This document shows positions 1-64,000 of a stretch of DNA of 64,000 nucleotides, in pieces. The DNA comes from a virus: the IMG/VR virus record IMGVR_UViG_3300025466_000012, positions 124,001 to 188,000 of that record. One strand, given 5' to 3'. The translations under genes and the position numbers were made by a program. The notes beneath the pieces are model-generated. The model did no database searches. It worked only from the letters and a program-made list of their open reading frames with translations, and was not told the origin of the DNA. Position 1 is the first letter of the stretch. Each line of letters opens with the position of its first letter.

Positions 1-411
1 AGATACGATACATGGTCGATGGACCATACTTTAGCTCATATCATACACCCCATGTTGATCCAGCTCAAAAACACCAAACACGGTGCTCCATTCACCGATG
101 ATGAAGATGTACCCGAAGAATTGAGCAGTTGGAAGGCAGAACCAAAAGAGAATGAATGGGATACCGATTCTAACCATTTCAAGCGTTGGGACTGGATCCT
201 GGATCAAATGATCTGGTCTTTTGCTCAGGAACTTGAAGATGATGATGTAAGTCAGTTTTACGATCATTCAGAAAGTTTTGAGCAAGGTGGTGATTTTAAC
301 GAACGTTTGAAAAATATAAAAGTAGACCGAGAAGGGCTCAAAGCACACCAGGATCGCAAGGCCAACGGATTTAGACTGTTTGGCAAGTATTATCAGAATC
401 TGTGGGATTGA
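1..411 (+). CDS. Conserved T4-type phage protein, 5' truncated
   Basis: The reading frame is open from the first base of the window, so the true start lies upstream; the first visible Met codon is at 19, but the residues before it (RYDTWS) continue the pattern. The protein is acidic and rich in Trp and Asp (WDTDSNHFKRWDWILDQMIW), with a centre typical of a small protein family I know from T4-like phages; its function is not established. It ends in a TGATG overlap with the next gene, which suggests translational coupling. No catalytic motif or signal peptide is visible. Confidence 0.75.
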   Translation, partial: RYDTWSMDHTLAHIIHPMLIQLKNTKHGAPFTDDEDVPEELSSWKAEPKENEWDTDSNHFKRWDWILDQMIWSFAQELEDDDVSQFYDHSESFEQGGDFNERLKNIKVDREGLKAHQDRKANGFRLFGKYYQNLWD

Positions 412-893
412 TGAGCAATCAGGCCGACGGACGCAACAGCCGTGACATGATCAACGGCAATGTGTTGGTTGAATTTATCAACCGAAACGTGACTGCTTAC
501 CCAACCGAGGTCAGCGGTCCGTCATTTGATCTGGTTCCTGTGGCTCAGCAGAAGGACATCATGATCAATGTGGCCAGAATGCACGCCCGACAGGAATACA
601 ATCGCATCATGGAACTGGTGGCTGTGCTACAGCGACAGGCCACCGAAGTGTACAAAAGATTGGACATAACTGATCTGGTACATGCCGCACACTACGAGTT
701 CCAGATCTATCATGGTCAGTGCTACTGGCTGGCACGAGATCTTGCGCACGGTGGTACCTTGCTGACTCAGACCGGTCCAGACGAATGGACCACGTCCAAA
801 CCTGCCAATTGGGAATATGTGTGTAGAGTAAAATGGCTGGGTGACTACACCTGGATTGAAGTTGACACCAATGGCGAAAGTGTGTTAAAATAA
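411..893 (+). CDS. DUF2452-like conserved protein
   Basis: 160-residue protein. The ATG at 411 overlaps the upstream TGA and is preferred over an in-frame GTG at 402, which would sit inside the previous gene. The second half has the pattern of the DUF2452 family: LQRQA, then YEFQIYHGQCYWL, then TGPDEW. DUF2452 proteins occur in bacteria, eukaryotes and phages and have no agreed biochemical role. The start-stop overlap places it in a run of small genes reaching 1778. The family match is from pattern memory and is less certain than the coding call. Confidence 0.7.
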   Translation: MSNQADGRNSRDMINGNVLVEFINRNVTAYPTEVSGPSFDLVPVAQQKDIMINVARMHARQEYNRIMELVAVLQRQATEVYKRLDITDLVHAAHYEFQIYHGQCYWLARDLAHGGTLLTQTGPDEWTTSKPANWEYVCRVKWLGDYTWIEVDTNGESVLK

Positions 894-896
894 CTT

Positions 897-1148
897 ATGA
901 CCGGACACAATACATTTGAACAGCTGGTGGCATTTGCAGACCCTGTTTCGGGCACGACACGCCCACCCATCACTCGGTCCCAATACGATGAATGGAAACG
1001 ACAGTTTTCGTTTGATGCCTTGGCTGGTTTGCGGTACGGACAGAGTTTTTGCAACAGATTTGGTATAACCGATAACATCCTGTATTATACCATGCATGTG
1101 CCGGCCGATTGCGATCGATATATAGAAACGCGGTACCTAGAAAAATGA
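897..1148 (+). CDS. Small hypothetical phage protein
   Basis: 83 residues, starting three bases after the previous stop and ending in an ATGA overlap with the GGCT-like gene at 1145. Polar and aromatic, without transmembrane segment or known motif (central sequence YGQSFCNRFGITDN). The tight spacing and shared strand are the main evidence that it is real. I do not recognise a function. Confidence 0.6.
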   Translation: MTGHNTFEQLVAFADPVSGTTRPPITRSQYDEWKRQFSFDALAGLRYGQSFCNRFGITDNILYYTMHVPADCDRYIETRYLEK

Positions 1149-1555
1149 TAGATTCTGCCACGTTATATTTTGCTTACGGAGCCAACATGGATGTGGATGC
1201 CATGTCATGGCGTTGTCCAGATGCACGGCCCAGAGGTGTGTTCCTGCTGAACAATTGGCAACTGAACTTCTACTGCCATGCCACCATACAACCATGCAAG
1301 GGTTCGGCCGTGGCCGGAGTGCTGTGGGCTCTCACACCCGACTGTGAAGCCCGGCTGGATCGATTTGAAGGTTATCCTGACTATTATACCAAGCGCACCT
1401 GGCATCAGGACGGACAATGGATCATGTTCTACGAAATGACTGATCCCAAAACTGGTCGACCCAGTACCGGCTATGTCGACAACATAGCTCAAAGCTATCG
1501 CAACTGGCGCTTGCCCATGGATCGATTACAGGTGGCCTTGCATGACCTTGCTTGA
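1145..1555 (+). CDS. Gamma-glutamylcyclotransferase-like (GGCT fold) protein
   Basis: 136-residue protein with the glycine-rich substrate loop of the GGCT/AIG2 superfamily near the N-terminus (YFAYGANM, residues 8-15) and a later RFEGYPDYY segment containing the likely general-base Glu. Members of this fold release 5-oxoproline from gamma-glutamyl amines or act on related amide-linked metabolites; the substrate here is unknown. The ATG at 1145 overlaps the upstream stop (ATGA) and puts YGANM at the usual distance; an in-frame start at 1109 would lie inside the previous gene. Its 3' end overlaps the next gene by 14 bases. Confidence 0.72.
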   Translation: MIDSATLYFAYGANMDVDAMSWRCPDARPRGVFLLNNWQLNFYCHATIQPCKGSAVAGVLWALTPDCEARLDRFEGYPDYYTKRTWHQDGQWIMFYEMTDPKTGRPSTGYVDNIAQSYRNWRLPMDRLQVALHDLA

Positions 1556-1778
1556 CCCAGTCCACATGATCGGCGACGCCGATGGCTTTGCTCATGCACA
1601 GGAAATAGTCAAACCCCGTGGTCAACTTGAAATCATACTGGAATGGGCCAAACAGAATCTGGAAAAAGAATGGCGTTGGCAGTTGATCGAAACCAGCAGC
1701 AACCATCGCCCTGGCCGATATATTTTCTATTTTGATTCAGAACGCGACTATTTGGCATTTGTGCTCAAATGGAGTTGA
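1542..1778 (+). CDS. Small conserved phage protein (PGRYIFYF motif)
   Basis: 78 residues, starting inside the last codons of the GGCT-like gene. The C-terminal half contains WRWQLIETSS, PGRYIFYFDSERDYLAF and a terminal WS, a pattern seen in small uncharacterised phage proteins. Its stop codon lies inside the sigma70-type promoter at 1775, so it is the last gene of the upstream transcription unit. Function unknown. Confidence 0.65.
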   Translation: MTLLDPVHMIGDADGFAHAQEIVKPRGQLEIILEWAKQNLEKEWRWQLIETSSNHRPGRYIFYFDSERDYLAFVLKWS

Positions 1779-1803
1779 CCTCAAATGCCAGATAGCTTAT
1801 AAT
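1775..1803 (+). promoter_or_regulatory. Sigma70-type promoter
   Basis: TTGACC (1775-1780) and TATAAT (1798-1803) with a 17-bp spacer, 22 bp before the ATG at 1826. It is one of a set of near-consensus host-type promoters in this window, all with the same spacer, and presumably serves early transcription of 1826-2521. Confidence 0.85.
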
Positions 1804-1825
1804 ATACATATATTAAGGAATCGTT

Positions 1826-2164
1826 ATGTCAGACAACGAAATTGAATTATTGGGTCAACGCATAGAAACAGCACATCGCCAGTTGCAACAGGGTGCCACT
1901 GAGTGGGCCAGAAACTACTGGAGCCAAGTGATCGATCAGCTGACACGTCAATGGCGTGCCAGTTCGGCCAACAATCAAGGCCAGGCCTTGGGCCCCGGCA
2001 ACAACAGATGGACCATAGATCGAGATTTTATAGATACATGTTCGGGACTGGAACCCGACCCGATCAGCAGATCACTGAAACGCATCATGTCCGCAATTTC
2101 ACAGTCAGGGTTGTCCGACAGCTGGGAACGTGCGCGAAATAGACAACTGACCGGAGGTGGGTGA
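1826..2164 (+). CDS. Hypothetical protein behind strong promoter
   Basis: 112 residues, first gene after the promoter at 1775, with a weak purine-rich ribosome-binding site (aaggaat). Predicted mostly helical, rich in Gln, Arg and Trp (AHRQLQQGATEWARNYWSQV). No motif recognised. The stop overlaps the next start (TGATG at 2162-2166). The promoter position suggests early expression and possibly a host-takeover role, but this is inference from placement only. Confidence 0.65.
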   Translation: MSDNEIELLGQRIETAHRQLQQGATEWARNYWSQVIDQLTRQWRASSANNQGQALGPGNNRWTIDRDFIDTCSGLEPDPISRSLKRIMSAISQSGLSDSWERARNRQLTGGG

Positions 2165-2343
2165 TGCAACAAAAAATCATCAGACCGGGCAGTTATTGGG
2201 CCAGCGCAGACGGTAAAGAATTTGAAGTAAAACATGTACAGGACAACGTGGTCTGGTATCAGAATCGCGAAAATGTTTACTCGTGTTTGATCGAAGCATT
2301 CCAACATAGATTCACTGAAAGGACCAATCATGACCGAGGATAG
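2164..2343 (+). CDS. Small hypothetical protein
   Basis: 59 residues from the ATG at 2164, which has the strong ribosome-binding site GGAGGTGG just upstream; an adjacent in-frame GTG at 2161 is the alternative. Beta-rich look (GSYWASADGKEFEVKHVQDN), perhaps a small barrel, but no family recognised. It overlaps the next gene by 14 bases. Confidence 0.6.
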   Translation: MQQKIIRPGSYWASADGKEFEVKHVQDNVVWYQNRENVYSCLIEAFQHRFTERTNHDRG

Positions 2344-2521
2344 ACAGATGGTAGCACAGGCAGTACTGGATGGAGTGATCAGTGCCGATTACTTGACCGA
2401 CAGCGAGTTGGAGGCTATCGAAATACGAGTACAGGAATTCTGCATGCAACGAGAAATGGATGCAGCAGAATCTCGAGGATTATCAGTGTTCGACGGGGTT
2501 GACGGCGACCCGGTCCACTAA
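2330..2521 (+). CDS. Small acidic hypothetical protein
   Basis: 63 residues with ribosome-binding site GAAAGGA before the ATG at 2330. Strongly acidic helical sequence (YLTDSELEAIEIRVQEF), a composition common in small early phage proteins that bind host factors; no family recognised. It is the last gene before a 319-bp stretch without a convincing gene. Confidence 0.6.
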   Translation: MTEDRQMVAQAVLDGVISADYLTDSELEAIEIRVQEFCMQREMDAAESRGLSVFDGVDGDPVH

Positions 2522-2782
2522 ACTCAATGGTGCCGGGTGATTCCGGCTAGTGTGATCCGCACGATAACTGGCCTAATCAGTCAGGGATGGTTCCCGACAA
2601 ACCCTATCGGGCGCTGGCAATGCGTAACGGACGCCTCGAGAGCGGATGAGGTTTGGTTTTTATGGTCGCTGACTCTTATCAGAGAACCGACTACTTGTGG
2701 TCTTGCCGCAAGACCACAGAGAATGCAAACAATAGTACCGCCGGGCGTCGCAGAGCATGCATGTTGCAAATACGCAACACGA
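2522..2782 (+). other. Gene-poor region with strong hairpins
   Basis: No coding region is convincing here; a 92-codon frame at 2537-2815 has no ribosome-binding site and odd composition. Several inverted repeats are visible: GCCGG/CCGGC (2532-2536 with 2543-2547), a perfect 10-bp stem TGTGGTCTTG/CAAGACCACA around a 3-nt CCG loop (2696-2718), and GTTGC/GCAAC just before the next promoter. None is followed by a T-run. It could be a structured RNA or processed 3' leader; no known RNA family is recognised. Confidence 0.5.
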
Positions 2783-2811
2783 TTGACACAAATAGATTGT
2801 TGTTATATACT
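2783..2811 (+). promoter_or_regulatory. Sigma70-type promoter of ABC-GNAT operon
   Basis: TTGACA (2783-2788, perfect -35) and TATACT (2806-2811) separated by 17 bp, 29 bp before the ATG at 2841. It should drive the three overlapping genes 2841-5043. Confidence 0.85.
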
Positions 2812-2840
2812 GTAGTTCTTGTCAACTAAAAAGGTGCGTT

Positions 2841-3446
2841 ATGTTTGAATCTACCAAACCCAATTCTTATAACGAAAACAGAAAAGCCAATATAAAAAAT
2901 CACAATCTTCCTATTTTACAATTTATGTATATGGGAGATTCAACTAAAACACTAGAATGTCTTATAACTAAAACCCCTGGTTTTATAAATGTACCAGACC
3001 TGGTCACAGGCAACAACAAACTTAGATTCAGATTGGATTTCAATCATATCAGACAAAAAGAATCAGGCTCTAGTTCTGCTGGATTTTCTCTCGATAAAGG
3101 CCACCGAGCCCCGAGCGGTATTTTTAGAGAAACTAAATTTGATAACTTTTATTCAAATCACGCATACCTTTACGAGTTCATGTGTATAATGCCAATTTGT
3201 ACCGAGTATCATTCGTATATCAGTCAAGATAGCGCCAAAGGCAATATAACACTACAGAATTACAAAAAGGAGTGTTGGTCTTGGATATTGAAAACACCAG
3301 CCAATTATAAAAATTTTTGCAAGACTTTTAATTTGAATGGCATAAGTTACCAGGAAATAATTGATCATCTTAGCGATATCAATCATGCCCCGATTCACGA
3401 GAGACTAACGTACAATCTCAAAGATGGTAGTTATACATTAAAATGA
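2841..3446 (+). CDS. Hypothetical protein, possible HNH-type nuclease
   Basis: 201 residues with visibly more A+T and AAA/AAT codons than its neighbours, suggesting recent acquisition. Two segments faintly resemble an HNH core: RFRLDFNHIRQ near residue 65 and CIMPICTEYHSYIS near residue 118, which would supply the DxNH and Cys/His parts. The usual pair of CxxC zinc knuckles is absent, so the assignment is weak. It is the first gene behind a strong promoter and overlaps the next gene as ATGA, in an operon with an ABC-ATPase/GNAT fusion. Homing endonucleases are common in T4-like phages, which gives an alternative reading of its composition. Confidence 0.5.
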   Translation: MFESTKPNSYNENRKANIKNHNLPILQFMYMGDSTKTLECLITKTPGFINVPDLVTGNNKLRFRLDFNHIRQKESGSSSAGFSLDKGHRAPSGIFRETKFDNFYSNHAYLYEFMCIMPICTEYHSYISQDSAKGNITLQNYKKECWSWILKTPANYKNFCKTFNLNGISYQEIIDHLSDINHAPIHERLTYNLKDGSYTLK

Positions 3447-3994
3447 ATCTACAAGAATCTCTCAATCGTTTCACCAATGCCAACTATCCTAGAGTCAAGC
3501 GTAGCTCGGCTACCCATACCGAAAGTTTGGCCATTGCAGTAATCGAACTTGATCGCTTGGTCGCACTGTACAAAAATGAACATACTCCACAGACTGCCAG
3601 ATTGTTGCGTGACAGCATGGATCACTGGATCCGACGTTATCATGGCTATGTGATTGGTGGAGGCATACGCTCGCATTACCGTGAATCTGGTGTAGATTTA
3701 AAAAATTGTATTTTTGAACATGTGATTCCAGCGGCCAAAGTGCGTGACATGCTGATACAAGGTGTATTGACCACTGCCCAGGCTTTAAACACTCCTACTT
3801 GTTTTATCAGTAAACCCAATGATCAACTGTTGCGTAAACACCGACGTGTAAGTTCAAGCCCCAATTACTGGAAGTTTTTTGAGCGATATGACATTTTTGA
3901 TGCCAGCACCGAGTTTGTCACGCACGATGGTCACCTGATCAATTGTGATCAATGGACATTACAAGATCATTTCAACTTATTTGGAATTGTATGA
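3443..3994 (+). CDS. Unknown protein, partner of ABC-GNAT fusion
   Basis: 183 residues, translationally coupled on both sides (ATGA overlaps at 3443 and 3991). The N-terminal half looks helical (ESLAIAVIELDRLVALYKN); the middle has GYVIGGGIRSHYRESG followed by CIFEHVIPAAKVRDMLI, and the C-terminal half is rich in aromatics (NYWKFFERYDIF). I do not recognise a family. The FEHVIP segment with invariant-looking Glu/His could be a metal or nuclease site, but this is speculation. Coupling to the ABC-ATPase/GNAT gene suggests the two act together. Confidence 0.6.
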   Translation: MNLQESLNRFTNANYPRVKRSSATHTESLAIAVIELDRLVALYKNEHTPQTARLLRDSMDHWIRRYHGYVIGGGIRSHYRESGVDLKNCIFEHVIPAAKVRDMLIQGVLTTAQALNTPTCFISKPNDQLLRKHRRVSSSPNYWKFFERYDIFDASTEFVTHDGHLINCDQWTLQDHFNLFGIV

Positions 3995-5043
3995 GCTACC
4001 TAGACCAAATACGAGCCAAGTACGATATCCGAGACTACAAAGAACAGGCTGTCACTGTTCCCAAGTTGCCCGATGATGGAATCATACTCATAGTGGGCAC
4101 ATCAGGATCGGGCAAAAGCACGATCCTACGCACCTTGGGCGACCGACAAGCACATTTTGATCCTGAAACAACTGTGATTGAAAATTTCTCTACTGCCCAG
4201 CGTGGTGAGGAACTGCTGTTGGCCACCGGCTTGCGAAGCATACCCACTTGGTTTCGCTCACCCACAACACTCAGCAATGGTGAACGTCACAGATTTGAAA
4301 TGGCTCTTTGTATTGATCAAGGCATCACAACTATAGATGAATTTACGTCAGTGGTCGACCGAGACACAGCCAAGAGCTTGGCCTACAGCATGCGACAGTA
4401 TTATGATAGATCGGGCCAGACCGAACCGCTTTACATCGCGTCGTGTCACAGAGACATCATTGAGTGGTTGGATCCTGAGTGGGTCTATGACACAGATCTC
4501 TGTGTGTTGGAAAATCGGAGGTTACCCCATCGATTGGGGAGACCCAGTCTTGCCCTCACCATCCGCAGCACAAGTATCAAGTATTGGCGATATTTCGGTC
4601 GACATCATTATCTAGACACCAAAATCTCAAAAAGTGCTCATTACTATGTGCTCATGCTGGGTGACAAACCCATTGGCTTCCATGCTGCCATACATTCGAC
4701 CAACCGAGACATCCACAGTTACTGGCGCGGGCACAGGACTGTGATCTTGCCCGAGTTTCAAGGCATGGGCATAGGCACTGCATTTTCGGATGCCATTGCT
4801 GAAATCTATGTCAGCCGCGGATTCAGATACTTTTCAAAGACTGCTCATCCGGCCTTTGGTGAACATAGAGAACGCAGTCCCTTGTGGCGTGCCACGTCCA
4901 CCAACAAAAAATCTCGATTGGGCAGTTATCTACTCAAGGACGGCAGTATCAGGGCCATGCCCGGCTATGGAGGCAATGCAGAAATCGCCCGTAGAGATGC
5001 TGGTCGTGTGTGTTACAGTCACGAGTATATCGGCAAAAAATAA
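3991..5043 (+). CDS. ABC-type ATPase fused to GNAT acetyltransferase domain (COG2401-like)
   Basis: 350 residues from the ATG at 3991 (ATGA overlap with the upstream stop). The N-terminal ABC ATPase has Walker A GTSGSGKST (36-44), an ABC signature LSNGERHR (94-101), Walker B with catalytic Glu ITTIDEF (112-118) and an H-loop His153 (SCHRD). There are no membrane segments, so it is a soluble ABC ATPase and not a transporter. The C-terminal half is GNAT-like with the acetyl-CoA loop QGMGIGTA (257-264), preceded by HHYL (205-208) and followed by KTAHPAFGEHRE. This architecture is known as COG2401, with no settled function; GNAT relatives such as Mu Mom modify DNA bases, so a nucleic-acid or nucleotide modification role is possible. 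Last gene of the operon from 2783. Confidence 0.8.
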   Translation: MSYLDQIRAKYDIRDYKEQAVTVPKLPDDGIILIVGTSGSGKSTILRTLGDRQAHFDPETTVIENFSTAQRGEELLLATGLRSIPTWFRSPTTLSNGERHRFEMALCIDQGITTIDEFTSVVDRDTAKSLAYSMRQYYDRSGQTEPLYIASCHRDIIEWLDPEWVYDTDLCVLENRRLPHRLGRPSLALTIRSTSIKYWRYFGRHHYLDTKISKSAHYYVLMLGDKPIGFHAAIHSTNRDIHSYWRGHRTVILPEFQGMGIGTAFSDAIAEIYVSRGFRYFSKTAHPAFGEHRERSPLWRATSTNKKSRLGSYLLKDGSIRAMPGYGGNAEIARRDAGRVCYSHEYIGKK

Positions 5044-5044
5044 C

Positions 5045-5073
5045 TTGCTATATCAGTGAAAACACTATATAAT
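5045..5073 (+). promoter_or_regulatory. Sigma70-type promoter of rubrerythrin gene
   Basis: TTGCTA (5045-5050) and perfect TATAAT (5068-5073), 17-bp spacer. A full ribosome-binding site AAGGAGG (5094-5100) follows before the ATG at 5106. Confidence 0.8.
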
Positions 5074-5105
5074 CATTGTTGTAACTTTAACACAAGGAGG
5101 AGCAT

Positions 5106-5543
5106 ATGGCTCAATTAAAAGGTAGTAAGACACACGAAAATCTCAAAGAAGCATTTGCTGGAGAATCAATGGCCAATCGCAGATATTTGTATTTCGCGAA
5201 CCAGGCCGACATTGCAGGTGCCAATGATGTGGCATCTTTGTTCCGTAGCACAGCCGAAGGCGAGACTGGACATGCACACGGTCACATGGAGTTCTTGATC
5301 GAAGGTGGCGCAGGCGAACCTGGCACTGGCTTGCCGGGCCGCAATCCGCAAGAAGCACTGGAAGCAGCGGTACACGGCGAAACACACGAGTACACCGACA
5401 TGTATCCAGGCATGGCCAAAACAGCTCGCGACGAAGGATTTGACGAAATCGCCGACTGGTTTGAAACTTTGGCCAAGGCCGAGCGTAGCCATGCCAATCG
5501 CTATACCAAAGCCCTGGACGTTTACAAGTCCGAAAACAGTTAG
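5106..5543 (+). CDS. Rubrerythrin-type diiron protein without rubredoxin domain
   Basis: 145-residue ferritin-like four-helix protein. The first helix pair has the rubrerythrin pattern [14 protein letters not shown] (Glu20) and [11 protein letters not shown] (Glu53, His56); the second repeats it with [22 protein letters not shown] and [11 protein letters not shown]. These residues bind the diiron centre that reduces hydrogen peroxide. Full-length rubrerythrins carry a C-terminal rubredoxin domain with two CxxC pairs, absent here, so an external electron donor would be needed. Strong promoter and AAGGAGG site indicate high early expression. With SOD, Dps and a second ferritin-like gene in the window it forms an oxidative-stress set. 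Confidence 0.88.
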
Positions 5544-5598
5544 GCATAATGTGTACAGGCCAGTCAACAAAATCACGGTACAAGGCGTTATATACTGT

Positions 5599-5904
5599 AT
5601 GAAATACTTTTTTGTACTGTTTTTGTTGTTGGCCGCTCCGGCACATGCCCTGGATCATCTGCAGGTGGTCAAGACTGCCACACGATCACACATCAAGATA
5701 TCATTGCCAAGATCGTTACGGCCAGTCTTGATCTGCCAGGCCGATGACGACGACGGGGATGATGATCAACTGGACGTGCAAGTGGCCTATCGCAGGCCCG
5801 ACCTGATTGAAAACAGCGAACTGTCGTTGTCGGACTATGTCAAATTGAGATTGGACAATGCTCGCAGATTGGCTTTGTTAGAACACCACAAACACTGGGG
5901 CTAA
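5599..5904 (+). CDS. Small secreted (periplasmic) protein
   Basis: 101 residues from the ATG at 5599. The first 18 residues (MKYFFVLFLLLAAPAHA, then LD) form a clear Sec signal peptide with an AHA cleavage site. The mature part has a short acidic run (DDDDGDDD) and a helical C-terminus (YVKLRLDNARRLALLEHH). No family recognised. It lies between rubrerythrin and the radical SAM gene. Export suggests action on the host envelope, but this rests only on the signal peptide. A longer in-frame extension upstream overlaps rubrerythrin and is not credible. Confidence 0.65.
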   Translation: MKYFFVLFLLLAAPAHALDHLQVVKTATRSHIKISLPRSLRPVLICQADDDDGDDDQLDVQVAYRRPDLIENSELSLSDYVKLRLDNARRLALLEHHKHWG

Positions 5905-5916
5905 GTACTAGCACCC

Positions 5917-6813
5917 ATGCAACGATATCATACCATACAGCTGGATCCTGCCACCAGCCAGCCTGTACTAGAAAAATGGCAACACTATCCAGCTCCCACA
6001 CTGGAGATCACCACCATTGTGCCCGAAAAGGGCTGTGTGGTTGACTGTGTGTTCTGTCCACAACGGTTGCTGGAAAAGACCTATACCGGCACCAGGATCC
6101 TGACTCTGGATGCTTTTAAAACCCTGATCGATCGTGTGCCCACGGATGTGAGAATCACGTTTGCTGGCTTTACCGAACCCTGGATGAACCGCTATGCCAC
6201 CGACATGGTGGAATATGCCTGGGAAGAAGGTCATCCGGTCAGCGTTTTTACCACTGGCATTGGTGTCAGCATACAAGACCTTGAACGCTTGGTCACTATA
6301 CCTTATCATGGCAATCCCAATGGTGGATTTGTGTTGCACCTGCCTGACAGCGAAATGCTGGCACGACATCCGATCACGCCTGGCTACATCACCACCCTGA
6401 CCTGGTTGCGAGACAACCATCATAAAATTAAAAATTTCAGTACCATGACCATGGGCGGCCAAGTACACGAATCTGTGCGCCATTTGTTTGACTGGGCTCC
6501 CAGCTTTGACATGTGGAGTCGATCCGGCAATCTCATGCGAGAAGCCTTGCTCAAACCCAGACTGGTCAATCTCAAGGATAGGTGGAACGCGGTATATCAC
6601 GAGGATCAAAACAGGACCTGTGGTTGCGTGGAACATTTGTATCACAATGTGCTGTTGCCCAATGGCGATGTGAGCCTGTGTTGCATGGACTACGGACTTG
6701 ACCATATATTGGGAAATCTGTACACCCAGACCTATGAACAAATCATACCCGTGGCGCAGAGTTGCCACGATCTTTGCAACTACTGTGAAAACGGTGTGAA
6801 TCCAGTCAAATAA
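5917..6813 (+). CDS. Radical SAM enzyme with SPASM-like C-terminus
   Basis: 298 residues. The canonical [4Fe-4S]/SAM motif CxxxCxxC is at Cys40, Cys44 and Cys47 (CVVDCVFC). The C-terminal part holds a Cys-rich segment (CGCVEHLYH, LCCMDYGLDHILGNLY, CHDLCNYC) like the auxiliary cluster-binding SPASM/twitch regions of enzymes that modify peptides or sugars. The GNLYTQTYEQI stretch is typical of those domains. It is followed by a small basic ORF (6829), an ATP-grasp ligase and a glycosyltransferase-like gene, so a peptide- or sugar-modifying pathway is possible. Substrate unknown. Confidence 0.85.
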   Translation: MQRYHTIQLDPATSQPVLEKWQHYPAPTLEITTIVPEKGCVVDCVFCPQRLLEKTYTGTRILTLDAFKTLIDRVPTDVRITFAGFTEPWMNRYATDMVEYAWEEGHPVSVFTTGIGVSIQDLERLVTIPYHGNPNGGFVLHLPDSEMLARHPITPGYITTLTWLRDNHHKIKNFSTMTMGGQVHESVRHLFDWAPSFDMWSRSGNLMREALLKPRLVNLKDRWNAVYHEDQNRTCGCVEHLYHNVLLPNGDVSLCCMDYGLDHILGNLYTQTYEQIIPVAQSCHDLCNYCENGVNPVK

Positions 6814-6828
6814 CCCAAAGGGCATGAC

Positions 6829-6960
6829 ATGAAAGTACAGAAACTGATCAAAAAATTAAATCGGGCCGAAGTCGAACACAATCTTGAGCGAGTCAAGAAA
6901 CTGTGGTTCCGGTTGCTGAAAAAGAGCCTCAAGCACAAAAATACCGGATCTGCACAGTAG
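6829..6960 (+). CDS. Small basic peptide between radical SAM and ATP-grasp genes
   Basis: 43 residues, highly basic (MKVQKLIKKLNRAEVEHNLE then KKLWFRLLKKSLKHK). The ATG at 6829 follows AAAGGG at an acceptable distance and the ORF ends six bases before the next start, so it fits the operon exactly. Its position between a SPASM-like radical SAM enzyme and an ATP-grasp ligase is where a modified-peptide precursor is often found, but no leader/core boundary is evident and it may simply be a small DNA- or RNA-binding protein. Confidence 0.5.
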   Translation: MKVQKLIKKLNRAEVEHNLERVKKLWFRLLKKSLKHKNTGSAQ

Positions 6961-6965
6961 GCCTT

Positions 6966-7850
6966 ATGACAGTATTGATCTTGACCAAACTGGATCGCAA
7001 CGAATACGAAAGCAATCGCCTGATTGAAAGCTTCAAAGCCAAAGGAATCGAGTGCATGGCTGCGCACCCAGACGACTTTGATATCGTGGTTGATCGAGAC
7101 ATACACAGAGGCATCAAATATCGTGGACAAGATCTGGCTTTGCCCAAGCTGGTCCTGGTGCGACTGGGAGCTGGCATCTTGCCGTTCCAGCTGGCCGTGA
7201 TACGACATTTTGAACAGGCCGGAGTACCTTGCGTAAACGGAAGTCTGCCAATCGAAATTGTCAAGGACAAATTGCGAAGCAGCCAGATCTTGAGCCGTGC
7301 CGGTATACCCATACCCAATACCATGATGGTGCGTATGCCCATCGATGATGGCCTGGTCAAGGAAAATATTGGATTTCCCTGCGTGGTCAAGGTGGTCACT
7401 GGTTCATACGGAGAAGGAGTTTATCTGTGTGAACGACAGCGCGACTATAGGAAGCTGATGGAGTTCATCGACAATCTGGGCAACAAAAAAACCATGATAG
7501 TACAACGGTACATGGGATATCGACCAGGCGAAGATCTACGTGTGTTGGTCATAGGCGGCAAAACTGTAGGAGCCATGCTCCGTACTGCGCCTGATGGTGA
7601 CTTCCGAGCCAATATCACCAATGGCGGCTCCGGCAGCCGTTATGACATGACCGAAGAAATCGATTATCTGGCACGAGAAACAGCCCGGGCCATGAATCTG
7701 GACATAGCTGGAATTGATCTTTTGTTCACCGAGACCGGATTTGTGGTGTGTGAAGCCAACAGCAATCCGGGATTTGCCGGATTTGAAAACTATTGTGACG
7801 TGGATGTGGCCGATCTCATAACTGACTATGTACGTTTCAAGATACAATAA
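6966..7850 (+). CDS. RimK/LysX-type ATP-grasp ligase
   Basis: 294 residues from the ATG at 6966; upstream in-frame codons overlap the small ORF and are less likely. ATP-grasp landmarks are visible: PCVVKVVTGSYGEGVYL (ATP-binding loop), a central VQRYMGYRPGEDLRVLVIGG, and the metal-binding end IAGIDLLFTETGFVVCEANSNPGF. This arrangement matches RimK-like enzymes, which join amino acids (often Glu) to a carboxylate of a protein or small molecule. It follows a radical SAM enzyme and a small basic peptide. The substrate is unknown; modification of a host protein such as ribosomal S6 is one option, modification of the neighbouring peptide another. Confidence 0.85.
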   Translation: MTVLILTKLDRNEYESNRLIESFKAKGIECMAAHPDDFDIVVDRDIHRGIKYRGQDLALPKLVLVRLGAGILPFQLAVIRHFEQAGVPCVNGSLPIEIVKDKLRSSQILSRAGIPIPNTMMVRMPIDDGLVKENIGFPCVVKVVTGSYGEGVYLCERQRDYRKLMEFIDNLGNKKTMIVQRYMGYRPGEDLRVLVIGGKTVGAMLRTAPDGDFRANITNGGSGSRYDMTEEIDYLARETARAMNLDIAGIDLLFTETGFVVCEANSNPGFAGFENYCDVDVADLITDYVRFKIQ

Positions 7851-7873
7851 TATAGATACGACTGCCACAGGAT

Positions 7874-8818
7874 ATGTCTGAAATCAATTCTGTATGTGAT
7901 CGCCTGGTCTATCACATGAGACCTGCAGGTCTCGGAATCATCATCATTGAACTCAGTGTGTTGTTGGACACCGGACGAGCCATACAGGCTGTGGTCCCTA
8001 CCGCCAATCACCTGTTGTATGATTTGAAACGTATTTTCAAGATCACCGATGACAGACTGATTATTTCACATGATCCTGACAGTGTCAATGATCCGGCCAG
8101 CTGTGACCGGATGAAAGATTATTCACCTTATTTTACCGCAGACTCAGTGAACTTGTTTGGCCAGGACTACCGGGTGGGACAACGCAACAAACCCTGTGTG
8201 GGCTTGGCCATGCATCATGCCGGCGGGCATATTGGCAACAACAATGGTGATCCGTTGGGCGAGCTGAGAGACGTCAAAGATTTTCCTTACAACAAATTTG
8301 CCACCTATGACACTTACAGCCGTATCATCAAATTGGTGACCGATATGGGCTATGACATAATCACACTCAACAGTCACAATGTGAGTCTCGAACACAAGGC
8401 TCAGTTGCTGAACAATCTATGTGATGTGGTGATCGGTTACGAAGGCGGAGTCATGCAACTGGCCCACACCTTGAAGGTGCCGGCCATTGTTTTGCCCTGG
8501 GCAGCCTGGATCGATGGACACACTTCGTGGAAAGATGGTTCTCCCTGGGACCCTGATCGCATAGAAGCACACACCTATCATCTGGATCGGCGCACCTATT
8601 TCCCGAACAGCCAAGAAGAAATCTGCTCATGGGGTCCAGAACAGTTAAAATCGATCATAGATGCACTGTATCGGGAGCAAGGCAACAACATAATGTTCAC
8701 AGACCGTGTACGCACAGATCTGGAAAATCTCAGATTCTATCTGGACGGAACTCCGGAATTTTTGGGGGAATTGCCCGACATGACCAAGTCATTCATCCGT
8801 GCCCATATACTGAATTAA
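7874..8818 (+). CDS. Glycosyltransferase-like (GT-B / family 9-like) protein
   Basis: 314 residues. The C-terminal half has CDVVIGYEGGVMQLAHTLKVPAIVLP, resembling the donor-binding segment of family 9 heptosyltransferases (a Gly-Gly after an acidic residue, then an A-x-x-L-x-x-P element). The N-terminal half (AMHHAGGHIGNNN) could be the acceptor side. This is a fold-level guess; no full family signature is visible. It closes the 5106-8818 group and is followed directly by an inverted repeat and a new promoter. A role in host surface or phage DNA glycosylation is possible but unproven. Confidence 0.6.
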   Translation: MSEINSVCDRLVYHMRPAGLGIIIIELSVLLDTGRAIQAVVPTANHLLYDLKRIFKITDDRLIISHDPDSVNDPASCDRMKDYSPYFTADSVNLFGQDYRVGQRNKPCVGLAMHHAGGHIGNNNGDPLGELRDVKDFPYNKFATYDTYSRIIKLVTDMGYDIITLNSHNVSLEHKAQLLNNLCDVVIGYEGGVMQLAHTLKVPAIVLPWAAWIDGHTSWKDGSPWDPDRIEAHTYHLDRRTYFPNSQEEICSWGPEQLKSIIDALYREQGNNIMFTDRVRTDLENLRFYLDGTPEFLGELPDMTKSFIRAHILN

Positions 8819-8842
8819 TCTGTTGTAAAAACACAACAGATT
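8817..8842 (+). terminator. Inverted repeat between operons, probable terminator
   Basis: Perfect 10-bp stem AATCTGTTGT (8817-8826) / ACAACAGATT (8833-8842) with a 6-nt loop. It begins in the stop codon of the upstream gene and ends in the -35 box of the next promoter. There is no T-run, so termination efficiency is uncertain. Confidence 0.55.
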
Positions 8843-8869
8843 GACCGAAATAGCATAATCGGTTATAAT
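8841..8869 (+). promoter_or_regulatory. Sigma70-type promoter
   Basis: TTGACC (8841-8846) and TATAAT (8864-8869) with a 17-bp spacer, seven bases before the ATG at 8876, so the transcript would start at or next to the start codon. The spacer contains a degenerate CCGA...TCGG inverted repeat reminiscent of the palindrome in the promoters at 9127 and 9748. Confidence 0.85.
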
Positions 8870-8875
8870 AGCAGT

Positions 8876-9106
8876 ATGAATACCAATAATGTAGCCACAA
8901 AAATCAAATGGACTGCCACCGCGATCACTCTAGCAGGTGCGGTACTGGCCAGTGTAAATATCTACCCTCTCAGTGCTGTGACACTAAATCTGGGCAGTTT
9001 TGTCTTCCTGATCTGGAGCGTCATGATACGCGACCGAGCCATGATCACGGTAAATGGCGGACTGTTGGCAATCTATACCGTTGGTCTGGCTATCAAACTG
9101 TTGTAA
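8876..9106 (+). CDS. Small integral membrane protein
   Basis: 76 residues with three probable transmembrane helices: WTATAITLAGAVLASVNIY, LNLGSFVFLIWSVMI and GGLLAIYTVGLAIKLL. The sequence resembles small phage and bacterial membrane proteins with an inner NIYP motif. No enzyme motif. It lies very close to its promoter, so the mRNA may be nearly leaderless. Function unknown; an inner-membrane role during takeover or superinfection exclusion is conceivable but only inferred. Confidence 0.7.
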   Translation: MNTNNVATKIKWTATAITLAGAVLASVNIYPLSAVTLNLGSFVFLIWSVMIRDRAMITVNGGLLAIYTVGLAIKLL

Positions 9107-9124
9107 ATATGCAACAGACTTTTT
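9098..9124 (+). terminator. Intrinsic terminator
   Basis: Stem CTGTTG (9098-9103) / CAACAG (9112-9117) followed by ACTTTTT (9118-9124). It overlaps the end of the membrane-protein gene and lies immediately before the promoter at 9127, repeating the hairpin-then-promoter arrangement at 8817. Confidence 0.65.
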
Positions 9125-9180
9125 GGTTGACCCGAAATGACATTTCGGTTATAATAGTAGTATAGTTAATAACAAGGAGC
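9125..9180 (+). repeat. 56-bp promoter/leader direct repeat, copy 1
   Basis: Identical over 56 bp to 9746-9801. It contains -35, -10, the start region and the ribosome-binding site AAGGAG. The spacer holds the palindrome CCGAAATG-A-CATTTCGG (9132-9148), a likely operator. Confidence 0.9.
9127..9155 (+). promoter_or_regulatory. Sigma70-type promoter with palindromic spacer
   Basis: TTGACC (9127-9132), 17-bp spacer, TATAAT (9150-9155). The 8-bp perfect inverted repeat with one central base lies exactly between the two boxes, where a bound dimeric regulator would compete with RNA polymerase. It drives 9187-9741. Confidence 0.9.
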
Positions 9181-9186
9181 AATAAA

Positions 9187-9357
9187 ATGACGGTAAAAGA
9201 AATGATCGAAGCATTATCCAAGTTACCAATGGACGCTGAGTTGATCATCACAGAAGAAGGTTACTATTCCTATACAGCTTATACGGATGCTTTTTTTCCC
9301 GAGAAATACAAAGATGGAAAGTCTTATGTAATCGGCCATTCTACACAAGATTATTAA
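9187..9357 (+). CDS. Small hypothetical protein (56 aa)
   Basis: 56 residues from the ATG at 9187, six bases after the AAGGAG of the repeated leader. Starts MTVKEMIEALSKLPMDAELI followed by ITEEGYY, a pattern of small phage proteins with a VxExIExLxxLPxDAxxxI N-terminus. Function unknown. Being first behind the operator-bearing promoter, it is probably early and tightly regulated. Confidence 0.7.
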   Translation: MTVKEMIEALSKLPMDAELIITEEGYYSYTAYTDAFFPEKYKDGKSYVIGHSTQDY

Positions 9358-9372
9358 GATAGCGAGAGAGAA

Positions 9373-9741
9373 ATGAAGTTAAGCAAATTCAGCATACACA
9401 AATTACAAAAAACTTTTGATGTGTGGCAGGTTGATTATGAATATTCCCTTCCTGTGACGAATTATCTCGTACACGGTCTTGAACCAGGCAGTTTCTTTAC
9501 CAGTGTACTGGCCAACGATTTCGCAGGTGCCATGACATATAGTCATCAGTTAAACACAATTTCCGGACTTAAAAAATTGACCCTGTGGCTTAAACACCAA
9601 GCGCCTCCAGTAGCTTGGGGCAGTTATCGTAAAGTAGCTGCCTGGACCATGTTGCCGGAGGACGATCGTAGACTAATTCTTGAAAATCGCGGTTTGATTT
9701 TGACTGCCGAGCAGGAAACTTGGGAAACATTAAAGGATTAA
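9373..9741 (+). CDS. Conserved hypothetical phage protein
   Basis: 122 residues, 15 bases after the previous stop, with a GAGAGAG ribosome-binding site. Contains LPVTNYLVHGLEPGSFFTSVLANDFAGAM-type sequence near residues 27-58 and an SGLKKLTLWLKHQAPP helix, a pattern I associate with small phage proteins of unknown role. Shares the transcript from the promoter at 9127 and is followed directly by the second copy of that promoter. Confidence 0.65.
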   Translation: MKLSKFSIHKLQKTFDVWQVDYEYSLPVTNYLVHGLEPGSFFTSVLANDFAGAMTYSHQLNTISGLKKLTLWLKHQAPPVAWGSYRKVAAWTMLPEDDRRLILENRGLILTAEQETWETLKD

Positions 9742-9745
9742 AAAC

Positions 9746-9801
9746 GGTTGACCCGAAATGACATTTCGGTTATAATAGTAGTATAGTTAATAACAAGGAG
9801 C
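9746..9801 (+). repeat. 56-bp promoter/leader direct repeat, copy 2
   Basis: Identical to 9125-9180; the flanking bases differ on both sides, which defines the repeat exactly. Palindrome CCGAAATG-A-CATTTCGG at 9753-9769. Confidence 0.9.
9748..9776 (+). promoter_or_regulatory. Sigma70-type promoter with palindromic spacer, copy 2
   Basis: TTGACC (9748-9753), 17-bp spacer, TATAAT (9771-9776), followed by the same AAGGAG leader. It drives the coupled genes 9809-11315. Confidence 0.9.
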
Positions 9802-9808
9802 GAGTAGA

Positions 9809-10024
9809 ATGCAATTAGAATACGAAAATACTTACAATACATTCAATAACCCAATTCCACGCAGTGGCTTGTTCACAACACCAAGCCTGGAAGAAATACA
9901 GACTTCGATCTCAAATCTTTCAGCAAAAGAACAGGCCACAGCCAGCATGGTTTTTATGTTTACTCTTAATGCCTGTAATAAATTAGTACAGGAAGAAATT
10001 TTAAACCGTATGGGAGATCAATAA
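9809..10024 (+). CDS. Small conserved phage protein
   Basis: 71 residues, first gene behind promoter copy 2. The N-terminal part reads IPRSGLFTTPSLEEIQTSI and the C-terminal helix TASMVFMFTLNACNKLVQEE; similar small proteins occur in T4-like phages. No known function. It ends in a one-base TAATG-type overlap with the next gene. Confidence 0.65.
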   Translation: MQLEYENTYNTFNNPIPRSGLFTTPSLEEIQTSISNLSAKEQATASMVFMFTLNACNKLVQEEILNRMGDQ

Positions 10025-10299
10025 TGGTAGATATTGCTGATATTCATAGTGCCCTGGTCAGTGGCCGTTTCACCAATCAAGAACTTGACACTGTGGCTCA
10101 GGCCTTGAAATATGCTCGTAGCCAATTGACTCAGCGTCAGGTGCGTTCATGTGTCCGAGGCGACGCAGTGAAATTTACCAGTCCCAAGAGTGGTGTCACG
10201 TTCCGGGGCACAGTGGAAAAAGTCAAGATCAAGTATGTGTTGGTGACCACACCGCAAGGTCGTTACAATGTGCCTGCCAACCTGTTGGAGTTTGTGTAA
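10024..10299 (+). CDS. Small phage protein with SH3-like/KOW-type C-terminus
   Basis: 91 residues. The N-terminal half is helical (ELDTVAQALKYARSQL). The C-terminal half reads RGDAVKFTSPKSGVTFRGTV then EKVKIKYVLV and RYNVPANLLE, a beta-barrel-like pattern seen in phage proteins proposed to bind nucleic acid or the translation machinery. Start and stop codons overlap its neighbours. No catalytic residues. The barrel reading is an inference from the sequence pattern. Confidence 0.68.
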   Translation: MVDIADIHSALVSGRFTNQELDTVAQALKYARSQLTQRQVRSCVRGDAVKFTSPKSGVTFRGTVEKVKIKYVLVTTPQGRYNVPANLLEFV

Positions 10300-10388
10300 T
10301 GAGTGAAATTTTAGTATATGTGTTTGGATTCTTACTAGCGGTCATGGTGCTGATCACTGTGATAGCCGCAGGAAGGATTGACGAATGA
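10299..10388 (+). CDS. Very small single-pass membrane protein
   Basis: 29 residues: a membrane helix (ILVYVFGFLLAVMVLITVIAA) and a short charged tail. The ATG overlaps the previous stop (TAATG) and its stop overlaps the next start (ATGA), so it fits the coupled series exactly. Too short for family assignment. Confidence 0.55.
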   Translation: MSEILVYVFGFLLAVMVLITVIAAGRIDE

Positions 10389-10540
10389 TCACGGAAGACA
10401 CCCAAAGCGATGAATCGATTCCAGCATTGTATGACATGACAGCCGACGAACTGGCCGAATTCCATGCCGAATACAATGACTGGTCTGACAAGATTGTCAC
10501 AGCCGACGACGACCGACCACTTTATATTTGGTTAAGATGA
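10385..10540 (+). CDS. Small acidic protein (51 aa)
   Basis: 51 residues, strongly acidic (MITEDTQSDESIPALYDMTA then DELAEFHAEYNDW). Both ends are coupled by ATGA overlaps. The composition resembles DNA-mimic or host-enzyme-binding peptides of phages, but that is only a compositional remark. Confidence 0.55.
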   Translation: MITEDTQSDESIPALYDMTADELAEFHAEYNDWSDKIVTADDDRPLYIWLR

Positions 10541-11193
10541 AAAGAACGCCCAAGCCCACATATTCAATTCCGGCCGATCTGGCCTGGGCCGCTGCTTATG
10601 CGGCCTGGCGTATCAACGGCAATCTGTATCTCAAGATTGTTGATGATGCCAGCGGTCATGCACAAACCAACAAAGAGATCTTGATGCAGATTGTCAACCA
10701 AACACCGGATCTGATCACTGAACAGGATCGTATCGAAGCCCAGGCCTGCAGATCCAGACTAGGAAGTGAAATCAGTCTGCGTATCCTCAAGGGCGAGATC
10801 TTGGGCGAATGGCATACCATGCAGGCTAGACTCTGCGGGCTGGAAACATTTACCACCGCTTACGATCTAGCAGTATTGGCCAGCTTTCCCAAGAGCTATA
10901 TCAAGCTACAGGAAACCGACCAGATACATGATCGACTGAGACAATGTCAAGACCAAGCAGTTGGTATCGGTCGCGTGACCTTGGACATACAAGTTTTGAC
11001 ATCGTTTCACAGCGTCAACCACGGTTGCTGGTTTGTCAGAGGCATAGATGATCAAAATCGAGCTGTATCTTTTGCCTGGCGCAGTCAGTTGCAGGACGCC
11101 AGCCATGTGCGTGTGTCCGGAACTGTGAAACAGTTTCGCGACGGTATCAGTTATCTAAATCGTGTCAAATTGACAGAATCGGAGACAGCATGA
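10537..11193 (+). CDS. Hypothetical phage protein with OB-fold-like C-terminus
   Basis: 218 residues from the ATG at 10537 (ATGA overlap; an in-frame TTG at 10528 is rejected). N-terminal part helical (ADLAWAAAYAAWRINGNLYL). The C-terminal 80 residues are beta-rich: GRVTLDIQVLTSFHSVN, CWFVRGIDDQNRAVSFAW, HVRVSGTVKQFRDGISYLN. The last element resembles the end of an OB-fold (VSGTVKxxxxxxxYLN-R-V), as in phage single-strand-binding-type proteins, but no full match is claimed. Largest gene of the 9748 operon. Confidence 0.6.
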   Translation: MKRTPKPTYSIPADLAWAAAYAAWRINGNLYLKIVDDASGHAQTNKEILMQIVNQTPDLITEQDRIEAQACRSRLGSEISLRILKGEILGEWHTMQARLCGLETFTTAYDLAVLASFPKSYIKLQETDQIHDRLRQCQDQAVGIGRVTLDIQVLTSFHSVNHGCWFVRGIDDQNRAVSFAWRSQLQDASHVRVSGTVKQFRDGISYLNRVKLTESETA

Positions 11194-11315
11194 ATTTTAT
11201 TATGGGTGTGATAGTGGGCATTGTTTTGTGTACTGTGGGCGCACGTGGTCTGGCTGACATGATCGATCGCACAGTTCACCAAACCCAAACAGTGGTCCGC
11301 GAGTCCACACTTTGA
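11190..11315 (+). CDS. Small membrane-anchored peptide (41 aa)
   Basis: 41 residues with an N-terminal hydrophobic segment (FIMGVIVGIVLCTVGARGLA) and a polar tail. ATGA overlap with the preceding gene. Terminal gene of the operon before the promoter at 11333. No family recognised. Confidence 0.5.
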   Translation: MNFIMGVIVGIVLCTVGARGLADMIDRTVHQTQTVVRESTL

Positions 11316-11332
11316 AAGAATCCATATTATGG

Positions 11333-11361
11333 TTGACCAGAAATATCAGTTCAGCTATACT
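11333..11361 (+). promoter_or_regulatory. Sigma70-type promoter
   Basis: TTGACC (11333-11338) and TATACT (11356-11361), 17-bp spacer. It precedes a 62-bp leader and the gene at 11424; a perfect terminator stem follows that gene, so this is a single-gene unit. Confidence 0.82.
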
Positions 11362-11423
11362 ATAGATAGTAGTAAATTGGCAGTATTTTAATCCTAGATA
11401 GGCAACTTAGAAAGGCAACAAAG

Positions 11424-11750
11424 ATGGAAAAGTTATTCACAGTAGCAGGCACAGCAACACAACACGGTACAACCAAGGTACGTTTCGCTAACGATTTGGT
11501 AGCTCGTATCAAGATCTTGAACAAGAACGGCTGTACCGATATCAATCTCATGGAGCTTCCTGAGCCCATGACCAAGATCCAGGCTCTCAAGTATTTGCAA
11601 ACACAAGGCGTGACCGGTGATGCTGGTTATGCAGTGGCCAGCAAGTTGAGCGAAAAAACCAAGATCGCCAAGAAAGGCGAGGTCCGAGTGGCTGGCAAGG
11701 CCAAGACAGTGGCTTCGACTGCGGCACAAGAGGCATCCGCAGAAGCATGA
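11424..11750 (+). CDS. Monocistronic small basic protein
   Basis: 108 residues with its own promoter (11333) and terminator (11753), which suggests high or independently regulated expression. Ribosome-binding site AAAGG. The N-terminal half is mixed (MEKLFTVAGTATQHGTTKVR, then FANDLVARIKIL), while the C-terminal 40 residues are Ala/Lys-rich (KTKIAKKGEVRVAGKAKTVA) like nucleic-acid-binding tails. I do not recognise the family; a small abundant DNA- or RNA-binding protein fits composition and gene layout. Confidence 0.65.
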   Translation: MEKLFTVAGTATQHGTTKVRFANDLVARIKILNKNGCTDINLMELPEPMTKIQALKYLQTQGVTGDAGYAVASKLSEKTKIAKKGEVRVAGKAKTVASTAAQEASAEA

Positions 11751-11752
11751 TC

Positions 11753-11780
11753 CAGATGGGGGCCTGGCCCCCATCTGTTT
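11753..11780 (+). terminator. Strong stem terminator
   Basis: Perfect 12-bp stem CAGATGGGGGCC (11753-11764) / GGCCCCCATCTG (11766-11777) around one formal central base, three bases after the stop codon, followed by a short TTT. Confidence 0.75.
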
Positions 11781-11827
11781 GACCTCAACTTGATTGACCA
11801 GTTTTGGTTGTTGTCATAATTACTTGT

Positions 11828-12058
11828 ATGAGTGACGACCTTGATCCCAAACTACAGATGTCCATATACCGCCTGATGGTTGTGCTGCACCACCAAGGAA
11901 TCCACCGGATCCACATGGGCGGATTCATGCGTATACTGGGCATGAGCAACGAGTCTGCCAGCGAGCACGATGATGAACAGCTGGTAGTGAATGATCAATT
12001 GGTTGAACTGGTGTATCAGATGACCCAGCCCAGATCGCCTGATCAGACCTTGCACTAG
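11828..12058 (+). CDS. Small hypothetical protein
   Basis: 76 residues from the ATG at 11828; an upstream in-frame start at 11804 would add residues inside the promoter-like stretch. Sequence: helical N-terminus (KLQMSIYRLMVVLHHQGIH), then MGGFMRILGMSNESA and an acidic tail. Related small proteins occur in T4-like phages. A TTGACC at 11794 and CATAAT at 11815 lie upstream but only 15 bp apart, so the promoter is weak or absent. Confidence 0.6.
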   Translation: MSDDLDPKLQMSIYRLMVVLHHQGIHRIHMGGFMRILGMSNESASEHDDEQLVVNDQLVELVYQMTQPRSPDQTLH

Positions 12059-12146
12059 ATTGGGTCATCTGAGCCAAATGACTGGGCAATCTCTAGGTTT
12101 CTCATGACAGATTGTTGTATAATACATACATCAACAGGAGAAATAC

Positions 12147-12725
12147 ATGGCCGATTTACTGAAACAAGTACAGGCAACCAATATCAGCGAACTGACTCAC
12201 GCAGGCAACTCTGAGCCCGGATATGACGCTCAACCGCAGGCGGATACCCTGTCTGTGTCAGTGTTGCATCCTGCAGACATCACGTCCTTGCAACTGGGAT
12301 TGCCGGATTCGAGTCAATCAATGCCCCTAAATTGGCCAAGCACAGGATCGTACACAGCCGGTCTTGGTCTGATTCAAAATTACCCCAATTCTTTGTCGGT
12401 TGGTAATTTGAGCGGTGGAATTGGCACTTTTACCTTGCCCAATAGTCAACCCTGGCTCACCACTGCCAATCATTCAGGTCTTTCCACCAAGATAGATCTG
12501 ACAGGACCCGAGGCCGATATCATGATCAACCAGGTCAGCCTGGTTGATACCTTGCGCGGCATACAGGAACGACTCAACATATTGGTACCCAATCCTGACT
12601 TGGAAAAGGAATGGGATCAGCTCAGGGCATTGGGCGAACAATACCGTGCCATGGAGATCAAGCTACAAGAGCAAGGCGACATGTGGGCCAAGCTCAAGGC
12701 CATGCCACCACCGGATATTGGTTGA
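12147..12725 (+). CDS. Conserved phage protein with NPxLExEWxxL C-terminus
   Basis: 192 residues, ribosome-binding site CAGGAG, TATAAT at 12118 but no good -35. The first two thirds are low-complexity, Ser/Thr/Gly/Pro-rich, like virion-surface or linker sequence. The C-terminal 60 residues (VDTLRGIQERLNIL, PNPDLEKEWDQLRALGEQYR) match a helical motif that recurs at the ends of small proteins in many T4-like phages. A virion-associated role is likely but not shown. Confidence 0.68.
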   Translation: MADLLKQVQATNISELTHAGNSEPGYDAQPQADTLSVSVLHPADITSLQLGLPDSSQSMPLNWPSTGSYTAGLGLIQNYPNSLSVGNLSGGIGTFTLPNSQPWLTTANHSGLSTKIDLTGPEADIMINQVSLVDTLRGIQERLNILVPNPDLEKEWDQLRALGEQYRAMEIKLQEQGDMWAKLKAMPPPDIG

Positions 12726-12750
12726 CTGTGCGACCCAGCTGTGTTATAAT
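12722..12750 (+). promoter_or_regulatory. Sigma70-type promoter of wall-hydrolase gene
   Basis: TTGACT (12722-12727) and TATAAT (12745-12750), 17-bp spacer. The -35 box overlaps the stop codon of the preceding gene. The first good start codon downstream is at 13013, giving an unusually long leader. Confidence 0.82.
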
Positions 12751-12756
12751 ATATGT

Positions 12757-13012
12757 ATATTATGTCAAAACAGTATCAAAAAAGCAGTGTTTTTGTGCAT
12801 GATTGATGCCATAAACTAAGTATTTTGCAGAGTAATAAATCAAAGAGGACTTCGGAAATCCTCTTCGTTGACAAATGGTATGGGCATGCCACAAACAAAG
12901 GCATGCTCGGACAGTATGGCAAAGAAGGCCCGAGGTCTTGTGTCAATACATTGTCAATGCGTCCATTCTGGGCATCCGCTGGAGAACCCAGTCTGGTTCC
13001 AAGGAGAATAGC
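12757..13012 (+). other. Long structured 5' leader of the SleB-type gene
   Basis: About 256 bases between the promoter and the ATG at 13013 without a convincing gene (a 63-codon frame at 12825 has no ribosome-binding site). Stems visible: AAGAGGA/TCCTCTT (12843-12849 with 12859-12865), GGGCATGCC/GGCATGCTC (12882-12890 with 12900-12908, one wobble), and CTGGG/CCCAG (12968-12972 with 12987-12991) just upstream of AAGGAG. It may regulate translation of the lysis gene or be a small RNA. Confidence 0.45.
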
Positions 13013-13570
13013 ATGACAACAAATCAAACAATCAAGCGTATCACGAATGCCACAGTCAAAACAGCCGGACTGGCCATGATCTTGTGGGCAGTTTTTATCA
13101 TGACCGATAATAGACTGAACCAGCTGAGATCTCAGACCGATACTGTGCCTGGCATCACAGCAGCCGAATACAGCAAACAACTGGATTGTCTCACCCGCAA
13201 CATCTACTGGGAAGCAGCCAATGAACCATTTGAAGGCAAAGTGGCCGTGGCCCAGGTCACCATGAACCGAGTTGAGTCTGGACGTTTTGCCAACACAGTA
13301 TGTGGAGTGGTCTATCAGAAAACTGTATTTTATGAAAAGATCGTGTGCCAGTTCAGCTGGTACTGCGAAGGCGGCAACAAGAACGTGAAGGTAGTACACA
13401 ACCGCCAGTGGCACGAAAGCGAAGAAGTGGCCAAGAAAGTGCTGTTGGAAGAATTCAGACTTCCGGTACTGGAGCAGGCCATGTACTATCATGCCGACCA
13501 TATCAATCCGCATTGGGGCAAACCCAAATTGACCAAGATCGGTCACCACATTTTTTACTCAGAAAGCTAA
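13013..13570 (+). CDS. SleB-type cell wall hydrolase with N-terminal membrane anchor
   Basis: 185 residues. The ATG at 13013 follows AAGGAG at the right distance; upstream in-frame codons are rejected. One weakly hydrophobic segment (residues 14-30, VKTAGLAMILWAVFIM) forms a signal anchor, rich in Ala/Gly like SAR endolysin signals. The rest matches Hydrolase_2/SleB: CLTRNIYWEA with catalytic Glu67, then GKVAVAQVTMNRV, a VCGVVYQ segment and QFSWYC. These enzymes cleave peptidoglycan glycan strands. The next gene, two bases away, is a three-helix membrane protein, so together they look like an endolysin/holin pair. A different endolysin lies at 38694. Confidence 0.85.
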   Translation: MTTNQTIKRITNATVKTAGLAMILWAVFIMTDNRLNQLRSQTDTVPGITAAEYSKQLDCLTRNIYWEAANEPFEGKVAVAQVTMNRVESGRFANTVCGVVYQKTVFYEKIVCQFSWYCEGGNKNVKVVHNRQWHESEEVAKKVLLEEFRLPVLEQAMYYHADHINPHWGKPKLTKIGHHIFYSES

Positions 13571-13571
13571 C

Positions 13572-13886
13572 ATGATAATCAAACTTGACGCTGTATTAAA
13601 AGCCGTAAATGAATGGTTCAATGTACACTTGCCCAAGATCTCGGCCGAGACCTTGCAGTGGTTGGCAGCCATAGTGTTGCATTGTGCCACTATACCTACT
13701 CTGTTGGCTCTGCTGACTGGACTCAGTGATCATACACCACCCTTGGATCTGGTGCTGTTTGCCTGGGCCGGCTTGGTCCTGCTGTTTGCTCGAGCTGTGG
13801 TACTCAAAGACAGCTTGAATACTGTGACCATAGGTGTGGGATTTGTGGTTCAGGCAGTGTTCATGGCCTTGATCTTGTTCAAGTGA
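13572..13886 (+). CDS. Holin-like membrane protein
   Basis: 104 residues beginning two bases after the SleB stop. Three probable transmembrane helices: LQWLAAIVLHCATIPTLLALL, LDLVLFAWAGLVLLFARAVV and VTIGVGFVVQAVFMALILF, with a polar N-terminal helix. Size, topology and position after a wall hydrolase fit a class I holin that triggers lysis; no specific holin family signature is seen. Confidence 0.65.
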   Translation: MIIKLDAVLKAVNEWFNVHLPKISAETLQWLAAIVLHCATIPTLLALLTGLSDHTPPLDLVLFAWAGLVLLFARAVVLKDSLNTVTIGVGFVVQAVFMALILFK

Positions 13887-13896
13887 TCGGTTGAAA

Positions 13897-14166
13897 ATGG
13901 CATGCAATCACAAACCGGATAGTGCCTGTCCGTTTTCGTTTACAGACCGGAGCGAACAGGTACAAAACTGGGGTTGCCTTCCCGAGCCTTATGAAATTGT
14001 AACCATGCGGGTAAAACACGGAAAAACCTGGGCTTGTCATGAAGATTGCGCACAGCCTTGCGTGGGTGCAATTCGGTTCCTTAAGCTAAACGGGCTACCA
14101 TATTCTGTTGTTGATCACGAGCTTGTTACAGAAGAATCAGATTGGGCTCGGTATCTATCTGAATAA
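13897..14166 (+). CDS. Cys-rich conserved protein (WGCLP motif)
   Basis: 89 residues from the ATG at 13897; an in-frame TTG at 13891 is less likely. Six Cys (CNHKPDSACPFSFTD, WGCLP, WACHEDCAQPC) are arranged as in a small bacterial and phage family with WGCLPxPYEI and TWxCHxxxxxPCxG, probably metal-binding or redox-active. No enzymatic function is assigned. It lies after the first lysis genes and before a new promoter at 14179. Confidence 0.68.
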   Translation: MACNHKPDSACPFSFTDRSEQVQNWGCLPEPYEIVTMRVKHGKTWACHEDCAQPCVGAIRFLKLNGLPYSVVDHELVTEESDWARYLSE

Positions 14167-14178
14167 TTTGATCGATGG

Positions 14179-14207
14179 TTGACACAACGACGGAATTTTG
14201 TTATAAT
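14179..14207 (+). promoter_or_regulatory. Sigma70-type promoter
   Basis: TTGACA (14179-14184, perfect) and TATAAT (14202-14207, perfect), 17-bp spacer, followed by AGTAGTATA as in the repeated promoters at 9127 and 9748. It drives 14240 and probably the IF-1, SOD and IscA-like genes. Confidence 0.88.
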
Positions 14208-14239
14208 AGTAGTATAAATTAACATTGTTGGAGTAACTG

Positions 14240-14635
14240 ATGACTATGCATCTTGAAGGACCGTGGTTGACCACAACAGGCAAAGTCAAGGGCAAACGCA
14301 AATGGCCCAGCGCCGAAGCCAAACGTCGGTCTGAACAACTGGAAACCGAGTGGCAACAACGCTTGGCCAAGATGAACAAAATGGCCCCTAGATTCAGCAC
14401 CACACCCACGCCCACACCTAAAAAAACTGTGTTAGATACCGGTCCCAGGATTCCGCCTGGACGCGAAACTCCACACATACGAAGTCTCGACACTGGTTGG
14501 GTGGCCTGCACCAAAGGTGCTGACAAAACCTACACCGGTACCAAGGTCAAGGGCATAGGAACTATGCACAAATCCAATGCTGTGCCTATTTTTAGCGACG
14601 AAGAGGCCATTGACATAAGTAAAATGCGACGCTAA
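14240..14635 (+). CDS. Conserved phage protein ([12 protein letters not shown] motif)
   Basis: 131 residues with ribosome-binding site GGAGTAAC. The N-terminus [19 protein letters not shown] and helical [20 protein letters not shown] match a small family common in T4-like aquatic phages; the C-terminus ends in [18 protein letters not shown], a motif also shared in that family. Basic and Pro-rich in the middle ([10 protein letters not shown]). Function unknown. Confidence 0.7.
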
Positions 14636-14651
14636 AAAAGATCGGATACAG

Positions 14652-14870
14652 TTGGCCAAAGAAGAAGCGATAAAAATGGAAGGTGTGATAGAAGAAATTC
14701 TACCCAACACTACCTACAGGGTCAAGATCGCCAATTTTGAAAAACCTGTGCTGGCCAGTCTCAACGGTCGCATGCGTCAACACAACATCAAGGTCCTGGC
14801 CGGAGATACGGTGGAACTGGAATTCAGCCCGTATGATCTCACCAGAGGCCGCATCACCAGGCGCAGATAA
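14652..14870 (+). CDS. infA: Translation initiation factor IF-1 homologue
   Basis: 72 residues, the exact bacterial IF-1 length, starting with TTG ([19 protein letters not shown]). Core features of the S1-like OB fold are present: [34 protein letters not shown] and [13 protein letters not shown], the last matching the YDLxxGRIxxR end of cellular IF-1. IF-1 binds the 30S A site and helps initiator tRNA selection. A phage copy could favour translation of phage mRNAs or replace a degraded host factor. The TTG start is supported because it restores the canonical MAKEE N-terminus. It lies between a conserved phage gene and the SOD gene, so it is not host contamination. Confidence 0.9.
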
Positions 14871-14878
14871 ATATCAGC

Positions 14879-15421
14879 ATGCGTAACATAATCGATCTTG
14901 TAGAAGCCACTACCAAACCAGCCAAGCTGGAAACCACACCCTTGCCCTACACCCATAAGGCCCTGGAGCCGGTCATGAGTGCAGAAACAATTGAATATCA
15001 CTACGAGCACTTGGCCAAGGGCTATGCCAAACGATACAACGCCGGTGAAGGCGATCCTGACTTCAATCGAGCTGGCAGTTTCTTGCACAATAAATTTTTC
15101 CCACAACTGCGTGAGCCCCGAGGCGCCAACAGACCCCGAGGCGCAGTACTGGCCCTGATTGAAGAAAAATTCAAAACCTACGAAGACTTTAAAGCGGAAA
15201 TGAAAAAGTCTTTTATGTCTATCCAGGGAAGCGGATGGATTTATCTGAGTACTAGCGGAGAAATTAAAGTTATACACAATCATGCTGTAAGGACCGATAT
15301 TGCATTGTTGATCGATGCTTGGGAACATGCATGGTCGCTTCAATACCAATGGGACAAAGAGAAATACCTAGATAATATTTGGAAGATAATCAACTGGGAC
15401 GTATGTAACGAACGACTATGA
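14879..15421 (+). CDS. sodA/B-like: Fe/Mn superoxide dismutase with N-terminal extension
   Basis: 180 residues. Metal ligands can be placed by alignment to Fe/Mn SODs: His41 ([18 protein letters not shown]), His70 ([13 protein letters not shown]), Asp146 and His150 ([12 protein letters not shown]). SGWIYLS matches the conserved SGWxWL stretch. Before the SOD core is a short extension [16 protein letters not shown] which resembles the capsid-targeting peptides of other proteins here (MR...LVE|A). SOD converts superoxide to peroxide and oxygen; phage copies occur in T4-like cyanophages. The late-type motif GATAAATA at 14866 ends five bases before the ATG. The stop overlaps the IscA-like gene (ATGA). 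Confidence 0.88.
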
Positions 15422-15744
15422 TCACTATTACTGAAACGGCCGTGGCCAAAATACGAGATATCTTGGCCGAAGAAAATCAACCTGGACTCAAACTGCGAGT
15501 ATTTGTGCAGGGCGGAGGTTGCTCGGGCATGCAGTACGGTTTCACACTGGATGATGTCCAGGGCGATGATGACTGGGCCCTGGAAATTGAAGATATCGCA
15601 GTCTTGGTAGACAGCATGAGTGGTCAGTACCTGCAGGGAGCCAGTGTAGATTATCGCGATGATGTAATGGGTGCCAGTTTTGTGATAAACAATCCGCAGG
15701 CAAAAACCACCTGCGGATGCGGCAGCAGCTTCGACCCGGGCTAG
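15418..15744 (+). CDS. IscA/ErpA-type iron-sulfur carrier (HesB family)
   Basis: 108 residues, ATGA overlap with the SOD gene. The A-type carrier signature is complete: Cys35 in [13 protein letters not shown] and Cys99/Cys101 in TTCGCGSSF. These three Cys bind iron or a transient [Fe-S] cluster for delivery to target proteins. The phage encodes iron-sulfur enzymes such as the radical SAM protein at 5917 and may supply clusters under oxidative stress. Co-translation with SOD supports a protective role. Length matches cellular homologues. Confidence 0.92.
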
Positions 15745-15771
15745 AGCAAAAAAGTCAAGTCGATCCATTCT

Positions 15772-15779
15772 GGTAAATA
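15772..15779 (+). promoter_or_regulatory. T4-type late promoter candidate
   Basis: GGTAAATA, 21 bp before the tail-fibre ATG at 15801, with ribosome-binding site GGATGGAG between. It resembles the T4 late -10 element TATAAATA recognised by a gp55-type sigma factor. Confidence 0.6.
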
Positions 15780-15800
15780 CAAGCCAGAGGATGGAGATCT

Positions 15801-18512
15801 ATGACTCAACAATACATCGAAGTAGGAACCAGCGCCAATGATGGCCTAGGCGATCCGTTACGCACCGCGTTCCAAAAAACCAACGAAAATTTTACCCAGC
15901 TGTTTGAAACCCAGACCGGCAATGTGTCGGTAACTGGCAATATCGTGGGCGGAAATGTGCTGTCGCAAGCTGAAATATCAGCGCAGGGTTCGATCTATGC
16001 GTCAGGAAACATACAGGCTACCGGATACTTTTTCGGAGATGCCTCGGGCTTGTACAACATAAATGCCGGCAACATCACAGGAAGCTATGGCAATGCCAAC
16101 GTGGCTGTTTTCTTGCCTACATATTCAGGCAGTATAGCCAATCTTACTGTGTCTGGCAATTTGACCGTGATCGGTAATATAACTTCGACCGATGTGGTTG
16201 AACAGCAGGTAACTGTAATAGGCAATGTGTTGGCCGGTGGACAGGTCAGTGCCGGCGGCAACGTGATTGGCGGCAACCTAACTACTGTTGGTATTGTAAG
16301 CTCAACTGGAAATGCCATACATGGTAACATACTAACAGCTGGCCAGATAAGCGCAGTCGGTAATGTTTCTAGCAATTATTTTATTGGCAACGGAAGGCAA
16401 TTGACTGGAATCACAGCCTACACCAATGCCAATGTGGCTGCCTACCTGCCCACATACACCGGCAACATCACAGCCGGCAATATCAGCGTGTCGGGCACAG
16501 TCACAACCGGCAATATCAGCGTGTTGGCCAACATCACAGCCGGCAACATATTAACGGGTGGTCAGATCTCGGCCGCTGGCATAGTTACCAGTGCTGCAAA
16601 TATCTCAGGTCTAAATTTACTAACCGCCGGAAACGTGAGTGCCACAGGTACTATCACAAGTGGTACCAGTTTGAATGGAGCCAACATCTACAGTAATTTT
16701 GGTGTATATGGCCAATCAATACTTGGCAATATAATACTTGGCCTATCGATACTTGGTAACACAATTCTTGGTAATAGCTTTGTTAGTGCTGGAAATATAA
16801 GTGCCACAGGCAATATCTTGGGTGGTAATTTATCAACAGCAGGTACTGTGTATGGAGTCGAATTTGCAGGGACCACAGTAAGTGTGTTGGGTAACATCTA
16901 TGGTGGCAATATCATCAATGCCGGCATAAGTTCGGTCACTGGCAACATGAGTGCTGGCAATATCAATACTGTTGGTCAGATAAGTGCCACTGGCAATATC
17001 AGCACCGCCGGTTACTTTGTTGGTGCATTTAGTGGTAGTATTTCGGGCAACGTAACAGCGCCAGGCTCAAATACACAAATTGTATACAATAATTCGGGCA
17101 ATTTGTCTGGTTCTGCTGGATTTACCTTTAATCAGTCGACTAATGCTGTAAGCATCACTGGCAATGCCACATCGGGTAACCTGTCGACAGCTGGGTTGAT
17201 CTCGGCCACAGGTACTATCACAAGTGGTACCAGTTTAAATGGAGCCAACATCTACAGTAATTTTGGTGTATATGGCCAATCGATACTTGGTAACACAATT
17301 CTTGGACTATCGATACTTGGCAATATAATACTTGGTAATAGCTTTGTTAGTGCTGGAAATATAAGTGCCACAGGCAATATCTTGGGCGGTAATTTATCAA
17401 CAGCAGGTACTGTGTATGCTACAAGTTATGTTGGAACCACAGTAAGTGTGTTGGGTAACATCTATGGTGGCAATATCATCAATGCCGGCATAAGTTCGGT
17501 CATTGGCAACATGAGTGCTGGCAATATCAATACTGTTGGTCAGATAAGTGCCACTGCCAACATAACTGGTGGCAATGTCGCAACCGGTCGTGTTACAGCA
17601 ACTGGTAATGTGGTAGCTGCTGGGTTCCAGTACGCCAACGGTACTCCTGTACAAGGGTCGGGCGCACAGGGTACCACAGGTAGTCAAGGTACGATAGGGA
17701 ATACTGGCAGTCAAGGAACCACAGGTAGTCAAGGCGCTACCGGAACTCAAGGCACCACAGGTACCACTGGAAGCCAGGGAACGACAGGTAGTCAGGGCAC
17801 AAGTGGAACAAATGGCAGTCAAGGTACTGCTGGAACCACAGGTAGTCAAGGAACAACAGGTACCACTGGAAGTCAAGGTACTGCTGGAACAAATGGAAGC
17901 CAAGGAACCACAGGTAGTCAGGGTACTGCCGGAACAAATGGCAGCCAAGGTACCACTGGAAGTCAAGGAGCCACAGGCCCCAGCACAACGATCAATGCCA
18001 CAGCAATAGCCACCAATGCCAACTTCTACCCGGTGTTTTTATCGGCTACTGGCTCCAATCAAACAGCCTATGCAAGTGCAAATTTTTATCTAAATCCGTC
18101 AACCAATGTGTTGAACACCACAGCAGTCCAGGCCGAATATGCCGACTTGGCTGAATCGTATCTGGCCGATCAAGATTATCCAGCTGGTACCGTGGTCAGC
18201 TTTGGCGGCAATCAAGAAATCACTATCAGCACAATAGACAACGACAGTCGTATAGCTGGCGTGATCAGTACTAGACCGTCTTATCAGATGAATTCTGGGC
18301 TGGTTGGCGATCATGTGGCTGCTGTTGCTCTACAAGGGCGTGTTCCGTGCCTGGTATCTGGACCGGTCACAGCCGGTGATCTCATGGTATCAGACGGCAC
18401 CGGTCGTGCCAGATCCGAACGTGAACCCAAACCCGGAGCCGTGATCGGCAAGGCATTGAAAGCATTTGATGGCGACTACGGTACTATCGAAGTAGTAGTC
18501 GGAAGAGTCTAA
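15801..18512 (+). CDS. Long tail fibre protein with GN-repeats and collagen-like region
   Basis: 903 residues. The N-terminus (EVGTSANDGLGDPLRTAFQKTN) is a known phage fibre attachment motif. Residues about 40-610 are imperfect repeats of the ATGNI-x-GGN-x-x-T type, forming a beta-structured shaft. Residues about 619-727 are collagen-like Gly-x-y triplets, mostly GSQGTTG and GTNGSQG. The C-terminal domain (YADLAESYLADQDYPAGTVV to IEVVVGRV) is a conserved trimer tip found on other phage fibres. Preceded by a late promoter motif. The shaft contains a 350-bp near-duplication, listed separately. It probably binds the host surface, with three further fibre genes downstream. Confidence 0.88.
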   Translation: MTQQYIEVGTSANDGLGDPLRTAFQKTNENFTQLFETQTGNVSVTGNIVGGNVLSQAEISAQGSIYASGNIQATGYFFGDASGLYNINAGNITGSYGNANVAVFLPTYSGSIANLTVSGNLTVIGNITSTDVVEQQVTVIGNVLAGGQVSAGGNVIGGNLTTVGIVSSTGNAIHGNILTAGQISAVGNVSSNYFIGNGRQLTGITAYTNANVAAYLPTYTGNITAGNISVSGTVTTGNISVLANITAGNILTGGQISAAGIVTSAANISGLNLLTAGNVSATGTITSGTSLNGANIYSNFGVYGQSILGNIILGLSILGNTILGNSFVSAGNISATGNILGGNLSTAGTVYGVEFAGTTVSVLGNIYGGNIINAGISSVTGNMSAGNINTVGQISATGNISTAGYFVGAFSGSISGNVTAPGSNTQIVYNNSGNLSGSAGFTFNQSTNAVSITGNATSGNLSTAGLISATGTITSGTSLNGANIYSNFGVYGQSILGNTILGLSILGNIILGNSFVSAGNISATGNILGGNLSTAGTVYATSYVGTTVSVLGNIYGGNIINAGISSVIGNMSAGNINTVGQISATANITGGNVATGRVTATGNVVAAGFQYANGTPVQGSGAQGTTGSQGTIGNTGSQGTTGSQGATGTQGTTGTTGSQGTTGSQGTSGTNGSQGTAGTTGSQGTTGTTGSQGTAGTNGSQGTTGSQGTAGTNGSQGTTGSQGATGPSTTINATAIATNANFYPVFLSATGSNQTAYASANFYLNPSTNVLNTTAVQAEYADLAESYLADQDYPAGTVVSFGGNQEITISTIDNDSRIAGVISTRPSYQMNSGLVGDHVAAVALQGRVPCLVSGPVTAGDLMVSDGTGRARSEREPKPGAVIGKALKAFDGDYGTIEVVVGRV
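16641..16991 (+). repeat. Tail-fibre internal duplication, copy A
   Basis: Nearly identical to 17205-17555 at a constant offset of 564 bp. The short segments containing AATATAATACTTGG and AACACAATTCTTGG occur in the opposite order in the two copies, as if units were shuffled by recombination. Confidence 0.85.
17205..17555 (+). repeat. Tail-fibre internal duplication, copy B
   Basis: Partner of 16641-16991. Divergent bases are concentrated in the middle of the unit and near 17418-17435, where the two copies encode different residues (VEFAG versus TSYVG). Confidence 0.85.
17656..17982 (+). repeat. Collagen-like triplet repeat region in fibre gene
   Basis: About 109 codons of Gly-x-y, built from 9-bp units such as GGTAGTCAA and GGAACCACA. 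Likely to expand or contract by slippage or recombination. Confidence 0.85.
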
Positions 18513-18513
18513 C

Positions 18514-21321
18514 ATGCACCAACCACAATGGGTGACTCCGGCTGGTGATTTGGGAACCATACCAGAAGGTATTTTTTACAGTGTTCCTATAGTGGCCGTA
18601 GATCCTGAGATCACAGTCACAGCCACCGGAGCCAACCTCACCGGTGGTATCGCCTATATAGAATTCGCCGGGCAGACCGGTATAACCTATCCGTTGTCAA
18701 GCTCGGTGGTATTGACCGGATTTGTACCCCATGAATTGAACGGTACTTACACAGTGGTACGCAGTTCTTCCACAGCCATTGGCATAATCAACAATACCAC
18801 CGGATCAGTAACGACCTTGGGCACCATAACCAATGTTCCAGACACCATCACCTATGAAGTGGTAGCTGGGCAGTTGCCGGCTGGCGTGGCCATAGACACA
18901 TTTGGTGTGGTGCATGGAGTTCCCGGTGCTGGCGTGGGTGGGGTGCCTGGTCTGGTTCCAAAAGATACGGCCAGTCAGTTTGCTATACGAGCACGCAACG
19001 GTTACAGCTTGGCCGACCGTACATTCAATCTCACCGTGACTGTGAGCAATCAGCCCTATTTTGTTACCCCTGCTGGCCAAGTTGGTGTGTACATCACTGG
19101 TGATCAGATTGAGAATCTCACGATTGAAACATACAATCCTGACATTTATGGAGCCAAACTGGTACGCCTAGTTTCGGGCAGTTTGCCACCGGGCCTGTCT
19201 ATCGACTCAGCAGGTGTCATTTCGGGCGTGGTAGAACCAGCAGTGTTGCCCGGAGCTGCTCCGGCTGGATTTGATGCCAACATTACACAATTGGGCACCA
19301 TTCCCACTGTGGGGGTCGACCCACAGGTCGCACTGGATACAGCCTACCCGGTTTCCATTTATAACAGTGGCGTCATTGATGTTGCCACTGGCAATCTATG
19401 GGTGCAGATTGGTAATCAGCCACTGGGTCCACAGTATTCAAGCCAGTGGAACAATTATGGATTGGCATCTCAAGTGTCAATAAATCAAGGTTTTGATCAG
19501 GCCGGCTTTGATTTTGCCAGCAGTCTCAACGCACCAGTCACCAACTATGAATTCACTCTGCAGGTCACCAACGGTCAAAACAGCAACTTACGAACATTCA
19601 CTATAGAAGTGTATGCTCGCACCATCATGAGTGCCGACACTACCTACATCACGACCGACAACACCTACATCACAGCCGACGTGTACAATCTCACTACTCC
19701 GGTTGTTACTACCCCAACCGGCAGCATTGGATCAGTGCGTACCGGCAACTTCTTTGCCTTCCAATTTACAGGACAAAACATCGACGGAGATCCGTTTGTG
19801 TTTGCTATAGATTCTGTGCCAGCTGGTCTGACTCTGGATCCAAATTCCGGCTGGCTGTATGGGCTGGTACCTGCCACGGGCATACTCACAACCACATACA
19901 ATTTTGTTCTGAGAGCCATTGATGTGGCCGATCCTACCTTGATCAGCGCACCTTACAACTACAGTCTCACTGTGGTTGGATCCTTGAACAGCGACATAGT
20001 CTGGATCACACCCAGCGTGCTGGGAACCATTTCAAATGGTGCCACCAGTACCTTGTATGTACAGGCCCGCAGCGTGTCGGGACTGGTACTGCAATACAGT
20101 CTGGCTGGCACTGCGCCAGGACAACCATCAACCTACAATCTACTACCGCAAGGACTGGAGTTGTTGCCGTCTGGGCACATAGCCGGACGAGTCAGTTTTG
20201 ACACTTTTGCCCTGGATGGTGGAACCACGACCTTTGATCGAGGTCTACCGGTGGGTGAAACCACGTTTGATCTTGTGTTCACATTTACAGTGACAGTGAC
20301 CAGCACCAACGGTGCAGTCAATGCCAATCAGACGTTTAGTATCCGTGTTTTGCGCACATTCAACGAGCCGTTTGACAATCTTTACATACAGGCATTGCCA
20401 CCCGTGGCCGATCGCAGTTTGATCAATAGCCTGGTACAGAACATCAACATATTCCCACCAGGCCTGATCTATCGCAACGATGATCCCAACTTTGGCGTAG
20501 CACGGCAGGTGGTATACGAGCATGCGTATGGTCTCACAGCCGCCACGCTTGACAGTTATGTGTCAGCCATGAATCTCAATCACTATTGGAAGAATCTGGT
20601 TTTGGGATCGGTACAAACAGCACAGGCCCTGGACGACAACGGAAATATCATGTACGAAGTGGTCTACAGTCCCATCGTTGATGATTTGGTCAATTCGGTC
20701 GGACAAAGCGTGGGCAAGAGTGTGACATTGCCTTATAGTGTGGAAACAGGTACCGGCACGGTCAGCACAGTGTATCCCAACAGCTTGGTTGATATGCGGA
20801 CTCAGATTATCGATCAGATCGGTCAGGTCAGCAATGTGTTGCCTAGATGGATGTTGAGCAAACAGGCCAACGGGTCGGTGTTGGGCTTCACACCGGCCTG
20901 GGTCATTGCCTACACTCAACCTGGCGCCAGCGGACAAATTGCATACAATATCAACACACAGTTTGGTATCGAACGATTGAACTTGATAGATTTTGAAGTG
21001 GACCGATACGAATTGGACAACTTGTTGACGGTGAATTGGAATCGAGAGTTGCAACAATGGCAACCGACACCACCCACTGTGACTGTGTTTGATTTTGCGC
21101 ACAATCCAGCCAACACCACCTGGGTCAATGCACTCAATCCGGTCCTGGTGTTGCCTTGGGTCAACGACTACGGCGATACAGTGTCTTGGAGCTATTCTAC
21201 CCCACCCGGAACCACGTTTGACGGTGGCAGCCTGCAATTTATTGATCCGGTGGACATGTATAGCTCGACCACAGCGTATGATAAATATCTAGTATTCCCT
21301 AGCCGCACAATTTTAGGATAA
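18514..21321 (+). CDS. Large virion protein with He_PIG/Ig-like domains
   Basis: 935 residues, starting one base after the fibre stop. At least three putative-Ig (He_PIG) modules are recognisable by the pattern LPxGLxIDxxGxIxG: near residue 120 (GQLPAGVAIDTFGVVHGVP), 220 (GSLPPGLSIDSAGVISGVV) and 440 (VPAGLTLDPNSGWLYGLVP), with a fourth near 545. Such modules bind carbohydrate or act as spacers on phage tails. The C-terminal 300 residues are different (INIFPPGLIYRND, RWMLSKQANGSVLG) and are shared with structural proteins of T4-like phages. It lies between two fibre genes; probably a baseplate or fibre-associated component. Confidence 0.78.
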   Translation: MHQPQWVTPAGDLGTIPEGIFYSVPIVAVDPEITVTATGANLTGGIAYIEFAGQTGITYPLSSSVVLTGFVPHELNGTYTVVRSSSTAIGIINNTTGSVTTLGTITNVPDTITYEVVAGQLPAGVAIDTFGVVHGVPGAGVGGVPGLVPKDTASQFAIRARNGYSLADRTFNLTVTVSNQPYFVTPAGQVGVYITGDQIENLTIETYNPDIYGAKLVRLVSGSLPPGLSIDSAGVISGVVEPAVLPGAAPAGFDANITQLGTIPTVGVDPQVALDTAYPVSIYNSGVIDVATGNLWVQIGNQPLGPQYSSQWNNYGLASQVSINQGFDQAGFDFASSLNAPVTNYEFTLQVTNGQNSNLRTFTIEVYARTIMSADTTYITTDNTYITADVYNLTTPVVTTPTGSIGSVRTGNFFAFQFTGQNIDGDPFVFAIDSVPAGLTLDPNSGWLYGLVPATGILTTTYNFVLRAIDVADPTLISAPYNYSLTVVGSLNSDIVWITPSVLGTISNGATSTLYVQARSVSGLVLQYSLAGTAPGQPSTYNLLPQGLELLPSGHIAGRVSFDTFALDGGTTTFDRGLPVGETTFDLVFTFTVTVTSTNGAVNANQTFSIRVLRTFNEPFDNLYIQALPPVADRSLINSLVQNINIFPPGLIYRNDDPNFGVARQVVYEHAYGLTAATLDSYVSAMNLNHYWKNLVLGSVQTAQALDDNGNIMYEVVYSPIVDDLVNSVGQSVGKSVTLPYSVETGTGTVSTVYPNSLVDMRTQIIDQIGQVSNVLPRWMLSKQANGSVLGFTPAWVIAYTQPGASGQIAYNINTQFGIERLNLIDFEVDRYELDNLLTVNWNRELQQWQPTPPTVTVFDFAHNPANTTWVNALNPVLVLPWVNDYGDTVSWSYSTPPGTTFDGGSLQFIDPVDMYSSTTAYDKYLVFPSRTILG
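21280..21287 (+). promoter_or_regulatory. T4-type late promoter candidate
   Basis: GATAAATA inside the end of the upstream gene, 36 bp before the ATG at 21324. It would let the second fibre gene be transcribed separately late in infection. Confidence 0.5.
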
Positions 21322-21323
21322 AA

Positions 21324-22646
21324 ATGACCTACAACCTGTACACTTTTGGCAATCAGACCGGGCCTATTCCACTCAGCGAATTGGACAGCAATTTTGCCCA
21401 GCTGACTGATGCCAACAACATAGTGGCCAACACTGTGATCAACAGTGCCCAAGGCAACATCACCAGCTTGGGGCGTTTGACCGGTCTCAGCGTGGCCGGC
21501 AATGTGGCAGTGACCGGACCAATATCTACCAGCTCTACCTTGACCGCTGCGGGCAACTTGACTGCCAACGGACTGGTGGCCACCAACATGTACATTGACA
21601 ACAACAGTGCTGGAAATGCCATAGTGACTGGTAATCTTGTTGTGCGTGGCACCTTGACGTCAGTCAATGCTGCCAACGTGACCACAAACAATCTTTTTAT
21701 ACAAGTGGCCAACAATGTGGGCAATACCAATCTTGCTCAATTGAACGGTGCCGGTCTGGTGGCTGGGCTGTCTGATTATGCCACCATCCTGTACAACACC
21801 TTGACCAATACCTGGCAGACCAATATTGGTCTCACACCAATCAGCAACATAGCCGGACTAAATCTAGGCAACACCAACAACTACTGGAACACAGTTTACG
21901 CACAGACCTTGATGTTGAGCGGCAATGCTCAGATGGGCAATTTGACTGTGAGAGGCGTTACAGCAAACACAGTTTCTGTCAGCAGTGTATCAGTCAGCGG
22001 TGCTGTGCAAGCCGGCAGTTTGACCACTGTGGGAAATATCGCCACAGCAACCAATATCACGGCTCTAAATCTTTATGCCAACACACTGTCGTTGGCCAAC
22101 GGTAATGGATCATTATCGCTTGGAACTCTCACTGCAAATGGTTTGATCTATTCTTCGGGCCTGACCACTGGCAACATAACTGCCACCGGCAATGTGGCCA
22201 CTGCAAATGTGATCAATTCGGGAAATATTTTTACCACAGGTGTCACAGCCACAGGTCCTATTTCAACATCTGATAACATAAACGCCAACTCGGCTCTTAT
22301 TGCCAACAATCTGCATGTGTTCGGCAACACAACAATAAACAACGATCTCAACACAGGTGGAGAGATTGGGACCACAGGCAATATTACTGCTACAGGAAAT
22401 GCATTTGTATCAGCCGACGCCGTTTATGCCAGAACTGGCAATGTTTATGCCGGCGCTTATTTTGTAGGTAACGGTAGTCAATTGAGCAACGTTGCTGCAG
22501 CCAATATCCGCAATGCAAGTGGTTGGAGTGTGACTCCAGTGGGTAGCAAACTGTTTTTCTATTACGGACCTTCAGCCGTGGGTAGTCTGGATTCCAGTGG
22601 CAACTTTACTGTTACTGGTAACGTCACTGCATTTGGAACGCCATAA
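21324..22646 (+). CDS. Second tail fibre protein with GN-type repeats
   Basis: 440 residues. The start MTYNLYTFGNQTGPIPLSEL then DSNFAQL is a known fibre N-terminal motif and parallels the start of the 15801 protein. Most of the protein is TGNITATGN-type beta repeats; VRGTLTSVNAANVTTNNLFI followed by VANN is a conserved central element. The C-terminus (YYGPSAVGSLDSSGNFTVTG) is a short tip. It is coupled to the Gly-rich tip protein by a TAATG overlap, suggesting the two assemble together as shaft and adhesin. Confidence 0.85.
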   Translation: MTYNLYTFGNQTGPIPLSELDSNFAQLTDANNIVANTVINSAQGNITSLGRLTGLSVAGNVAVTGPISTSSTLTAAGNLTANGLVATNMYIDNNSAGNAIVTGNLVVRGTLTSVNAANVTTNNLFIQVANNVGNTNLAQLNGAGLVAGLSDYATILYNTLTNTWQTNIGLTPISNIAGLNLGNTNNYWNTVYAQTLMLSGNAQMGNLTVRGVTANTVSVSSVSVSGAVQAGSLTTVGNIATATNITALNLYANTLSLANGNGSLSLGTLTANGLIYSSGLTTGNITATGNVATANVINSGNIFTTGVTATGPISTSDNINANSALIANNLHVFGNTTINNDLNTGGEIGTTGNITATGNAFVSADAVYARTGNVYAGAYFVGNGSQLSNVAAANIRNASGWSVTPVGSKLFFYYGPSAVGSLDSSGNFTVTGNVTAFGTP

Positions 22647-23584
22647 TGTCTTTGCCTTCAACAGGTACAATCAGCCTAAAGGATATACAAAATGAGTTTG
22701 GAGGGTCCAATCCAATTTCACTCAGTGAGTATTACAAGAATGGACCTTATGTGACGGCCACAGATTATGCTCCCAATGTGCCGACCAGCGGTACAATAAG
22801 CCTCAGCAATTTTTATGGAGCCAAAAAAAACACGTTGCAAACTGTTATCTTGACCTCAGGATCCAGTTGGACAGCTCCCAGCACTGTGATCGGCTCACTC
22901 AGTGTCTTGGTTGTTGGTGGTGGAGGTGGGGGCGGAACCGGTACAGCACGCTATCACGGCAGTTCCAATGGTGGTGGTGGCGGTGGCGGTAACGGTGGGG
23001 TGGTATCAGACACTGTTTCGGTAACGCCTGGAACAACCTACACATATATCATCGGGTCCGCAGGTTCTGGAGCTGCAGCCGGCTCAGCCGGCGCCGGCGC
23101 CGCAGGCTCAAACACCACTATATTTGGATTGACTGCTTATGGTGGTGCAGGTGGTGCCGGGCAGGGCGGAAACAGCGCCACAGTCAGTCCAGGTGGCGGT
23201 GGCGGCGGTGCTGGGTGCAACGGTGACCAAGGCAACAGTGCCAATTCTGCCGGTGGTAGCCAAGGCTATGCTGGAGGCAGTTCAGGAGGTGGCAACATCA
23301 ACGATACTGATTTTGGAGCAGGCGGCGGCGGATTCAGTGGACCAGGCGGCAATTACGATGGAAATTCCGGACTGGGCGGAACCGGATACAACGACCCAAC
23401 TCTGGGCGGCATAGCCGGTGGAGGAAATGGTGGTGCTGGTTATGGGCGTGCATCAAATGGGTATGGTGGCGGTGCCAGCAATGAATCAGCCACCAACTAC
23501 GGTGGTGGTGGTGGCGGTGGTCCGTCAGGCGGGCCCGGTGGCAACGGATATCAAGGTGCCATAGTGATCCAGGGCTATTGGTAG
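22646..23584 (+). CDS. Glycine-rich fibre tip/adhesin
   Basis: 312 residues. N-terminal ISLKDIQNEFGGSNPISLSE and a second copy of the ISLSNFYGA element mark a fibre-binding segment. It is followed by a beta-hairpin (VLVVGGGGGGG) and about 200 residues of poly-Gly patches, as in phage receptor-binding tips (T4 gp38-like, Gly-rich type) that form polyglycine-II bundles with variable loops between them. Translational coupling to the upstream shaft protein supports this. Receptor unknown. Confidence 0.85.
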   Translation: MSLPSTGTISLKDIQNEFGGSNPISLSEYYKNGPYVTATDYAPNVPTSGTISLSNFYGAKKNTLQTVILTSGSSWTAPSTVIGSLSVLVVGGGGGGGTGTARYHGSSNGGGGGGGNGGVVSDTVSVTPGTTYTYIIGSAGSGAAAGSAGAGAAGSNTTIFGLTAYGGAGGAGQGGNSATVSPGGGGGGAGCNGDQGNSANSAGGSQGYAGGSSGGGNINDTDFGAGGGGFSGPGGNYDGNSGLGGTGYNDPTLGGIAGGGNGGAGYGRASNGYGGGASNESATNYGGGGGGGPSGGPGGNGYQGAIVIQGYW

Positions 23585-23587
23585 ACG

Positions 23588-23595
23588 ACTAAATA
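23588..23595 (+). promoter_or_regulatory. T4-type late promoter candidate
   Basis: ACTAAATA four bases after the preceding stop codon and 23 bp before the ATG at 23619, with GAGGA as ribosome-binding site. Confidence 0.6.
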
Positions 23596-23618
23596 ACTTA
23601 CACTTTTGAGGATTATAC

Positions 23619-24494
23619 ATGACCAGCCAGATCAACCCATACAACATAGACGGAACCTATCCAATCGCTGGACAGGACAACAACAGCCAGGGTTTCCGTA
23701 CCAATTTTACAAATACTCAGACCAATTTTGAGTATGCTGCACAGGAAATAACCAATCTACAAAACAACGTGATTTTGAAAGCGGCCTTGACTGGAACGCA
23801 ACTCAACAACAACATGAATGGTAGCCTGCTGTCCAACGCACAACTACAGCAAATGACCCAAACTGTGGTTGCCTTGGGCACCGTGACTGCCACAGCCACC
23901 TTGAACTATGCAGCCGGGCCATACACCACATTTACCACGGGCAGTAGCGTGATCTTGGCCTTTACCAATTTACCGGCGACTGGAAAGCTGGCCCAATGGG
24001 CTGCGGCCATCACAGTGGCCAGTACCAGCCATGTTGTGACCTTGCCAGCCGCAGTTACACTAAATGCACAAGGCATAGTGGGATTTAACCCGGGCACCAA
24101 CGCAATCTCGTTTGCCAACACCGGCACTTACACATTTGCATTCAGCACCACGGATGGTGGCAACACTGTGACTGTGAACGAAATCAACAAAGAACTGGAA
24201 CCATTCAACGGTGGCCAGGAGACCTTGGCCAGTGCTGGAGCAGCCAGTCTGGCTGTGACCACCAGCTGGTTCAATACCGCGGGCACAGCCACCTTGGCTG
24301 ATGGTGTGACTGGTCAGATCAAGGTATTGGCTCAAACTGTGTCGGCCAGCATGGTGGTCACAGTGGCCAATGTCGGATGGAAGGCTTCAGGATCAGGTAC
24401 CATAACCCTGGGCAGTATCGGAACTGCGTGTACCTTGCAATTTATTGACGGTGATTGGCTGTGTATCGGCAATAATGGTTGCGTGTTTGCTTGA
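23619..24494 (+). CDS. Tail fibre / receptor-binding protein
   Basis: 291 residues. N-terminus QINPYNIDGTYPIAGQDNNS, then QGFRTNFTNT, a motif of phage fibre proteins that dock to the tail. The middle helix (QEITNLQNNVILKAAL) is a probable trimeric coiled coil; the rest is beta-rich, Ala/Thr/Gly-rich, ending in a small domain with ACTLQFIDGDWLCIGNNG. Preceded by a late promoter motif. Last gene of the fibre block. Confidence 0.8.
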   Translation: MTSQINPYNIDGTYPIAGQDNNSQGFRTNFTNTQTNFEYAAQEITNLQNNVILKAALTGTQLNNNMNGSLLSNAQLQQMTQTVVALGTVTATATLNYAAGPYTTFTTGSSVILAFTNLPATGKLAQWAAAITVASTSHVVTLPAAVTLNAQGIVGFNPGTNAISFANTGTYTFAFSTTDGGNTVTVNEINKELEPFNGGQETLASAGAASLAVTTSWFNTAGTATLADGVTGQIKVLAQTVSASMVVTVANVGWKASGSGTITLGSIGTACTLQFIDGDWLCIGNNGCVFA

Positions 24495-24519
24495 TCTTTT
24501 GCAGCTGATCGTGTACAAT
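24491..24519 (+). promoter_or_regulatory. Sigma70-type promoter
   Basis: TTGATC (24491-24496) and TACAAT (24514-24519) with a 17-bp spacer. The ATG at 24525 lies only six bases after the -10 box, so the transcript may be leaderless for that gene. Confidence 0.65.
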
Positions 24520-24524
24520 AAGGT

Positions 24525-24746
24525 ATGGAACATCCGTTAATCTCCAACCTTGACCACATGACCGAACAAGAGCTGTTGGATCGTGTCAATGAACTCAACA
24601 AAAAACTGGGCATAGCCTATCGTATCGGAAATGGGCACTTGTGCAATCAGCTCAGAATGGCCATCGAGACTTTCCAAGGCAAGTATCTGGAAAAGATACG
24701 CAAAAATCCCGACAACAATTTTGACGAAATCATAGACATTTCATGA
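24525..24746 (+). CDS. Small conserved T4-type phage protein
   Basis: 73 residues, all helical (DHMTEQELLDRVNELNKKLG, IGNGHLCNQLRMAIETFQG), ending in an acidic tail. Closely similar small proteins are widespread in T4-like aquatic phages next to the following two genes. Function unknown. ATGA overlap with the gene at 24743 suggests coupled expression. Confidence 0.72.
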   Translation: MEHPLISNLDHMTEQELLDRVNELNKKLGIAYRIGNGHLCNQLRMAIETFQGKYLEKIRKNPDNNFDEIIDIS

Positions 24747-25345
24747 ACGTGCGATTGAAGAAAAATCTGCATTTTACCATGGGTGTCTGGCATGCAGATC
24801 AGCTGGTCATGAACAGCTACATGGTCGATCTATATTTGCACACCAACACAGCAGATTCGGCCGAACAGAACATAGCATTCGAAAGACTCAAGTATTTTGT
24901 GTACGGTGAACTGGACAGCAGCATCATGCTAGATCAGCAGGCCGTACCCAAATGCCAACAACTGATGTCAGCCGGATTGCGAATCACTACCATGCCGCAT
25001 GAACTGGTTGATCAATTGGTGGGAATCATGCTATACTACAAGCTGAATGCCATCATGGAACAACGTATCGTGATCACGGATGTAGAAATCAGCAGCAATT
25101 TGGGCGACCATATAGTGTACATGCACAATCAGGACGAACACAGTCAAGATCTAGACCGACCCGCCTGGTGGACCACCGCAGATCTAGCGCATTGTGATCA
25201 TGATCTGATCGAATCCAGCAACATAGTCAATATCAATCGAGTCAGGTCCTGGCGAGAACTGGAACTGGATTGGCCAGTGGTGCATGCTACAGAATCTGGC
25301 AACATAGTGTCCTTTAGCGATCTCAAACGAAATGATACAGAATAA
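24743..25345 (+). CDS. Conserved T4-type phage protein of unknown function
   Basis: 200 residues. N-terminal half MNVRLKKNLHFTMGVWHADQ followed by EQNIAFERLKYFVYGELDSS; C-terminal half contains PAWWTTADLAHCDHD. The arrangement with the flanking small helical gene and the DnaE-like fragment is one I recognise from other T4-like phages, but no enzyme family is assigned. Overlaps the next gene by 14 bases. Confidence 0.7.
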   Translation: MNVRLKKNLHFTMGVWHADQLVMNSYMVDLYLHTNTADSAEQNIAFERLKYFVYGELDSSIMLDQQAVPKCQQLMSAGLRITTMPHELVDQLVGIMLYYKLNAIMEQRIVITDVEISSNLGDHIVYMHNQDEHSQDLDRPAWWTTADLAHCDHDLIESSNIVNINRVRSWRELELDWPVVHATESGNIVSFSDLKRNDTE

Positions 25346-25853
25346 ATTTGGTGAAATGATATTTTCCGAAAGCGATGTGTGTGACTTGATCATGCAAGGA
25401 CACACCGCGGAATCCCTACAAGGCATGTTGGTAGATGCGTCGGTTGATATCGAACAGATCGTACGCTATGTACAGCTGGCAGCCGATACTTTTACTCGTC
25501 CGGTCTTGGAAACCAGCAACATGTCAGTACTGGACTATGATCTAGAACAGCAGAGACATTGGCACATGCCGGCACAATATCAACAACTGGACATAGCCCA
25601 GCATGTGCTGAGCCTGTGTGAAACTGATGCCGAACTGCAACGCTGTGGCCAGGAACTGTTGCTGTATCAGGAACGAAATCTGTTTCCGTTGTTGCAGTAT
25701 CTTGCATATCTGGTGGATGTCATGCGTGACAATCATGTGATCTGGGGAGTTGGTCGCGGCAGCAGCGTGGCCAGTTATGTTTTATACAAGCTGGGAGTAC
25801 ATCGCATTGACAGCTTGTACTATGATTTATCAGTTGAAGAATTTTTGCGTTAA
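25332..25853 (+). CDS. Protein with DNA polymerase III alpha (DnaE)-like C-terminal motif
   Basis: 173 residues. The C-terminal 40 residues (VIWGVGRGSSVASYVLYKLG then VHRIDSLYYDLSVEEFL) match the conserved GxxxGxGRGSxxGSLVxYxLGIxxIDPLxYxLLFERFL segment of bacterial replicase PolIII alpha. The catalytic aspartates, thumb, OB and PHP exonuclease domains are absent, so it cannot be a polymerase. It may have kept the segment as a protein- or DNA-binding element, or interfere with the host replicase; the phage has its own family B polymerase at 60769. It precedes chaperonin and replication genes. Confidence 0.75.
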   Translation: MIQNKFGEMIFSESDVCDLIMQGHTAESLQGMLVDASVDIEQIVRYVQLAADTFTRPVLETSNMSVLDYDLEQQRHWHMPAQYQQLDIAQHVLSLCETDAELQRCGQELLLYQERNLFPLLQYLAYLVDVMRDNHVIWGVGRGSSVASYVLYKLGVHRIDSLYYDLSVEEFLR

Positions 25854-25856
25854 ATA
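25849..25856 (+). promoter_or_regulatory. T4-type late promoter candidate
   Basis: GTTAAATA overlapping the stop codon of the DnaE-like gene, 22 bp before the ATG at 25879, with GGAGGG as ribosome-binding site. Confidence 0.55.
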
Positions 25857-25878
25857 AACATCTCTTGGAGGGCAACAA

Positions 25879-26358
25879 ATGACCAAAAAAATATACACAA
25901 CAGCACAAGGCAAATCAGTGGACCTGGGTGCTATAGTTTTGAAAAATCAACATGTGCGTGCAGTGGGTAACATGAATGTGAATGCACGCGGTGATCTCTT
26001 GGACGGCAGCAGTCGAGTGATTGATACCAGAAACAACCAAGTCACACAACAGCTGGCCAAAACCACACAACCGTCTACAGTCAGCAACCGGCCTTTGCAT
26101 ACCAGTACTGTGGCTGCACGACGCAACAGCGACCCTGGTACACCTACGGTAACACCAGCAGTCGCACAACCTGTTCCGGTACCAGATACAACGGTGGCCG
26201 TTGATCCTGTGATCGCACCACCGTCTGACACAATACCCGCAGAATCAACACAGGGTGGACTGGCAGCGGCCATGGCACGATCAAGAACTGTGACACAAGA
26301 AAAATTGGTCAATCCCAAAGAAGCTCTCAAACTCAAACCAGGAATACAAAAACTATGA
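25879..26358 (+). CDS. Conserved phage protein, probably virion-associated
   Basis: 159 residues. The N-terminal third (TAQGKSVDLGAIVLKNQHVR then AVGNMNVNARGD) is a well-conserved block in T4-like phages; the middle is a disordered Thr/Pro/Val-rich linker; the C-terminus (VNPKEALKLKPGIQKL) is basic. Preceded by a late-type promoter and a strong ribosome-binding site, which fits a structural or assembly role. Coupled to the GroES-like gene by ATGA. Confidence 0.7.
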   Translation: MTKKIYTTAQGKSVDLGAIVLKNQHVRAVGNMNVNARGDLLDGSSRVIDTRNNQVTQQLAKTTQPSTVSNRPLHTSTVAARRNSDPGTPTVTPAVAQPVPVPDTTVAVDPVIAPPSDTIPAESTQGGLAAAMARSRTVTQEKLVNPKEALKLKPGIQKL

Positions 26359-26741
26359 CAGCCAAAGCCGCTTATGCTCCACACATAATTGCACAACATC
26401 AATTGCGTGCATTGAAAAAAGATGTGATCGTGACCGACATGGTGTTTGATGTGCGTATCACACAAAGCGGCATCATTTTGCCCAACGACAACGGTACTGG
26501 TCTGGGTATCAGACCCAGATGGGGTCAAGTGTATGCAGTGGGTCCTGAACAGACCGATATTCAAGTAGGACAATGGGTATGTGTGGCGCATGGCAGATGG
26601 ACTCGAGGAATTGACATCGAAGATGAATCGGGCAAAAGAGCCATACGCAAGATTGATCCTGCAGACGTTCTACTGGTTTCAGACCGTTGCCCGCAAGATG
26701 AAAGCATGGGCGATGCAGTACATGTGCCCAAAATGTCCTGA
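26355..26741 (+). CDS. GroES/gp31-like co-chaperonin
   Basis: 128 residues. The core has a co-chaperonin barrel pattern: ALKKDVIVTDM, then a mobile-loop-like region with SGIILPNDNG, then GQVYAVGPEQTDIQVGQWVC and a C-terminal IDPADVLLV. Phage gp31-type proteins replace host GroES on GroEL to fold the large major capsid protein. The sequence is longer than host GroES (about 97 aa), as phage versions often are. Coupled to the upstream gene by ATGA. The GQWVCVAHGRW loop is unusual, so a small part of the function may differ. Confidence 0.75.
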   Translation: MTAKAAYAPHIIAQHQLRALKKDVIVTDMVFDVRITQSGIILPNDNGTGLGIRPRWGQVYAVGPEQTDIQVGQWVCVAHGRWTRGIDIEDESGKRAIRKIDPADVLLVSDRCPQDESMGDAVHVPKMS

Positions 26742-26744
26742 TTG

Positions 26745-26969
26745 ATGGGTTTCCAAAAACCCAATATTGAACCGGCCTATCAGGCTGTGCGTGGTGTACT
26801 GACAGAAATACACAGTCCATACAACGACGGTTTTACCGGAAGCAGTTGCAAACAAGAACTGTATGTGTTAAAATGTTGGTTAGAGGACGAATACAATCGT
26901 TTGCCAACATTTGCCGGAGAAGAAAAATGGGAACAGGAACGCCTGATAATCAAACTGAAACAGCCATAG
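26745..26969 (+). CDS. Small conserved phage protein
   Basis: 74 residues from the ATG at 26745; an in-frame TTG at 26742 directly precedes it. The segment SPYNDGFTGSSCKQELYVLK then CWLEDEYNRLPTF, ending in EEKWEQERLIIKL, is a well-conserved small family of T4-like phages. Function unknown. Its last 43 bases overlap the following zinc-binding ORF. Confidence 0.7.
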   Translation: MGFQKPNIEPAYQAVRGVLTEIHSPYNDGFTGSSCKQELYVLKCWLEDEYNRLPTFAGEEKWEQERLIIKLKQP

Positions 26970-27124
26970 TGCCGTGTCACATCTGTGGACAGGTTCCAAG
27001 CGCAGCCTGTGACTGGCGACAAGGTCGTTGTCCCTATCACAAAAGTCTTTTGGAGCAGATCCTGGACGACAACCACAAGGCAAGATTTTTCAATCTACTG
27101 AACTGGTTCAACAAGAAAAAATGA
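26927..27124 (+). CDS. Small zinc-binding-type protein
   Basis: 65 residues from the ATG at 26927. Two Cys/His clusters are visible: CHICGQVPSAACDW and GRCPYH, arranged like a small zinc ribbon or treble clef. Similar C-x-x-C...SAACD-x-x-x-GRCPxH proteins occur in T4-like phages. The overlap with the previous gene is long for this genome, but the following gene begins with an ATGA overlap on this ORF's stop, which supports it. Confidence 0.65.
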   Translation: MGTGTPDNQTETAIVPCHICGQVPSAACDWRQGRCPYHKSLLEQILDDNHKARFFNLLNWFNKKK

Positions 27125-27558
27125 TCCTGGCCTTGCGCGATGACCTCATGGTGCAACAGCAGTTGCCTGGTGGGTTGGATTCTGGGCTAGGTGCCTGGCA
27201 ACACATGACCGCTGTAATCATGTTGAACCAGACTGGTCGCAAGCCGGTCAAAACAGTAGCGCCTATATTTTGGAATCGTTGGAAAAGTCCCTACTCATTC
27301 CTGCACGCCACCGAACAAGAAGTCAAGGATGTGATCTGGCCCTTGGGTATGGTCAACGTTCGCTACAAGCGATTGCATCAAATGAGCAGAGACTTTTTGA
27401 CTTGGGACGGCCGAGATGCTACAATATTGTATGGCATCGGCAAGTATGGATCAGACAGCTATGAGATATTCTTCAAGCAGAACTACTCAGTCAATCCCAC
27501 TGACAAAGAACTTAAACGCTATCTACTAGAGGAAATTTATGAAAGAACTATGGACTGA
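27121..27558 (+). CDS. HhH-GPD DNA glycosylase-like protein
   Basis: 145 residues from the ATG at 27121 (ATGA overlap; upstream in-frame extension rejected). The arrangement resembles endonuclease III/MBD4-type glycosylases: AVIMLNQTGRKPVKTVAPIF, TEQEVKDVIWPLGMVNVRYK, the helix-hairpin-helix LYGIGKYGSDSYEIF, and an Asp in NPTDKELKRYL at the place of the catalytic Asp. No [4Fe-4S] cluster Cys are present. Such enzymes remove damaged or mismatched bases. It could protect phage DNA or act on modified bases. It overlaps the clamp-loader gene by 20 bases, in line with a DNA-repair or replication role. Confidence 0.78.
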   Translation: MILALRDDLMVQQQLPGGLDSGLGAWQHMTAVIMLNQTGRKPVKTVAPIFWNRWKSPYSFLHATEQEVKDVIWPLGMVNVRYKRLHQMSRDFLTWDGRDATILYGIGKYGSDSYEIFFKQNYSVNPTDKELKRYLLEEIYERTMD

Positions 27559-28459
27559 GAAGTACCGTCCTGCCGCAGCAGCTGAATATGTGTTCACAGA
27601 TGACGCACAACGACAGCAGATCGAATCATGGATACGAGATCAGTCAATCCCGCACCTGTTGCTGAGCGGACGAGCCGGCACAGGCAAGACCACCTTGGCC
27701 AAGATGCTGATCAACGAACTCAATGTGGATGAATACGATGTCATGTACAGCAATGGTAGCAAAGAAGGTCGCAAGATTGAGTGGATCGACAAGCTGATCA
27801 ACTTTTGTCAAACCATGCCGTTTGGTCGTGTCAAGATTGTGTTGATTGATGAGGCCGATTATCTAAATCCCAACAGTGTACAACCGGCCTTGCGTAATCT
27901 CATGGAAGACTATAGCGAAACTGTGAGATTTATCATGACCTGCAATTATCCCAACAAGATTTTGCCAGCCCTGCACAGTCGTTGTCAAAATCTACAGATC
28001 AACCGAACTGATCTAACTGAGTTCACGGCACGAGCAGCCACTGTGTTGGTCACGGAAGCTGTGGAATTTGACCTAGATACTTTGGACAGCTATGTGCGTG
28101 CCACATATCCGGATCTGCGCAAGTGTTTGCAACTGCTACAGGCCAATAGTATCACAGGTGCCTTGATGCGACCCAGTGAAACAGACAGTGCAATCAAGGA
28201 CTGGCGATTGGATGCTGTTGAACTTTTCAAAGCTGGTCGCACACGTGAAGCCAGGACCTTGATCTGTAATCAAGCGTCCGGTGAAGACATGGACAGCCTG
28301 TTCCGCTGGATGTACGACAATTTGGAATTATGGAGCACGGATACGGAACAACAGGATCAGGCCATCGTGATCATCCGCAACGGCTTGGCCAATGTGCCCT
28401 TGGTTGCCGACCAAGAGATCAACATTAGTGCTACCTTAGTTGAGTTGTGTCAGCTATGA
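27539..28459 (+). CDS. 44: Sliding clamp loader large subunit (gp44-like)
   Basis: 306-residue AAA+ ATPase. Starts LWTEKYRP as in clamp loaders, then Walker A GRAGTGKTT (44-52), Walker B LIDEAD (102-107), a sensor with TCNYP and the SRC motif (LHSRCQNL) that acts across subunits. This fits T4 gp44, which with gp62 loads the gp45 clamp onto primed DNA for the gp43 polymerase. The next gene (28456) begins in its stop codon, in the usual place of the small subunit, but is much shorter than T4 gp62. Confidence 0.92.
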   Translation: MKELWTEKYRPAAAAEYVFTDDAQRQQIESWIRDQSIPHLLLSGRAGTGKTTLAKMLINELNVDEYDVMYSNGSKEGRKIEWIDKLINFCQTMPFGRVKIVLIDEADYLNPNSVQPALRNLMEDYSETVRFIMTCNYPNKILPALHSRCQNLQINRTDLTEFTARAATVLVTEAVEFDLDTLDSYVRATYPDLRKCLQLLQANSITGALMRPSETDSAIKDWRLDAVELFKAGRTREARTLICNQASGEDMDSLFRWMYDNLELWSTDTEQQDQAIVIIRNGLANVPLVADQEINISATLVELCQL

Positions 28460-28746
28460 GATACCTACTGTTAACCTATTATCGCGATGCTCGCGGACAG
28501 GCCAACGAAGTCATGACTGTGAGCCGCAAATTAAAAACCCGCGATTTACAAACGGCCAATACCATACTTGACTTTAGAGATCAATGTGTCGTAAAATGTA
28601 CTATAGAAGGAAACAGTGTGCCTAAAGATTGGAATCACATTGTGAGTTATTATTACCAACACTACTCGGCCACTATAGAAAGACTGTTTAATGAAAATGG
28701 ACACGAAATCAAAATCGAAAAACTCCAATCGACTGATCCTAACTGA
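28456..28746 (+). CDS. Small conserved phage protein after clamp loader
   Basis: 96 residues from the ATG at 28456 (ATGA overlap with the gp44-like stop). The pattern YLLLTYYRDARGQANEVMTV, then ILDFRDQCVVKC and DWNHIVSYYYQHY is one of a small family found in T4-like aquatic phages. It lies in the usual position of the clamp-loader small subunit (gp62) but is too short and shows no similarity I can recognise. Overlaps the next gene by 56 bases. Confidence 0.68.
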   Translation: MRYLLLTYYRDARGQANEVMTVSRKLKTRDLQTANTILDFRDQCVVKCTIEGNSVPKDWNHIVSYYYQHYSATIERLFNENGHEIKIEKLQSTDPN

Positions 28747-29302
28747 CTGTGACGGAGTGTTGTTGGACTGGGAATGGGCATTCAGCGTATGGATGCAGGA
28801 ACGTGGCTACACTCTCAGAGATGACAACAAGAAAAGCTATTACTTGCACAATCACTACAATGAGCTGACCGAAACCGATGCTCCGGCTGTGGTGCGAACA
28901 TTCAACGAAAGTGCCGCAATTGGATTCTTGCCAGCACTACGTGATAGTGCGCACTATGTGAGACTGTTGCACGAGCGTCATGGATACCGGTTTAGAGTGA
29001 TCACCAGCCTCAGTCTGGATCGCAACGCACAACGATTGCGTGGTAAAAATCTCAGAAAGATATTTGGCAATGCCATAGAAGATGTGATCTGTCTAGACAC
29101 CGGTGCTGACAAAGATTCGGCCCTGGAACCCTATCGCGATAGCGGATTATGGTGGCTGGAAGACAAACCAGCCAATGCCGATCTAGGGCATCAGCTGGGT
29201 TTGAAAAGCATCTTGATCGAACACGGACACAACATGTCGCATGAATGTGCGTATCCGATCGCCCGTGATTGGCAACGTGTTTATGAAATGATTACGGCCT
29301 AA
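28691..29302 (+). CDS. HAD-family phosphatase (5'-nucleotidase or polynucleotide 3'-phosphatase type)
   Basis: 203 residues. HAD motif I is LTDCDGVLLDWE with nucleophile Asp19 and acid/base Asp21; motif II is VITSLS; motif III/IV is the WLEDKPANADLG region. Residues between suggest a C1-cap. The sequence resembles phage HAD proteins annotated as 5'(3')-deoxyribonucleotidase. Such an enzyme could adjust nucleotide pools or repair DNA 3' ends. Start at 28691; a Met two codons later is equally possible. Ends convergently with phoH (4-bp overlap). Confidence 0.8.
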   Translation: MKMDTKSKSKNSNRLILTDCDGVLLDWEWAFSVWMQERGYTLRDDNKKSYYLHNHYNELTETDAPAVVRTFNESAAIGFLPALRDSAHYVRLLHERHGYRFRVITSLSLDRNAQRLRGKNLRKIFGNAIEDVICLDTGADKDSALEPYRDSGLWWLEDKPANADLGHQLGLKSILIEHGHNMSHECAYPIARDWQRVYEMITA

Positions 29303-30102
29303 TCAGCATACATTTTTAGAACCGATCCTATAATAGCATGGCGTTGCACATCGCGCCCGGTCAGTTTACAAACCACGATTCCCGACACAGTGTCCTGATC
29401 CAATCGACTGATCAAGTCTAGTAGACCGTTATCAGCAATTCGTTTGTCTGCTTGATCTGTGTCGCCCGTGATTACTATTTTTGAGCCCGACCCAATGCGG
29501 GTCATCAGCATTTTACACTGGGCTGGGGTAGCATTTTGCATTTCGTCAGCGATGATAAAACAGTCCTTAAAAGTACGACCTCTCATAAATCCCAAGGGTG
29601 CAATTTCGATGGTCTGTTCTTCTAACATATTAGTAATGTCCTGCTGTCTGTAATATTCACGCAAAATATCAGTTAATGGGCGAACCCATGGATCCATTTT
29701 TTGATTTAAATTACCTGGCAAAAATCCATGTTGCTCGTCCTCTACTGACACTGCCGGGCGGGTCAAGACTATCCGCTCACATTCACCTTGTCTAAGTGCT
29801 CGTACAGCGGCCAGCATGGCCAGGTAAGTTTTGCCGGTTCCGGCCGGTCCCACAGTGACCACTATGTGTTGGTCCGTGTCCTGTAGGGCCATGACCAAGT
29901 GTTCTTGATTCCGGGTACGTGGAATCAGCTCGACTGGCTTTGGCTGTCGCTGTCGGCGTACTTGATCGAAGTTTATGGTATTTTCTACTGGTGTCATACG
30001 GCGTTGTGCTTTTTGCGCTCGATTTCTGCTCAAAACAATCTCCCGGTGGGTTGGTTGAATGACAGCAGGATTGCTGTCACTGATATTTAGGTACTTGCAC
30101 AC
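29299..30102 (-). CDS. phoH: PhoH-like ATPase (minus strand)
   Basis: 267 residues. P-loop GPAGTGKT (85-92), then VLTRPAVSVEDEQHGFLPG, a Walker B-like FIIADEMQNATP, and KIVITGDTDQAD, which together are diagnostic for PhoH. It is a common T4-like and marine phage gene linked to phosphate stress, though its activity (probable RNA helicase/NTPase) remains debated. It is one of only two genes on the minus strand in the window, convergent with the HAD phosphatase gene and divergent from 30209. No consensus promoter is evident upstream on the minus strand. Confidence 0.93.
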   Translation of the reverse strand: MCKYLNISDSNPAVIQPTHREIVLSRNRAQKAQRRMTPVENTINFDQVRRQRQPKPVELIPRTRNQEHLVMALQDTDQHIVVTVGPAGTGKTYLAMLAAVRALRQGECERIVLTRPAVSVEDEQHGFLPGNLNQKMDPWVRPLTDILREYYRQQDITNMLEEQTIEIAPLGFMRGRTFKDCFIIADEMQNATPAQCKMLMTRIGSGSKIVITGDTDQADKRIADNGLLDLISRLDQDTVSGIVVCKLTGRDVQRHAIIGSVLKMYAD

Positions 30103-30195
30103 GGATCTTTTATAGGCACTGATAATTGAGTTTTTTGATCATAAGTATTTGACTAGGCTAGACAATCCGGCTTTTTCATTGCAGTGCGCCACTCG

Positions 30196-30203
30196 GCTAA
30201 ATA
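30196..30203 (+). promoter_or_regulatory. T4-type late promoter candidate
   Basis: GCTAAATA, five bases before the ATG at 30209, in the 106-bp space between phoH (minus) and the next plus-strand gene. Confidence 0.45.
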
Positions 30204-30208
30204 CTTGT

Positions 30209-30814
30209 ATGGCAAAAGACAATTTCCTCAACAACAAAGACCAGCCCTTGTTCAAGGACGGTGCCGACTACTGGCAGGTGGCAGAAAACATTCGTGATAT
30301 CTACATGAGCGAAGGCAGTCTCAGTACCTTGCTGGATTTTGAGCGAGTGTTGGACGAATTAGACCTATACGCTTTCAAAAACTGGGCCATAGGCGAACTG
30401 GTTTCAGGACCCGATATCGGCAAATATCGAGTAGGAGCCATATTCATGTGGCCCGAAAATCTCATGCCGGACCCTAGAGGCGGCACTAGACTACTGCCGT
30501 TTGACTGCGAGGTCAAGTACAAAAAGACCACCATGAAGATCCCGATCCGGATCGAGGATCCGTCCGACTACAGACCCGGTACCAAAAAAGCCCGTATCAC
30601 AGAAAAAAAGATTTGGCTGGTAGAAATCACCATGCCCAAGAGCCTCATGAGCGATATTCGTACCGGTTCGATTGAGCTGGAAGATCAGGACATTGATCTG
30701 GAAGAATTGGACAGTGCCTACGAGCAGGATCTAGACCAAGACAGTTATCAAAGCGACCAAAAGGCCGAAAATGCACAACAAAATCTACAAGCCCAAGCTA
30801 CCAGTCCTTTCTGA
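30209..30814 (+). CDS. Conserved T4-type phage protein, probably structural
   Basis: 201 residues from the ATG at 30209 (an upstream extension to 30149 is not supported). The N-terminal two thirds are well conserved in character: YWQVAENIRDIYMSEGSLST, YAFKNWAIGELVSGPDIGKY, MWPENLMPDPRGG and VKYKKTTMKIPIRIEDP. This resembles a widespread T4-like phage protein of unknown function, often near head or neck genes. The C-terminus is acidic and Gln-rich. Overlaps the next gene by 44 bases. Confidence 0.7.
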   Translation: MAKDNFLNNKDQPLFKDGADYWQVAENIRDIYMSEGSLSTLLDFERVLDELDLYAFKNWAIGELVSGPDIGKYRVGAIFMWPENLMPDPRGGTRLLPFDCEVKYKKTTMKIPIRIEDPSDYRPGTKKARITEKKIWLVEITMPKSLMSDIRTGSIELEDQDIDLEELDSAYEQDLDQDSYQSDQKAENAQQNLQAQATSPF

Positions 30815-31337
30815 AGCCCTGGCATTCAAGGACATGGAAGGGCTCATGAAGCCCACCATACACGTGGATGAATTCAGCAGCAAGATGGGCGACGACGACG
30901 ACATCATAGTGATCAGTTTCTTTGTACGAGATCAGCAGGCCAGCAAGGATCTCATGCACTGGTTTGAAAAAGGCTACGATTTCGTGATCGACGCCGACTG
31001 TAGTCCCGGTGAGCTCAAACCCAATCGCTATCTGGTCTACGTGGAAATTCGTAGACGCAGCACAGCTGGTGGACATGTGGAACAACTGTTGCAAGATCTA
31101 GACACCTTGACCGAGTATTCAGTCAAAGACTGGATCATGCACTATCGCGATCATGAAACTCCGTTTACCAGAGAGACTTTTGATCGACTGGTTCCGCTCA
31201 GCCCAAGAGCCTATCGAGAGCGGGTGGAAGACAAACTCAACGAAGTAAGATCAGCTGCTGGTCTACCGGTACGTGCCGTGTACGATACACAAGACAAAAG
31301 CCTACAGACCTTGCAAAGCGCAGCCGGAATAATTTAG
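30771..31337 (+). CDS. Conserved T4-type phage protein
   Basis: 188 residues. Contains DDDDIIVISFFVRDQQASKD, YVEIRRRSTAGGHVEQLLQD and YSVKDWIMHYRDHETP, features of an uncharacterised phage family normally found next to the preceding gene. The N-terminal part could be a small alpha/beta domain. The start at 30771 gives a 44-base overlap; a later Met at about codon 23 would reduce it. Confidence 0.68.
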   Translation: MHNKIYKPKLPVLSEALAFKDMEGLMKPTIHVDEFSSKMGDDDDIIVISFFVRDQQASKDLMHWFEKGYDFVIDADCSPGELKPNRYLVYVEIRRRSTAGGHVEQLLQDLDTLTEYSVKDWIMHYRDHETPFTRETFDRLVPLSPRAYRERVEDKLNEVRSAAGLPVRAVYDTQDKSLQTLQSAAGII

Positions 31338-31369
31338 ATCTGGTCACACGCATAGGTATATAACTACCT

Positions 31370-32038
31370 ATGCGATTAAAAAGTTTTGGATGCAGTTTTA
31401 TATTTGGATCAGAGCTGGCCGATGATGGTCGAGAATTGTTATTCGCCACCAGCAGTCAGTTGACCTGGCCAGCGCACCTGGCTCGGCATCTAGGACGAAC
31501 CTACGAATGCCATGCCCGACCCGGGTCAGGCAATCTACAGATCTCGGAATATGTGCTGAACCATGCGGCCGATGCTGATGCCAATGATTTGTTTGTGATT
31601 GGTTGGACCTGGATCGACCGTTTTGATTATTACCCGGCCAATCCTCCACAACACAAACGCTTGCAACCCTGGCGCACCATCATGCCCATTGATTGCGACC
31701 CCACAGCCCAGGTCTACTGGCGTGATCTACATTCAGAATATCGAGACAAATTTGCTGCTCTCAGCACCATCAAGTTGGTGATTGACACCTTGCAACAAAA
31801 ACATATTCCATTTGTCATGACCTATATGGATCGATTGCTGTTTGATCAAAGGTGGCATACGTCACCGGCGGTGCTTGACCTACAGTCTTGTATCAAATCT
31901 CACATGCGCCTGTTTGAAGATCAAACGTTTTTAGAGTGGAGTCGTGCCCATGGATATCCTGAAGGTGCGGCCAGTCATCCGTTAGAACAGGCTCACAGAG
32001 CAGCTGCTGACATCATGATCCGGGCTTTCGATAACTGA
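31370..32038 (+). CDS. SGNH/GDSL-type hydrolase-like protein
   Basis: 222 residues. N-terminal SFGCSFIFGSELAD corresponds to SGNH block I (Gly-x-Ser), the block GSGNLQISEYV contains the block-II/III-like Gly and Asn, and a C-terminal HPLEQAH supplies the His. SGNH enzymes are esterases, lipases or acyl-transferases acting on lipids or glycans. Many phages carry related proteins that modify surface polysaccharide. Its last 26 bases overlap the minus-strand methyltransferase gene. Confidence 0.72.
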   Translation: MRLKSFGCSFIFGSELADDGRELLFATSSQLTWPAHLARHLGRTYECHARPGSGNLQISEYVLNHAADADANDLFVIGWTWIDRFDYYPANPPQHKRLQPWRTIMPIDCDPTAQVYWRDLHSEYRDKFAALSTIKLVIDTLQQKHIPFVMTYMDRLLFDQRWHTSPAVLDLQSCIKSHMRLFEDQTFLEWSRAHGYPEGAASHPLEQAHRAAADIMIRAFDN

Positions 32039-32744
32039 AATACAAGCGTTCGTTGCCGTCTTTTTTGAACTCCAGCAACTGTAGATCGAACTGTTCGGCA
32101 AATTGGTTCACAATTTCAAATGACCACGGAAATATGTCCACATAAGGTCCGCTCTTGTGAGCTATGCCCGGATTGGCTCTGAGATAAAAATAACCACCGG
32201 GGGCTAATAGATCCACACAGTGGGCGAATCTGGCTTCAATTTCGTCTCGACTGTTGAAGTTTATGCTTCCTAGTGCCATGATATGATCGTAACGTTGGCT
32301 GACCCGATATTCCAGGATGTCCACTTCATAATCGGCACAACTGTTGTAAGGATCGATTCCGATCAGATTGGGTATGCGTCCCCGGAACGGATGGTAACCA
32401 CAGCCCACATCCAGCACAGCTCGAGGATCGGCAGCAGTGATACGTTCGGCCAGGCCCCAGCCGGTATAGTCGTAGTCGCCGGTTCTGGGTTTCCACATCT
32501 CACGGAAGAATCTGTCGGTATAGCGTTGGCTGAGATCATCAACTATTTGTTCCAAGGTTCCACGATATTCGCACGGCAGTCCCAGCTCGTGTTCAATCGC
32601 ATCCTTGAATTTTCTATAACGAGCCGGAGTCCAAGGCAACGCATCCACTACAGTACCGGCATTGATCACGATGTTTTTGTATTTGGGTAAAGAGAAAGTT
32701 GATTGCAAATTTTTTGTAATTAGATTAAAAATTTTAGTATTCAT
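32013..32744 (-). CDS. Class I SAM-dependent methyltransferase (minus strand)
   Basis: 243 residues from the ATG at 32744, preceded by GGAAAA on the minus strand; a longer frame to 32813 would almost collide with the divergent gene at 32836. SAM-binding motif I is VLDVGCGYHPFRG, followed by an acidic end of strand two (LIGIDPYNS), a motif IV-like HIMALGSINF, and LLAPGGYFYLRANP. The target is unknown. As one of two minus-strand genes, and convergent with the SGNH-like gene, it appears to be a separately acquired unit. Confidence 0.82.
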   Translation of the reverse strand: MNTKIFNLITKNLQSTFSLPKYKNIVINAGTVVDALPWTPARYRKFKDAIEHELGLPCEYRGTLEQIVDDLSQRYTDRFFREMWKPRTGDYDYTGWGLAERITAADPRAVLDVGCGYHPFRGRIPNLIGIDPYNSCADYEVDILEYRVSQRYDHIMALGSINFNSRDEIEARFAHCVDLLAPGGYFYLRANPGIAHKSGPYVDIFPWSFEIVNQFAEQFDLQLLEFKKDGNERLYFSYRKPGS

Positions 32745-32762
32745 ATTGATTTTTCCATTATC

Positions 32763-32770
32763 GATAAATA
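32763..32770 (+). promoter_or_regulatory. T4-type late promoter candidate
   Basis: GATAAATA in the divergent intergenic space, 65 bp before the ferritin-like ATG at 32836, which has AAGGAG as ribosome-binding site. Confidence 0.5.
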
Positions 32771-32835
32771 AATGTACAGAGAGATAAAAATTTTTACCTG
32801 GTCTGTAATTCATGATAACTATTTAAGGAGATTTT

Positions 32836-33531
32836 ATGAACGCAAAACAATTTGTAACCAAGATCGTGGCCGACAACCAGGCTCTGTTTCAAGCCAGCCA
32901 GCACAATGTAAAGGCCTACTTTGATTCAAAACCAGCTCAAGAAGAACTGGTCGCACACTTCGTTGGTCGTATGGTCAATGAAAGAATGAACATGGTCGAA
33001 ATCAGCCAGGCCATTGCCAACATGCCCGCCGATACAGATCCAGTAGAACTGCAACTGTTGACCAAACAAGCCCAGGACGAAGCCAATCACTTTCGTATGG
33101 TCAAGGAAGTCATTGAGCATATCCAGGGCAGTCCGGTTGATGTCGAAGCTGCCATTGCCGCTGAAACAGCCAAACCCACTGCCAAAGGTGCCGGTTTGCT
33201 GGCCAAGTACGATGCCGAATCAGACCCATTGGCCTTGGCTGCATATCAATTGGTTGCTGAGGGTCGTGCCGAAGCAGTATGGAACACCATGGCCGAATGT
33301 TCACCTGATGCTTTTATCAGAAAAACCTATGCCAAGATTGCCAGAGACGAAGGTTTCCACAGCAAGATCGGTGCTAGAAAATTGCAACAGTTGTTGAAGA
33401 CCGAAGCTGATTTTGCTCGTACCCAGACCTTGGTAGAAAATCTACGTCGAGACCTGTATGAAATTTCATGCCGCAACACCGTGGCTGCTGACGCCGGCAA
33501 AGCACTGGTAGCGGACGCCTACGGTTGGTAA
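32836..33531 (+). CDS. Ferritin-like diiron protein
   Basis: 231 residues, all-helical. Two ExxH metal-binding pairs are visible: QAQDEANHFRMV (Glu82, His85) and IARDEGFHSKIG near residue 178, with supporting Glu residues in VNERMNM (Glu49) and VAEGRAEAVW, giving a four-helix diiron site as in ferritin-like oxidases or oxygenase components. It lacks the size and motifs of ribonucleotide reductase beta or PaaA. Late promoter motif and strong AAGGAG suggest good expression. It could be part of the iron/oxygen defence set (rubrerythrin, SOD, Dps) or an oxygenase in the accessory island. Confidence 0.75.
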   Translation: MNAKQFVTKIVADNQALFQASQHNVKAYFDSKPAQEELVAHFVGRMVNERMNMVEISQAIANMPADTDPVELQLLTKQAQDEANHFRMVKEVIEHIQGSPVDVEAAIAAETAKPTAKGAGLLAKYDAESDPLALAAYQLVAEGRAEAVWNTMAECSPDAFIRKTYAKIARDEGFHSKIGARKLQQLLKTEADFARTQTLVENLRRDLYEISCRNTVAADAGKALVADAYGW

Positions 33532-33532
33532 T

Positions 33533-34552
33533 TTGAAAAAATCCACAAACCTAATATATTATTTTGGTGGGTGTTACGGGACCTTTGTTGAATGGTCCTG
33601 TAACTTTTTTTCAAAGGGTGCTGACTTAACTGATTTGCCTTTTACCGAAACCGGAAGCAGTCATGACTTTCATGGTGGGTTGTTAACGCCGAATATCTTA
33701 CCTAATTATGTAGAATCTACCAGAACAGATCGGTATGCAAGATGTCATCCTGGAACGTTTAAAGGGTTGTTTGAAAAAACCAACTCAAACCAGGTGATAC
33801 ATAATAATTTATACCGTGACACAATGAAATTAGAATTATCATATCTGTCAGATAATTTTAAAAAAATATTAATTTTATACCCTACTCAAGATACTCGGTT
33901 ATGGTACGAGAACAATCAGTTGCAAAAAGTTCTAATATCTGAATCAGACTATCAACTATACTTTGAACCAGCTGGGCTTTCTCGAGATTATATGAGAGCT
34001 GCAATGACCAAAGATCCCTTATCAAGATTTAAAATTATGCTTGAACAAGAATTAGATTCCAAAAATATTTCTCAATGGGGCAAACAGAATATATCGGATT
34101 TTGACGAATGGGAATTGAGAGAATTGTTGTCAATGTATTGGTTTAATCGCGATAAAGACCTATACACATGTTGTCCAGAACTAAAAACTAGTTTTCCTGA
34201 AATTAAATTTATTTCTATAGATAATTTCAAGAATAATTTTCAAAAGACTGTAATAGATTATTTGAACTATTTTGAAGTCGACATTGATCAAGATAAATTA
34301 TATCAATTGGATTTTGTAAAACAAGAATGGAATGCCGTACAGCATCATATCAATACGGATAGTTTGGTTAAAAAGATTATCAACAGCATAATATCACAAC
34401 AAGAGTTTGAATGGGAACCGCTGACTATACTGGACGAAGCATACCTACAAAAATGTTTAGCAGATGCGGGGATTCAGATAAAATGCTACGAATTGAATAA
34501 GTTTCCAACAAACACCAAAGATTTTTTGCCATTGCTGGAATATACAGCATGA
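33533..34552 (+). CDS. AT-rich protein with sulfotransferase-like N-terminus
   Basis: 339 residues with a TTG start (33533) next to the upstream stop. The beginning (NLIYYFGGCYGTFVEWSCNF) resembles the phosphosulfate-binding loop of phage sulfotransferase-like proteins (xxGxxGTFxxxx), but a second PAPS motif is not clear. Base composition is more A/T than the flanking genes, suggesting separate origin. Coupled by ATGA to the amidotransferase gene at 34549. Call is tentative. Confidence 0.5.
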   Translation: MKKSTNLIYYFGGCYGTFVEWSCNFFSKGADLTDLPFTETGSSHDFHGGLLTPNILPNYVESTRTDRYARCHPGTFKGLFEKTNSNQVIHNNLYRDTMKLELSYLSDNFKKILILYPTQDTRLWYENNQLQKVLISESDYQLYFEPAGLSRDYMRAAMTKDPLSRFKIMLEQELDSKNISQWGKQNISDFDEWELRELLSMYWFNRDKDLYTCCPELKTSFPEIKFISIDNFKNNFQKTVIDYLNYFEVDIDQDKLYQLDFVKQEWNAVQHHINTDSLVKKIINSIISQQEFEWEPLTILDEAYLQKCLADAGIQIKCYELNKFPTNTKDFLPLLEYTA

Positions 34553-35109
34553 AGATAGGACTTACTCAACGAGTCCTGATGTTCAAGGAACGGGCGTATG
34601 ACAGCCTGGGTCAAGAATGGTATTCTTACTTGAAAAGTCATACGCTTGTTGCTGTCCCTAATAGGTTGGATCAAGATTTTGACAAACTGGCAGACGAGCT
34701 AGATCTGCTGGTTATCACTGGTGGTGATGATCGCTTGATCAGACGCACCACAGAACTACGGTTGTCCACCGCACTAATGAAACAGCAGAAGCCCATCCTG
34801 GGCGTGTGTCACGGCGCATTTCTGTTGACCGATGTGCTAGGCGGCACGATAGGTCGCAAAGACGGACACCGTGGCGGGGTCAATCACCAGATCCGGTATC
34901 GTGATAAAATGCAACAGGTCAACAGCTATCACGGGCTCGCAATCAAAACAGCTCCAGCATCAGCTGATGTATTGGCTGTGGACGCCGACGGTGACTGCGA
35001 AGCCTGGATCAGTGGCACTGTAGCAGCAGTGGTATGGCATCCCGAACGCATGACAGATCCCTGGTTGCCGGATGAAATACAAAGTTTATTATTCAAGGAA
35101 GATCTATGA
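34549..35109 (+). CDS. Class I glutamine amidotransferase-like protein (peptidase C26 type)
   Basis: 186 residues with ATGA overlap upstream. The class I GATase triad is visible: Cys87 in LGVCHGAF, His164 and Glu166 in VWHPERM. LLVITGGDD is the oxyanion strand. This matches gamma-glutamyl-hydrolase/PuuD-like enzymes that cleave gamma-glutamyl amide bonds or supply ammonia. No synthetase partner domain is present. It heads a chain of overlapping genes (34549-38242), so it may act on a small molecule made by that island. Confidence 0.85.
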   Translation: MKIGLTQRVLMFKERAYDSLGQEWYSYLKSHTLVAVPNRLDQDFDKLADELDLLVITGGDDRLIRRTTELRLSTALMKQQKPILGVCHGAFLLTDVLGGTIGRKDGHRGGVNHQIRYRDKMQQVNSYHGLAIKTAPASADVLAVDADGDCEAWISGTVAAVVWHPERMTDPWLPDEIQSLLFKEDL

Positions 35110-35339
35110 AATTTCATGAAACAAAAATGCGTAGCCTGGTCAAAGGCATCTGTTGGAAAATCATTGGCGGTATTATCACCGCCTTTATCGTGTACTATTT
35201 GGCCACTCTAGGTTACAGCGCGACCAAGACTGCCACCGTGGTATTGGTATGTCAATTCACCATCAACACTGTTGCTTTTTTTGTGCATGACCGTATCTGG
35301 AATAGAATCCAATGGGGTCGGGAGATAAGCCAAGCATGA
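35106..35339 (+). CDS. DUF2061 small membrane protein
   Basis: 77 residues with two transmembrane helices (ICWKIIGGIITAFIVYYLAT and TATVVLVCQFTINTVAFFVH) and the DUF2061 end HDRIWNRIQWGR. The starting sequence KMRSLVKGICWKIIG is typical of the family. Members sit next to sulfate-activation (cysNC) genes in many bacteria; here an APS-kinase-like and sulfotransferase-like genes lie within 4 kb, which supports a sulfur-related context. Overlaps both neighbours as ATGA. Confidence 0.88.
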   Translation: MKFHETKMRSLVKGICWKIIGGIITAFIVYYLATLGYSATKTATVVLVCQFTINTVAFFVHDRIWNRIQWGREISQA

Positions 35340-36307
35340 AAAAATTATTGTTGATATTGTTTTTTCCTGTGTTGGCCTTGGCCTGGGAACCCATAAAACC
35401 AGTCACTGTGATCGTGGGCAACACGCCTGGAGCCGGTAACGAAATCGCATTCCGCAAACTGGCCGACATAGTACAACGACACAATCCCAAGTTTGTGTAT
35501 GTGCTACAGAACATGCCTGGCGCCGATTCGGTCATTGCTCAAAATCGATTCTTTGAAGCATCCGCAGATGGTTACACCATCAACCTACCCAGCCATATGA
35601 GCACCTATGTGACCAATGACATCTGGGAAGCAAAAATAAAGAAATGGGACTATGACGATTTTCTGGATGTCATGACCATGGGCAAGAGTCCTTTGGTGCT
35701 GGTGGCCTGGCCAGACAGTGCAGTACGAACTCCGCAAGATTTTGTACATCTAATTGCCACCACTCGACAACCCATCAATGTGGCCGTAGGCGGAGGAGCA
35801 CACAGAACTGCATTTGAATATCTCATGGAACAGGGACATGGCAATCGAGATCTGGTCAAACCAATCAAGTTTAATGGTCCCTTGCCGGCTGTTTCCAGTG
35901 TGGCACAATATGATGGCAAAACCGGTACCGAATTTGGCATCATGCCTATCGCTGTAGCTCGTTCCTTGGTGGATGCTGGACGTGTGCGGGCCATTGGATT
36001 CACTGGCACACGCAAGATGGCGCAATATCCTGCTGTGCCATTGTTGAACACAGTAGCACCTGGCATCAATGTGTATGCGGCTTGGAGTCTACAATTACCG
36101 TTCGCTGCAGGACCCAACATTGAAGAATGGTACGAGCGAGAATTTGGAGCAGCAGCTCGCAGCGCAGAATACCAAGCCTGGTGCGAACAAAATGTGGTAT
36201 TTGTGGAAGAAAATGAACTGCATCCGGCCGGACTGCGACGACACATCAAAGAACTGCGTGCCACATTCTTACCGATCTTGCGCAAAATTGATTTGGGACG
36301 CGAATGA
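35336..36307 (+). CDS. TctC/Bug-type periplasmic substrate-binding protein
   Basis: 323 residues from the ATG at 35336 (ATGA overlap). Signal peptide MKKLLLILFFPVLALAW. The mature part follows the tripartite tricarboxylate transporter receptor pattern: VTVIVGNTPGAGNEIAFRKL, VLQNMPGADSVIAQNRF, ADGYTI, VGGGAHRTAFEY and GRVRAIGFTG. Bug proteins bind carboxylates (citrate, aspartate, others) in the periplasm. No TctA/TctB membrane genes are present, so it would need a host transporter or act as a binding/sensing protein. A phage-encoded copy is unusual; it sits in an operon with sulfotransferase- and oxygenase-like genes. Some standard ligand-loop residues may differ, so ligand is not predicted. 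Confidence 0.85.
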   Translation: MKKLLLILFFPVLALAWEPIKPVTVIVGNTPGAGNEIAFRKLADIVQRHNPKFVYVLQNMPGADSVIAQNRFFEASADGYTINLPSHMSTYVTNDIWEAKIKKWDYDDFLDVMTMGKSPLVLVAWPDSAVRTPQDFVHLIATTRQPINVAVGGGAHRTAFEYLMEQGHGNRDLVKPIKFNGPLPAVSSVAQYDGKTGTEFGIMPIAVARSLVDAGRVRAIGFTGTRKMAQYPAVPLLNTVAPGINVYAAWSLQLPFAAGPNIEEWYEREFGAAARSAEYQAWCEQNVVFVEENELHPAGLRRHIKELRATFLPILRKIDLGRE

Positions 36308-36918
36308 AATACATATTCATGGCCGGAGCACCCGGCAGCAAATGGTCCAGCGTGAGCAAAAACATCTACTACAGTCCTGACATAGATCGCAGCGACTATA
36401 CCGATGCTCGCACGTATCACCACGACGCATCAGGTACCATGGAATTGATGCATCTGGGTGCTTATTTTGATCCCGGTATGGAATTTGGCGCATGGTTTGA
36501 TCGCTTGAGCCAACATACTCGAGACCAGTGCGAAGCAGAATTCGATCGACCGTTTTCGGGCACAGGTACACGCATCATCAAGAGTCATGTGTTTTGCTAT
36601 CATTTGGATTTTATCAAGCAGACCTGGCCTGATTGTCCGATCATTCTGGTGCATCGCGGTGATGATGCCAGTCTGGGTTGGTGGGTGCGATGCGGGCACT
36701 TTGACATCACATATCCTGATTATCACGATTATTATCGAGACCTGCGCCACATGGCCAGAGAAATACAAAGACAAAATAGTGCCATGCGACCACGCTGGGA
36801 ACATGCCAGCAGTGTTGCGGACAATGTGACCTTGTGTGAGCAGATAGGTATCGCAACACCGCCCACAGAGTACAGACAAAATTACGCAGACAATAAAATA
36901 AGGGTAAAAGTACTATGA
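36304..36918 (+). CDS. Sulfotransferase-like protein
   Basis: 204 residues, ATGA overlap with the TctC-like gene. A possible 5'-phosphosulfate-binding loop is FMAGAPGSKWSSVS near the start, and the 3'-phosphate-binding element could be IILVHRGDDASLGWW (Arg and Ser of the R-x(n)-S motif). These are the two PAPS-contact regions of sulfotransferases. Acceptor unknown. Next to a 2OG oxygenase-like gene and a second sulfotransferase-like gene, with an APS-kinase-like gene 1.3 kb downstream. Confidence 0.68.
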   Translation: MKYIFMAGAPGSKWSSVSKNIYYSPDIDRSDYTDARTYHHDASGTMELMHLGAYFDPGMEFGAWFDRLSQHTRDQCEAEFDRPFSGTGTRIIKSHVFCYHLDFIKQTWPDCPIILVHRGDDASLGWWVRCGHFDITYPDYHDYYRDLRHMAREIQRQNSAMRPRWEHASSVADNVTLCEQIGIATPPTEYRQNYADNKIRVKVL

Positions 36919-37592
36919 CAACACCACAAAGCAGTTATGACAAATTACGAGAAAAAAGTTCGTATCACTTTGATACCACCAAGATAGATCCCCGGTACGA
37001 CACCGTGATTGAATTGGGGCACATCGACTGTGATTTTGCCCAAGATGTTGCAGAGATTGTTGCTGGTAGCAAACCTGCAAACTGGGAAACTCGCGGATTC
37101 AAGGGTGAACACACTGACGTGCCCAAGCCCGAACTGGCCGACGAAGAATACGATCTTGAACGAGTAGGCATAGATCCCAAAACAATCATTACAAATTTAA
37201 ACTGGAAGCTGAGTCCACGATTGCAAAAGATCAGCGACCTGTTTGGCATGCAAGATACCATGAACCGTATTCATGTGCAAATGCCCGGACAACTATGGAA
37301 TCTGCATATTGACAAGTTGTACAAATGGTTTCCAGAGCAGCCGGATCAGGTGCTGAGATTGTTCGTACAACTCACAGACTGGCAACCTGGGCAGTTCTGG
37401 CAGTATGGTAACTACAACTGGAGCCAATGGCGGGCTGGTAACGTGACCACGTTTGACTGGCAAAATGTTCCGCACTCGACCGCCAATGCCGGATTCCATC
37501 CCAGGGTCACTTTGCAAATTACCGGCATCAAGACACCGGCCACGGAAGCATTTTTGAACTTGTTAAAAACTGCCAGCCCGTTGACTGTATGA
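36915..37592 (+). CDS. 2OG-Fe(II) oxygenase-like (Asp/Asn hydroxylase type) protein
   Basis: 225 residues, coupled on both sides by ATGA. A double-stranded beta-helix iron site is suggested by HxD in LWNLHIDKLYKW, a distal His in VPHSTANAG and an Arg in FHPRVTLQITG that would hold 2-oxoglutarate. The region HVQMPGQLWNLHID resembles aspartyl/asparaginyl beta-hydroxylase-like proteins. It probably hydroxylates a small molecule, peptide or sugar. The sandwich position between two sulfotransferase-like genes suggests it acts on the same substrate. Confidence 0.75.
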   Translation: MTTPQSSYDKLREKSSYHFDTTKIDPRYDTVIELGHIDCDFAQDVAEIVAGSKPANWETRGFKGEHTDVPKPELADEEYDLERVGIDPKTIITNLNWKLSPRLQKISDLFGMQDTMNRIHVQMPGQLWNLHIDKLYKWFPEQPDQVLRLFVQLTDWQPGQFWQYGNYNWSQWRAGNVTTFDWQNVPHSTANAGFHPRVTLQITGIKTPATEAFLNLLKTASPLTV

Positions 37593-38242
37593 AAAAACTA
37601 CTGATTGTGACTGGGCCGCAAGGATCTGGCAACCATTTTTTCAGTCGTGTGCTCAGCAGGCACCCAGATGTGCAAGGCTGGTCAGAACTGCTGGACAACT
37701 ATTGGATACCCAGTGATCAAGAACCCTTCGCTGAATATTGGATCGATCCGTCAAAATTACAGGAAAATCATTTTGACGGAGCCGACTATCATCTGGCCAA
37801 TGTAAGCTGTCCATTCTTCTTTGACGGGGTACGACATGTGCCCGATATTTTGGGTGTGGCCCAGCAGGCCAGCAGTTTTGGGGTGCAGGTTGAAATAGCA
37901 ATTATTGTACGAGACCAAAATATCAATCAGTTGCAACAGTTGCGAGTACGCAAAGAACATACCACACCCATTGCGCAAAAATACTATTATGAGACCCTGT
38001 TGCCATCGTTGTTTCCGGTACACTTCCTGGATCACGAAGCGTTCTTTTTGCACACCACACACTATCTCAAATGGGTCAGTCATGTATTAAAATTTCCTAT
38101 CGCCTGGTCCGATCCTGACATCATGCAGTTTATCAGTGAAGATGCCAACCACAAATATGTGCGATCCATTGATTCACACTGGTTGGATGAAGTGATACTG
38201 GCCGGTTGTCAGCCCAACCGAGGGCAAAGACTACGTGACTAA
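37589..38242 (+). CDS. Sulfotransferase/P-loop family protein
   Basis: 217 residues. N-terminal LIVTGPQGSGNHFFSRVLSR is a sulfotransferase-type phosphosulfate loop (GxQGSGNxxxxRVLxxHP), followed by HPDVQGWSEL. IAIIVRDQNINQLQQLRV may be the 3'-phosphate-binding region. Related proteins in phages are annotated as sulfotransferase-like. The C-terminus overlaps the APS-kinase-like gene by 8 bases, so a PAPS user and a PAPS maker may be translated together. Confidence 0.72.
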   Translation: MKKLLIVTGPQGSGNHFFSRVLSRHPDVQGWSELLDNYWIPSDQEPFAEYWIDPSKLQENHFDGADYHLANVSCPFFFDGVRHVPDILGVAQQASSFGVQVEIAIIVRDQNINQLQQLRVRKEHTTPIAQKYYYETLLPSLFPVHFLDHEAFFLHTTHYLKWVSHVLKFPIAWSDPDIMQFISEDANHKYVRSIDSHWLDEVILAGCQPNRGQRLRD

Positions 38243-38663
38243 ACGCATATTGATCATGGGTCTGCCCGGGGCCGGCAAAACTACCTTGGCCGAAAGTCTT
38301 CAAGAATGTTTATGGTATGAAGGACGCACCGTGAGTTGGTTCAATGCTGATCTAGTGCGTCAACAGCACAACGATTGGGATTTTAGTACAGCAGGACGGA
38401 TCAGACAAAGCCAACGCATGCAACAGTGTGCTGCAAACGCTACCACGGACTACGTGATCTGTGATTTTGTGGCTGCGTTGCCCGAGCAACGAGACCTGTT
38501 TGATGCCGACTGGGTTGTGTGGGTAGATACTGTATCCCAAGGACGCTATGCAGATACCAACCGGGACTTTGTGGATCCTGATCATTATGATTTTAGGGTG
38601 ACCGAACAAGACAGCCAACGCTGGGCAGAAATAATAGCGTATAAAATTGTAACAGCAACCTGA
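38235..38663 (+). CDS. APS-kinase-like P-loop kinase
   Basis: 142 residues with a GTG start inside the previous gene. P-loop GLPGAGKTTLAESL (9-22), then SWFNADLVRQQHNDWDFS, GRIRQSQRM and ICDFVAALPEQRDLF, an order typical of adenylylsulfate kinases and their phage relatives (DGDxxR region, then the RxxR lid). APS kinase phosphorylates adenylylsulfate to PAPS, the donor for sulfotransferases. It is shorter than cellular CysC (about 200 aa), so a related nucleoside or sugar kinase is possible. Last gene before a late promoter and the lysis cassette. Confidence 0.72.
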   Translation: MTKRILIMGLPGAGKTTLAESLQECLWYEGRTVSWFNADLVRQQHNDWDFSTAGRIRQSQRMQQCAANATTDYVICDFVAALPEQRDLFDADWVVWVDTVSQGRYADTNRDFVDPDHYDFRVTEQDSQRWAEIIAYKIVTAT

Positions 38664-38670
38664 CTAAATA
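38663..38670 (+). promoter_or_regulatory. T4-type late promoter of lysis cassette
   Basis: ACTAAATA overlapping the upstream stop and 23 bp before the endolysin ATG at 38694, with AAAGGAA as ribosome-binding site. Late timing fits a lysis gene. Confidence 0.65.
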
Positions 38671-38693
38671 TCAGCATCAAAGGAACCAAACAA

Positions 38694-39305
38694 ATGCAAA
38701 TCAGATCAGAACAGCTGGCCCTAATGTTGCCAGGAAATCAATATGTAGACTCTTGGTGCGATGCCTTGAACAAGATCCTGCCCGATTACGATATCACCAC
38801 AGCTCAGCGCATGGCTGCTTTCATAGCACAAACAGCACACGAAAGCGCCGGCTACAGTGCCTTGCACGAGAATCTGAACTATCAGGCTGCAAGCCTGTGC
38901 AGAGTCTGGCCACACCTGTTCAATGAAAGCAATGCCAATGATTATGCACATCAACCCGAGCGCATAGCCAACAGAGCCTATGCCAACCGAATGGGCAACG
39001 GTCCAGAAGAATCAGGCGATGGTTGGCGCTACTGCGGACGTGGTCTTGTGCAATTGACTGGTCATGACAACTATCAAGCGTTTGCCGACAGCATACAGAC
39101 TGATATTGCCACCATTGCTGATTACCTGCAGACCTTCGAAGGTGCTGTACAAAGCGCCTGCTGGTTCTGGGAAAACAACAATCTCAACGCAGTGGCCGAC
39201 ACCGGTGACATGGCTCACATGACTCGAATCATCAACGGTGGGGAGCTGGGGCTGGCTGAACGCACTGCCAGATACAATCATGCCTTGCAAGTACTGACTT
39301 CATAA
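38694..39305 (+). CDS. GH19-type endolysin (chitinase-like lysozyme)
   Basis: 203 residues. The GH19 pattern is clear: MAAFIAQTAHESAGYSALHE with the catalytic Glu of AHES, NLNYQA, FAYANRMGNG-type region (ANRAYANRMGNGPEESGDG), WRYCGRGLVQLTGHDNYQAF and a C-terminal MTRIINGGELGLAER. GH19 phage endolysins cleave peptidoglycan glycan strands. No signal peptide, so export depends on a holin. It is followed immediately by a membrane/coiled-coil protein and a lipoprotein that look like a spanin pair. A different wall hydrolase is encoded at 13013. Confidence 0.93.
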   Translation: MQIRSEQLALMLPGNQYVDSWCDALNKILPDYDITTAQRMAAFIAQTAHESAGYSALHENLNYQAASLCRVWPHLFNESNANDYAHQPERIANRAYANRMGNGPEESGDGWRYCGRGLVQLTGHDNYQAFADSIQTDIATIADYLQTFEGAVQSACWFWENNNLNAVADTGDMAHMTRIINGGELGLAERTARYNHALQVLTS

Positions 39306-39769
39306 TGTTTGAACTCATAATCAACCATGTGGTAGGACGAATTCCAGACTGGACCTGGCCTTTTGCAGCCGGCGGCGGAATGGCTGCTTATTTTGTGTTT
39401 GGCATTATGAATCACTTTCCACAGCTCAAATGGTATGTGCTGGTTGGTCGACCTGTGTCATTCACAGTGTTTGTGTTGGGTGTGTTTTTTTATGGCAGCG
39501 CTGGAGTACTGACTCTGCAACAGCAGGCGTTACAAGAAGCCAACCAGCGTGTGGAATTGGCCCGACAGGCCAGTATCAGTGCCAATGTAGAACTACAGAC
39601 CGTGATGGCCGGTCAAACGCACTTGATCAAGGGGCGCAGCTATGGAGTGCGGCAACAGATCATACATGATCAGGTAGTAATTGATCGTGACTGTAACAGA
39701 ATCAATGACACAGCCTGGACCGATTACAATCGAGCAGTAAAAAATCAAGGTGAGGCAACACCTCGATGA
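39305..39769 (+). CDS. Membrane protein with coiled coil, holin- or inner-spanin-like
   Basis: 154 residues, sharing the base of the endolysin stop (TAATG). Two transmembrane segments (WPFAAGGGMAAYFVFGIM and VSFTVFVLGVFFYGSAGVLTL) are followed by a helical, Gln/Ala-rich region (QQALQEANQRVELARQA) and a polar tail. Two segments plus a periplasmic coiled coil suggest an inner-membrane spanin-like protein or a holin. The lipoprotein gene next door starts inside its stop, as Rz/Rz1 pairs often do. Confidence 0.68.
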   Translation: MFELIINHVVGRIPDWTWPFAAGGGMAAYFVFGIMNHFPQLKWYVLVGRPVSFTVFVLGVFFYGSAGVLTLQQQALQEANQRVELARQASISANVELQTVMAGQTHLIKGRSYGVRQQIIHDQVVIDRDCNRINDTAWTDYNRAVKNQGEATPR

Positions 39770-40035
39770 AACTACTTGTACCTGTATTGGTGTTGTTGCT
39801 GTCAGCCTGTGCTACTAAAACAGCACCTGTGATTCCACAGTGGCCCACTGTTCCTGCAGATCTCACAGCACCAGCCGTGGATCTCGTGCCCTTGACCGAG
39901 GATCAACACAGTCTCAGTGATCTCATACAGAACTCCAATCAAAACTATACTCAGTATTATATCTTGAAGGAAAAATATCAAGGCTGGCAAAACTGGTACA
40001 ATAACCAACAAAAAATATGGCAGGGACTACAATGA
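39766..40035 (+). CDS. Small outer-membrane lipoprotein, outer-spanin-like
   Basis: 89 residues with a lipobox: MKLLVPVLVLLLSAC, lipidated Cys15. The mature part is short and Pro-rich (TAPVIPQWPTVPADLTAPAV) followed by a helix. Translational coupling to a membrane/coiled-coil protein behind an endolysin is the layout of an o-spanin (Rz1) needed for outer-membrane disruption. The next gene is a second lipoprotein. Confidence 0.7.
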   Translation: MKLLVPVLVLLLSACATKTAPVIPQWPTVPADLTAPAVDLVPLTEDQHSLSDLIQNSNQNYTQYYILKEKYQGWQNWYNNQQKIWQGLQ

Positions 40036-40430
40036 AACTATTCACAATTTTGTTTGCGTTGTTGTCCGGTTGCGCGGCCTATGATGCTGTGGTCATGACC
40101 AGATTTGATGCCAACGAATATCAGATGATTACCAAGATACGAGTCGATTCATCGCATTTTAAAAATTCGTGTGATGATCCAACTGCCAGTCGTGCCAATG
40201 CAACAACGCTGGCACAGGAAACCGAGCTGTTTGCAGCCTACAGCGAACATTTACCACACAACGGTGACGGCTATCGTGCTGCACAGGAACTGGATGCCAT
40301 GGCCCAGGGCCTGGGCAAGCAGTACCAGACCAGTAGCACAGTCAGCACGTTGTTTTGTAAATTGAAGTTTGAAGGAGTTGAACACAGTGCCAACACCATA
40401 CAACATGTACTAGGAAAGAGACCGAGATGA
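40032..40430 (+). CDS. Lipoprotein of lysis cassette
   Basis: 132 residues from the ATG at 40032 (ATGA overlap). Lipobox LFALLSGCAAY with lipidated Cys13. The mature part has TRFDANEYQMITKIR and two later Cys (SCDDPT, FCKLKF) that may form a disulfide. Similar lipoproteins accompany endolysins in T4-like aquatic phages. Role in lysis is inferred from position. Confidence 0.7.
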   Translation: MKLFTILFALLSGCAAYDAVVMTRFDANEYQMITKIRVDSSHFKNSCDDPTASRANATTLAQETELFAAYSEHLPHNGDGYRAAQELDAMAQGLGKQYQTSSTVSTLFCKLKFEGVEHSANTIQHVLGKRPR

Positions 40431-40687
40431 CATTAGACGAAATCAATCAACAGTTGGCCAACCTGGCCGTATCCGGCGATCAGGATTTTGCCAATGCTGC
40501 CAACTACATAGCACAGGCCAGCCAGGCCGCACAAAGCGGACAATTGACACCGCAAGAATTGGTCGAGATACTGCGCGACATGCAACGACAGACAGCTATC
40601 CTGGAAGACGTGTCACGATTGGCATTCAAAGAAACACTAAATAGTTGCATCAATGGGCTATTACTCGTAGCAGGCGCAGTATTATAA
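40427..40687 (+). CDS. Small protein with C-terminal membrane helix
   Basis: 86 residues, ATGA overlap upstream. Helical N-terminal part (FANAANYIAQASQAAQSGQL, TPQELVEILRDMQRQTAI) and a C-terminal hydrophobic tail (GLLLVAGAVL). Conserved in phages of this type, usually within the lysis region. Function unknown. A late promoter motif (ACTAAATA, 40636) lies inside its 3' end for the next gene. Confidence 0.65.
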   Translation: MTLDEINQQLANLAVSGDQDFANAANYIAQASQAAQSGQLTPQELVEILRDMQRQTAILEDVSRLAFKETLNSCINGLLLVAGAVL

Positions 40688-40700
40688 AAAGGAAACCATC

Positions 40701-41132
40701 ATGGGATTTGTAAAACGCATAGAACAAGCAGTGGCCGATCGGCTCAAGGCAACATTTTTGGATTCAAAAAAAATCGTGGATCTGATCGAAGACGAAATCA
40801 AACAGCTAGAAGACAAATTGGCAGATGCACACAGCCGTGCAGCAGCATCCGCGGCCACAGCCAGAGACCATGCTATCGCGGCTGCTGCCCATGCCAAAGA
40901 ATATGCCGACCAATTGGCACAAGAAGTGATCAACGCCGCTGATCGTGCCGACAAACACCTGGCCAATGTTGCATCACAGATTCAACCCACAGTTGATGTT
41001 CCAGTTGCTACCACAGTTGATGTTCCAGTTGCTACCACAGTTGATGTTCCAGTTGCTACCACAGTTGATGTTCCAGTTGCTACCACAATTGATGTTCCAG
41101 CCGACACTCAGGTTACTAACACAGTTACATGA
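40701..41132 (+). CDS. Coiled-coil protein with octapeptide repeat tail
   Basis: 143 residues. The first 95 are amphipathic, Ala-rich helix (IVDLIEDEIKQLEDKLADAH, AAAHAKEYADQLAQEVI). The tail is four full copies of TVDVPVAT plus one degenerate copy, encoded by a 24-bp tandem repeat, ending QVTNTVT. It lies between lysis-cassette genes and the 3-TM holin. No family is recognised; the repeat tail may act as a length-variable spacer. Confidence 0.62.
   Translation: MGFVKRIEQAVADRLKATFLDSKKIVDLIEDEIKQLEDKLADAHSRAAASAATARDHAIAAAAHAKEYADQLAQEVINAADRADKHLANVASQIQPTVDVPVATTVDVPVATTVDVPVATTVDVPVATTIDVPADTQVTNTVT
40989..41105 (+). repeat. 24-bp tandem repeat, about five copies
   Basis: Four identical units at 40989-41012, 41013-41036, 41037-41060 and 41061-41084, then a degenerate fifth unit. 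In frame with the gene, encoding TVDVPVAT. No spacers, so not a CRISPR array. Confidence 0.95.
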
Positions 41133-41144
41133 AAGACAGCCGAG

Positions 41145-41738
41145 ATGACTAGTGGACATCGCAAAAAAGACGAACATTGGTTAAACAGCAAATGGCGACC
41201 CATGATGGGTTGGATGTATATGTTTGTGTGTTTTTTTGATTTTGTACTAGCACCTGTATTATGGAGCTTGGTACAGGCTCTGGAACATGGGTCGGTACAG
41301 GTCCAATGGCAACCGTTGACTCTGCAAGGAGCTGGCCTGTTCCACGTGGCCATGGGTGCCGTGATTGGTATCAGCGCATACGGTCGCACACAAGAAAAAA
41401 TGACCGGCTCTAACAACGGTGGTCCATTGAATGGATTCGCACCTGGATCAGGAACTACCTATATTCCACCAGGTGGACAGAACACTGTGTCAGTTAGCAA
41501 TCAGCCCACATTTGGATCCACAACCTCTGGCAATTTTGGTTCCAGCACACAGCCTGCATTTGGTCAACCCAGCACACCCGCACCATTTGGTCAACCCAGC
41601 ACACCCGCACCATTTGGTGCACCACCGGCATTTGGTGCATCATCGGCCGCAACCGCTCCGCCCGCATTCGGTGCCGCACCACCAGCATTTGGTGCCAAAC
41701 CAAGTGGACCTCCGGCTGCATCAATGCCAGCAATTTGA
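41145..41738 (+). CDS. 3-TM holin with FG-repeat C-terminal tail
   Basis: 197 residues. The N-terminal 90 follow the 3-TM holin family (GTA holin type): HWLNSKWRPMMGWMYMFVCF, DFVLAPVLWSLVQALEHG, WQPLTLQGAGLFHVAMGAVI and GISAYGRTQEK. The C-terminal 100 residues are disordered and contain repeated PxFGxP/PAFGA units (FGQPSTPAP twice, then FGAPPAFGA), which looks like nucleoporin FG repeats. Such a tail is unusual for a holin and could mediate self-association or timing. A 27-bp direct repeat encodes the duplicated unit. Confidence 0.8.
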   Translation: MTSGHRKKDEHWLNSKWRPMMGWMYMFVCFFDFVLAPVLWSLVQALEHGSVQVQWQPLTLQGAGLFHVAMGAVIGISAYGRTQEKMTGSNNGGPLNGFAPGSGTTYIPPGGQNTVSVSNQPTFGSTTSGNFGSSTQPAFGQPSTPAPFGQPSTPAPFGAPPAFGASSAATAPPAFGAAPPAFGAKPSGPPAASMPAI

Positions 41739-41750
41739 CAAGGAACTGAC

Positions 41751-41927
41751 ATGAAAAAATTATTGATAGTGACCACTGCTATTTTTGCCATAACTCTGGC
41801 ACAGGCCACAGAAACCAAAACTGTATGCCATGATCGCACCGACAAACATGGCGTGACCAAACAGGTCTGTAAAAAAATCAAAGTGCATGCCAAGTTTGAT
41901 GGCACTCCGGTTCCGACCAAAAAATAA
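41751..41927 (+). CDS. Small secreted Cys-pair protein (58 aa)
   Basis: 58 residues with a signal peptide [19 protein letters not shown] and a basic mature part containing two Cys ([19 protein letters not shown]) about 15 residues apart. Similar small exported proteins with TVC...VCKxIKVH occur in phages and bacteria. Twelve bases after the holin stop, with AAGGAA as ribosome-binding site. Function unknown; envelope location fits the lysis cassette. Confidence 0.68.
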
Positions 41928-41962
41928 ATCCGCCTGGCAGGTCCTGCGGGCATAATTACTGC

Positions 41963-42715
41963 ATGACCGACCATTATCAAACTCTGGGCGTAGATCGATC
42001 GGCCACTGCTGACGAAATCAAACAGGCCTATCGACGCTTGGCCAGCCAACACCATCCTGACAAGGGTGGTGATACGGCTCGATTCCAACAGATACAGGCT
42101 GCCTACGATGTGATTGGCAATGCCGAACAACGCTCGAGATACGATGCTCCTGCTGCCGGATTTGGCACACAAACACCGTTTGATTTTGATAACATATTCA
42201 ACATGTTTGGTGCCAGATTCCAACAAAATACACGTCAACAACACATGCGCATGTCCTTGTGGGTGACCTTGAACGACGTGGCACGTGGAGGCACCAGACC
42301 AGTCAGCCTGGGTGCTATGACCGTAGAGCTAGAAATACCTCTGGGCATCAACGATGGCGACAATGTGCAGTACAACAATCTAGGCTACGAAGGTCTCAAC
42401 CTTGTGGTCAACTATCGCATACACCCGCATCCGCGATGGCAAAGACAAGGTCTCAATCTTTCGCAAGAAGAAACAGTTTCTATATGGGATCTAATATTGG
42501 GCGGGGAAATCATAGTGCGAGATATCTTGGGCAACGATCTTAGCCTGACTGTGCCTCCACGCACGCAACCTGGAACCCAATTGCGACTGCGCAGCCGCGG
42601 ACTTAGAGATCGTTCCGGAGCACAAGGAGATCTTATAGTGCGCATACAGGCACAGGTGCCCACTGACATCAGTCCGGAGTTATTGGCTCAGATTGCCCAA
42701 ACCCGAGCCAGATAA
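41963..42715 (+). CDS. DnaJ/CbpA-like co-chaperone
   Basis: 250 residues. J-domain with HPD at 31-33 (HHPDKGG), then a short linker, no zinc-finger Cys, and C-terminal substrate-binding domains ([78 protein letters not shown]). This matches type II J-proteins (CbpA), which recruit DnaK. The next gene is a ClpA-like unfoldase, so the pair may redirect the host protein-quality system. Confidence 0.9.
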
Positions 42716-42718
42716 ATA
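42711..42718 (+). promoter_or_regulatory. T4-type late promoter candidate
   Basis: GATAAATA overlapping the DnaJ-like stop codon, 67 bp before the ClpA-like ATG. A sigma70-type promoter follows 10 bp downstream, so both early and late transcription is possible. Confidence 0.45.
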
Positions 42719-42727
42719 CCTGATAGA

Positions 42728-42756
42728 TTGCATCTGCTGTGGAATTAGTGTATACT
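42728..42756 (+). promoter_or_regulatory. Sigma70-type promoter of ClpA-like gene
   Basis: TTGCAT (42728-42733) and TATACT (42751-42756), 17-bp spacer, 29 bp before the ATG at 42786. Confidence 0.7.
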
Positions 42757-42785
42757 GGTACATAATCAAACAATCACGGAACAAC

Positions 42786-45044
42786 ATGCAAAACAATCCT
42801 GAAATAGAACAACTGATCGAACAAGCAGTAGAACTGGCACAAGAATTCAAACACGAATATGTGCTGACCGAACATGTGTTGTTGGCTCTGATCAGGCACA
42901 AGCCATTCCGCCAGACTCTGGAAAAATTTGGAGTGGATATCGACATGTTTGATCAAGAACTCATGGCCTATCTGGCCGGTTTGGTCAACTTGGTCACCAG
43001 CAGTGATCAGGCACCCAAGAAGACCAACGGTCTTGAACGCTGTTTCAATCGCGCTTTGACCCAGGTGTTGTTCACAGGACGCCGCAGCGTGACCACGGTA
43101 GATCTTTACTTGGCCATGATGGCCGAGACCAACAGCCACTCACACTATTTCTTGCTCAAGTACGGAGTCAAGAAAAACGAATTTGTTGAATTTTGGCAAA
43201 CCAATTACAGTCAGGAACCGGTCACATTTACGGACAAGCAGGCCGACGAAATATTGAACGAACACTGTACCAATCTCAGTGCATTGTCTGCAGAAGGCCG
43301 CCTGGAACCCATGATCGGTCGTGCGGAAGAACTCAAAGACATGATCACAGTGCTGGCCAGAAAGTTCAAGGCCAATGTGCTCATGATAGGTGATCCTGGT
43401 GTGGGCAAGACCGCCATCATAGAAGGACTGGCACAAGAAATACAGGCCAAACGTGTGCCCGAATTCCTTCAAGATCACGAAGTGTACAGCCTGGAAATTG
43501 GCAGTCTTTTGGCCGGCAGCAAGTATCGCGGTGAGTTTGAAGAAAAATTCAAGAACGTGATAGCGGCTCTAGAAAGCAAAAAACGCTGTGTGTTGTTTAT
43601 AGATGAAGCTCATACCATGAAAGGTGCCGGCAGCTCCAGCAACAGTACCTTGGACTTTGCCAACATGCTAAAACCGGCTATAACCAAAGGTAATATCAAG
43701 GTTGTGGCCTGTACCACCTGGGAAGAATATTATGAAAGTTTTGAAAAAGATCGAGCTCTCATGCGTAGATTCCACAAGGTCACAGTGGACGAACCTGACG
43801 CCGAAACCACAGAGAAAATCCTGATCGGGATCAGTTCCAGACTGGAGCAGTTCCACAATGTGGAAATCGAATCCGAGGCCATCAAGTCGGCCGTGGACCT
43901 GGGCAACAGATACATACATGACAGAAAAAATCCCGACAAGAGCATCGACCTGCTAGATGGTGCCTGCGCCCGCGAGCGAGTAAAGGATCAAGGTCTAGTC
44001 TCTATTACCACCGACATGATCATGGCACAACTGAGCCGTGTCACTGATGTGCCAGTGGACCGACTACAGAACGAACGCAGTGTCAAGATCCGGGATCTGG
44101 AAAGCAACGTCAAGCAACACATTTACGGACAAGATACTGCTGTGGATGCTGTGCTGGAACGAGTGTATATCAGCTTCAGCGGATTGGGCAATGGCAAACG
44201 ACCCATGGCCAGTTTCCTGTTCTTGGGCCCAACTGGTACCGGCAAAACTGAACTGGCCAAACTGTTGGCAACCAATCTGGACATGAAACTGCTCAAGTAT
44301 GACATGAGCGAATATCAGGAAAAACACACAGTGTCCAGCCTGATTGGCGCTCCTCCGGGCTATGTGGGCTTTGAGGATGGCAACGTGGGCGGTGGCAAGC
44401 TGATCAGTGATCTCAGCAAGAATCCATTCAGCATCATACTGTTTGACGAAATCGAAAAGGCACACCCAGACGTGATCAACATCATGTTGCAGATGCTGGA
44501 CGAGGCCCGTATCACCAGCTCCAATGGCAAAACAGTCAATCTCAAAAACACCATCATAATCATGACCAGCAATCTGGGTGCTGCTGACAACGAGCGCAAC
44601 ACCATTGGCTTCAGCGACAGCCTGGAACGGTCGGGCGAGGAAGATCGTGCCATGAAAGACTTTTTCAAGCCCGAACTACGCAACAGGATCGATCGTGTGT
44701 GCAAATTTGTCAAGCTGGATACCTTGGCTGTGAAAAAAATCGTGGTCAAGTTCCTGGATGAACTACAGACCAGTCTGACCGAACGCGGCATCAGACTCAC
44801 AGTAAGTGAACCCGTGATCGACATGCTGGCCGAAAAAGGTTATGACAAAAAGATGGGCGCCAGACCGCTGGGACGCAAGATCGACGAATTGATCCGTGTG
44901 CCCTTGAGCCGACGTATCTTGTTTGATGGCCTTGAAAACTGCAATTTACAGGCTGTGATGGATGGCGATCAAATACAATTTGTACTGGCAGACAGCGTGC
45001 AGGCCACAGTAGATCAAGACGGAATTATCAAGATTGGCAACTGA
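42786..45044 (+). CDS. clpA-like: ClpA/ClpC-type AAA+ unfoldase
   Basis: 752 residues. An N-terminal Clp repeat domain (EQLIEQAVELAQEFKHEYVL, TEHVLLALI) precedes two AAA+ modules: Walker A GDPGVGKT at about 203-210 with Walker B CVLFIDEAHT, and Walker A GPTGTGKT at 481-488 with Walker B IILFDEIEKA. After sensor MTSNLG comes NERNTIGFSDS, whose IGF at 607-609 matches the ClpP-docking loop of ClpA/ClpX; there is no ClpB-type middle coiled coil. It could therefore feed substrates to host ClpP; no clpP gene is in the window. Chosen ATG is 42786, after two promoter motifs. Last residues form the D2 small domain. Confidence 0.92.
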   Translation: MQNNPEIEQLIEQAVELAQEFKHEYVLTEHVLLALIRHKPFRQTLEKFGVDIDMFDQELMAYLAGLVNLVTSSDQAPKKTNGLERCFNRALTQVLFTGRRSVTTVDLYLAMMAETNSHSHYFLLKYGVKKNEFVEFWQTNYSQEPVTFTDKQADEILNEHCTNLSALSAEGRLEPMIGRAEELKDMITVLARKFKANVLMIGDPGVGKTAIIEGLAQEIQAKRVPEFLQDHEVYSLEIGSLLAGSKYRGEFEEKFKNVIAALESKKRCVLFIDEAHTMKGAGSSSNSTLDFANMLKPAITKGNIKVVACTTWEEYYESFEKDRALMRRFHKVTVDEPDAETTEKILIGISSRLEQFHNVEIESEAIKSAVDLGNRYIHDRKNPDKSIDLLDGACARERVKDQGLVSITTDMIMAQLSRVTDVPVDRLQNERSVKIRDLESNVKQHIYGQDTAVDAVLERVYISFSGLGNGKRPMASFLFLGPTGTGKTELAKLLATNLDMKLLKYDMSEYQEKHTVSSLIGAPPGYVGFEDGNVGGGKLISDLSKNPFSIILFDEIEKAHPDVINIMLQMLDEARITSSNGKTVNLKNTIIIMTSNLGAADNERNTIGFSDSLERSGEEDRAMKDFFKPELRNRIDRVCKFVKLDTLAVKKIVVKFLDELQTSLTERGIRLTVSEPVIDMLAEKGYDKKMGARPLGRKIDELIRVPLSRRILFDGLENCNLQAVMDGDQIQFVLADSVQATVDQDGIIKIGN

Positions 45045-45045
45045 C

Positions 45046-45705
45046 ATGATCCCGGTAGTCAAGGATCGACTGTTTTTTGGTCGATTTGAGTATTGTGTCA
45101 GCTTTCACATGGCCGAAGTCAGTGTGCTGAGAAACCGGGCCACGTATCAGCAGATTAACACAGCCATTGCATTACGCCGTAGTTGGCGCACCAAACTGTT
45201 TGGTGTCACCAAACTGTGTCATGGCGATGAAATAACATCAATCAAGATCAGCCATCTACATGATATGGCCGATCTGTTGCAACGTGCTGTTGATCCTTAC
45301 CGCTTGTGCGTGAGTTCAGATCGAGCCTGGGTGTATGCCAACAATCTAGGGTTCCTGGAGTGCATTGTGGCCATGCCCGGAGTCAGTGAACACAGCTACA
45401 GCCAGGTGATCATAGATCGTCCGTTGGATACCATACGATTAAAGGATTCCAACCACAAACGACGCAGCTATTTCCGTGGTCGAGCCATGACTGCCACACA
45501 GTATGAACAGTTGCGAGATTTTTTGAACAATTATCAAGACAGTGTCAGACTCAGTCCCAGTTTGACCAAATGGCTGGTACATCCCAATCGCAGACTGTAT
45601 GGTTATTTTTTTGTGGATCACGACGATGACGGATGGTTGCTGATGGCTCAGCTGGCACAGCCGGGACTGATAAGAACCACTCTAGAAATATTGTCGTATA
45701 AATAA
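45046..45705 (+). CDS. Conserved T4-type phage protein
   Basis: 219 residues from the ATG at 45046, one base after the upstream stop. Contains FEYCVSFHMAEVSVLRN, YRLCVSSDRAWVYANNLGFL and a DTIRLKDSNHKRRSYFRGRAM-type basic region, features of an uncharacterised family widespread in T4-like phages. The basic middle could bind nucleic acid. The 3' end carries a perfect late promoter for the next gene. Confidence 0.7.
   Translation: MIPVVKDRLFFGRFEYCVSFHMAEVSVLRNRATYQQINTAIALRRSWRTKLFGVTKLCHGDEITSIKISHLHDMADLLQRAVDPYRLCVSSDRAWVYANNLGFLECIVAMPGVSEHSYSQVIIDRPLDTIRLKDSNHKRRSYFRGRAMTATQYEQLRDFLNNYQDSVRLSPSLTKWLVHPNRRLYGYFFVDHDDDGWLLMAQLAQPGLIRTTLEILSYK
45697..45704 (+). promoter_or_regulatory. T4 late promoter (exact TATAAATA)
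   Basis: Exact match to the T4 late consensus, seven bases before the ATG at 45712. It overlaps the stop codon of the preceding gene. The strongest single example of the late motif in this window. Confidence 0.75.
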
Positions 45706-45711
45706 TTGATT

Positions 45712-46071
45712 ATGACACAATACACTACCTTGACCCTGGTTCCGTTTTTGCAATGGGGCCAACCTTCCGACTACTACGATGGTGGAAATACCTACACCGG
45801 TACGGCTGTTCCAGCAGCCAACTACTATGGCGGTCAAGGGGCCATACAAACTGTATTGTTTGACGTGACTGCTCTACAGGGCAACGTCACAGTCCAGGCC
45901 ACATTGAACGACAGCGCAGAATCAGCACCCTGGTTTGAAATCGGCAATCTGATTGCCAACAATGTGTCAGGAACAAGTAGCAATACCGTGATTGGCAATT
46001 TTACCTGGTTGCGTGCTGTGGTAACTGATTTCGCAGGTGGCAACATCAATATTATAACTGGATCCTACTAA
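45712..46071 (+). CDS. Small virion-type protein, beta-rich
   Basis: 119 residues from the ATG at 45712 (an in-frame TTG at 45706 is rejected). Beta-rich and Gly/Thr/Asn-rich: NYYGGQGAIQTVLFDVTALQ, GNVTVQATLNDSAESAPWFE, TWLRAVVTDFAGGNI. This looks like a jelly-roll or beta-sandwich structural subunit known in T4-like phages as a small capsid- or tail-associated protein. The exact late promoter fits a structural gene. Confidence 0.7.
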   Translation: MTQYTTLTLVPFLQWGQPSDYYDGGNTYTGTAVPAANYYGGQGAIQTVLFDVTALQGNVTVQATLNDSAESAPWFEIGNLIANNVSGTSSNTVIGNFTWLRAVVTDFAGGNINIITGSY

Positions 46072-46505
46072 TGAATACACAATTAACTTGCCGTATAAGC
46101 AATACCGATCCCGAATCAGCAGTTGGATTGGAAATTTGGTTAAATGCCGAACAGATTTACAACAGCGAACATGTGAGTGATCCTGTTGATTTTGAGTACC
46201 AATTAAATGATGACAAGGAATACCGTGAATTGCGTTTTGTAATGAAAAACAAAACACAAGATCATACTCATGTTGATGCTGATGGCAATATCACCAAAGA
46301 TTGTTGTATCTCCATTGAAAACTTGGCCTTTGACGGGGTCGACGACTGGCAATGGCTGTTTTGGGATCAGGCTGTGTACGAACATGATTTTAACGGCACT
46401 CAGTCCGTGACCAAGTCAAAATTTTACGGCATGATGGGTTGCAACGGTGTTGTCAGTGTTAAATTCTTCACTCCTATCTATCTTTGGTTGATAGAAATAT
46501 TGTAG
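46071..46505 (+). CDS. Beta-rich virion-type protein, possible carbohydrate-binding module
   Basis: 144 residues; the ATG shares a base with the upstream TAA. Pattern LTCRISNTDPESAVGLEIWL, ELRFVMKNKTQDHTHVDADG, SIENLAFDGVDDW resembles a family of small beta-sandwich phage proteins with a conserved KNKTxxHTxxxxxGxIxxD core, perhaps carbohydrate-binding. Its neighbours suggest a virion component. Confidence 0.62.
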   Translation: MNTQLTCRISNTDPESAVGLEIWLNAEQIYNSEHVSDPVDFEYQLNDDKEYRELRFVMKNKTQDHTHVDADGNITKDCCISIENLAFDGVDDWQWLFWDQAVYEHDFNGTQSVTKSKFYGMMGCNGVVSVKFFTPIYLWLIEIL

Positions 46506-46506
46506 C

Positions 46507-46514
46507 CATAAATA
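46507..46514 (+). promoter_or_regulatory. T4-type late promoter candidate
   Basis: CATAAATA, seven bases before the ATG at 46522. Confidence 0.6.
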
Positions 46515-46521
46515 TGTTATT

Positions 46522-47829
46522 ATGAATTATCTAGTAATATATCCCGGCCGTTTCCATCCGTTCCATCTAGGACACAAGGCCAGTTACGACTGGCTGGTCA
46601 ACAAGTATGGTCCTGAAAGTGTTTACATAGCCACCAGTGACAAACAGGCTCCTATAACCAGTCCGTTCAGCTATCCAGACAAGGTAGCAATGATGACCAA
46701 GCTGGGTGTACCAGCCAGTCACATAGTCAAAGTTCAAAATCCTTATCGAGCCACCGAAATAACCAACAGTCTTACGCCTGAACAACAGGCCAGCACTGTG
46801 CTGATCTTTGCGGTCAGTGCCAAAGATGCCGAACGGTTTGATTTCAAACCCAAACGGGATGGCAGTCCCAGCTACCTACAGCCCTTGCCCGACAGCAAGA
46901 CTCGTCTCAAACCCATGAGTAAACATGCCTATGTGCAAATAACCCCCACTGTGAATTTTCAAGTGCGTGGTCAGGATGCCAACAGTGCCACGGCCATACG
47001 CAAGATGTTTATAGATGGCAACGACGATGACCGAGATCAAATCATACACGATTTATATGGCACTGCCGACACCAGTCTGCGAGACATGTTCAAACAGCGA
47101 CTGGGTGCGACCGATCGAGTAATAAAAATGATGCAGGAATGTCGTAAGATAGGAACTGATCGAAGCCGTACCTTGATGGAACGTATCATGCAACACGAAC
47201 GTCGGGCACTGAATGAATTCGCACCCGCCGAACCACGAGACGATGACAACTACGAAGAGCCAGAATATCCAACGTCTTTGAAGAACAAAAATGGTCAGCA
47301 TGTGGGCGACACCATGAAATTAACCAACGGTTCCTGGGCCTGGCAGTATTGGAAATTGGATCAGAATCCACATGGCCCATTCTACAGCTTTGACATACTT
47401 GGTCATGATTTTGCAACTGAAAAAGAAGCCTACGCCAGTTTACAAGCATATCATGCCACCCACACTGCTCGACAATTACGAGAATTTGCTCCTGCTGAAC
47501 CACAAGACGGTGACGGTGATGTTCCGCCAAATGTCTACGAATTGGCCAATCGTTGGTGGAATAACACAGATGATCAAGACCGAATTGCCATGGTGTTGCG
47601 TAGCATGGGCTGGGACATACAGCAGGCCGACGGCGAGGAAGATGTTTGTCAGCTGACCTATCGCGACGGCACAGTGTATTATCTCAACGACAGCGAGTTT
47701 GATCCCGAGTTATACGAAAACGCTGACTACATAGAAGAAAAATGGAGCGCCAAATACAAACGCAGCATCAATTGCGCCCATCCTCGAGGATTCAGTCAAC
47801 GGGCTCACTGCGCCGGTCGTAAAAAATAA
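46522..47829 (+). CDS. Cytidylyltransferase-like protein with modular tail and Cys tag
   Basis: 435 residues. N-terminal HIGH-superfamily nucleotidyltransferase: GRFHPFHLGHKASYDWL with HxGH at 15-18, then RGQDANSATAIRKMF as the second nucleotide-binding region; relatives are NMN/FMN/glycerol-phosphate transferases. After residue 230 come two small modules, each introduced by the linker EFAPAEPxD (near residues 233 and 316). The C-terminus is the Cys/His tag KYKRSINCAHPRGFSQRAHC then AGRKK. The late promoter, the repeated linkers and the tag suggest a processed, capsid-packaged enzyme. Possible substrates are NAD or a cofactor; unproven. Confidence 0.78.
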   Translation: MNYLVIYPGRFHPFHLGHKASYDWLVNKYGPESVYIATSDKQAPITSPFSYPDKVAMMTKLGVPASHIVKVQNPYRATEITNSLTPEQQASTVLIFAVSAKDAERFDFKPKRDGSPSYLQPLPDSKTRLKPMSKHAYVQITPTVNFQVRGQDANSATAIRKMFIDGNDDDRDQIIHDLYGTADTSLRDMFKQRLGATDRVIKMMQECRKIGTDRSRTLMERIMQHERRALNEFAPAEPRDDDNYEEPEYPTSLKNKNGQHVGDTMKLTNGSWAWQYWKLDQNPHGPFYSFDILGHDFATEKEAYASLQAYHATHTARQLREFAPAEPQDGDGDVPPNVYELANRWWNNTDDQDRIAMVLRSMGWDIQQADGEEDVCQLTYRDGTVYYLNDSEFDPELYENADYIEEKWSAKYKRSINCAHPRGFSQRAHCAGRKK

Positions 47830-47847
47830 CAGCCTCGTGTAAACTAG

Positions 47848-47855
47848 TGTAAATA
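47848..47855 (+). promoter_or_regulatory. T4-type late promoter candidate
   Basis: TGTAAATA, 27 bp before the ATG at 47883, with AAGAGGAA as ribosome-binding site. Confidence 0.55.
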
Positions 47856-47882
47856 TTCGCGCTAACTTTATAAGAGGAAAAC

Positions 47883-48794
47883 ATGGCTGATCAAGACGCA
47901 GTACCTACAACACAAACCCCACAAGTCGGAGATGTAACCGAGCAACCAGCGCAGAACTTGCAACCTGGACAGAATCAGATACAGGTCAACATTGACTATC
48001 TACGTACCACCCGTGTGCATATCATGATGCCCTGCTATGGCGGCATGTTGACTGAAAGCACATTCATGAGCTACATCAAATGGTCAAACACCTGTCGGCA
48101 GTTGGGCATCGACTGGACCATGGAAACCATGACCAACGAGAGCTTGATCAGTCGCGCAAGAAATACTCTTACAGCCAAGTTCCTGAACAACAAGGAATCA
48201 ACTCACTTGATGTTTATCGACGCTGATATCGGTTGGGAACCTTGGCATCTATTGGTCATGCTGGATCGTCAAGTGGACGTGATCGGTGGCCTGTACCCTA
48301 TGAAAAGCCTGCCGGTCAAATGGTGTGTAAACGGATTTGACGGTGCCGAAGAAGGACCAAACGGCCTTCAAGAAGTTACCAAAACCGGTACTGGCTTCAT
48401 GTTGATCAAGCGTGACGTATTTGCCAAGATGGACGCACATCCAGCGGTCAGACCGTTCATGAACGACATTGGCTTGCCAGCCGAACTGAATCCGTACATG
48501 AAGACCTATTTTGACACAGCGGTGCGTGAAAATCGTTACTACAGCGAAGACTGGACCTTCTGTGAAAATTGGAGAGACTTGGGCGGTAAAGTGTGGGTAG
48601 ACAAGCGTGTGTTGCTCAAGCATACAGGAACCTATGTGTTTGATTATGCAGCTCAGGATCAGTTGTACAAAGATCTGCACACGTTGGCTGTACAAAATGG
48701 CGTAGCAGCTCCAGTTGATACTGGACCAGCTGTGGCACCAGCACCAGCTGAAGCCACTGTGCTTGCTTCCAGCAAAAAAACCAAGAAAAAATAA
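47883..48794 (+). CDS. Family 2-like glycosyltransferase
   Basis: 303 residues. After a disordered 35-residue N-terminus (Gln/Pro-rich), a GT-A fold is suggested by VHIMMPCYGGMLTESTFMSY, NESLISRARNTLTAKFL and the DxD-like LMFIDADIGWEPWHL; later GTGFMLIKRDVF and YSEDWTFCENWRDLGG (acceptor/base region ED). These are features of phage glycosyltransferases of the family 2 type. The tail is Ala/Pro-rich and ends in KKTKKK. It could glycosylate virion proteins, host surface sugars or modified DNA bases. A clear intrinsic terminator follows. Confidence 0.82.
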   Translation: MADQDAVPTTQTPQVGDVTEQPAQNLQPGQNQIQVNIDYLRTTRVHIMMPCYGGMLTESTFMSYIKWSNTCRQLGIDWTMETMTNESLISRARNTLTAKFLNNKESTHLMFIDADIGWEPWHLLVMLDRQVDVIGGLYPMKSLPVKWCVNGFDGAEEGPNGLQEVTKTGTGFMLIKRDVFAKMDAHPAVRPFMNDIGLPAELNPYMKTYFDTAVRENRYYSEDWTFCENWRDLGGKVWVDKRVLLKHTGTYVFDYAAQDQLYKDLHTLAVQNGVAAPVDTGPAVAPAPAEATVLASSKKTKKK

Positions 48795-48812
48795 CTGCAT
48801 GGGTTTTGACAC

Positions 48813-48842
48813 AAAGCCGCTTTCTCAGCGGCTTTTTGTTTG
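48813..48842 (+). terminator. Intrinsic terminator
   Basis: Stem AAAGCCGCT / AGCGGCTTT with loop TTCTC, followed by TTGTTT. The clearest rho-independent terminator in the window, ending the 46522-48794 unit. Confidence 0.9.
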
Positions 48843-48844
48843 GC

Positions 48845-48852
48845 GGTAAATA
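48845..48852 (+). promoter_or_regulatory. T4-type late promoter candidate
   Basis: GGTAAATA just after the terminator and four bases before the ATG at 48857. It would start a new late unit running from 48857 to about 58690. Confidence 0.55.
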
Positions 48853-48856
48853 CTGT

Positions 48857-51800
48857 ATGAATATTCTCGAGCTTGATGCCTATAACCTTGACGATGCAGT
48901 CAAATTCCATAATCGTTTGAATCCACGCCTGTGGACCAAGGATGAACATCTCCAACCCCAAGTGCGTGAACGTCTGTTGGAAATAGCCGACGATTTTAGA
49001 CAGTTCCTGGGCGTGAAGGATCTGGCTGTACAAGACATCACCATCAGCGGCTCCAACGCAGCCTACACTTATACTCCCAATAGCGATATTGATTTGCATT
49101 TGGTAGTTGACATGCCCGACGACGAAGTGTATCGAGAACTGTTTGCAGCCAAAAAATATCAATACAACGACGAGCATGACATCAAGATCGGCGGTGCCGA
49201 TGTGGAACTGTATGTACAGGACAGTACAGAACCACACATCAGCCAAGGTTTATACAGTGTGCGTGACAACCAATGGTTGCGGGTGCCCAAACGAGTCAAG
49301 AGCGTGATGGACGACAGCAGTACCCGACACAAGTTCGAGTCCGTGGGTCGAGCCATTGAACGTGCTGTCAAAAGCGGTGACCCAGCCAAGATGACTCGCT
49401 TGATCAACAAAATCAAGCGCATGCGACAGACCGGTCTGGAAAATCACGGCGAGTTCGGACCTGAAAATCTCACGTTCAAACTGTTGAGAAATCAGGGCTT
49501 GATCAAGCAGTTGTACACAGCTCGAACAGCTGCGCATGATCAAGAATTCAGTCTGACCGAACAGGAACCTCGTAAACCATTTGTGTATGGATTCCGACAG
49601 GTCAGAGAAGCCAGTAGTCCGGATGGTGTCAGCCCCGAAACCAAGATGTTCCTCAGCGAAGAACCACCCATGGACGATGAAAGTGTGCTCAAAGACTTTG
49701 TGGAATTTTGTGTTCGCGAATTGAAAATTGACAGCTTGCCTGTCATCAAACTGCGTCGAGATCCGCAATGGCCAGTCATGCATAAAACATTTGGTCGCTA
49801 CATCAACGATCGAGATCTACTGGAAGTGGCCTGGGGCCAACGCCATCTCATGGATGTGTTGCGCACTGTGGCACACGAACTCACACACCGACATCAGCAC
49901 GAGCGAGATGGTGCCAAGATGGACCACACAGCTGGTGAGACCGGAAGTCCGTGGGAAAACGAAGCCAATGCCCGTGCCGGCATACTCATGCGCGACTATG
50001 GTCGACTGCATCCGGAATTGTTTGACGCTGGGACAGCTGAGAATCTAAAAGAAGCAACTGGTTACATACCCACTGCGGCCGAAAAGAATGATCCCAGATT
50101 CAAGATGGCTCTCAGCGTCGATGTACGTCCAGGAGCCTTGGGCCAAGCAGCCAATGCCTTCATGTTAAACACCGACAGCCAAGGTCATCCGCAGGAATTG
50201 AGACCCGACGGCCTGGTTGATCGCATGCAGGAACAATTGAACCAGTTCAAACAAACCGGAGTCTTGAGTGAAACAGTGGAGCTGGACGAAGTCAAAATGA
50301 GTCCAACTTCGTTGCGACAATTTGCCGACAGCCCTGCGGCCGAAGGCATACGTGCCGGCTTTGAGGCTGAGTTGATATTCGCAGGCCTGGGCGAGCCCGA
50401 CTATGGCGAAACCGAGCCTGATTATGACATGGATGAACGTGCCTACAGCATACAACAGGTCTTGGATTTTTTCAGCAACGACGAATGGGGCTACGGCCTG
50501 AGTGATCGGCAGCGTGACCGGCTGGAAGAACAACTGGACGAAATGTACATAGAATGGCGAGACGAACAGATACGCCAAGATTTTCAGCACGACGGCGAGG
50601 ACCTGATCACCGAGTTATGGTTAGAAGACCGACCCATGATTGAACGTATCCATGATGCCTTGACAGATGGCCTGGGCTTGTCCGACGATGAAGCCGACGC
50701 TGTGATAAAATTACACTCTAGAAGAGAACGTGGTGAGATCAAAGGATCAGAAATGAGCGAGGCTGAATTGGAAATGGCCGCTCAATACAGTGAAGCCCGT
50801 GGCATAGCCGACGACGTGCTGGAAGAGGATGTACAAGGCAGCATAGACAACCAAGACAGCATTTACGATCAAGCCTTAGACAATTACCGCCTCAACTACT
50901 CAGGCAATGACGACAGTTTTTTCAGTGACGTGGGCTTGCGCTACATGAGCGACATCGAAAACCAATTTAGACTGGACTGGCCTTACATGACCACTACAGG
51001 TGGTGACAACGAAGGCGGCTACAGTGAAAGCAGTGCCCAGGCGCTGGCCGACAGTTTGAAATCGGACCTGGGGGTCAAGATCAAAGTGTCAGGTGGTTAT
51101 CACAGTACCACCAGAGATGAACATTCGTGGATCTTTGAACCCGACTCAAGTTTGACTGCCGATGACAGCGACGACATGCCGGTAGAGATAGTGAGTCCGC
51201 CCATGCCGTTAAAAGAGTGTTTGAAAAAAATGGAAGAGTTTTTTGCCTGGGCCAAATCACACGATGCCTATGCCAACAGCTCAACCGGATTCCACATGGG
51301 TGTGAGCCTGCCCACTCAGTTCAACGATGATGTGGATTTTGTCAAACTGATCCTGTTCCTGGGTGACAAGTATGTGTTGGAACAGTTTGGTCGCGACAGT
51401 GTCAACTACTGTGCCAGTGCCATGAAAAAATTAAAAAACAGGATCGGCAACGATCGAGGCACAGCCATAGCAGATGCCATGACGTTGATGAAAAAGAATC
51501 TGTTGGAACTGGCACACAGGAGCTTGGCCAGCAATCAGGGATTTGGCAAATATACCAGCATCAATCCCAAGGACAAATACATTGAGTTTAGATCAGCCGG
51601 TGGTGAAGACTACTTTCAAGATATCGACAAGTTAAAAAATACCCTGTTGCGTTATGCCCGAGCCATGAGCATAGCCGGCAATCCAGCTGCGGACCGCAAT
51701 GAATACTATAAAAAATTATACAAACTGATCAGTCCTGACACACAAGATCCAACTCTGTCCTTGTTTGCACGCTACAGTGCCGGCGAACTCAGTGCAGAAC

Positions 51801-52546
51801 AACTGAAACGGGACTGGGCTGAATTGGCCTTGGCAAAAGAACGTCCCAAGAAAGGACCGTATGATGATACTGAATGGGAAGCCGTTGACCCTGATACCGG
51901 AGAGGTATTGGCCACCACACGAGATTTCAGCATAACCAATGCTACCAATTATTTCCGCCAAGATTTAAAGTTGGCTCGTTTCCAAGTACGCGAGAAGGAA
52001 CCTGACCTGGTCAGTCCCCGTGCCAAATTGGCCAAGCGTATCAAACAACCTAAGCCACAAGCCAAAGATGATCAACAAGATGCAGAACAACTACAGGCCC
52101 GTATAGATCCCGAGTCAGCACAGATTCCAAGAAACTGGGAGTTTTATAGTGCAGACAGCGGCACTGTAATTGATCGTGTAGATGGAATCAATCTGATGCA
52201 GGCCAATGCAGTCAGAGCCGATGTAGTACGTAGATATCGACTGCCAGACGAGAGTGTGCGTATGCGTAGCGTGCCCACTGCTCAGTCAGCTGAACGAGCT
52301 AGAGCTAGAGTACAGGATATTGAACCCGACGTAGCACAAAACTTTGATCGACCCGAGGGAATTCAATCAACTGTGGCGGGTGTTCCGGCCTGGTACATAT
52401 ACAACACCCGCAATGATGCCATAGTAAGAACATTCTTCCAACCCACACGTGACGCAGCCGAAGTCTATGCCAGTGGGTGGTTAAGAAACAACGGTGTTCA
52501 AGATACCACCGGGTATCAAGTAAGACCGGCAATGGAGACACCGTGA
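48857..52546 (+). CDS. Giant multi-domain protein: nucleotidyltransferase, metalloprotease, amidoligase-like
   Basis: 1229 residues from the ATG at 48857. (1) Residues 1-110: the starting motif LDDAVKFHNRLNPRLW and a polymerase-beta-type nucleotidyltransferase site GSNAAYTYTPNSDIDLHL (65-82). (2) Residue 339 on: zinc protease HExxH in TVAHELTHRHQHERDG, then a downstream Glu in WENEANARAG. (3) About 495-930: AGFEAELIFAG, STGFHMGVSLP (near 812) and IEFRSAGGEDYF (near 909) resemble a glutamine-synthetase-fold amidoligase. (4) C-terminal repeats of the WEFYSADSGTVID type. The order suggests a polyprotein or a giant injected enzyme. Next gene starts in its stop codon (GTGA). Confidence 0.75.
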   Translation: MNILELDAYNLDDAVKFHNRLNPRLWTKDEHLQPQVRERLLEIADDFRQFLGVKDLAVQDITISGSNAAYTYTPNSDIDLHLVVDMPDDEVYRELFAAKKYQYNDEHDIKIGGADVELYVQDSTEPHISQGLYSVRDNQWLRVPKRVKSVMDDSSTRHKFESVGRAIERAVKSGDPAKMTRLINKIKRMRQTGLENHGEFGPENLTFKLLRNQGLIKQLYTARTAAHDQEFSLTEQEPRKPFVYGFRQVREASSPDGVSPETKMFLSEEPPMDDESVLKDFVEFCVRELKIDSLPVIKLRRDPQWPVMHKTFGRYINDRDLLEVAWGQRHLMDVLRTVAHELTHRHQHERDGAKMDHTAGETGSPWENEANARAGILMRDYGRLHPELFDAGTAENLKEATGYIPTAAEKNDPRFKMALSVDVRPGALGQAANAFMLNTDSQGHPQELRPDGLVDRMQEQLNQFKQTGVLSETVELDEVKMSPTSLRQFADSPAAEGIRAGFEAELIFAGLGEPDYGETEPDYDMDERAYSIQQVLDFFSNDEWGYGLSDRQRDRLEEQLDEMYIEWRDEQIRQDFQHDGEDLITELWLEDRPMIERIHDALTDGLGLSDDEADAVIKLHSRRERGEIKGSEMSEAELEMAAQYSEARGIADDVLEEDVQGSIDNQDSIYDQALDNYRLNYSGNDDSFFSDVGLRYMSDIENQFRLDWPYMTTTGGDNEGGYSESSAQALADSLKSDLGVKIKVSGGYHSTTRDEHSWIFEPDSSLTADDSDDMPVEIVSPPMPLKECLKKMEEFFAWAKSHDAYANSSTGFHMGVSLPTQFNDDVDFVKLILFLGDKYVLEQFGRDSVNYCASAMKKLKNRIGNDRGTAIADAMTLMKKNLLELAHRSLASNQGFGKYTSINPKDKYIEFRSAGGEDYFQDIDKLKNTLLRYARAMSIAGNPAADRNEYYKKLYKLISPDTQDPTLSLFARYSAGELSAEQLKRDWAELALAKERPKKGPYDDTEWEAVDPDTGEVLATTRDFSITNATNYFRQDLKLARFQVREKEPDLVSPRAKLAKRIKQPKPQAKDDQQDAEQLQARIDPESAQIPRNWEFYSADSGTVIDRVDGINLMQANAVRADVVRRYRLPDESVRMRSVPTAQSAERARARVQDIEPDVAQNFDRPEGIQSTVAGVPAWYIYNTRNDAIVRTFFQPTRDAAEVYASGWLRNNGVQDTTGYQVRPAMETP

Positions 52547-53073
52547 GAGCAGAAGAATTCGTCACCGAAGCCCAACGTTGGCCCGACATTGAATCGGCCA
52601 AACGAGCATTTGTCAGCAATCCCAGATTCCAACATTTGCCCGTGAGTACAAGACAGGCCATGGCGGCCAGTGCTTATCAAAAACAACGTGCGCCCACAAA
52701 AGATCTGTCTGCAAAATTAAAACAACCTGCAACACCGCATTGGCAGGATCTTGATGAATCCTACTATCGAGTGCCTGGCAACATATTCCCCGATGGCGAT
52801 CTGTATCTGACCTCGCATGCTCTTCATACCAGATTTCCTGAAAGAAATATACCAATAGATCGAGTGATCGATCTGTGCCAACAGGCCGGTGAACAATTTC
52901 CCAACAAACTTGAAAATTTAGGAGATGCCAGTCTGGTGATCCAGGCACCTGATCAGTTTGGTGTAGCCTTGCTCAAACAGGAAATGTCCGATGGCACTTG
53001 TCGATACCTGGTCAAGACAGCACACGATCGGTTGAAATGCAGTCAAGAACAAACAGTGATAAGGGTAAGGTGA
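52543..53073 (+). CDS. Capsid-targeting-peptide protein with possible toxin-like C-terminus
   Basis: 176 residues with a GTG start overlapping the previous TGA. Begins MRAEEFVTEAQRW, matching the T4 capsid targeting peptide pattern (MKTYQEFIAE|A). The C-terminal half (YLTSHALHTRFPERNIPIDR, VIQAPDQFGVALLKQE, TCRYLVKTAHDRL, QTVIRV) faintly resembles small RNase-toxin folds such as DUF4258/RelE-like domains. If so, it would be a head-packaged effector; the toxin reading is only an inference. Followed by another gene with the same N-terminal peptide. Confidence 0.65.
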   Translation: MRAEEFVTEAQRWPDIESAKRAFVSNPRFQHLPVSTRQAMAASAYQKQRAPTKDLSAKLKQPATPHWQDLDESYYRVPGNIFPDGDLYLTSHALHTRFPERNIPIDRVIDLCQQAGEQFPNKLENLGDASLVIQAPDQFGVALLKQEMSDGTCRYLVKTAHDRLKCSQEQTVIRVR

Positions 53074-53486
53074 TGCGAGCAAGCGAATTTGTCACAGAAA
53101 ACAAAGACACAGCCATGATGGGCAAGATTGAAGCCACGGGCAAAATAGTTCGCATACTGCAAAAAGCTCACTCGGTGAAATTCAGTGATCAAAAAGATTG
53201 GTTGCTGATCGACACCGATCCAGCCAAGGGCAGTAGGGGCCAAGGACTCAAATGGATACCGGCCAGCACAAGATTTGAATGGGTACGTCCGTACATGGCC
53301 GACATTGAAGAAAACTTTGCCGATGGCAAGAAAAAAGGTCGTAGTCGCCCAGGACGTGTGAAACGTGCCGGTGCCAGTTGCTCAGGATCGGTCACTGATT
53401 TACGTGCTCGGGCCCGACGAGCATCGGGCGAGCGTGCCAAGATGTATCATTGGTGTGCCAATATGAAATCGGGCAAGAAAAAATGA
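53073..53486 (+). CDS. Capsid-targeting-peptide protein with Cys tag
   Basis: 137 residues from the ATG at 53073 (TGATG overlap). N-terminus MRASEFVTENKDT (capsid-targeting-like); middle beta-rich (SVKFSDQKDWLLIDTDPAKG); the C-terminal 55 residues are the basic Cys tag (RSRPGRVKRAGASCSGSVTD, ASGERAKMYHWCANM), which recurs at the ends of other phage virion proteins. No enzymatic motif. Overlaps the lipase-like gene by ATGA. Confidence 0.7.
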   Translation: MRASEFVTENKDTAMMGKIEATGKIVRILQKAHSVKFSDQKDWLLIDTDPAKGSRGQGLKWIPASTRFEWVRPYMADIEENFADGKKKGRSRPGRVKRAGASCSGSVTDLRARARRASGERAKMYHWCANMKSGKKK

Positions 53487-54055
53487 TATTGGTATACATA
53501 CACGGCGCATCGGCCACCAGCGAAAGTTTCAATTACATTCGAGATCGTGTTGGTGGTCGCGACATGATGATCAACTATGACAGCCGCAATGGATTTGAAA
53601 ACAATCTGCAGGCCATCCGCAATCAGATAGGTCATACACGTGACATATTCTTTGTGGCACATAGCCTGGGTGGCATATATGCTCTACATCTTGCAAATGC
53701 CATACCCGAGCAAGTGCTGGGTGCCGTGACCTTGAGCACACCCTATGGTGGTGCAGAAGTGGCAGATTTTGCCAAGTTTTTCCTACCTTTCAGCAGACTC
53801 ATGCGCGACATAGGACCCACGTCGTGGGCCATGCGACAGGCAGACAAGATCAAGATACAGCATCCGTGGTGCAATGTGGTCACACTTCAGGGACAAAGTC
53901 CTTTTATGGCCGAAGCCAACGACGGCGTGGTCACTATCAACAGCATGCGAAAGCATCCGGACATGGAACTGATCGATGTGCAACTGAATCATTACGAAGT
54001 GGTTCTCAGTGACCAAGTGGTCGACATAATCAAGCAACGAACAAACATTTTATAG
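53483..54055 (+). CDS. Alpha/beta hydrolase (lipase/PGAP1-like)
   Basis: 190 residues from the ATG at 53483 (ATGA overlap). Starts directly with a beta-strand ILVYIHGASATSESF (oxyanion HG), then the nucleophile elbow VAHSLGGIYAL, Asp in NDGVVTINSM and a likely catalytic His in VQLNHYEVV. This is a compact serine hydrolase such as a lipase or esterase. No targeting peptide of its own. It lies between two genes with capsid-targeting-like N-termini, so it may be translated with them and act on host membrane lipids. Confidence 0.85.
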   Translation: MILVYIHGASATSESFNYIRDRVGGRDMMINYDSRNGFENNLQAIRNQIGHTRDIFFVAHSLGGIYALHLANAIPEQVLGAVTLSTPYGGAEVADFAKFFLPFSRLMRDIGPTSWAMRQADKIKIQHPWCNVVTLQGQSPFMAEANDGVVTINSMRKHPDMELIDVQLNHYEVVLSDQVVDIIKQRTNIL

Positions 54056-54064
54056 GACATGGTC

Positions 54065-54418
54065 ATGCGAGCTCAAGAATTCGTCCCAGAAGCTGTGAAC
54101 CAGGCGATCATGCGCACTGACTGGGAGCAACTCAAACATCAGAATGGATACGACCTGATCGCACAGGGTCACAATAGTGGCATCAGTGTGTATGCGTTTG
54201 ATGCCAATGACCGAAACATCGGATGGGCACACTTTGAAGTCAAAGGTGATCATCTAGAAAGTTATGACAGCTATGTGAGTCCCGAACTGCGCAGACAGGG
54301 TATAGCCACGCTCATGTACAACTATGCCCAAGAGCTGGGCAACGACATCCGGGCCAGTACACATCAGACCCGGGCTGGTAAACGTTTCTGGCGCGACCGG
54401 CAACAGACCAGCAGCTGA
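54065..54418 (+). CDS. GNAT acetyltransferase with capsid-targeting-like N-terminus
   Basis: 117 residues from the ATG at 54065 (a Met two codons earlier at 54059 is the alternative). N-terminus MRAQEFVPEAVNQA matches the capsid targeting pattern. The rest is a small GNAT domain: IGWAHFEVKGDHLESYDSYV, then the acetyl-CoA loop SPELRRQGIATLMYNYAQ. GNAT enzymes acetylate proteins, RNA or antibiotics. As a packaged protein it could modify host targets immediately after injection, comparable in principle to T4 Alt (a head-packaged ADP-ribosyltransferase). Confidence 0.8.
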   Translation: MRAQEFVPEAVNQAIMRTDWEQLKHQNGYDLIAQGHNSGISVYAFDANDRNIGWAHFEVKGDHLESYDSYVSPELRRQGIATLMYNYAQELGNDIRASTHQTRAGKRFWRDRQQTSS

Positions 54419-54442
54419 GTGATTTCTGATACTGTGTTCATG

Positions 54443-54450
54443 ACTAAATA
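54443..54450 (+). promoter_or_regulatory. T4-type late promoter candidate
   Basis: ACTAAATA four bases before the preferred ATG at 54455. It favours that start over the in-frame ATG at 54440. Confidence 0.45.
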
Positions 54451-54454
54451 CAGC

Positions 54455-54751
54455 ATGACACGACATTTTGTTAGATTATTGGCAGATGTACATTGCGATT
54501 GGTCTGGATCGAGTCCGATCTATCGAGCCTATGTGAACAACGAATTGTTTGCCGAACGCAAATGGATCTGGCATGACAGCTATCTGGAAGAAATGTTCCA
54601 GATTGACGCCGAACCCGGAGACTACCACATACGTTATGAACTGGTGCCCCCACATTTGGCCAGTCTACGAGTACAAAACATACGTGTGGATCATGGTCCA
54701 GCACACCTGATTGACAGCAACACCATAAGGATAACAGATGCGATTGCATGA
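54455..54751 (+). CDS. Small conserved T4-type phage protein
   Basis: 98 residues from the ATG at 54455. The pattern YRAYVNNELFAERKWIWHDS, YLEEMFQIDAEPGDYHIRYE and LVPPHLASLRVQNIRV is a conserved small beta-rich family in T4-like aquatic phages. Function unknown. Overlaps the next gene by 14 bases. Confidence 0.72.
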   Translation: MTRHFVRLLADVHCDWSGSSPIYRAYVNNELFAERKWIWHDSYLEEMFQIDAEPGDYHIRYELVPPHLASLRVQNIRVDHGPAHLIDSNTIRITDAIA

Positions 54752-54944
54752 ATTTGTAAATCTACACGAAGACGGCGGCACAGTGAGCGGCGCCATAGCA
54801 CCTGTGGTTCAGCCCTTGGGAGGTACCATTTCCAGATCTGGCGGCAGTTTCTTTAGTGGCACTAAATACTCTAACGACGCCACGCCCAACACACCGGACT
54901 GGATGAAACAGTATAAACAAGGAAAGACCAAACGTGCTCGCTGA
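54738..54944 (+). CDS. Small protein with capsid-targeting-like N-terminus
   Basis: 68 residues. Begins MRLHEFVNLHEDGG (EFV core of the targeting peptide). The middle is Gly/Ser-rich, and the C-terminus TPDWMKQYKQGKTKRAR is basic, like DNA-binding internal head proteins. Small size plus the N-terminal motif make a T4 internal-protein analogue plausible. Overlaps the Dps-like gene by 11 bases. Confidence 0.65.
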   Translation: MRLHEFVNLHEDGGTVSGAIAPVVQPLGGTISRSGGSFFSGTKYSNDATPNTPDWMKQYKQGKTKRAR

Positions 54945-55374
54945 TTTGTTAAAGACCCTGCTAGGAACACAATTTGCTTATTACTTAAAGTCTCATTCGT
55001 TCCATTGGAACGTTGAAACTCCCGATTTCTATCAGTACCATAAATTTTTCCAAAAGATCTACGAAGATGCTTATGAAGCAGTGGATCCCATAGCCGAATA
55101 TATTAGAAGTTTAGATGAATATGCGCCGGGTAGTCTTGAGCGCATGTTAGAATTAAGCGTAGTACCTGGACAGACCAAAGTACCACGTGCCCAACTCATG
55201 ATCGAAGAATTGTTGGCCGACAGCGAAACCATAGTTGATTTGTTGAATCAATGTTTTACCGCTGCTACCAATGAAAACAAACAAGACATAGCAAACTTTA
55301 TGGCCGAACGTCTCAGCCAACAAAACAAGTTTGCATGGCAACTTCGTAGCACATTGAAAGAGAACCGGGCATGA
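54934..55374 (+). CDS. dps-like: Dps-like ferritin (DNA-protection protein)
   Basis: 146 residues, GTG start with ribosome-binding site AAGGAAAG. Dps ferroxidase-site residues align with E. coli spacing: His24 (for His51), His36 (His63), Asp51 (Asp78) and Glu55 (Glu82); the position of Asp67 is Gln40, so iron oxidation may be altered. The pattern SHSFHWNVETPDFYQYHKFF is diagnostic. Dps binds and condenses DNA and removes iron and peroxide. Its place amid likely head-packaged proteins suggests it could protect packaged DNA or be injected. No targeting peptide is present. Confidence 0.85.
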   Translation: MLADLLKTLLGTQFAYYLKSHSFHWNVETPDFYQYHKFFQKIYEDAYEAVDPIAEYIRSLDEYAPGSLERMLELSVVPGQTKVPRAQLMIEELLADSETIVDLLNQCFTAATNENKQDIANFMAERLSQQNKFAWQLRSTLKENRA

Positions 55375-55375
55375 T

Positions 55376-55927
55376 ATGGCAAACAATGACATATACAGCA
55401 TAGTACAGCGATTGGCTGTACTGGAAGGCCGTATCACTCCGGTCGCCGCTCGTCATGGACTCAACCCGCAACAAAAAAGCGTGCCACAGATGCCGGCCTT
55501 GTTTCGCCCTCGCACACAGAAAATCTTGGGCGGAGATCCTGACGCCAAAAACCCCATGAGCGGATATGCCGTGGGCGGGTGCGAAGAAAGTGCCATGCAG
55601 GAAGAAATACTGGGCAAGAAGTCCTTGCGCGACTATCTACAGACCGTGCAGGCGCACAAGGACAACGAGATATTGGCCAAACGACCAAATGCACATGGAT
55701 TGGAAACCCGAGTAGTGACCATAGAAATGGCCGATGGCAGGACCTGTGAGATACACGGCAACGATCAGGACGGTTATGAAGTACGTCACGCCGGACGCAG
55801 CTTGCCTACCAAATTTCCTCACATGGATCATGCCAGAATGGCTGTGGACATGTACAATCATAGATCGGCCACAGCCAGCAAACAGACTGAGCAACACAGT
55901 GATGCTGATTACATAGAAGAGAAATAA
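55376..55927 (+). CDS. Conserved phage protein, probably virion-associated
   Basis: 183 residues. N-terminal block IYSIVQRLAVLEGRITPVAA, HGLNPQQKSVPQMPALFRPR is shared by T4-like phages; the C-terminal block (MADGRTCEIHGNDQDGYEVR, TKFPHMDHARMAVDMY) ends DADYIEEK, the same ending element as NADYIEEK before the Cys tag of the 46522 protein. The shared element supports membership of the same packaged-protein set. Function unknown. Confidence 0.68.
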   Translation: MANNDIYSIVQRLAVLEGRITPVAARHGLNPQQKSVPQMPALFRPRTQKILGGDPDAKNPMSGYAVGGCEESAMQEEILGKKSLRDYLQTVQAHKDNEILAKRPNAHGLETRVVTIEMADGRTCEIHGNDQDGYEVRHAGRSLPTKFPHMDHARMAVDMYNHRSATASKQTEQHSDADYIEEK

Positions 55928-55931
55928 TGAT

Positions 55932-58055
55932 ATGAACCTATTTGATTTTTTTGAGGACCGCAATAAAAAACCATCAGCAACCACAGAAGGCAAACGACCA
56001 TGGGGTCGCGAGGCCTTGGTCAAACGATTGGATCAATTGAAAAAACAGGATCAGGAAAACAATCGAGGACTCAGCGGCTTGGACTTTGAGCGTCACCAAC
56101 GCGAGCTTGAAGCGATGGCACAACGCCTAGATCCCAACCGATCCAAGCCGGACCTGGATGAATATCAGACCAACGAGCCCAGACGCAGCAACTTCATGAG
56201 TGGCGCACCTGCCGCAGTAGATCCTGAACAACGTTGGAAACGACAGGTACGCGGTATAGCACAGGCCTACATGGGTCGCCAACGACAGCTGGCTCAGTTG
56301 GCACAGAGCAAGGGACGAGACAGTATCTATCAGGTGGCATGGGATTATCTGCGCCATCCAGGCCAAGGCATCAGATACCCCGAAGGTGGCGGAGTCAATG
56401 CCGTGGATGTGGACTGGAATGATGTGGTAGCTGGCATACCAACCAGCCCCACTGTGGGTGGTCTGGATTTGCTGAAAGCTGCGCACAAGGAACTGGTCAG
56501 GATGGGCTATGGCAATACACCGGAAACGGCTCAGTTGCTCAAGGATGTGCTGAACATGAGTCCCAAGATGCATCAAGAGATACAACAGGCCTACGATAGA
56601 AAAGTCAACGCCAGCAAGGAGTTGGCGGAGGAACTTGCTCCAATTGCAGGAACCTGGATTGCAAAATATTGGGATAAACAACCTGAAAATACCCCAGCCG
56701 AACAAATATTCCGTTCCGAAGATGAAGCACGGAAATTCTTAAACAAACTGCCAACTCATTATGTAAAAGCATTGCGACCAGCAAGAGCCGCAGGACATTT
56801 AAAAGACCAAGGTGTGGCGGAAGGCTTCTTAAATGAAGCCAACAGTCTAAAAGGCACTATAGACAGCATCGTGGTGCATGGTGAGGCTATCGCACAGATA
56901 TATGAACAGATGAAGTCGGCCGCTAAGAAATATGTGGATAATCACGGCGAGCTGGAAGGATTCAGCATGGTTGCCGCTGGTATCGGATCACGCTGGTTCC
57001 AGTCATTCTATTTCAACAAACTACAGAACGAACTCTATGCCCTGGTCAAACAGGCACCTAAATACTCTCCACTCCTGCTGGATTTCCTCAAGTCGGAAGA
57101 TTCCAAGTCATTCGGTAGAGTAGCAAAAGGTCTCCCGGGTATCCTGGAACAGATAGGATCAGAACTGGGCAGCCAGGAACTGATGCGTTTCGGAAAACAT
57201 TGGGCCCAGCGCCGTAGCGATTACCAGGCATATCTCAGCGGTCTCGAAGACGATGATGACTACGATGATGGTCCTCAAGAAAAGAAACCTAAGGATACGA
57301 CACAGGGTCAACAAAATGCACAGGCGGCGGTGTTGATCAATCAAGGGATTAAAGATCATATACCTGCCAAATATCAAGGCAAAGTTAGGAATATGATCGA
57401 TCGTTTACCTATGGAAAAAAGGATTATAGCACTTCAACAGGCCATAGAAAAATTCAAGGGTATGAATGAAAGTAAGCAAGGTGTGGTGGAAGGTCATAAA
57501 ACTATCAAAGGACCACATGGTCGATTGGATGTGGACACAACCACATCAGGTGTGACCCGTGTGCAACAGAAAGATCGCACAGGTGCCAAACGATTCGGAT
57601 TACCTTTCAAAACAGGTGGTCACGTGGGCCGAGACACCCAGCAGTCCGCTCCGGGTGCCAGTTCTTTGCTGAATACGACAAATGGAGTCCGTAGAGCAAC
57701 GCCTAGATTGGATCATAGCGATGATCTGCGAGAAGAACAGGACGTCGAGGGTGTGGAACGTGCGATCCTGCACAGGATCATGGTTGGTCATAAAGATTTG
57801 TTGTTGAAGTATGGACCGCAAAAGGTCATGCAAGCAGCAGAAGAAGTGGCCTATAATACCGGTGACATCAGTGAGATTGGCACCAGCGATGTGTCCGGCT
57901 GGGTACAACAGGTTGAACAGATACTAGGTGCGGTAAGTGAAGCCAAGGCAGTAAAAACCAGACTGGATCCTGCTTGCTGGACTGGTAAAAAAATTGGCAA
58001 CCCCAAAACCAAGGTCAAGAATGGTGTCAGAGTCAATAACTGCGTACCAAAATGA
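55932..58055 (+). CDS. Large modular phage protein with QGVxEG linkers and Cys tag
   Basis: 707 residues. N-terminus MNLFDFFEDRNKK, then a helical, Gln/Arg-rich region to about 235. Linkers KDQGVAEGF (near 297) and SKQGVVEGH (near 519) bracket a helical module whose codon usage and base composition differ from the rest, as if swapped in. The C-terminus has a VERAILHRIMVGHKDLLLK helical domain and the tag ACWTGKKIGNPKTKVKNGVR followed by VNNCVPK. No enzyme motif is visible. The V-x-E|G linkers fit a T4-type prohead protease specificity. Likely a capsid-packaged polyprotein. Overlaps the deaminase gene by ATGA. Confidence 0.68.
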   Translation: MNLFDFFEDRNKKPSATTEGKRPWGREALVKRLDQLKKQDQENNRGLSGLDFERHQRELEAMAQRLDPNRSKPDLDEYQTNEPRRSNFMSGAPAAVDPEQRWKRQVRGIAQAYMGRQRQLAQLAQSKGRDSIYQVAWDYLRHPGQGIRYPEGGGVNAVDVDWNDVVAGIPTSPTVGGLDLLKAAHKELVRMGYGNTPETAQLLKDVLNMSPKMHQEIQQAYDRKVNASKELAEELAPIAGTWIAKYWDKQPENTPAEQIFRSEDEARKFLNKLPTHYVKALRPARAAGHLKDQGVAEGFLNEANSLKGTIDSIVVHGEAIAQIYEQMKSAAKKYVDNHGELEGFSMVAAGIGSRWFQSFYFNKLQNELYALVKQAPKYSPLLLDFLKSEDSKSFGRVAKGLPGILEQIGSELGSQELMRFGKHWAQRRSDYQAYLSGLEDDDDYDDGPQEKKPKDTTQGQQNAQAAVLINQGIKDHIPAKYQGKVRNMIDRLPMEKRIIALQQAIEKFKGMNESKQGVVEGHKTIKGPHGRLDVDTTTSGVTRVQQKDRTGAKRFGLPFKTGGHVGRDTQQSAPGASSLLNTTNGVRRATPRLDHSDDLREEQDVEGVERAILHRIMVGHKDLLLKYGPQKVMQAAEEVAYNTGDISEIGTSDVSGWVQQVEQILGAVSEAKAVKTRLDPACWTGKKIGNPKTKVKNGVRVNNCVPK

Positions 58056-58690
58056 AACTGAGCGATTTCCAAATCAGCAATCATGACAAGCTAGACTCGA
58101 TACTGGTTAGGTTATGCGAACTGGTCATGGACGGTCAAAAGAAAAATCCAGATCGTTACGGCATGGTAGCAGCCGCGGTACTAGATCCTGACAACAACTG
58201 TGTGGCCGCTTTGAATTATCAAACAGCTGATGGTGATGTGCATGGTGAACGTGCCGCCATAGATGCTTATCACGAACGCTTTGGTGAGATACCCGAAGGC
58301 AGTATCATCTTGACTACCTGTAGTCCGTGTACCGAGCCCATGTCAGACCGCTATGGTTCTAGTTGCAAAGATCTAATCAGCTCGACCGCGGTGCACAAGG
58401 TCTATGCTGGTTATAGAGATCCCAGCCAACAGACGCATGGCGGTGACAAGACTTATCATTTGGAAATCACTCGTAACAAAAAGATACAACAACTGTGCCA
58501 GGCCTTTGCTGACACCTGGTTACGAAACGAACTGACCGAACTTGAATTCTTGGGCAGCCCTTGCACTAAAGACTGTTCGGGTCACAGAGCCGGTTATGCC
58601 TGGAGCCAAAGCCGAGGTGGGCGTGTGGCACAGAGTCCATTCAGCCCCAGCTTCAACAAAGGCAGCCAATTGCAGGTGGATGGCAAATGA
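58052..58690 (+). CDS. Cytidine/guanine deaminase-like enzyme with Cys tag
   Basis: 212 residues. Zinc-deaminase signature: HGE at 64-66 (DVHGERAAID) and SPCTEPMSDRYGSSC with Cys93 and Cys105, as in the CDD/RibD superfamily, where Glu is the proton shuttle. The C-terminal 45 residues are the tag CTKDCSGHRAGYAWSQSRGG followed by a Ser/Phe-rich end, shared with other phage proteins. Deaminases act on (d)C, (d)CMP, riboflavin precursors or nucleic acid; which one is unknown. Coupled by ATGA to the 55932 gene. Confidence 0.85.
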   Translation: MKLSDFQISNHDKLDSILVRLCELVMDGQKKNPDRYGMVAAAVLDPDNNCVAALNYQTADGDVHGERAAIDAYHERFGEIPEGSIILTTCSPCTEPMSDRYGSSCKDLISSTAVHKVYAGYRDPSQQTHGGDKTYHLEITRNKKIQQLCQAFADTWLRNELTELEFLGSPCTKDCSGHRAGYAWSQSRGGRVAQSPFSPSFNKGSQLQVDGK

Positions 58691-58776
58691 TCGACTATCC
58701 TTATCCGGTATACCCTGACCCTGATCCAGCATGTCCTGAGCAGGATCGTCTGAGACTTCCTTATGCACCTGTATAG
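58687..58776 (+). CDS. Possible very small Pro-rich peptide
   Basis: 29 codons (MIDYPYPVYPDPDPACPEQD...) with the ATG overlapping the deaminase stop (ATGA). Coupling is the only support; composition is unusual, so it may be spurious. The next 80 bases up to the promoter at 58858 hold GGCC inverted repeats but no clear gene. Confidence 0.35.
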   Translation: MIDYPYPVYPDPDPACPEQDRLRLPYAPV

Positions 58777-58857
58777 AATTTGGCCTTAGGACCGAATGGC
58801 CGGCAGCTGGCCTGGTTGACCGATTCGCTACCGGTTAACCTAAAAGCGGCACGATCA

Positions 58858-58886
58858 TTGACTGTGTGTGTTGTATCGTGTATAAT
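58858..58886 (+). promoter_or_regulatory. Sigma70-type promoter of dsbA-like gene
   Basis: TTGACT (58858-58863) and TATAAT (58881-58886), 17-bp spacer; GGAGAG ribosome-binding site and ATG at 58911 follow. Confidence 0.82.
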
Positions 58887-58910
58887 TACATATTCAACCA
58901 GGAGAGCTCA

Positions 58911-59171
58911 ATGACAAGTCGTGTGTTTACCACAGAACAAACTGCCAAACTAAACCAAATCATCAACGAAGGCATGCAGGTCACGCATGAAATCGAAACT
59001 TTGACCGAAGGTCTCAATGACACAGTCAAGGCCATAGCCGAAGAGCTGGAAATCAAACCAGCCATTCTCAAACGTGCTATCAAACTGGCACACAAGGCCG
59101 AGTTTGGCCGCGCACAGCAGGATCATGAAGTGCTGGAACAGATCTTGACCACGGTGGGCAAAACTCTCTAA
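58911..59171 (+). CDS. dsbA: DsbA-like double-stranded DNA-binding protein
   Basis: 86 residues from the ATG at 58911. Small all-helical sequence: AKLNQIINEGMQVTHEIETL, TEGLNDTVKAIAEELEIKPA and ILKRAIKLAHKAEFG. It matches phage DsbA-like proteins (T4 DsbA, 89 aa), which bind DNA near late promoters and stimulate late transcription. The abundance of late promoter motifs in this window is consistent with that. Strong sigma70-type promoter upstream. No gp33 or gp55 gene is seen in the window. Confidence 0.8.
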   Translation: MTSRVFTTEQTAKLNQIINEGMQVTHEIETLTEGLNDTVKAIAEELEIKPAILKRAIKLAHKAEFGRAQQDHEVLEQILTTVGKTL

Positions 59172-59176
59172 TCCAG

Positions 59177-59818
59177 ATGGAAGCGTTTAGACACCAGCAT
59201 CTGGTCTATGTGCCCATCACCAAGCATGCCAGTACCAGTTATCGACATCTGTTCCGAGATCAGTTGGGATGGCAACCCATGCAAACCGACGAAATTGATT
59301 GGACTGTAGATCATGTGTTTGGTCACCTGTTGCACCCGTATACTCGGCATTTGCAAGGCATCACAGAATGTGTGCAGAAATACAATCTTGTACATCTGGT
59401 CGACGATGAATGTTTTTTAACCCTGTTGGGTACCGCAGTGTTTGATCTGCATTCATACCCGCTGTCGGCAGGATTTGGTGACAGTCTTTACAAAATTGAC
59501 TGGATCCTGCTGGATCACCATATATACGACAGTGACTATATCACACGGAATTTTTTACAACAGCACGGTATCATGATAGACACCATACCCAGGTTGAACA
59601 CTGCTAGACCCAATGAAAAGGTATTGTTGGAAAAAATACAGACTGTCAGAGACAGCAAAGATCTTACCAACACGCTGACCTATTTTTACGAACAGGATGT
59701 GGTCTTGTATGATCGGGTGAATCGACACAGCAGATACCATGAGCTTGAAAATTTGCCGTGGTCTGAATGCAGTTGGTTGACCAACTATGTACCAATCAAG
59801 GTCGAAGTTGATCTGTAA
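59177..59818 (+). CDS. Sulfotransferase-like protein
   Basis: 213 residues. N-terminal VYVPITKHASTSYRHLFRDQ matches the phosphosulfate-binding loop of carbohydrate sulfotransferases (PKxASTSxxxLF). A second PAPS motif is uncertain (region SKDLTNTLTYFYE). It is encoded between the DsbA-like gene and the gene before DNA polymerase, far from the 36-38 kb sulfotransferase group. Acceptor unknown. Confidence 0.68.
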   Translation: MEAFRHQHLVYVPITKHASTSYRHLFRDQLGWQPMQTDEIDWTVDHVFGHLLHPYTRHLQGITECVQKYNLVHLVDDECFLTLLGTAVFDLHSYPLSAGFGDSLYKIDWILLDHHIYDSDYITRNFLQQHGIMIDTIPRLNTARPNEKVLLEKIQTVRDSKDLTNTLTYFYEQDVVLYDRVNRHSRYHELENLPWSECSWLTNYVPIKVEVDL

Positions 59819-60767
59819 CATAGATCCTTACCTGGATCAAATCTGGCAAAAAAGCCAGTGCAGAAAACATGAATGGGCGATTTTGGGTACCCTCGAAAAT
59901 CTCGTGAACACTCTTCCTGATAAAAGCAACACATATATCTGTTTGGTTGATGCAGTGCCCGAAAATGTTATTGTAAACTATCGTACCATAATCACTGATA
60001 ATATCTTGAAGACCGATTCGGTACAACTATGGCCAGAATTTTGGGGCACTTTCAGCTACGATCCAGAATATTCGGATCGTGCTCCACAAAAACTATTCAA
60101 CTGTTTTATGCACCGGACCGGAGTCATGCGACAGACATGGTTCTACGAACTGATCCGACGAGAATTGTTGGATCTAGGATCAGTTTCATTCTTGTTAGAT
60201 TATAGAGACAATGCTGGTTATACCAAAGGCTGGAGCACTGTAGAAGAAAAACAGGCTCTGTTCCAATGGATATTTGAAAAACTTGATGCAGAATTTCTGG
60301 CCGAGCACGAAAGCATACGATCGTTGGTACCTTATCGTAATTTCCACACTGATCTTGACCAGGCCGTCGTAGATTCAAAAATAAGCCTGGTACTAGAGAC
60401 CTATTACGACAACTCGATGGCCATTGCATTCAGTGAAAAGGTATTTAGGGCTTTACAATTGCCTCGTCCTATGTTACTATATAGTGGTGTTGGTGCCATC
60501 AACGAGTTACGGAAAATAGGATTTGATCTTTACGATGACATAGTGGATCATGGCTACGACCTAATTGTGGACTCCAATCAAAGACAATTAGACATTTTAT
60601 CCAGGCTAGAAAATTTTAAAAGTTTTAATTACACAGACAACACTCTTCGAGATTTTGAACAACGAGCTAACAAAAACAGAAACATCTTGAAAAATTTAAA
60701 ACAAAATTGGCCTCATAAGCTCGACAAAATTGTTGCCAGCCTCAGAGATCACAACAACGGAGAATAG
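59787..60767 (+). CDS. Conserved phage protein, glycosyltransferase-like C-terminus
   Basis: 326 residues; the ATG at 59787 overlaps the previous gene by 32 bases (a TTG at 59808 is the alternative). The C-terminal half, SKISLVLETYYDNSMAIAFS then EKVFRALQLPRPMLLYSG and GFDLYDDIVDHGYDLI, resembles the donor end of phage and bacterial glycosyltransferase-like families (ETYxD...TEKxFRxxxxxxPxxL). N-terminal half unrecognised. It lies directly before the DNA polymerase gene. Confidence 0.65.
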   Translation: MYQSRSKLICNIDPYLDQIWQKSQCRKHEWAILGTLENLVNTLPDKSNTYICLVDAVPENVIVNYRTIITDNILKTDSVQLWPEFWGTFSYDPEYSDRAPQKLFNCFMHRTGVMRQTWFYELIRRELLDLGSVSFLLDYRDNAGYTKGWSTVEEKQALFQWIFEKLDAEFLAEHESIRSLVPYRNFHTDLDQAVVDSKISLVLETYYDNSMAIAFSEKVFRALQLPRPMLLYSGVGAINELRKIGFDLYDDIVDHGYDLIVDSNQRQLDILSRLENFKSFNYTDNTLRDFEQRANKNRNILKNLKQNWPHKLDKIVASLRDHNNGE

Positions 60768-60768
60768 A

Positions 60769-63429
60769 TTGAGTTACATTGATGCACTCTACGATCGCGA
60801 ACACGATCGCATACACATAGTCGAGCGTCGCGATGGCGCAAGACACTATCGCGAATATCCGGCCAACTATATCCTGTACTATGACGATGCCAGAGGAAAA
60901 TTCCAAAGCATTTTTGGCACACCGGTGTCGAGATTCAGCACCAGGAACAACAAAGAGTTCCGCAAAGAAGTAAAGTTGCAGTCGGGCAAACGCCTGTACG
61001 AAAGCGACATCAATCCCATATTCCGTTGCCTGGAAGAAAACTACAAGGGACAAGATGCTCCCCGGCTCAACGTGGCCTTTTTTGACATCGAAGTGGACTT
61101 TGATCCCGAGCGTGGATTCAGTCCACCAGCAGATCCATTCAATCCAATCACGGCCATCTCGGTCTATCTGGGCTGGTTGGAACAGCTGGTGACTCTGGTC
61201 ATACCTCCACGTCACATGAGTGAGGACACTGCACAAGAAATAGCCAGTGAATTTGAAAACACCATCATATTCCGAGACGAAGCCGAAATGCTGAAAACCT
61301 TTCTGGATCTGATCGAAGATGCTGATGCACTGTCGGGCTGGAACAGTGAAGGGTTTGATATCCCGTACACAGTCAATCGAGTGACTCGTGTGCTCAGTCG
61401 AGACGATACCAGAAGGTTCTGTCTATGGGATCAGTATCCCAAGAAACGCACGTTTGAACGCTTTGGTGCCGAAAACGAGACCTATGACTTGATCGGTCGT
61501 GTACACATGGACTATATGCAACTGTATCGCAAGTACACCTATGAAGAGCGACACAGCTACAGCCTAGACGCCATTGCCGAACATGAATTGGGTGAAACTA
61601 AAACAGTGTTCGAAGGTACCCTGGATCAACTGTACAATCAAAATTTCCGTATCTTTATCGAGTACAACAGACAGGATACCATGATCCTGGCCAAGCTGGA
61701 TCGCAAACTGAAGTTTTTGGATCTGGCCAACATCCTGGCACACGAAAACACAGTGTTGCTACAGACCACCATGGGTGCGGTGGCCTTGACCGAACAGGCC
61801 ATCATCAACGAAGCACACGAGCGTGGCATGGTAGTGCCCAATCGCAAAGAAAGATACAGCGACGAAGACACACAGGCCGCAGGTGCCTATGTGGCCTATC
61901 CCAAAAAAGGCATACACGAATATGTGGGCTCCATAGACATCAACAGTCTATATCCCAGCGCGATCCGAGCACTCAACATGGGTCCCGAAACCATCGTTGG
62001 GCAGTTGAGACCCATCATGACCGATCGTTATATTGCAGACAAGATCCGAAGCGGTAGCAGTTTTGCTGCTGCCTGGGAAGGACTGTTTGCCACATTGGAA
62101 TATACCGCAGTCATGGAGATGCAGACTGGTACCGAAGTCACAGTGGACTGGGAGGACGGCGATGAAACTGTGCATAGTGCAGCCGAAGTCTGGCGGATCA
62201 TATTCGACAGCAACCGGCCCTGGATGCTGACAGCCAATGGCACCATATTCACCTACGAACGCGAAGCCGTGATACCTGGCTTGCTCAAACGCTGGTATGC
62301 CGAGCGTAAAGACATGCAGAAAAAACTCAAAGAATGCGCCAATCAAGATGACGAAGAATACTGGGACAAACGACAACTGGTCAAAAAGATCAATCTCAAC
62401 AGCCTGTACGGTGCTATTCTCAATCCTGGTTGTAGGTTTTTTGACAAGCGTATCGGTCAAAGTACTACTCTCACAGGGCGCAGCATTGCCAAACATATGG
62501 ACGCCTATGTGAACGAATGTATCACAGGCCGATACGATCATGTGGGCGACGCCATCATCTACGGTGACACAGACTCGTGCTATTTTACAGCCTATCCGTT
62601 TCTCCGAGAAGATATCGAACAGGGTCGTATGACCTGGACCCGAGACCTGGCAGTACAGTTATACGATTCCATAGCCGAACAGGTCAACGACAGTTTTCCT
62701 GGTTTTATGGAAACTGCGTTCCATGTGCCCAGAGAGATGGGCACAGTGATACGTGGTGGTAGAGAAATCGTGGCATCAAAAGGTCTGTTCATCACCAAAA
62801 AACGCTATGCGGTCATGTACTACGACAAAGAAGGCCGGCGTGTGGACACCCACGGCAGTCCAGGCAAGGTCAAGGCCATGGGACTGGATCTCAAAAGATC
62901 CGACACACCTCGAGTGATCCAGGATTTCCTGAGCGAGATCCTGAACGATGTGCTGGTAGGTGCCACCCGCGAACAGATCGTGGAAAAGATCCGCGAGTTC
63001 AAATATGTGTTCCGCGATCGACCCGGATGGGAAAAAGGCAGTCCCAAGCGAGTCAACAACTTGACCAAGTACAGCAAAGAAGAAGAACGTCTGGGTCGGG
63101 CCAACATGCCTGGTCATGTGCGTGCGGCCTTGAACTGGAATGCCTTGAGAAAGATGAACGGCGACCGATACAGCCTGCAGATCGTGGATGGCATGAAAAC
63201 CATCGTGTGCAAGCTCAAGGACAATCCGTTGGGTTGGACATCTATCGGCTATCCAACCGACGAATTGCACTTGCCCGAGTGGTTCCGAGAACTGCCATTC
63301 AATGATTCGGAGATGGAAGCCACCGTGGTCGATCAAAAGATCGACAACCTGTTGAGTGTGTTGGACTGGGATCTGGCCAGTGCTACCAATACCGACAATA
63401 CCTTTGAGACCTTGTTTTCATGGAACTAG
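60769..63429 (+). CDS. 43: Family B DNA polymerase (gp43-like)
   Basis: 886 residues (T4 gp43 is 898). TTG start at 60769, one base after the previous stop, with ACGGAGAA as ribosome-binding site; the upstream in-frame region overlaps the previous gene. Exonuclease motifs: Exo I FFDIEVDFD (near 104-112), Exo II LSGWNSEGFDIPY, Exo III YNRQDTMIL. Polymerase motifs: A SIDINSLYPS with Asp390, B KKINLNSLYG near 540, C YGDTDS near 598. All catalytic residues are present. The region after motif A contains an insert of about 100 residues (VMEMQTGTEVTVDWEDGDE). It replicates the phage genome with the clamp-loader and clamp. Confidence 0.95.
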   Translation: MSYIDALYDREHDRIHIVERRDGARHYREYPANYILYYDDARGKFQSIFGTPVSRFSTRNNKEFRKEVKLQSGKRLYESDINPIFRCLEENYKGQDAPRLNVAFFDIEVDFDPERGFSPPADPFNPITAISVYLGWLEQLVTLVIPPRHMSEDTAQEIASEFENTIIFRDEAEMLKTFLDLIEDADALSGWNSEGFDIPYTVNRVTRVLSRDDTRRFCLWDQYPKKRTFERFGAENETYDLIGRVHMDYMQLYRKYTYEERHSYSLDAIAEHELGETKTVFEGTLDQLYNQNFRIFIEYNRQDTMILAKLDRKLKFLDLANILAHENTVLLQTTMGAVALTEQAIINEAHERGMVVPNRKERYSDEDTQAAGAYVAYPKKGIHEYVGSIDINSLYPSAIRALNMGPETIVGQLRPIMTDRYIADKIRSGSSFAAAWEGLFATLEYTAVMEMQTGTEVTVDWEDGDETVHSAAEVWRIIFDSNRPWMLTANGTIFTYEREAVIPGLLKRWYAERKDMQKKLKECANQDDEEYWDKRQLVKKINLNSLYGAILNPGCRFFDKRIGQSTTLTGRSIAKHMDAYVNECITGRYDHVGDAIIYGDTDSCYFTAYPFLREDIEQGRMTWTRDLAVQLYDSIAEQVNDSFPGFMETAFHVPREMGTVIRGGREIVASKGLFITKKRYAVMYYDKEGRRVDTHGSPGKVKAMGLDLKRSDTPRVIQDFLSEILNDVLVGATREQIVEKIREFKYVFRDRPGWEKGSPKRVNNLTKYSKEEERLGRANMPGHVRAALNWNALRKMNGDRYSLQIVDGMKTIVCKLKDNPLGWTSIGYPTDELHLPEWFRELPFNDSEMEATVVDQKIDNLLSVLDWDLASATNTDNTFETLFSWN

Positions 63430-64000
63430 ATTTTGTACAACTGGTGGCTTACCACAATCTGCTAGAGCATCAATCGTGCATGAACATGCGAAAAACATTA
63501 TCACCGGGTCTGGACCATATCTTGCATACCGTAGAAAGACATGCTGACTTTGCCAGTTTGGCACTGATTGAAAAACAACAGCAGATACAGACTGCTTTTG
63601 ATCAGTTTGAACAAGAGCTGGATCGTATCAAGTGGCAGGTACGGGACAAGATTGCCCAGCAAGAAACAGTCTGGTACCAGCGTAGCTATCAACAGTATGA
63701 AGGTACCTTGCAGGATCGACTTTCACAACGTCCAGAATTTGTGCAGGAATATCGCAATCAACGCAGGTCAATCAGCGCAGAAATGGATCATGTGTTGCAG
63801 TCTCGTGTGATGCGATACGGTGATTGGCGTCATGCTGGCATGATCATACATCCGGGATCCGAACAATTCCTGGATCACCTGGTCGGGCTAGATCCTCTGT
63901 ATCTTGTAGACGAAAGCCTGTATCTGTTGGAACCGGTGTTGGCACAACACACCGAAGTCTATCAACGCCGACTGCGTACCTATACCATTGAAGAAAATCT
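63420..64000 (+). CDS. Probable SAM-dependent methyltransferase, 3' truncated
   Basis: Open from the ATG at 63420 (10-base overlap with polymerase) to the window end; 193 residues visible. The N-terminal 120 are helical (IEKQQQIQTAFDQFEQELDR). From about residue 137 the sequence GDWRHAGMIIHPGSEQFLDH, LVGLDPLYLVDESLYLLEPV and YQRRLRTY resembles phage class I methyltransferase-type proteins (GxxPGxxxFxxxLVxxDPLYxVD). The glycine-rich motif is degenerate (HPGSEQF in place of GxGxG), so activity is uncertain. The remainder lies beyond this window. Confidence 0.62.
   Translation, partial: MELDFVQLVAYHNLLEHQSCMNMRKTLSPGLDHILHTVERHADFASLALIEKQQQIQTAFDQFEQELDRIKWQVRDKIAQQETVWYQRSYQQYEGTLQDRLSQRPEFVQEYRNQRRSISAEMDHVLQSRVMRYGDWRHAGMIIHPGSEQFLDHLVGLDPLYLVDESLYLLEPVLAQHTEVYQRRLRTYTIEEN

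Follow-up and report, generated by a model that had tools for sequence, protein, structure and literature searches.

Phage sulfotransferases have been reported as isolated auxiliary genes with no role assigned to them, and in OM43 phages, Sulfotransfer_3 and 2-oxoglutarate (2OG) oxygenase genes have already been noted as single auxiliary genes (PMC10580990). In contrast to the OM43 phage genes, those at the locus described here belong to a fixed multi-gene unit, one that also encodes a dedicated oxygenase-like protein, a diiron enzyme–like protein, and a methyltransferase-like protein. The literature searched yielded no description of a coupled sulfotransferase-oxygenase unit, of a fusion of the two, or of a wider module, and none of a phage TctC gene accompanied by a sulfotransferase gene.

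Described systems offer comparisons for individual parts of the locus. TPST1/2 (5wrj and 3ap3) are the best fold matches of its two sulfotransferase-like proteins. APS kinase (PF01583; CysC and the kinase domain of PAPSS) resembles the product of its last gene. In the Campylobacter O-methyl phosphoramidate pathway, a glutamine amidotransferase (GATase) frees CDP-amidate, and a relative of APS kinase phosphorylates it.

RESULTS

The four overlapping genes are part of a larger cassette

We analyzed a 64,000-nucleotide stretch (the window; positions 124,001 to 188,000) of the 199,683-base IMG/VR virus record IMGVR_UViG_3300025466_000012, which comes from a large, uncultured phage. The initial annotation had described four overlapping genes in it as a sulfation module. 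All four are present on the plus strand: ST (36304–36918), coding for a minimal sulfotransferase-fold protein of 204 amino acids; 2OG (36915–37592), coding for its 2OG/Fe(II) oxygenase-like partner; ST2 (37589–38242), coding for a second sulfotransferase-fold protein of 217 amino acids; and KIN (38235–38663), which has a GTG start and codes for an APS kinase–like P-loop kinase domain. They overlap by 4, 4, and 8 bp, and the end of the preceding TctC gene overlaps the start of ST by 4 bp. Being kept in other viruses, the four are real, conserved genes: relatives of ST were found at 41 other viral loci, those of KIN at 80 or more, and those of ST2 in at least 501 candidate stretches. A megablast comparison of 12 kb of the region with isolate phages gave no match.

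The module as originally drawn is, however, only part of a larger unit, which consists of MT, a PaaA/PaaC-like diiron protein, a GATase, TctC (or TctA plus a receptor), ST, 2OG, ST2, and sometimes KIN. At its left edge, MT (32013–32813, minus strand) codes for a divergent S-adenosylmethionine (SAM)–dependent methyltransferase-like protein whose match to Pfam Methyltransf_23 is under the cut-off (E = 0.0077) and which stands beside TctC/ST in about 45 loci. The other members are on the plus strand. FER (32836–33531) codes for a ferritin-like diiron oxygenase/oxidase-like protein, in which the metal ligands, two Glu and two ExxH (E49, E82xxH85, E142, and E172xxH175), are invariant in 10 homologues; it lies within five genes of 97 of 120 ST2 genes. 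ST4 (33533–34552), an optional member with a P-loop–like N terminus, had no Pfam match and is unassigned to a family; its relatives occur in the same neighborhoods. GAT (34549–35109) codes for a class-I glutamine amidotransferase/C26 hydrolase-like protein (Pfam Peptidase_C26, 1.9e-15) with invariant C87, H164, and E166. In each of the five members tested, the nearest NCBIfam model, well ahead of the next, was gamma-glutamyl-CDP-amidate hydrolase (5e-18 to 5e-13), with scores of 50 to 66 bits against a cut-off of 250.

A gene for a small DUF2061 membrane protein, which had been noted upstream of the four genes, was confirmed at 35106–35339 (PF09834, 1.4e-8). It is followed by a TctC-like secreted solute receptor gene (35336–36307; PF03401, 3.3e-16); the open reading frame (ORF) opens at 35312, and the likely start is at 35336, in an ATGA overlap with the DUF2061 gene. 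In several relatives, TctC is replaced by TctA and TctC-like genes. Overall, a cassette of roughly ten genes is common to hundreds of aquatic viral contigs and, in part, to one bacterial chromosome.

An extra sulfotransferase-like gene had also been listed at 59177. This assignment was not retained: the gene has no match in Pfam, PHROGs, or NCBIfam and no relative in the first locus set. A loose "PITKHASTS" string is its sole hint of sulfotransferase likeness.

KIN resembles one half of APS kinase

KIN had been proposed to be an APS kinase–like gene whose product makes PAPS. Membership of its P-loop in the APS kinase family was upheld: KIN matched PF01583 with 36.9 bits (gathering threshold, 21.1), and the best matches of its family profile were APS kinases (2yvu, 3.8e-15). 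It aligns with APS kinase at the Walker A motif, the catalytic Asp, and an N-terminal Arg/Phe/Arg set, which we take to be residues of the APS-binding half. Only model positions 4 to 90 of 152 are covered, the likeness ending at about residue 90 and thus being confined to the N-terminal half, and the score against the full-length equivalog TIGR00455 was 27 bits, under 138.7. Where APS kinase has its C-terminal half, KIN has a short RYxDTNxxFxxP segment, and most of its relatives (82 of 107 homologues) are fused to a C-terminal HxGH/ISATKIR domain, an NMNAT-like nucleotidyltransferase that is matched best by NMN adenylyltransferases in both the Protein Data Bank (PDB) and NCBIfam. ATP sulfurylase PF01747 had no match in the record (the CysND type lay outside this search).

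The fusions raise a serious alternative, to which we give slightly less than even odds: KIN may belong to nucleotide or NAD metabolism as part of a kinase plus NMN-adenylyltransferase-like enzyme and be a mere neighbor of ST genes in a variable genome region. Its surroundings elsewhere fit this reading, as KIN adjoins a NADAR gene in Stenotrophomonas phage Bhz60 and PTPS/QueD-type and other nucleotidyltransferase genes in other places, and ST is absent from seven of nine KIN-first records. Yet the kinase part best matches APS kinases rather than nicotinamide riboside kinases, and the KIN of the window has no nucleotidyltransferase domain, nor did a search find one elsewhere in the record. KIN also neighbors sulfotransferase genes from several families at a rate above expectation: in 4 of 33 contexts from other phages, it adjoined a Pfam Sulfotransfer_2 or Sulfotransfer_3 gene, compared to 1.3 expected from random anchor genes, and 16 of 2000 resamplings of anchor genes were as high as the observed value.

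KIN was present on 18 of the 24 records bearing ST/ST2 and was not near most ST genes. The commonest gene cluster near it in other viruses was DUF2061 (14 loci). On these co-occurrence counts, KIN was dropped as a dedicated partner of ST; the weak enrichment near sulfotransferases stays. PAPS synthesis does not follow from the family membership of KIN, given the half-length likeness, the NMNAT fusions, the records that lack ST, and the lack of a PF01747 match in the record. An APS kinase gene next to a sulfotransferase gene should not be equated with a PAPS pathway until its relatives have been checked.

ST and 2OG are coupled

The 2OG-Fe(II) site claimed for the product of 36915 was borne out. 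The facial triad and distal Arg (H131-x-D133 ... H187 ... R197) are invariant across 19 homologues, and the HxD...H...R motif is found in 49 of 51 distinct proteins. The protein had no match in Pfam; a cyanophage match is annotated as 2OG-Fe(II) oxygenase (E = 1e-4). Among 89 distinct ST proteins, 43 are immediately followed by 2OG, 39 of them with the same 4-bp overlap, and one more case is a natural fusion. This fusion, a 433–amino acid protein (L108), has a junction that was seen again in a second assembly (L207). When the 54 closest ST relatives were considered, 2OG was directly downstream or fused in 44, which is the best evidence for a joint reaction. Sequence comparison thus supports the view that 36915 codes for a 2OG-Fe(II) oxygenase-like protein functionally tied to ST.

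Predicted folds and donor sites of ST and ST2

Alignments of ST, 2OG, and ST2 used as profiles against the PDB gave no relevant match, and structure models were therefore needed. For the ST2 model (pLDDT 90.8), the best eight PDB matches were all TPSTs, the first being 5wrj (E = 2.4e-6, probability 1.00); adenylate and polynucleotide kinases ranked just after. For the ST model (pLDDT 95.8), the best Foldseek match was PAP-bound TPST2 (3ap3; E = 0.031, probability 0.97), hardly better than the kinases close behind. Structure comparison, which the initial annotation had suggested as a check against PAPS-bound structures, therefore points to PAP-bound TPSTs, and the modeled sulfotransferase fold is well supported for ST2 but only weakly so for ST. 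In Pfam, ST scored 17.7 bits against Sulfotransfer_3, under the 27-bit cut-off, and ST2 matched none of the sulfotransferase models. A 64% identical relative of ST (BFVD A0A6J5LXF1) is already annotated "Sulfotransferase family."

The two phage proteins are shorter than TPST1/2 and about 10 to 14% identical to them but have the 5′ P-loop and the 3′-phosphate Arg. Residues G8-P10-G11-S12, K93, H95, and R118 are invariant in ST, whose P-loop–like motif, G.PGS.WS, was found in 88 of 89 distinct proteins; in ST2, GPQG-GNH, R108, and Q116 are invariant, and the motif is GPQG[SA]GNH. The 3′-phosphate Arg (R118 in ST, R108 in ST2) is invariant in both. The canonical 3′-phosphate Ser, at Arg+8 as assigned from spacing, is replaced by Trp in 86 of 89 ST proteins and by Gln in 105 of the ST2 proteins scored. 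The claim of two sulfotransferase-like genes thus holds for the modeled folds, the P-loop, and the Arg but not for the Ser, and because of this replacement, we regard PAPS as only the likely donor of ST and ST2.

Given how closely kinases follow TPSTs in both fold searches, ST and ST2 could instead be P-loop kinases or nucleotide-binding proteins rather than sulfotransferase-type transferases. We consider this improbable, since the top match of each is a PAP-bound sulfotransferase, Sulfotransfer_3 is the sole Pfam family matched by ST and its relatives, albeit under the cut-off, and the Walker A Lys position is altered in both ST (GAPGSKWS) and ST2 (GPQGSGNH).

A related locus on a bacterial chromosome

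Homologues of FER, ST, and MT (42, 38, and 34% identical, respectively) occur together in Tahibacter aquaticus (NZ_SNZH01000002.1). The FER relative scored 31.8 bits against PF05138 PaaA_PaaC, above the cut-off of 28.5. Compared to the viral cassette, the bacterial locus adds two sulfotransferase-family genes, one for a Sulfotransfer_3 protein (1.8e-35) and one for a second Sulfotransfer_3-like protein (9.3e-6; 26.5 bits versus a cut-off of 27), as well as a sulfatase-family gene; it also contains an arginine deiminase–family gene, and a radical SAM gene lies nearby. Profile comparison revealed no sequence link of ST and ST2 to each other or to the Sulfotransfer_3 protein. Among the ORFs examined at this locus, none was recognized as 2OG, ST2, or KIN. 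Since the Tahibacter ST shares its locus with two further members of the sulfotransferase family and with a sulfatase-like gene, the locus independently supports sulfation. FER was found in 1 of 234 genomes of the Tahibacter family, which suggests that the chromosomal copy was acquired there as an accessory gene.

DISCUSSION

We propose, with a probability of about 50%, that the cassette is a conserved viral tailoring module in which oxygenases oxidize a substrate, ST and ST2 transfer a group, most likely sulfate, and MT, the GATase, TctC, and KIN assist. The substrate, for which a small metabolite, a peptide, and a surface glycan are candidates, would be oxidized by the Fe/2OG oxygenase (36915) and, in parallel, by the ferritin-like diiron enzyme (32836). 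ST and ST2 would move the group, most likely sulfate from 3′-phosphoadenylyl sulfate, to the new hydroxyl or a neighboring group, with the ST-2OG pair working as one unit. MT and the GATase-type hydrolase may prepare or finish the product, whereas import of a precursor or cosubstrate is the probable task of the TctC/TctA proteins. APS would be supplied by the host; KIN, an optional member, may boost the supply of 3′-phosphonucleotide.

A different 3′-phosphonucleotide donor, as in the Campylobacter pathway, with ST and ST2 acting as phosphoramidate-type transferases and MT methylating, would agree with the nearest model of GAT, the APS kinase likeness of KIN, the presence of MT, and an altered 3′-phosphate site that permits another donor, but it is very unlikely, as the GAT scores are far under the cut-off, KIN and GAT are often apart, further sulfotransferases and a sulfatase-like gene accompany ST in the Tahibacter locus, and the complete pathway is rated low because a search of the record found no glutamine kinase–type PPDK_N domain.

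The sulfotransferase-like genes here are components of a fixed multi-gene unit that recurs across hundreds of aquatic viral contigs. More tentatively, and with considerable doubt, this widespread viral cluster, common to a bacterial chromosome, might produce a hydroxylated, methylated, and sulfated (or other 3′-phosphonucleotide-derived) metabolite or virion decoration through two new minimal sulfotransferase-fold families with a noncanonical donor pocket. With ST and 2OG fused, a single protein is enough for a direct test of the joint reaction, and the echo of the cassette in a culturable bacterium offers a tractable host for finding the product.

Conservation and family assignment of the four genes

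The source is an uncultured virus record of 199,683 bases, of which the window covers bases 124001–188000. Four ORFs, hereafter ST (36304–36918), 2OG (36915–37592), ST2 (37589–38242), and KIN (38235–38663), sit at the positions assigned to them in the initial annotation, with overlaps of 4, 4, and 8 bp. When related genes were fetched, relatives of KIN were recovered in 80 viral loci and those of ST in 41; ST2 relatives were taken from 80 of at least 501 matching stretches. Since related genes are found in other viral loci, the four ORFs are conserved.

Of the four, only KIN clears a Pfam cut-off. ST scored 17.7 bits against Sulfotransfer_3, under the cut-off of 27, and neither ST2 nor 2OG had a match in the Pfam search. 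The predicted structures are more telling for ST2 (pLDDT 90.8), which gave clear tyrosylprotein sulfotransferase (TPST) matches (2.4e-6), than for ST (pLDDT 95.8), whose best match was a PAP-bound tyrosylprotein sulfotransferase at an E value of 0.03, with kinases close behind. A BFVD entry 64% identical to ST is already labelled “Sulfotransferase family,” and the invariant residues of ST (the P-loop, K93/H95, and R118) are compatible with a sulfotransferase. Canonical sulfotransferases have a Ser eight residues past the Arg. In contrast, 86 of 89 ST proteins carry Trp at this position, and 105 of the scored ST2 proteins carry Gln.

Coupling of ST with 2OG

The 2OG protein matches a cyanophage 2OG-oxygenase weakly, and its HxD...H...R set is invariant. 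Of 54 ST proteins that share 50% or more identity with the window’s ST, 44 have 2OG directly downstream or fused to them; the corresponding number among more distant ST proteins is 0 of 35. A 4-bp overlap is common to 39 of the 43 unfused pairs, and a natural ST-2OG fusion occurs in one related locus (L108), its junction being spanned in a second assembly too. ST and 2OG are therefore coupled genes.

The genes belong to a wider module

Neighborhood comparison revealed a wider unit flanked by PhoH-side genes and lysis genes. Its members are a methyltransferase-like gene (MT, 32013–32813, minus strand), a ferritin-like diiron protein gene (FER, 32836–33531), a class-I glutamine amidotransferase/C26 hydrolase-like gene (GAT, 34549–35109), a TctC-like secreted solute receptor gene (35336–36307; or TctA plus the TctC-like c39), ST, 2OG, and ST2. 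Some viruses add KIN, the small membrane protein gene DUF2061 (35106–35339), a cupin gene, and other families that are P-loop-like but unclassified. Of 120 ST2 genes, 97 have FER no more than five genes away, 78 have ST, 67 GAT, 27 2OG, and 13 KIN. FER keeps all six diiron ligands, and GAT keeps its Cys-His-Glu triad.

Several other features were observed in the window and in related loci. A 1246–amino acid ORF at 48806–52546 (record 175032–175310) carries an Amidoligase_2 domain (PF12224; 33.8 bits, above the cut-off); an amidoligase is paired with a GATase in OM43 phages too (PMC10580990). Downstream of the lysis genes, 40701–41132 encodes a protein with perfect VPVATTVD repeats. In other viruses (loci L007, L137, L143, and L158), radical SAM genes and NodU-type carbamoyltransferases recur near KIN or ST2.

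Cellular counterparts

Bacterial and archaeal genomes were scanned with the ST family. The scan identified a 674,872-base chromosomal contig of Tahibacter aquaticus (NZ_SNZH01000002.1) in which FER, Sulfotransfer_3, a second Sulfotransfer_3-like gene, an ADI-family gene, a sulfatase-family gene, ST, and MT share a single orientation; a radical SAM gene is also present in this locus (L242, 517–9235). The Sulfotransfer_3 protein scored 1.8e-35, and the second one, at 9.3e-6, was slightly below the cut-off. FER, MT, and ST are 42, 34, and 38% identical to the window’s proteins, respectively. The content of this locus, a candidate biosynthetic cluster, connects the ST family with sulfation by a route that does not involve KIN. 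FER is present in 1 of 234 genomes of Tahibacter’s family.

Two more hits, a Pelagibacter MAG, which may be of viral origin, and a marine MAG, contain ST with TctA and TctC-like genes. The TctA permease and TctC-like receptor stand beside ST in phages (L091, 3606–6117) and in a marine MAG (L243, 8637–11139).

KIN as a possible PAPS supplier

The initial annotation proposed a sulfation module in which KIN makes PAPS, ST and ST2 use it, and 2OG hydroxylates. APS kinases are the first matches of the KIN family profile, and KIN itself scored 36.9 bits against Pfam APS_kinase, a match confined to the first 90 model positions. Pfam sulfotransferases lie no more than two genes from KIN in 4 of 33 contexts, commoner than the 1.3 for random anchors, and KIN is encoded somewhere on 18 of 24 ST/ST2-bearing records, as a raw count. 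ST is absent from seven of nine KIN-first records, and no match to ATP sulfurylase (PF01747), PPDK_N, or a stand-alone NT domain was found across the 199,683-base record.

An NMNAT-like HxGH domain is present on 82 of 107 KIN homologues. In Stenotrophomonas phage Bhz60 (L123, 8565–9741), the kinase-nucleotidyltransferase fusion comes after a NADAR gene, an adjacency hinting at NAD or ADP-ribose metabolism. In another locus (L115, 5937–6748), the kinase and the nucleotidyltransferase are encoded side by side by two distinct genes, next to which lie two ST genes.

Overall, sulfation is plausible but unproven, and PAPS supply by KIN is its weakest part. In the papers searched, the wider module is not described, and phage sulfotransferases or 2OG oxygenases are reported singly. 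We regard the four genes as belonging to a conserved tailoring module whose chemistry is sulfotransferase-like.
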